DNA of 6,627 nucleotides, taken from contig MNYV01000064.1 in assembly GCA_001873285.1 (NCBI GenBank), forward strand, positions 1-6,627, given 5' to 3'. The translations under genes and the position numbers were made by a program. A model generated the notes under the pieces. The model searched no databases and had not been told where the DNA came from. It saw only the letters and a program-made list of their open reading frames with translations. Below are positions 1-6,627 of this stretch, in pieces. Numbering within the stretch: the first letter of the stretch is position 1; each line of letters starts with the position of its first letter. Source of the stretch: Nitrospirae bacterium CG2_30_53_67. Lineage in GTDB: Bacteria; CG2-30-53-67.

Positions 1-17
1 AGGGTTCGAGGATTCCA

Positions 18-88
18 GGGTTACGCTTCGCGTGCCCCGCTTTTCTCTATCTTTGCCGTCTGCGACGGCTACTACACTGAGGTATCTT
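18..88 (+). repeat. 71-bp cassette inside repeat copy A
   Basis: The segment is the near-exact reverse complement of 6403-6473. Both are 71 bp, 64 positions match, and all seven differences are transitions. It lies between octamer units 2 and 3 of a four-unit block, so the 8-bp units resume cleanly on either side. It contains a perfect 6-bp stem, GCCGTC-TGC-GACGGC (55-69), conserved in both copies. It also has a small ACGC-TTC-GCGT stem (23-33) that in the other copy keeps pairing through a G-U wobble. The function is unknown. Confidence 0.85.
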
Positions 89-92
89 GGGG

Positions 93-245
93 TCAAGGGG
101 TCAAGTGTTTGTTTTCCAGTGATTTCATCAGATCCTTGAGCATCCGCTCAACCTCTTCAGAAAATCTTTTTGCTGTTTTTTAAATCTCCAAGCATCATTG
201 ATAAGACTGGGGCCCTTCCTTTAACTCCTTGTAGTTTTTGAGCAC
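93..245 (-). pseudogene. Possible decayed small reading frame in the centre of repeat copy A
   Basis: Read on the minus strand from 245, this stretch gives VLKNYKELKEGP. After two in-frame stops the same frame resumes with KRFSEEVERMLKDLMKSLE and ends at a TGA at 93-95 inside the octamer block. Between the stops, a neighbouring frame reads GPSLINDAWRFKKQQKDF. A pair of compensating indels, near the GGGCCCC run and the A-rich runs, would restore one open frame of about 50 residues. The composition is charged and helix-like. I do not recognise the family. No start or ribosome-binding site is evident, and the region could be chance coding-like sequence. Confidence 0.3.
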
Positions 246-342
246 TTCACTTGACCCCTGGAATCCTTGATCCCTTGACCCCTGATGTTTTCACCCACTT
301 TTTAAAGATGATCCAAACGATTCGAACGGCTTGAACCATTCC

Positions 343-1323
343 TTAATGACCCGCCCCGCCGTACAAGAAACATCGGACCCACCGGTTGTTTTCCCTGGGG
401 ATCAACGGAGGCGGAAGATGATCGCACGGTTTAAATCTTTCCGGACATCTTGTATGGAACAAACATCCCGGAGGAGGGTTGGAGGCGCTCGGGATCTCTC
501 CCATCAGAGGGACCTTTTTACGCCGGAGAGTCGGATCCGGCACCGGAATCGCTGAAAAGAGCGCCTTGGTATAGGGATGAAGGGGGGATTCATAGAGATC
601 GTTCCGGCCGGCGACCTCCATAATCTTTCCCAAATACATCACGGCCACCCTGTCGCACAGATACTCCACCACACTCAGATCGTGAGAAATAAAAACATAA
701 GTTAGACCGTATCTCTCCTTAAGATCCCCGAGCAAATTCAGGACCTGCGCCCGAATCGATACATCCAGCGCCGATACCGGCTCATCGGCAATGATGATCC
801 GGGGATGAACGGCCAGCGCACGGGCAATCCCCACGCGCTGCCTCTGCCCGCCGCTGAATTCATGGGGGTATTTGCCGTAGTCATCTTCTGAAAGGCCGAC
901 GTCCCGGAGCAAGGAGAGGACCTTCTCTGTTCTCTTGTTTTTTGAGAGTTGTCTTAGGTTGATCCTGATGGACTCCTCAATAGCCTCCCCGGCGGTCATG
1001 CGGGGATTCAGGGATGCAAAAGGATCCTGGAAGATGATCTGCATCTCGGACCGGATCTTGCGCATATCCGAACGGCTCTTTTTAAGGATATCCTCCTGGT
1101 GAAGGAGGATCTCGCCCTCGGTCGGTTCAACAAGGCGGAGGATGCACTTCCCGACCGTGGACTTCCCGCAGCCGGATTCTCCAACCAGTCCCAGGGTCTC
1201 GCCTTCATGAAGGGTCAGGTCCACGCCGTCCACGGCACGAACCATCTGCCGCCCCAGTTTCATGAAGCCTCTTTGAATAGGGAAATATTTCTTCAGTCCT
1301 TTGACTTCAAGAATGGCCGACAA
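343..1323 (-). CDS. oppF: Peptide/opine-type ABC importer ATP-binding protein (OppF/DppF family)
   Basis: This is one of the two cytoplasmic ATPases that power an oligopeptide, dipeptide or related ABC importer. It is 326 residues long, normal for the family. Visible motifs are Walker A GESGCGKS (48-55), Q-loop Q99, ABC signature SGGQRQ (157-162), Walker B IIIADEP (about 176-182) and H-loop H214. The C-terminal oligo_HPY region begins at HPYTKAL and has four cysteines, 287, 293, 300 and 318, spaced C-X5-C-X6-C-X17-C. This resembles the pattern reported to bind an iron-sulfur cluster in some DppD proteins. The start is taken as TTG at 1323, giving [14 protein letters not shown], with GGAG six bases upstream. 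A TTG four codons earlier overlaps that site. The partner ATPase oppD lies upstream but repeat copy B intervenes. The substrate cannot be told because permease and binding-protein genes are absent from the window. Confidence 0.93.
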
Positions 1324-1329
1324 GATGAA

Positions 1330-1333
1330 CTCC
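1330..1333 (-). promoter_or_regulatory. Shine-Dalgarno site deciding the oppF TTG start
   Basis: On the minus strand GGAG is followed by TTCATC and then TTG at 1323-1321. The six-base spacing is ideal, whereas the longer in-frame TTG at 1335 would place this site inside the coding region. The resulting N-terminus also matches the family better. Confidence 0.6.
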
Positions 1334-1338
1334 AAATA

Positions 1339-1563
1339 GAGATCCAGGGTTCAAGGGTTCCAGGGTTCAAGGATTCAAGTGAAATACTTAAAGGCAAGCA
1401 CAATCTCCAGAGAAAAACACTATAACACCTGAACCCTCGGCCCCTTATGTTTTGAGCACTTCACTCGACCCCTTGAACCCTTGACCCCTCGGACCCTCAG
1501 GTTCTTGAAAAGCACTTCACTCGACCCCTGGAATCCTTGACCGCTTGACCCCTGATATTTTCA
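1339..1563. repeat. Dispersed octamer-block repeat, copy B, between oppD and oppF
   Basis: The left G-rich block (1347-1378) has units GGGTTCAA, GGGTTCCA, GGGTTCAA and GGATTCAA, preceded by a degenerate fifth unit. The centre (1379-1420) matches copies C and D, including AATCTCCAGAGAAAAACAC. A shortened central C-rich block follows (1421-1444). This copy then has two right-hand C-rich blocks (1465-1496 and 1521-1552), each preceded by a GCACTTCAC spacer, where the others have one. The terminal inverted repeats of C and D are missing. The right edge TGATATTTTCA contains the complement of the oppD stop codon, so the repeat abuts that gene exactly. Confidence 0.85.
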
Positions 1564-2544
1564 TGACGTGACCACCCCGACATGCTTGAAACACCGGACA
1601 AAATGTCCGGATTCCATCTCCACCAGATCAGGGTTCCGCTGCCGGCATTCTCCGGTGACATGGACGCAGCGATCCGAAAACTTGCACCATGGGGCGACAT
1701 CAATCAGATCCGATACCGTGCCGGGAATGGCCTTGAGACGATCCCTCGCTCCGTGGCTGCCGATGCGGGGAATGGATTGCATCAGCCCGATGGTATAGGG
1801 ATGACAGGGCCGTTGGAAAAGGTCCACGGTCCGGGCATGCTCCACAACCTCTCCGGCATACATGACCACGGTCCGATCCGCCATTTCCGCAATGACGCCG
1901 AGATCGTGTGTGATCATGAGGATGGACATGTCGGATTCCTCACGGATATTGCTCATGAGATCGAGGATCTGGGCCTGTATGGTCACATCCAGTGCGGTCG
2001 TGGGCTCGTCTGCAATCAGGATGGAAGGGCTCCCGGATAGGGCCATGGCGATCATCACGCGCTGCCGCATCCCTCCGGAAAGCTGGTGAGGATATTCAGA
2101 GATCCGCTGCTCCGGGGAAGGGATCTGCACCGATTTCAGAAGCTGCACGGTTTTATCCATGGCCTCCTTCTTCATGAGGTTCTGATGCGCCATGACGGCC
2201 TCTGCAATCTGGTCCCCGACTGTAAAGACCGGGTTCAGGGAGGTCATGGGCTCCTGAAAGATCATGGAGATCCTGTTCCCCCGAATTTTCCGCATCTCCT
2301 CGGAATCGAGTGCAAGGAGATTGCGGCCTTCAAACAAAATCTCCCCTGTGACCACCCTTGCCGGAGGCATGAGAAGAAGTCTCATGATGGAAAGGGCCGT
2401 TACGCTCTTGCCGCACCCGGACTCCCCCACCATACCGAGAACCTCTCCTTTTTCCAAGGTCAAAGAGAGATGATTCACGGCCTGCACCACACCGGCATCG
2501 GTATGAAAATGGATGGTCAGATTTTTGATTTCAAGGATGGGCAT
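1561..2544 (-). CDS. oppD: Peptide/opine-type ABC importer ATP-binding protein (OppD/DppD family)
   Basis: This is the second ATPase of an OppDF/DppDF heterodimer, acting at the inner face of the cytoplasmic membrane. It has 327 residues starting MPILEIKNLTIHFHT. Motifs are Walker A GESGCGKS (40-47), Q-loop Q97, signature LSGGMRQ (155-161), Walker B ILIADEP (175-181) and H-loop H213. The oligo_HPY tail starts near HPYTIGL. Its cysteines 287, 293, 300 and 318 have the same C-X5-C-X6-C-X17-C spacing as the OppF partner. The frame stays open for 51 codons upstream, but that stretch overlaps the TPR gene and has no family resemblance, so ATG at 2544 is chosen. The Shine-Dalgarno there is weak. 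The gene starts 62 bp after the TPR stop and probably shares its transcript. Its stop falls at the edge of repeat copy B. Permease and binding-protein genes are not in the window, so the substrate is unknown. Confidence 0.93.
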   Translation of the reverse strand: MPILEIKNLTIHFHTDAGVVQAVNHLSLTLEKGEVLGMVGESGCGKSVTALSIMRLLLMPPARVVTGEILFEGRNLLALDSEEMRKIRGNRISMIFQEPMTSLNPVFTVGDQIAEAVMAHQNLMKKEAMDKTVQLLKSVQIPSPEQRISEYPHQLSGGMRQRVMIAMALSGSPSILIADEPTTALDVTIQAQILDLMSNIREESDMSILMITHDLGVIAEMADRTVVMYAGEVVEHARTVDLFQRPCHPYTIGLMQSIPRIGSHGARDRLKAIPGTVSDLIDVAPWCKFSDRCVHVTGECRQRNPDLVEMESGHFVRCFKHVGVVTS

Positions 2545-2596
2545 GGGATGATGGATTCCATAGGGACGACCCGGGATCGGGTATAACGAAAACAAG

Positions 2597-2616
2597 AGCC
2601 GATGGTTCAGCCGGCT
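2597..2616 (-). terminator. Weak hairpin at the end of the TPR gene
   Basis: AGCCG and CGGCT form a 5-bp stem with a 10-base loop that includes the TPR stop codon. On the minus strand it is followed by CTTGTTTTCG, a broken T-tract. On the plus strand T residues follow directly. It could be a leaky terminator before oppD or chance pairing. Confidence 0.2.
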
Positions 2617-3323
2617 TTTTTGCCTCCGCTCTCGACCAGTCGGAGAAAGGTTGAGGCCTCTCTGTTTTGCGGGTCGATCTGCTGCGCCGTATGCCACTCC
2701 TCTACAGCCAGGTCTTTTTTGCCTTGCTTGTAATAGGTCAGGCCGAGATGAAGAAAGACCGGCACATAGGCCGGATTGACGGTTTTTGCCTGCTGCAAAT
2801 ATTTGACCGCGTTGTTCAGATCCCCTTTCTCACGGTGAGCCAGTCCGATTTTGATGAGGATCTCCATAGAATTAGGCCGCATCTTCAATGCCATGAGGTA
2901 TTCATGGATCGCTTCGTTGAACCAGCCGATCTCATGGTAGGCATCACCGGTTTCCACATGCATCCCCGCCAATTTCCCCTGCACAAATGGATCAATGAAA
3001 TAAGGGGCGGACTGGACGATATCGGCCGCGTTTTTAAACACGGCTTCGGCTTCTTCAAACTTTCCACTTTCATTGAGGCAGATCACCAGATTCAACGCGG
3101 CTTCTGTATAATTCGGGTTGATTTCAAGGGCCTTGCGGAAGGATCGGGAGGCCTTGTTAAACTTGCCGTCCGCATGGTAGATCATCCCGAGTTTACTGTG
3201 GACCTCGGCAAGCTTCTCTTCTTGTTCAAGGACCATCTCAAAACACTTTCTGGCCTCTTCGAACTCCCCATGTGAAAAGTGCGTTTTCCCCCGGATGTAC
3301 ATCTCCTGAACGGCTTCTTTCAT
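2607..3323 (-). CDS. Tetratricopeptide-repeat (TPR) protein
   Basis: This 238-residue protein is made almost entirely of about six 34-residue TPR units, at roughly residues 5-38, 39-72, 73-106, 119-152, 153-186 and 187-220. Typical TPR pattern residues recur, for example LGMIYHADGKFNKASRSFRK, with A-x-x-x-F and NP helix breaks. Units 3 and 4 are separated by an irregular insert around VQSAPYFIDPFVQGK. There is no signal peptide or membrane segment, so it is probably a cytoplasmic protein-protein interaction scaffold. The client is unknown. ATG at 3323 follows AAGGAG (3330-3335) at a six-base spacing, which fixes the start. A promoter-like pair lies about 140 bp upstream. oppD follows after 62 bp and may be cotranscribed. 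A link to hflKC or peptide import is only positional. Confidence 0.9.
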   Translation of the reverse strand: MKEAVQEMYIRGKTHFSHGEFEEARKCFEMVLEQEEKLAEVHSKLGMIYHADGKFNKASRSFRKALEINPNYTEAALNLVICLNESGKFEEAEAVFKNAADIVQSAPYFIDPFVQGKLAGMHVETGDAYHEIGWFNEAIHEYLMALKMRPNSMEILIKIGLAHREKGDLNNAVKYLQQAKTVNPAYVPVFLHLGLTYYKQGKKDLAVEEWHTAQQIDPQNREASTFLRLVESGGKKAG

Positions 3324-3382
3324 AGAAGGCTCCTTCTGATGGGTCGCATATGGTCAAACCCTAACCACCAACCAGTAGAGAA

Positions 3383-3410
3383 CACAGAGTATTTCTCTCA
3401 GCACTCTGTG
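3383..3410. repeat. CACAGAGT inverted repeat in the TPR leader
   Basis: CACAGAGT (3383-3390) and ACTCTGTG (3403-3410) form a perfect 8-bp dyad around a 12-base loop. Flanking AA and GTT allow a slightly longer imperfect stem. It lies between the promoter-like site and the TPR start, so it would form in the leader RNA. No T-tract follows on the minus strand, which argues against a simple terminator. It may be a separate short dispersed repeat or an operator. Confidence 0.5.
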
Positions 3411-3462
3411 GTTTCATCTCTTACCCTTTTTGTGAAACTTTGACATGATCATTCTTTCTGGA

Positions 3463-3491
3463 ATTCTAAACAATTCTGCCGGTGAATGCAA
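3463..3491 (-). promoter_or_regulatory. Putative promoter for the TPR-oppDF unit
   Basis: On the minus strand TTGCAT is followed by 17 bases and then TAGAAT, which matches the sigma-70 -10 consensus at five of six positions. The -35 match is only TTG. It sits just inside repeat copy C, in an AT-rich stretch. It would start a transcript reading through the CACAGAGT dyad into the TPR gene. This is pattern-based only. Confidence 0.35.
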
Positions 3492-3512
3492 CTTTTTTCA
3501 GGTTTTCAATAG

Positions 3513-3730
3513 GGTTCTTCTCCCATCCAGTGGGTAAGAAGGGTTCGAGGATTCCAGGGTTCAAGGGGTCAAGTGAAATACTGAAACGCAAGCAAAATCT
3601 CCAGAGAAAAACACTGGAACCCTTGAACCCTAGGACCCTCGGCCCCTTATGTTTTTAGCGCTTCACTTGACCCCTGGAATCCTTGACCCCTTGACCCCTG
3701 ATGTTTTCACCCACTCTTTTGGAGATGACC
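3513..3730. repeat. Dispersed octamer-block repeat, copy C (most complete, 218 bp)
   Basis: This is the reference copy. The left end GGTTCTTCTCCCATCCAG plus TGGGTAAGAA mirrors the reverse complement of the right end, GGTCATCTCC then AGTGGGTGAAAA, giving a degenerate terminal inverted repeat of about 27 bp. Inside are a G-rich block of four octamers (3541-3572), a centre (3573-3614), a C-rich block of four (3615-3646), a spacer TTATGTTTTTAGCGCTTCAC, and a second C-rich block of four (3667-3698). The flanks are TTTTCAATA (left) and TTTTAATA (right), a possible imperfect target duplication. It lies between hflC and the TPR gene. The rest of this 488-bp gap holds the promoter-like pair and a dyad, with no gene. 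Confidence 0.9.
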
Positions 3731-3811
3731 TTTTAATATAAACACCCTCCGTGCAGATTCGGGCGGGCCTCCTCACTCAACGGGAAGGCCATGAGCCTTT
3801 ACAGGAAACAT

Positions 3812-4669
3812 TCACCGGCTCTTCTTTAAGAACCTGAAAAATTCCGATTCCGGGCCGATAAGCAGAAGGGTCTTGTCCGGCAATGATTTTTTATACGCAT
3901 CCATAGACCGGATGAACTCAAAAAACTCAGGGTCATTCTGAAAGGCCTCCGCATAAATTTTAGTGGCTGAGGCATCCCCTTCGCCTTTGAGCTCCTGGGA
4001 TTTTCGTTTTGCCTCGGCCAGGATGATGGTCTTCTCCTTTTCCGCCTCGGCCCGGATCTTCATGGCCGCCTCTTCACCTTCGGAACGGTACCTCTTGGCC
4101 TCCTGCTCCCGCTCCGCCTTCATCCGGTCATAGACATGTTTCTCATTTTCCGGCGGAAGGTCCGCTCTCTTGATCCGGACATCCACCACTTCGATCCCAT
4201 AAGAGAGGGCCTTTCGGTTGGTATCCTGTGTCACCGTCTTCATGATCTGGGATCGGTTTTCTGAAACCATCTGGATGAGATCATATTTTCCGAGCTCCGC
4301 CCTGAGATTCGAGTAGATAATGTCGTCCAGGCGGGCCTGCGCCCCGAATTCATTCCGCATGGTCTGATAGAACCTCAGCGGGTCCTTGATTCTCCATTTT
4401 GCAAAGTTGTCCACCACCAGGTTCTTCTTATCCCTGGTAATGATTCCTTTAGCCGCCGCATCATATTCCAGAATCCGATTGTCAAAAAAGATGACCTGCT
4501 GGACAAAGGGGACCTTGACATGAAGGCCTGGGTCATGGATGGTCCGGACCGGCTTTCCCAATTGCACCAGAAGGGCCGATTCCGTCTGATCCACGGTAAA
4601 GAGAACCTGGGAGAGGGACAACATGGCCAGGATGATCAGGACGCCGGCCACGGCAGAAAGTTTTTTCAT
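3812..4669 (-). CDS. hflC: HflC, SPFH-domain membrane protein modulating FtsH
   Basis: HflC and HflK assemble into a membrane-anchored cage around the FtsH protease and modulate its degradation of membrane proteins. The 285-residue product has an N-terminal membrane anchor (about 4-25), then an SPFH/band-7 domain (about 22-190) with conserved features such as Q-T-E-S-A-L-L and DPGLHVKVPF. A charged coiled-coil follows (about 180-230, KAEREQEAKRYRSEGEEAAM), then the alanine-rich GDASATKIYAEAF segment. It is shorter than Escherichia coli HflC (about 334 residues) but has every region. ATG at 4669 is preceded by AGGAGG five bases away. It begins 14 bp after the hflK stop, so the two are surely cotranscribed. 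No clear terminator follows the TGA. The adjacent 3731-3811 holds nothing recognised. Confidence 0.95.
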   Translation of the reverse strand: MKKLSAVAGVLIILAMLSLSQVLFTVDQTESALLVQLGKPVRTIHDPGLHVKVPFVQQVIFFDNRILEYDAAAKGIITRDKKNLVVDNFAKWRIKDPLRFYQTMRNEFGAQARLDDIIYSNLRAELGKYDLIQMVSENRSQIMKTVTQDTNRKALSYGIEVVDVRIKRADLPPENEKHVYDRMKAEREQEAKRYRSEGEEAAMKIRAEAEKEKTIILAEAKRKSQELKGEGDASATKIYAEAFQNDPEFFEFIRSMDAYKKSLPDKTLLLIGPESEFFRFLKKSR

Positions 4670-4683
4670 CTCTTCCTCCTTGC

Positions 4684-5745
4684 TTATGGTTTGGCCTTTT
4701 CCTGCCCGCCTTTTTCCATCAGCCGTTCGAGCGGGAGGTAGGGCAACACTCTTTCAGATACGTTCTGATCCAGGAGAACCTTTTCCATCCGGGGAAGGAT
4801 CTCCTCAAGGGTTTCCAGGTAGATTCTGGTCCTCGTGACATCCTTAGCCTTCTTATACTCGGCAAGGACCTGAAGGAAGCGGCTGGCATCCCCTTTGGCC
4901 TCATTGATCTTGGCCTCACGGTAGGCCTGTGCCTCATTGATGATCTGCTGGGCCATACCCTTGGCCTTGGGGAGGATGTCATTTCGGTAACCCATAGACT
5001 GGTTCTCGATCTTTTCCTTGTCCTCTTTGGCCGAGGCCACATCCTTGAAGGCGGCGATCACCGGCTCGGGAGGGAGGACATCCTGCAGTTGGACCGCGTC
5101 CACCATGATTCCGACCTCGTACCGGTCCAGGATCCCCTGGAGCAGGGTCATGGTATCCTGCTGGATCTGGAACTTTCCCTCGGTCAGAACTTCATCGATC
5201 TTATTCTTGCCGACCACCTCGCGGATGGCTGCCTCTGCCGCATCCTTGATGGTCTTCTCCTGATCACGGATGTTGAAGAGATAAGAGACCGGGTCCTGGA
5301 TCCGGTACTGCACAATAAACTCCAGGGCCACGATATTGGCGTCTCCGGTGAGCATCAGGGCCTCGGCGGGAACCTCCCGATACCGGGCCGGCGAACCGGA
5401 GTCGACGGTTCTAAATCCCACCTCCACCCGGTGAACCTTGGTCACCTTGGGCTTGAGCGCCGATTCCACAGGAAAAGGGATATGCCAGTGCGGGCCAGGC
5501 TGCGCAGTTCTCACCATCTTTCCGAACCGCTTCACCACCCCCATCTCATCCGGGGCCACAATAAAAATCCCGGATAAAACCCACAAGGCCAGAATCACCA
5601 TCACGATGGCCCCTGCCCCCGGGATCTTATGCTTCAAAGACTTGAAAGACCGGAACGATTCTTCAAATTTTTTAACCATGTCTTCAATCGGCAGGGGGCC
5701 TTCACCCCACGGCCCGCCTCCCGGACTTCCTGGGTTCCACGGCAT
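4684..5745 (-). CDS. hflK: HflK, SPFH-domain membrane protein partner of HflC
   Basis: This is the partner of HflC in the FtsH-modulating complex. The 353-residue protein opens with a short Gly/Pro/Trp-rich tail (MPWNPGSPGGGPWGEGP) typical of HflK. Then come an amphipathic stretch, one membrane segment (about 43-63, ending in VLSGIFIV), an SPFH domain (about 64-235) beginning with APDEMGVVKRFGK, and a long helical region (about 236-300) with AKGMAQQIINEAQAYREA and the GDASRFLQVLAEYKKA motif. E. coli HflK is about 419 residues. The difference is mainly in the shorter N- and C-terminal tails. ATG at 5745 has a strong AAGGAGG five bases upstream. It heads the hflKC unit, and 171 bp separate it from hypA. 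Confidence 0.95.
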   Translation of the reverse strand: MPWNPGSPGGGPWGEGPLPIEDMVKKFEESFRSFKSLKHKIPGAGAIVMVILALWVLSGIFIVAPDEMGVVKRFGKMVRTAQPGPHWHIPFPVESALKPKVTKVHRVEVGFRTVDSGSPARYREVPAEALMLTGDANIVALEFIVQYRIQDPVSYLFNIRDQEKTIKDAAEAAIREVVGKNKIDEVLTEGKFQIQQDTMTLLQGILDRYEVGIMVDAVQLQDVLPPEPVIAAFKDVASAKEDKEKIENQSMGYRNDILPKAKGMAQQIINEAQAYREAKINEAKGDASRFLQVLAEYKKAKDVTRTRIYLETLEEILPRMEKVLLDQNVSERVLPYLPLERLMEKGGQEKAKP

Positions 5746-5766
5746 CAGTCCCTCCTTTCTGAAAAG

Positions 5767-5782
5767 TCCGGCTGCACCCGGA
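5767..5782 (-). other. Small hairpin in the hflK leader
   Basis: TCCGG and CCGGA form a 5-bp stem around a six-base loop just upstream of the hflK Shine-Dalgarno. On the minus strand CTTTTC follows. The stem is short and the T-tract imperfect, so it may be a weak attenuator or have no role. Confidence 0.2.
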
Positions 5783-5797
5783 TCCGATCACTTTTTT

Positions 5798-5809
5798 TTA
5801 GTCAACTAA
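5798..5809. promoter_or_regulatory. TTAGT-CA-ACTAA dyad upstream of hflK
   Basis: This 12-bp near-palindrome lies next to an eight-T run in the AT-rich spacer between hypA and hflK. It sits about 25 bp downstream of a promoter-like pair, a location suited to a repressor operator. No family is recognised, and a single short dyad can arise by chance. Confidence 0.2.
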
Positions 5810-5832
5810 CGAAATTGAAATAATTTTTAGAT

Positions 5833-5861
5833 AGTCTAATGGATTGTGAGATAAAGCGCAA
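5833..5861 (-). promoter_or_regulatory. Putative promoter for hflKC
   Basis: On the minus strand TTGCGC is separated by 17 bases from TAGACT, in the most AT-rich part of the 171-bp hypA-hflK spacer. Matches to consensus are three of six (-35) and four of six (-10). The spacing and position are right but the support is weak. I looked for a heat-shock type promoter (CTTGAA and CCCCAT-like boxes) and found only an unconvincing CCCCAT further upstream. Confidence 0.25.
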
Positions 5862-5916
5862 CAGGTATTGAAGGAATGGGGGTGCGACAAATTTATCAGA
5901 AAGCAAAACGGGATAT

Positions 5917-6258
5917 CTATCCGACCTCCATCTCCTTGACGCGGAGTTCGTTCCCGGAGATGAGCTCGGACGAGATGCTCCCGCAATGGGTGCAGGTCAT
6001 CTTGAATCCGCCGGCATTATATTCGGTCGAACAGGATAGGCATCTGACCTTAAGAGGAATCGATGTAATGGAAAGTTTCGCCCCTTGTGCAAGGGTATCC
6101 TGACTTAATTGTTCAAAATGAGTCTGCATTTCCTTGGTATCCAGGCCGCTCAGTTCACCGACCTCAATGACGACCCTGGTGATGCGGCTGGCTCCTTCGG
6201 CCTGGGCTTTTTCAATCAACTGTTTTAAGATCTCTCTGGTTACGGTCAGGCCGTCCAT
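5917..6258 (-). CDS. hypA: HypA/HybF-family protein lacking the N-terminal Met-His-Glu nickel motif
   Basis: HypA is a small metallochaperone that, with HypB, delivers nickel to NiFe hydrogenase. This 113-residue protein follows the family along its length: LTVTREIL near the start, RITRVVIEVGELSGLD (25-40), a zinc site C73-X2-C76-X12-C89-X2-C92 and the closing SGNELRVKEMEV. The unusual point is the N-terminus. Canonical HypA starts M-H-E-L-S-V-T, and His2 is the key nickel ligand. Here the second of two adjacent ATGs gives M-D-G-L-T-V-T in perfect register, so His2 and Glu3 are Asp and Gly. The first ATG (6261) would give MMDG, also without His. The Shine-Dalgarno AAAGGG is four bases before the second ATG and one before the first. 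The protein may bind nickel differently or have changed role. No hypB or hydrogenase gene is in the window. Confidence 0.88.
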   Translation of the reverse strand: MDGLTVTREILKQLIEKAQAEGASRITRVVIEVGELSGLDTKEMQTHFEQLSQDTLAQGAKLSITSIPLKVRCLSCSTEYNAGGFKMTCTHCGSISSELISGNELRVKEMEVG

Positions 6259-6284
6259 CATACCCTTTCATGATGATTTTTTAT

Positions 6285-6573
6285 GGTTCTTCTCCCATCT
6301 AGTGGGTAAAAAGGGTTCGAGGATTCCAGGGTTCAAGGGGTCAAGTGAAATACTGAAACGCAAGCAAAATCTCCAGAGAAAAACACTGGAACCCTTGATC
6401 CCAAGATGCCTTAGTGTAGTAGCCGTCGCAGACGGCAAGGATAAAGAAAAACGGGACACACGAAGCGTAACCCTATGACCCTCGGCCCCTTATGTTTTTA
6501 GCACTTCACTTGACCCCTGGAATCCTTGACCCCTTGACCCCTGATGTTTTCACACACTCTTTTGGAGATGATC
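6285..6573. repeat. Dispersed octamer-block repeat, copy D (289 bp, with 71-bp cassette)
   Basis: This copy has the same layout and ends as copy C: left end GGTTCTTCTCCCATCTAG, G-rich block (6313-6344), shared centre, C-rich block (6387-6402 and 6474-6489), spacer TTATGTTTTTAGCACTTCAC, right C-rich block (6510-6541) and right end GGAGATGATC. Its length of 289 bp equals copy C (218) plus the 71-bp cassette at 6403-6473. Flanks are TTTTTTAT on the left and TTTTTTGT on the right, a possible imperfect target duplication. It lies in the hypA leader. I see no gene in 6262-6627, only this repeat and a promoter-like site. Confidence 0.9.
6403..6473 (-). repeat. 71-bp cassette inside repeat copy D
   Basis: This is the reverse complement of the 18-88 cassette with seven transitions and no indels. 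It interrupts the central C-rich block between units TTGATCCC and TATGACCC, leaving the octamers on both sides whole. The stem GCCGTC-GCA-GACGGC is at 6422-6436. Relative to the G-rich strand of its block it has the same orientation and position (between the second and third unit) as the cassette in copy A. Confidence 0.85.
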
Positions 6574-6585
6574 TTTTTTGTTATT

Positions 6586-6615
6586 ATTATACCATAAATC
6601 AGGGAGACAATCCAA
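6586..6615 (-). promoter_or_regulatory. Putative promoter reading toward hypA
   Basis: On the minus strand a perfect TATAAT (6586-6591) lies 18 bases after TTGGAT. The -35 match is only TTG. Transcription would start near 6579, in the T-rich flank of repeat copy D, and pass through the whole repeat before hypA. It could instead belong to an unseen upstream arrangement beyond the window. Confidence 0.4.
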
Positions 6616-6627
6616 TCCCCCGGTATT

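Follow-up and report, generated by a model that had tools for sequence, protein, structure and literature searches.

A family-restricted, non-autonomous palindromic element with two covarying hairpins in Nitrospirae bacterium CG2_30_53_67 and its relatives

The DNA analyzed here contains two copies of a short cassette that is a family-restricted, non-autonomous palindromic element of a known general kind, for which we found no description in the open-access literature and no matching family in Rfam. Its copies are precisely present or absent at related loci, with ends that stay constant, one orientation and a TT at the end of the target word, and both of its hairpins covary. The window, by which we mean the whole stretch of 6,627 nucleotides, corresponds to contig 64, starting at the first base, of a 2.36-Mb genome assembled in 183 contigs (G000). 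Between its repeats, at 343-6261, lie oppF-, oppD-, TPR protein-, hflC-, hflK- and hypA-like genes on the minus strand, as judged from ORF translations only.

A preliminary description of this DNA had reported two 71-bp cassettes on opposite strands, at 18-88 (plus strand, copy A, left block) and 6403-6473 (minus strand, copy D, central block), and sequence comparison bore this out: each 71 nt long, 18-88 and the reverse complement of 6403-6473 agree at 64 of 71 positions, with all 7 differences being transitions. Within G000, the match has an E-value of ~6e-22, far beyond what chance would give. The length first given was correct, while the ends had to be moved, as the original limits (GGGTT...ATCTT) and those of the inserted unit are 5 nt apart. 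Based on empty and filled sites, this unit is therefore ACGC...GGGGT, and the true insertion point lies inside an octamer, at GGGTT^CAA, with a junction ambiguity of 1 nt (one T). For copy A, orthologous and octamer-free empty sites point to an inserted unit at 23-93 on the plus strand (ACGC...TATCTTGGGGT, after target GGGTT^); for copy D, the matching empty block of the repeat at 3513-3730 places it at 6398-6468 on the minus strand (ACGC...CATCTTGGGAT, again after GGGTT^). The unit starts with a left-end hairpin from its first base. A linker (CCCCGCTT...) and a tail (AAGGTATCTTGGGGT), both conserved, lie before and after its second hairpin, respectively. In copy A, the hairpins lie at 23-33 (ACGC-TTC-GCGT) and 55-69 (GCCGTC-TGC-GACGGC), both on the plus strand and both seen in covariation and in a DNA fold. 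Their counterparts on the minus strand in copy D lie at 6458-6468 (ACGC-TTC-GTGT, with a G-T pair kept; sequence comparison and covariation) and 6422-6436 (covariation and DNA fold). Unit length ranges from 71 to 107 bp across the family, the 107-bp forms having an extra hairpin within the loop of the left hairpin. G000 contains 26 full-length cassettes and about a dozen 118-bp forms with 47 extra internal bases. These bases form an insert that carries a hairpin (TCGTTAGATCCCGGCATCTCC...GCCGGGCCGGGA) of its own and occupies a single fixed position within the cassette, whether the copy belongs to a left or a central block (L034, L035, L037-L040 and L043-L045 in G000; L152 and L153 in G001, a congeneric species); they represent a third nesting level.

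The preliminary description had also proposed a selected structure, and strong covariation supports selection on both hairpins. The left hairpin was 98.7% paired among 38 aligned sequences. When 66 distinct members were aligned to the covariance model, an alignment that is somewhat biased towards that model, 96.7% of the cells were paired; controls in which the pairing was slid reached 23-50%. Changes on both sides were found in 9 of the 10 pairs, and 60 cells showed a double change, vs 12.9 in shuffles. Left stems occur as ACGC/GCGT, ATGC/GCAT, GTGC/GCAC, GCAC/GTGC, ACAC/GTGT and GCGC/GCGC, and right stems as GCCGTC, GCCGCC, GCTGCC, GCCGCT, ACCACC, GTCACC and GTAGCC, each with its complement. 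A single-strand DNA fold of copy A gave the same two hairpins as the covariation. We do not claim a further pairing between CCCC of the linker and GGGG of the tail, which was 90% paired with little covariation. A sibling module with another left stem (GACT...AGTC around TTTTCCCC...GGGGCC) and unchanged linker and tail often follows right after the first module (L217 1212-1319; L226 280-387; L232 344-511; L225 677-748).

By its sequence features, the outer element that hosts the cassette is an ISL3-type MITE, with ISL3-like terminal inverted repeats (TIRs; GGTTCT...GTGGGTAA), an 8-bp target duplication and no ORF inside. It is bounded by the terminal repeats GGTTCTTCTCCCATTTAGTGGGTAA and GGWTCATCTCCAAAAGAGTGGGTGA, and many copies lie between 8-bp AT-rich direct repeats (e.g., ACATTTTC, GTAATTAT, ATATTTAT and TTTTATTT). 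Four copies were identified in the window, all on the plus strand: A at 1-314, which has a variant centre and lost its left end at the contig start; B at 1337-1563, a remnant without cassette; C at 3513-3730, 218 bp without cassette; and D at 6285-6573, 289 bp with TIRs GGTTCTTCTCC.../...GGAGATGATC and flanks TTTTTTAT and TTTTTTGT that agree at 7 of 8 positions. The earlier remark that D exceeds C by exactly the length of the cassette holds (289 vs 218 bp, or 71 bp). The outer element contains blocks of octamers of the form GGGxTCxA. In D, the left block (6311-6347; GGGTTCGA GGATTCCA GGGTTCAA GGGGTCAA GTG) has its G-rich strand on the plus strand, and the central block, which hosts the cassette (6385-6487), on the minus strand. 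ISL3 genes are present in G001, G003, G004 and G005, and none was found in G000. G005 carries a complete ISL3 element whose ends (GGTTCTCAACAGGATTGTGTGGGTAA) share the TIR form of the outer MITE, and in G001 a remnant of an ISL3 transposase lies close to an end (GGGTCTTCTCCCAAACGAGTGGGT). The cassette itself differs from this MITE, and from DDE-type MITEs in general, in having neither TIRs nor a target duplication. In the open-access literature, we found no description of octamer blocks in ISL3 MITEs. Two other inserts were observed: a different hairpin (ACCCCGTTAGAGG...CCTCTAACGGGGT) located in the outer element at fixed points (L011, L012, L027 and L029), and a separate CTTGTACTCGGTTTACCGGTATCAG insert (L014, L022 and L034).

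The ends of the cassette were mapped by comparing orthologous loci of G000 and G001 with conserved genes on both sides, a comparison that does not polarize gain vs loss. Copy B is empty in G000 (GGGGTCAAGCGGTCAAGGATTCCAGGGG), whereas its ortholog in G001 (L082/L145) is filled (GGGGTCAAGGATT[ACGC...GGGGT]CCAGGGG), with a 71-bp cassette at GGATT^CCA in the right block. Likewise, L113 of G000 is empty (GGGTT^CAAGGGG) and L073 of G001 is filled with exactly 71 bp (GGGTT[ACGC...GGGGT]CGAGGGG). The reverse is seen for two 118-bp forms, L045 and L043 of G000, vs the empty loci L149 and L078 of G001, the latter also missing several octamers. Such orthologs differ by the gain or lack of exactly 71 or 118 bp. 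Two other candidate pairs, L034/L050 and L016/L051, were rejected, as both members of each pair carry a cassette in the same intergenic region, one on either strand. Because octamers are repetitive, we also checked the ends at octamer-free sites. A repeat in G005 that lacks octamers is empty at GAAGTAAATT^CAAATGGTTCC, i.e., AAATT^CAAATGG, and at this very point two distinct family members are inserted, the near flanks being identical and no duplication being present. Neither this comparison nor the orthologous pairs revealed a target-site duplication. In a third repeat context, empty copies read GCGTT^RCGCTTCATCC, and filled copies occur in both G000 and G001. Finally, a 107-bp member in G002 (L217 1604-1710, contig 229) splits a copy of tRNA-Ser(CGA) in the T-loop, at GGATT^CGAACCC; ARAGORN predicts tRNA-Ser(CGA) when the flanks are joined and none in the filled sequence, and L217 also contains an intact tRNA-Ser(CGA), at 846-934. 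In the octamer, AAATT, GCGTT and tRNA contexts alike, the unit is ACGC-like...GGGGT-like and the preceding word ends in TT.

The choice of target is correspondingly narrow. Among 45 copies from G000 and G001, TT stands 5' of the junction in all 45 and GGRTT in 41, and the target words comprise GGRTT^ (octamers GGRTT^CNA and the tRNA T-loop), GCGTT^ and AAATT^. Within the outer element, cassettes sit in left, central and right blocks; some lie outside it, and others are found in single-copy DNA with the same ends and a TT-type target. In nearly all copies of G000, the phase within the octamer and the orientation relative to the G-rich strand are constant; the same orientation had been noted for the two window copies and extends to those of G000 and G001. 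Placement between octamers 2 and 3, as first described, is correct for A and D, where two octamers precede the cassette, but is not a rule: 0, 1, 2 and 3 in-phase octamers precede it in 10, 8, 18 and 9 of the 45 copies, respectively. Fixed ends, phase and orientation thus agree with the site-specific nesting proposed earlier. Random phase or variable ends, which that proposal had named as evidence against itself, were not seen, and insertions outside octamers keep both the ends and the TT-type target.

We hold with moderate confidence that the cassette is a non-autonomous palindromic element inserted in trans by a single-strand, HUH/Y1-like route. A transposase supplied in trans would recognize the folded single strand, and the element would be joined 3' of a TT-ending target by a route akin to that of the IS200/IS605 Y1 HUH enzymes, with GGRTT as the putative left cleavage or target site and GGGGT as the putative right cleavage site. 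Members of the IS200/IS605 family use a hairpin at either end, and their insertion, 3' of a tetra- or pentanucleotide, leaves no duplication (PMC7290912, PMC6006769). The cassette resembles their PATE-type, ends-only derivatives in its subterminal hairpins near each end, word-specific insertion 3' of the target, lack of duplication and single orientation, as well as in the similarity of the pentanucleotides at its left flank and right end (GGRTT and GGGGT). It differs in that its two hairpins are unlike in sequence. The guide tetranucleotide just 5' of each hairpin foot, which by definition pairs with the site of cleavage in this family (PMC6006769), is absent; since the left hairpin begins at the junction, there is no room for a canonical guide 5' of its foot. 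All six element-bearing genomes carry Y1 genes, but so do two sister genomes that lack the element. In none of 12 Y1 loci, located in fragmented assemblies, did the cassette form the ends, and no tnpA-bearing parent with cassette ends was found among them. The RAYT-type Y1 genes at L047, L209, L210 and L216 have flanking inverted repeats that start with GGGGTCA and resemble the octamers and the right end of the cassette, an observation that we treat only as a lead.

The cassette also resembles the REP/BIME sequences mobilized with RAYT (TnpA-REP), in being a short intergenic palindrome with tens of copies, often clustered, in genomes that all six carry Y1 genes. Copies in G000 carry GTAGTA on the lower strand, and this lower-strand GTAGTAGCCGTC had prompted us to consider membership of the REP/RAYT system. 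The GTAG or GTGG found 0-2 nt 5' of REP hairpins (PMC6006769, PMC8266576) is not conserved in the cassette family, and cassettes do not flank the RAYT genes as REPs do, several of these flanks being GGGGTCAGAC-type inverted repeats. We dropped this assignment, since GTAG is missing from divergent members and repeats of other kinds flank the Y1 loci. A bolder proposal, which we put forward tentatively and consider somewhat doubtful, is that the cassette may form a new class of site-specific palindromic element whose preferred target would be the tRNA T-loop word GGRTTCRA, with the octamer arrays representing a multiplied target, and a strand-specific mechanism using neither the guide of IS200/IS605 nor the GTAG logic of REP.

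The most serious alternative is that the cassette inserted only a few times and was then copied within blocks, by homologous recombination or gene conversion among octamer arrays and outer copies. Block-level effects, also raised in the preliminary description, are real: in a tree of the 45 cassettes, which has few columns and weak resolution, only 6 changes of block label are needed, vs 15.6 with shuffled labels. As cassettes cluster by host block, most copies in G000 appear to have spread with the outer MITE or by conversion. Copy A has the same sequence as three others, of which two are known to lie in left blocks, and copy D falls in the central-block lineage, so that the two window copies belong to separate lineages. 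In addition, octamer counts differ beside cassettes, and the right-block copies L030 and L065, at non-orthologous loci, have an insertion and one missing octamer in common, which favours conversion there. Conversion accounts for copying within G000, but not for the origin of the element or its ends. The same ends recur in octamer-free contexts (the G005 repeat, the third repeat, tRNA-Ser and single-copy DNA), and cassettes occupy opposite strands of the same intergenic regions in related genomes. Given that several unrelated target contexts are occupied, the element must have moved independently too, and we consider conversion unlikely as the general explanation. In outline, the data show that a cassette that has landed in an octamer block of the MITE is copied along with it, possibly with block-to-block conversion, which gives rise to the two block-specific lineages of copies A and D.

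We consider it improbable that a serine or tyrosine recombinase inserted the cassette as a small circle, using a short core, GGKT, common to the target and the element ends. In its favour, one T at the junction can be assigned to either side, and GGGTT resembles GGGGT. However, the target words are diverse (GGGTT, GGATT, GCGTT and AAATT), with TT as their main common feature, and no inverted core sites were seen. Integron attC sites recombine by a crossover at G^TT. This rule misfits the right-hand junction, as an attC crossover would put TT on its right side, which is not so at GGGGT^CAAATGG, and attC was therefore rejected.

Tandem copies of tRNA 3' ends, with one or two family members each, were observed in the tRNA-Ser clusters L054, L217, L218, L225, L226 and L042, and recall the RtT repeats of E. 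coli tRNA operons. RtT RNA (Rfam RF00391) is comparable in consisting of tRNA-adjacent repeats with sequence like a tRNA 3' end; L054 gave weak, sub-threshold scores against it, far below the gathering score, owing to its tRNA-derived flank. These scores and the positions adjoining tRNA-Ser genes, together with covariation that includes G-U-type pairs and with conserved unpaired linkers, would suit a unit that is primarily a transcribed RNA element (a riboregulator, terminator or processing signal) under RNA selection. Yet Rfam holds no match to the cassette, and the precise presence and absence, the two orientations per intergenic region and the interrupted tRNA copy fit mobility rather than fixed regulation, leaving little probability for a primary RNA role. 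An assembly artefact, with chimeric joins at repeats, is very improbable: G000 is fragmented, with cassettes at contig ends (position 1 of the window, L018, L025, L033 and L035), but genomes assembled independently show this arrangement too, between flanks that are orthologous on either side, which refutes an artefact for interior copies.

To assess the distribution of the element, we used the covariance model, which matched in 6 of 145 genomes and in none of the other 139. All six belong to one family, with 50 matches in G000 and 18, 69, 12, 24 and 35 in the others, numbers that are lower bounds because contig ends often fall inside repeats (as at the window start and in L018, L025, L033 and L035); two genomes of the sister family gave 0 matches. 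Relatives with names include records of Hainich-H32-bin143, CG2-30-53-67 and Dive96_bin10.193, and CG2-30-53-67 has been described as a candidate phylum (PMC10591310). Matches of a degenerate pattern in unrelated genomes (L074, L075, L079, L081, L084, L086, L087 and L091) were discarded upon inspection as due to chance. A pattern scan of viral contigs returned 0 matches, and a phage link was accordingly dropped.

These results add a well-delimited, gene-less mobile family, with a covarying two-hairpin structure and mapped empty sites, to the uncultured bacterial family to which the CG2-30-53-67 lineage belongs. Nesting is visible at three levels: the MITE, its octamer block with the cassette, and the 47-bp insert within the cassette. 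Insertion into a tRNA T-loop and into T-loop-like octamers makes the choice of target directly testable, and indicates that short arrays can turn into landing sites for small elements.
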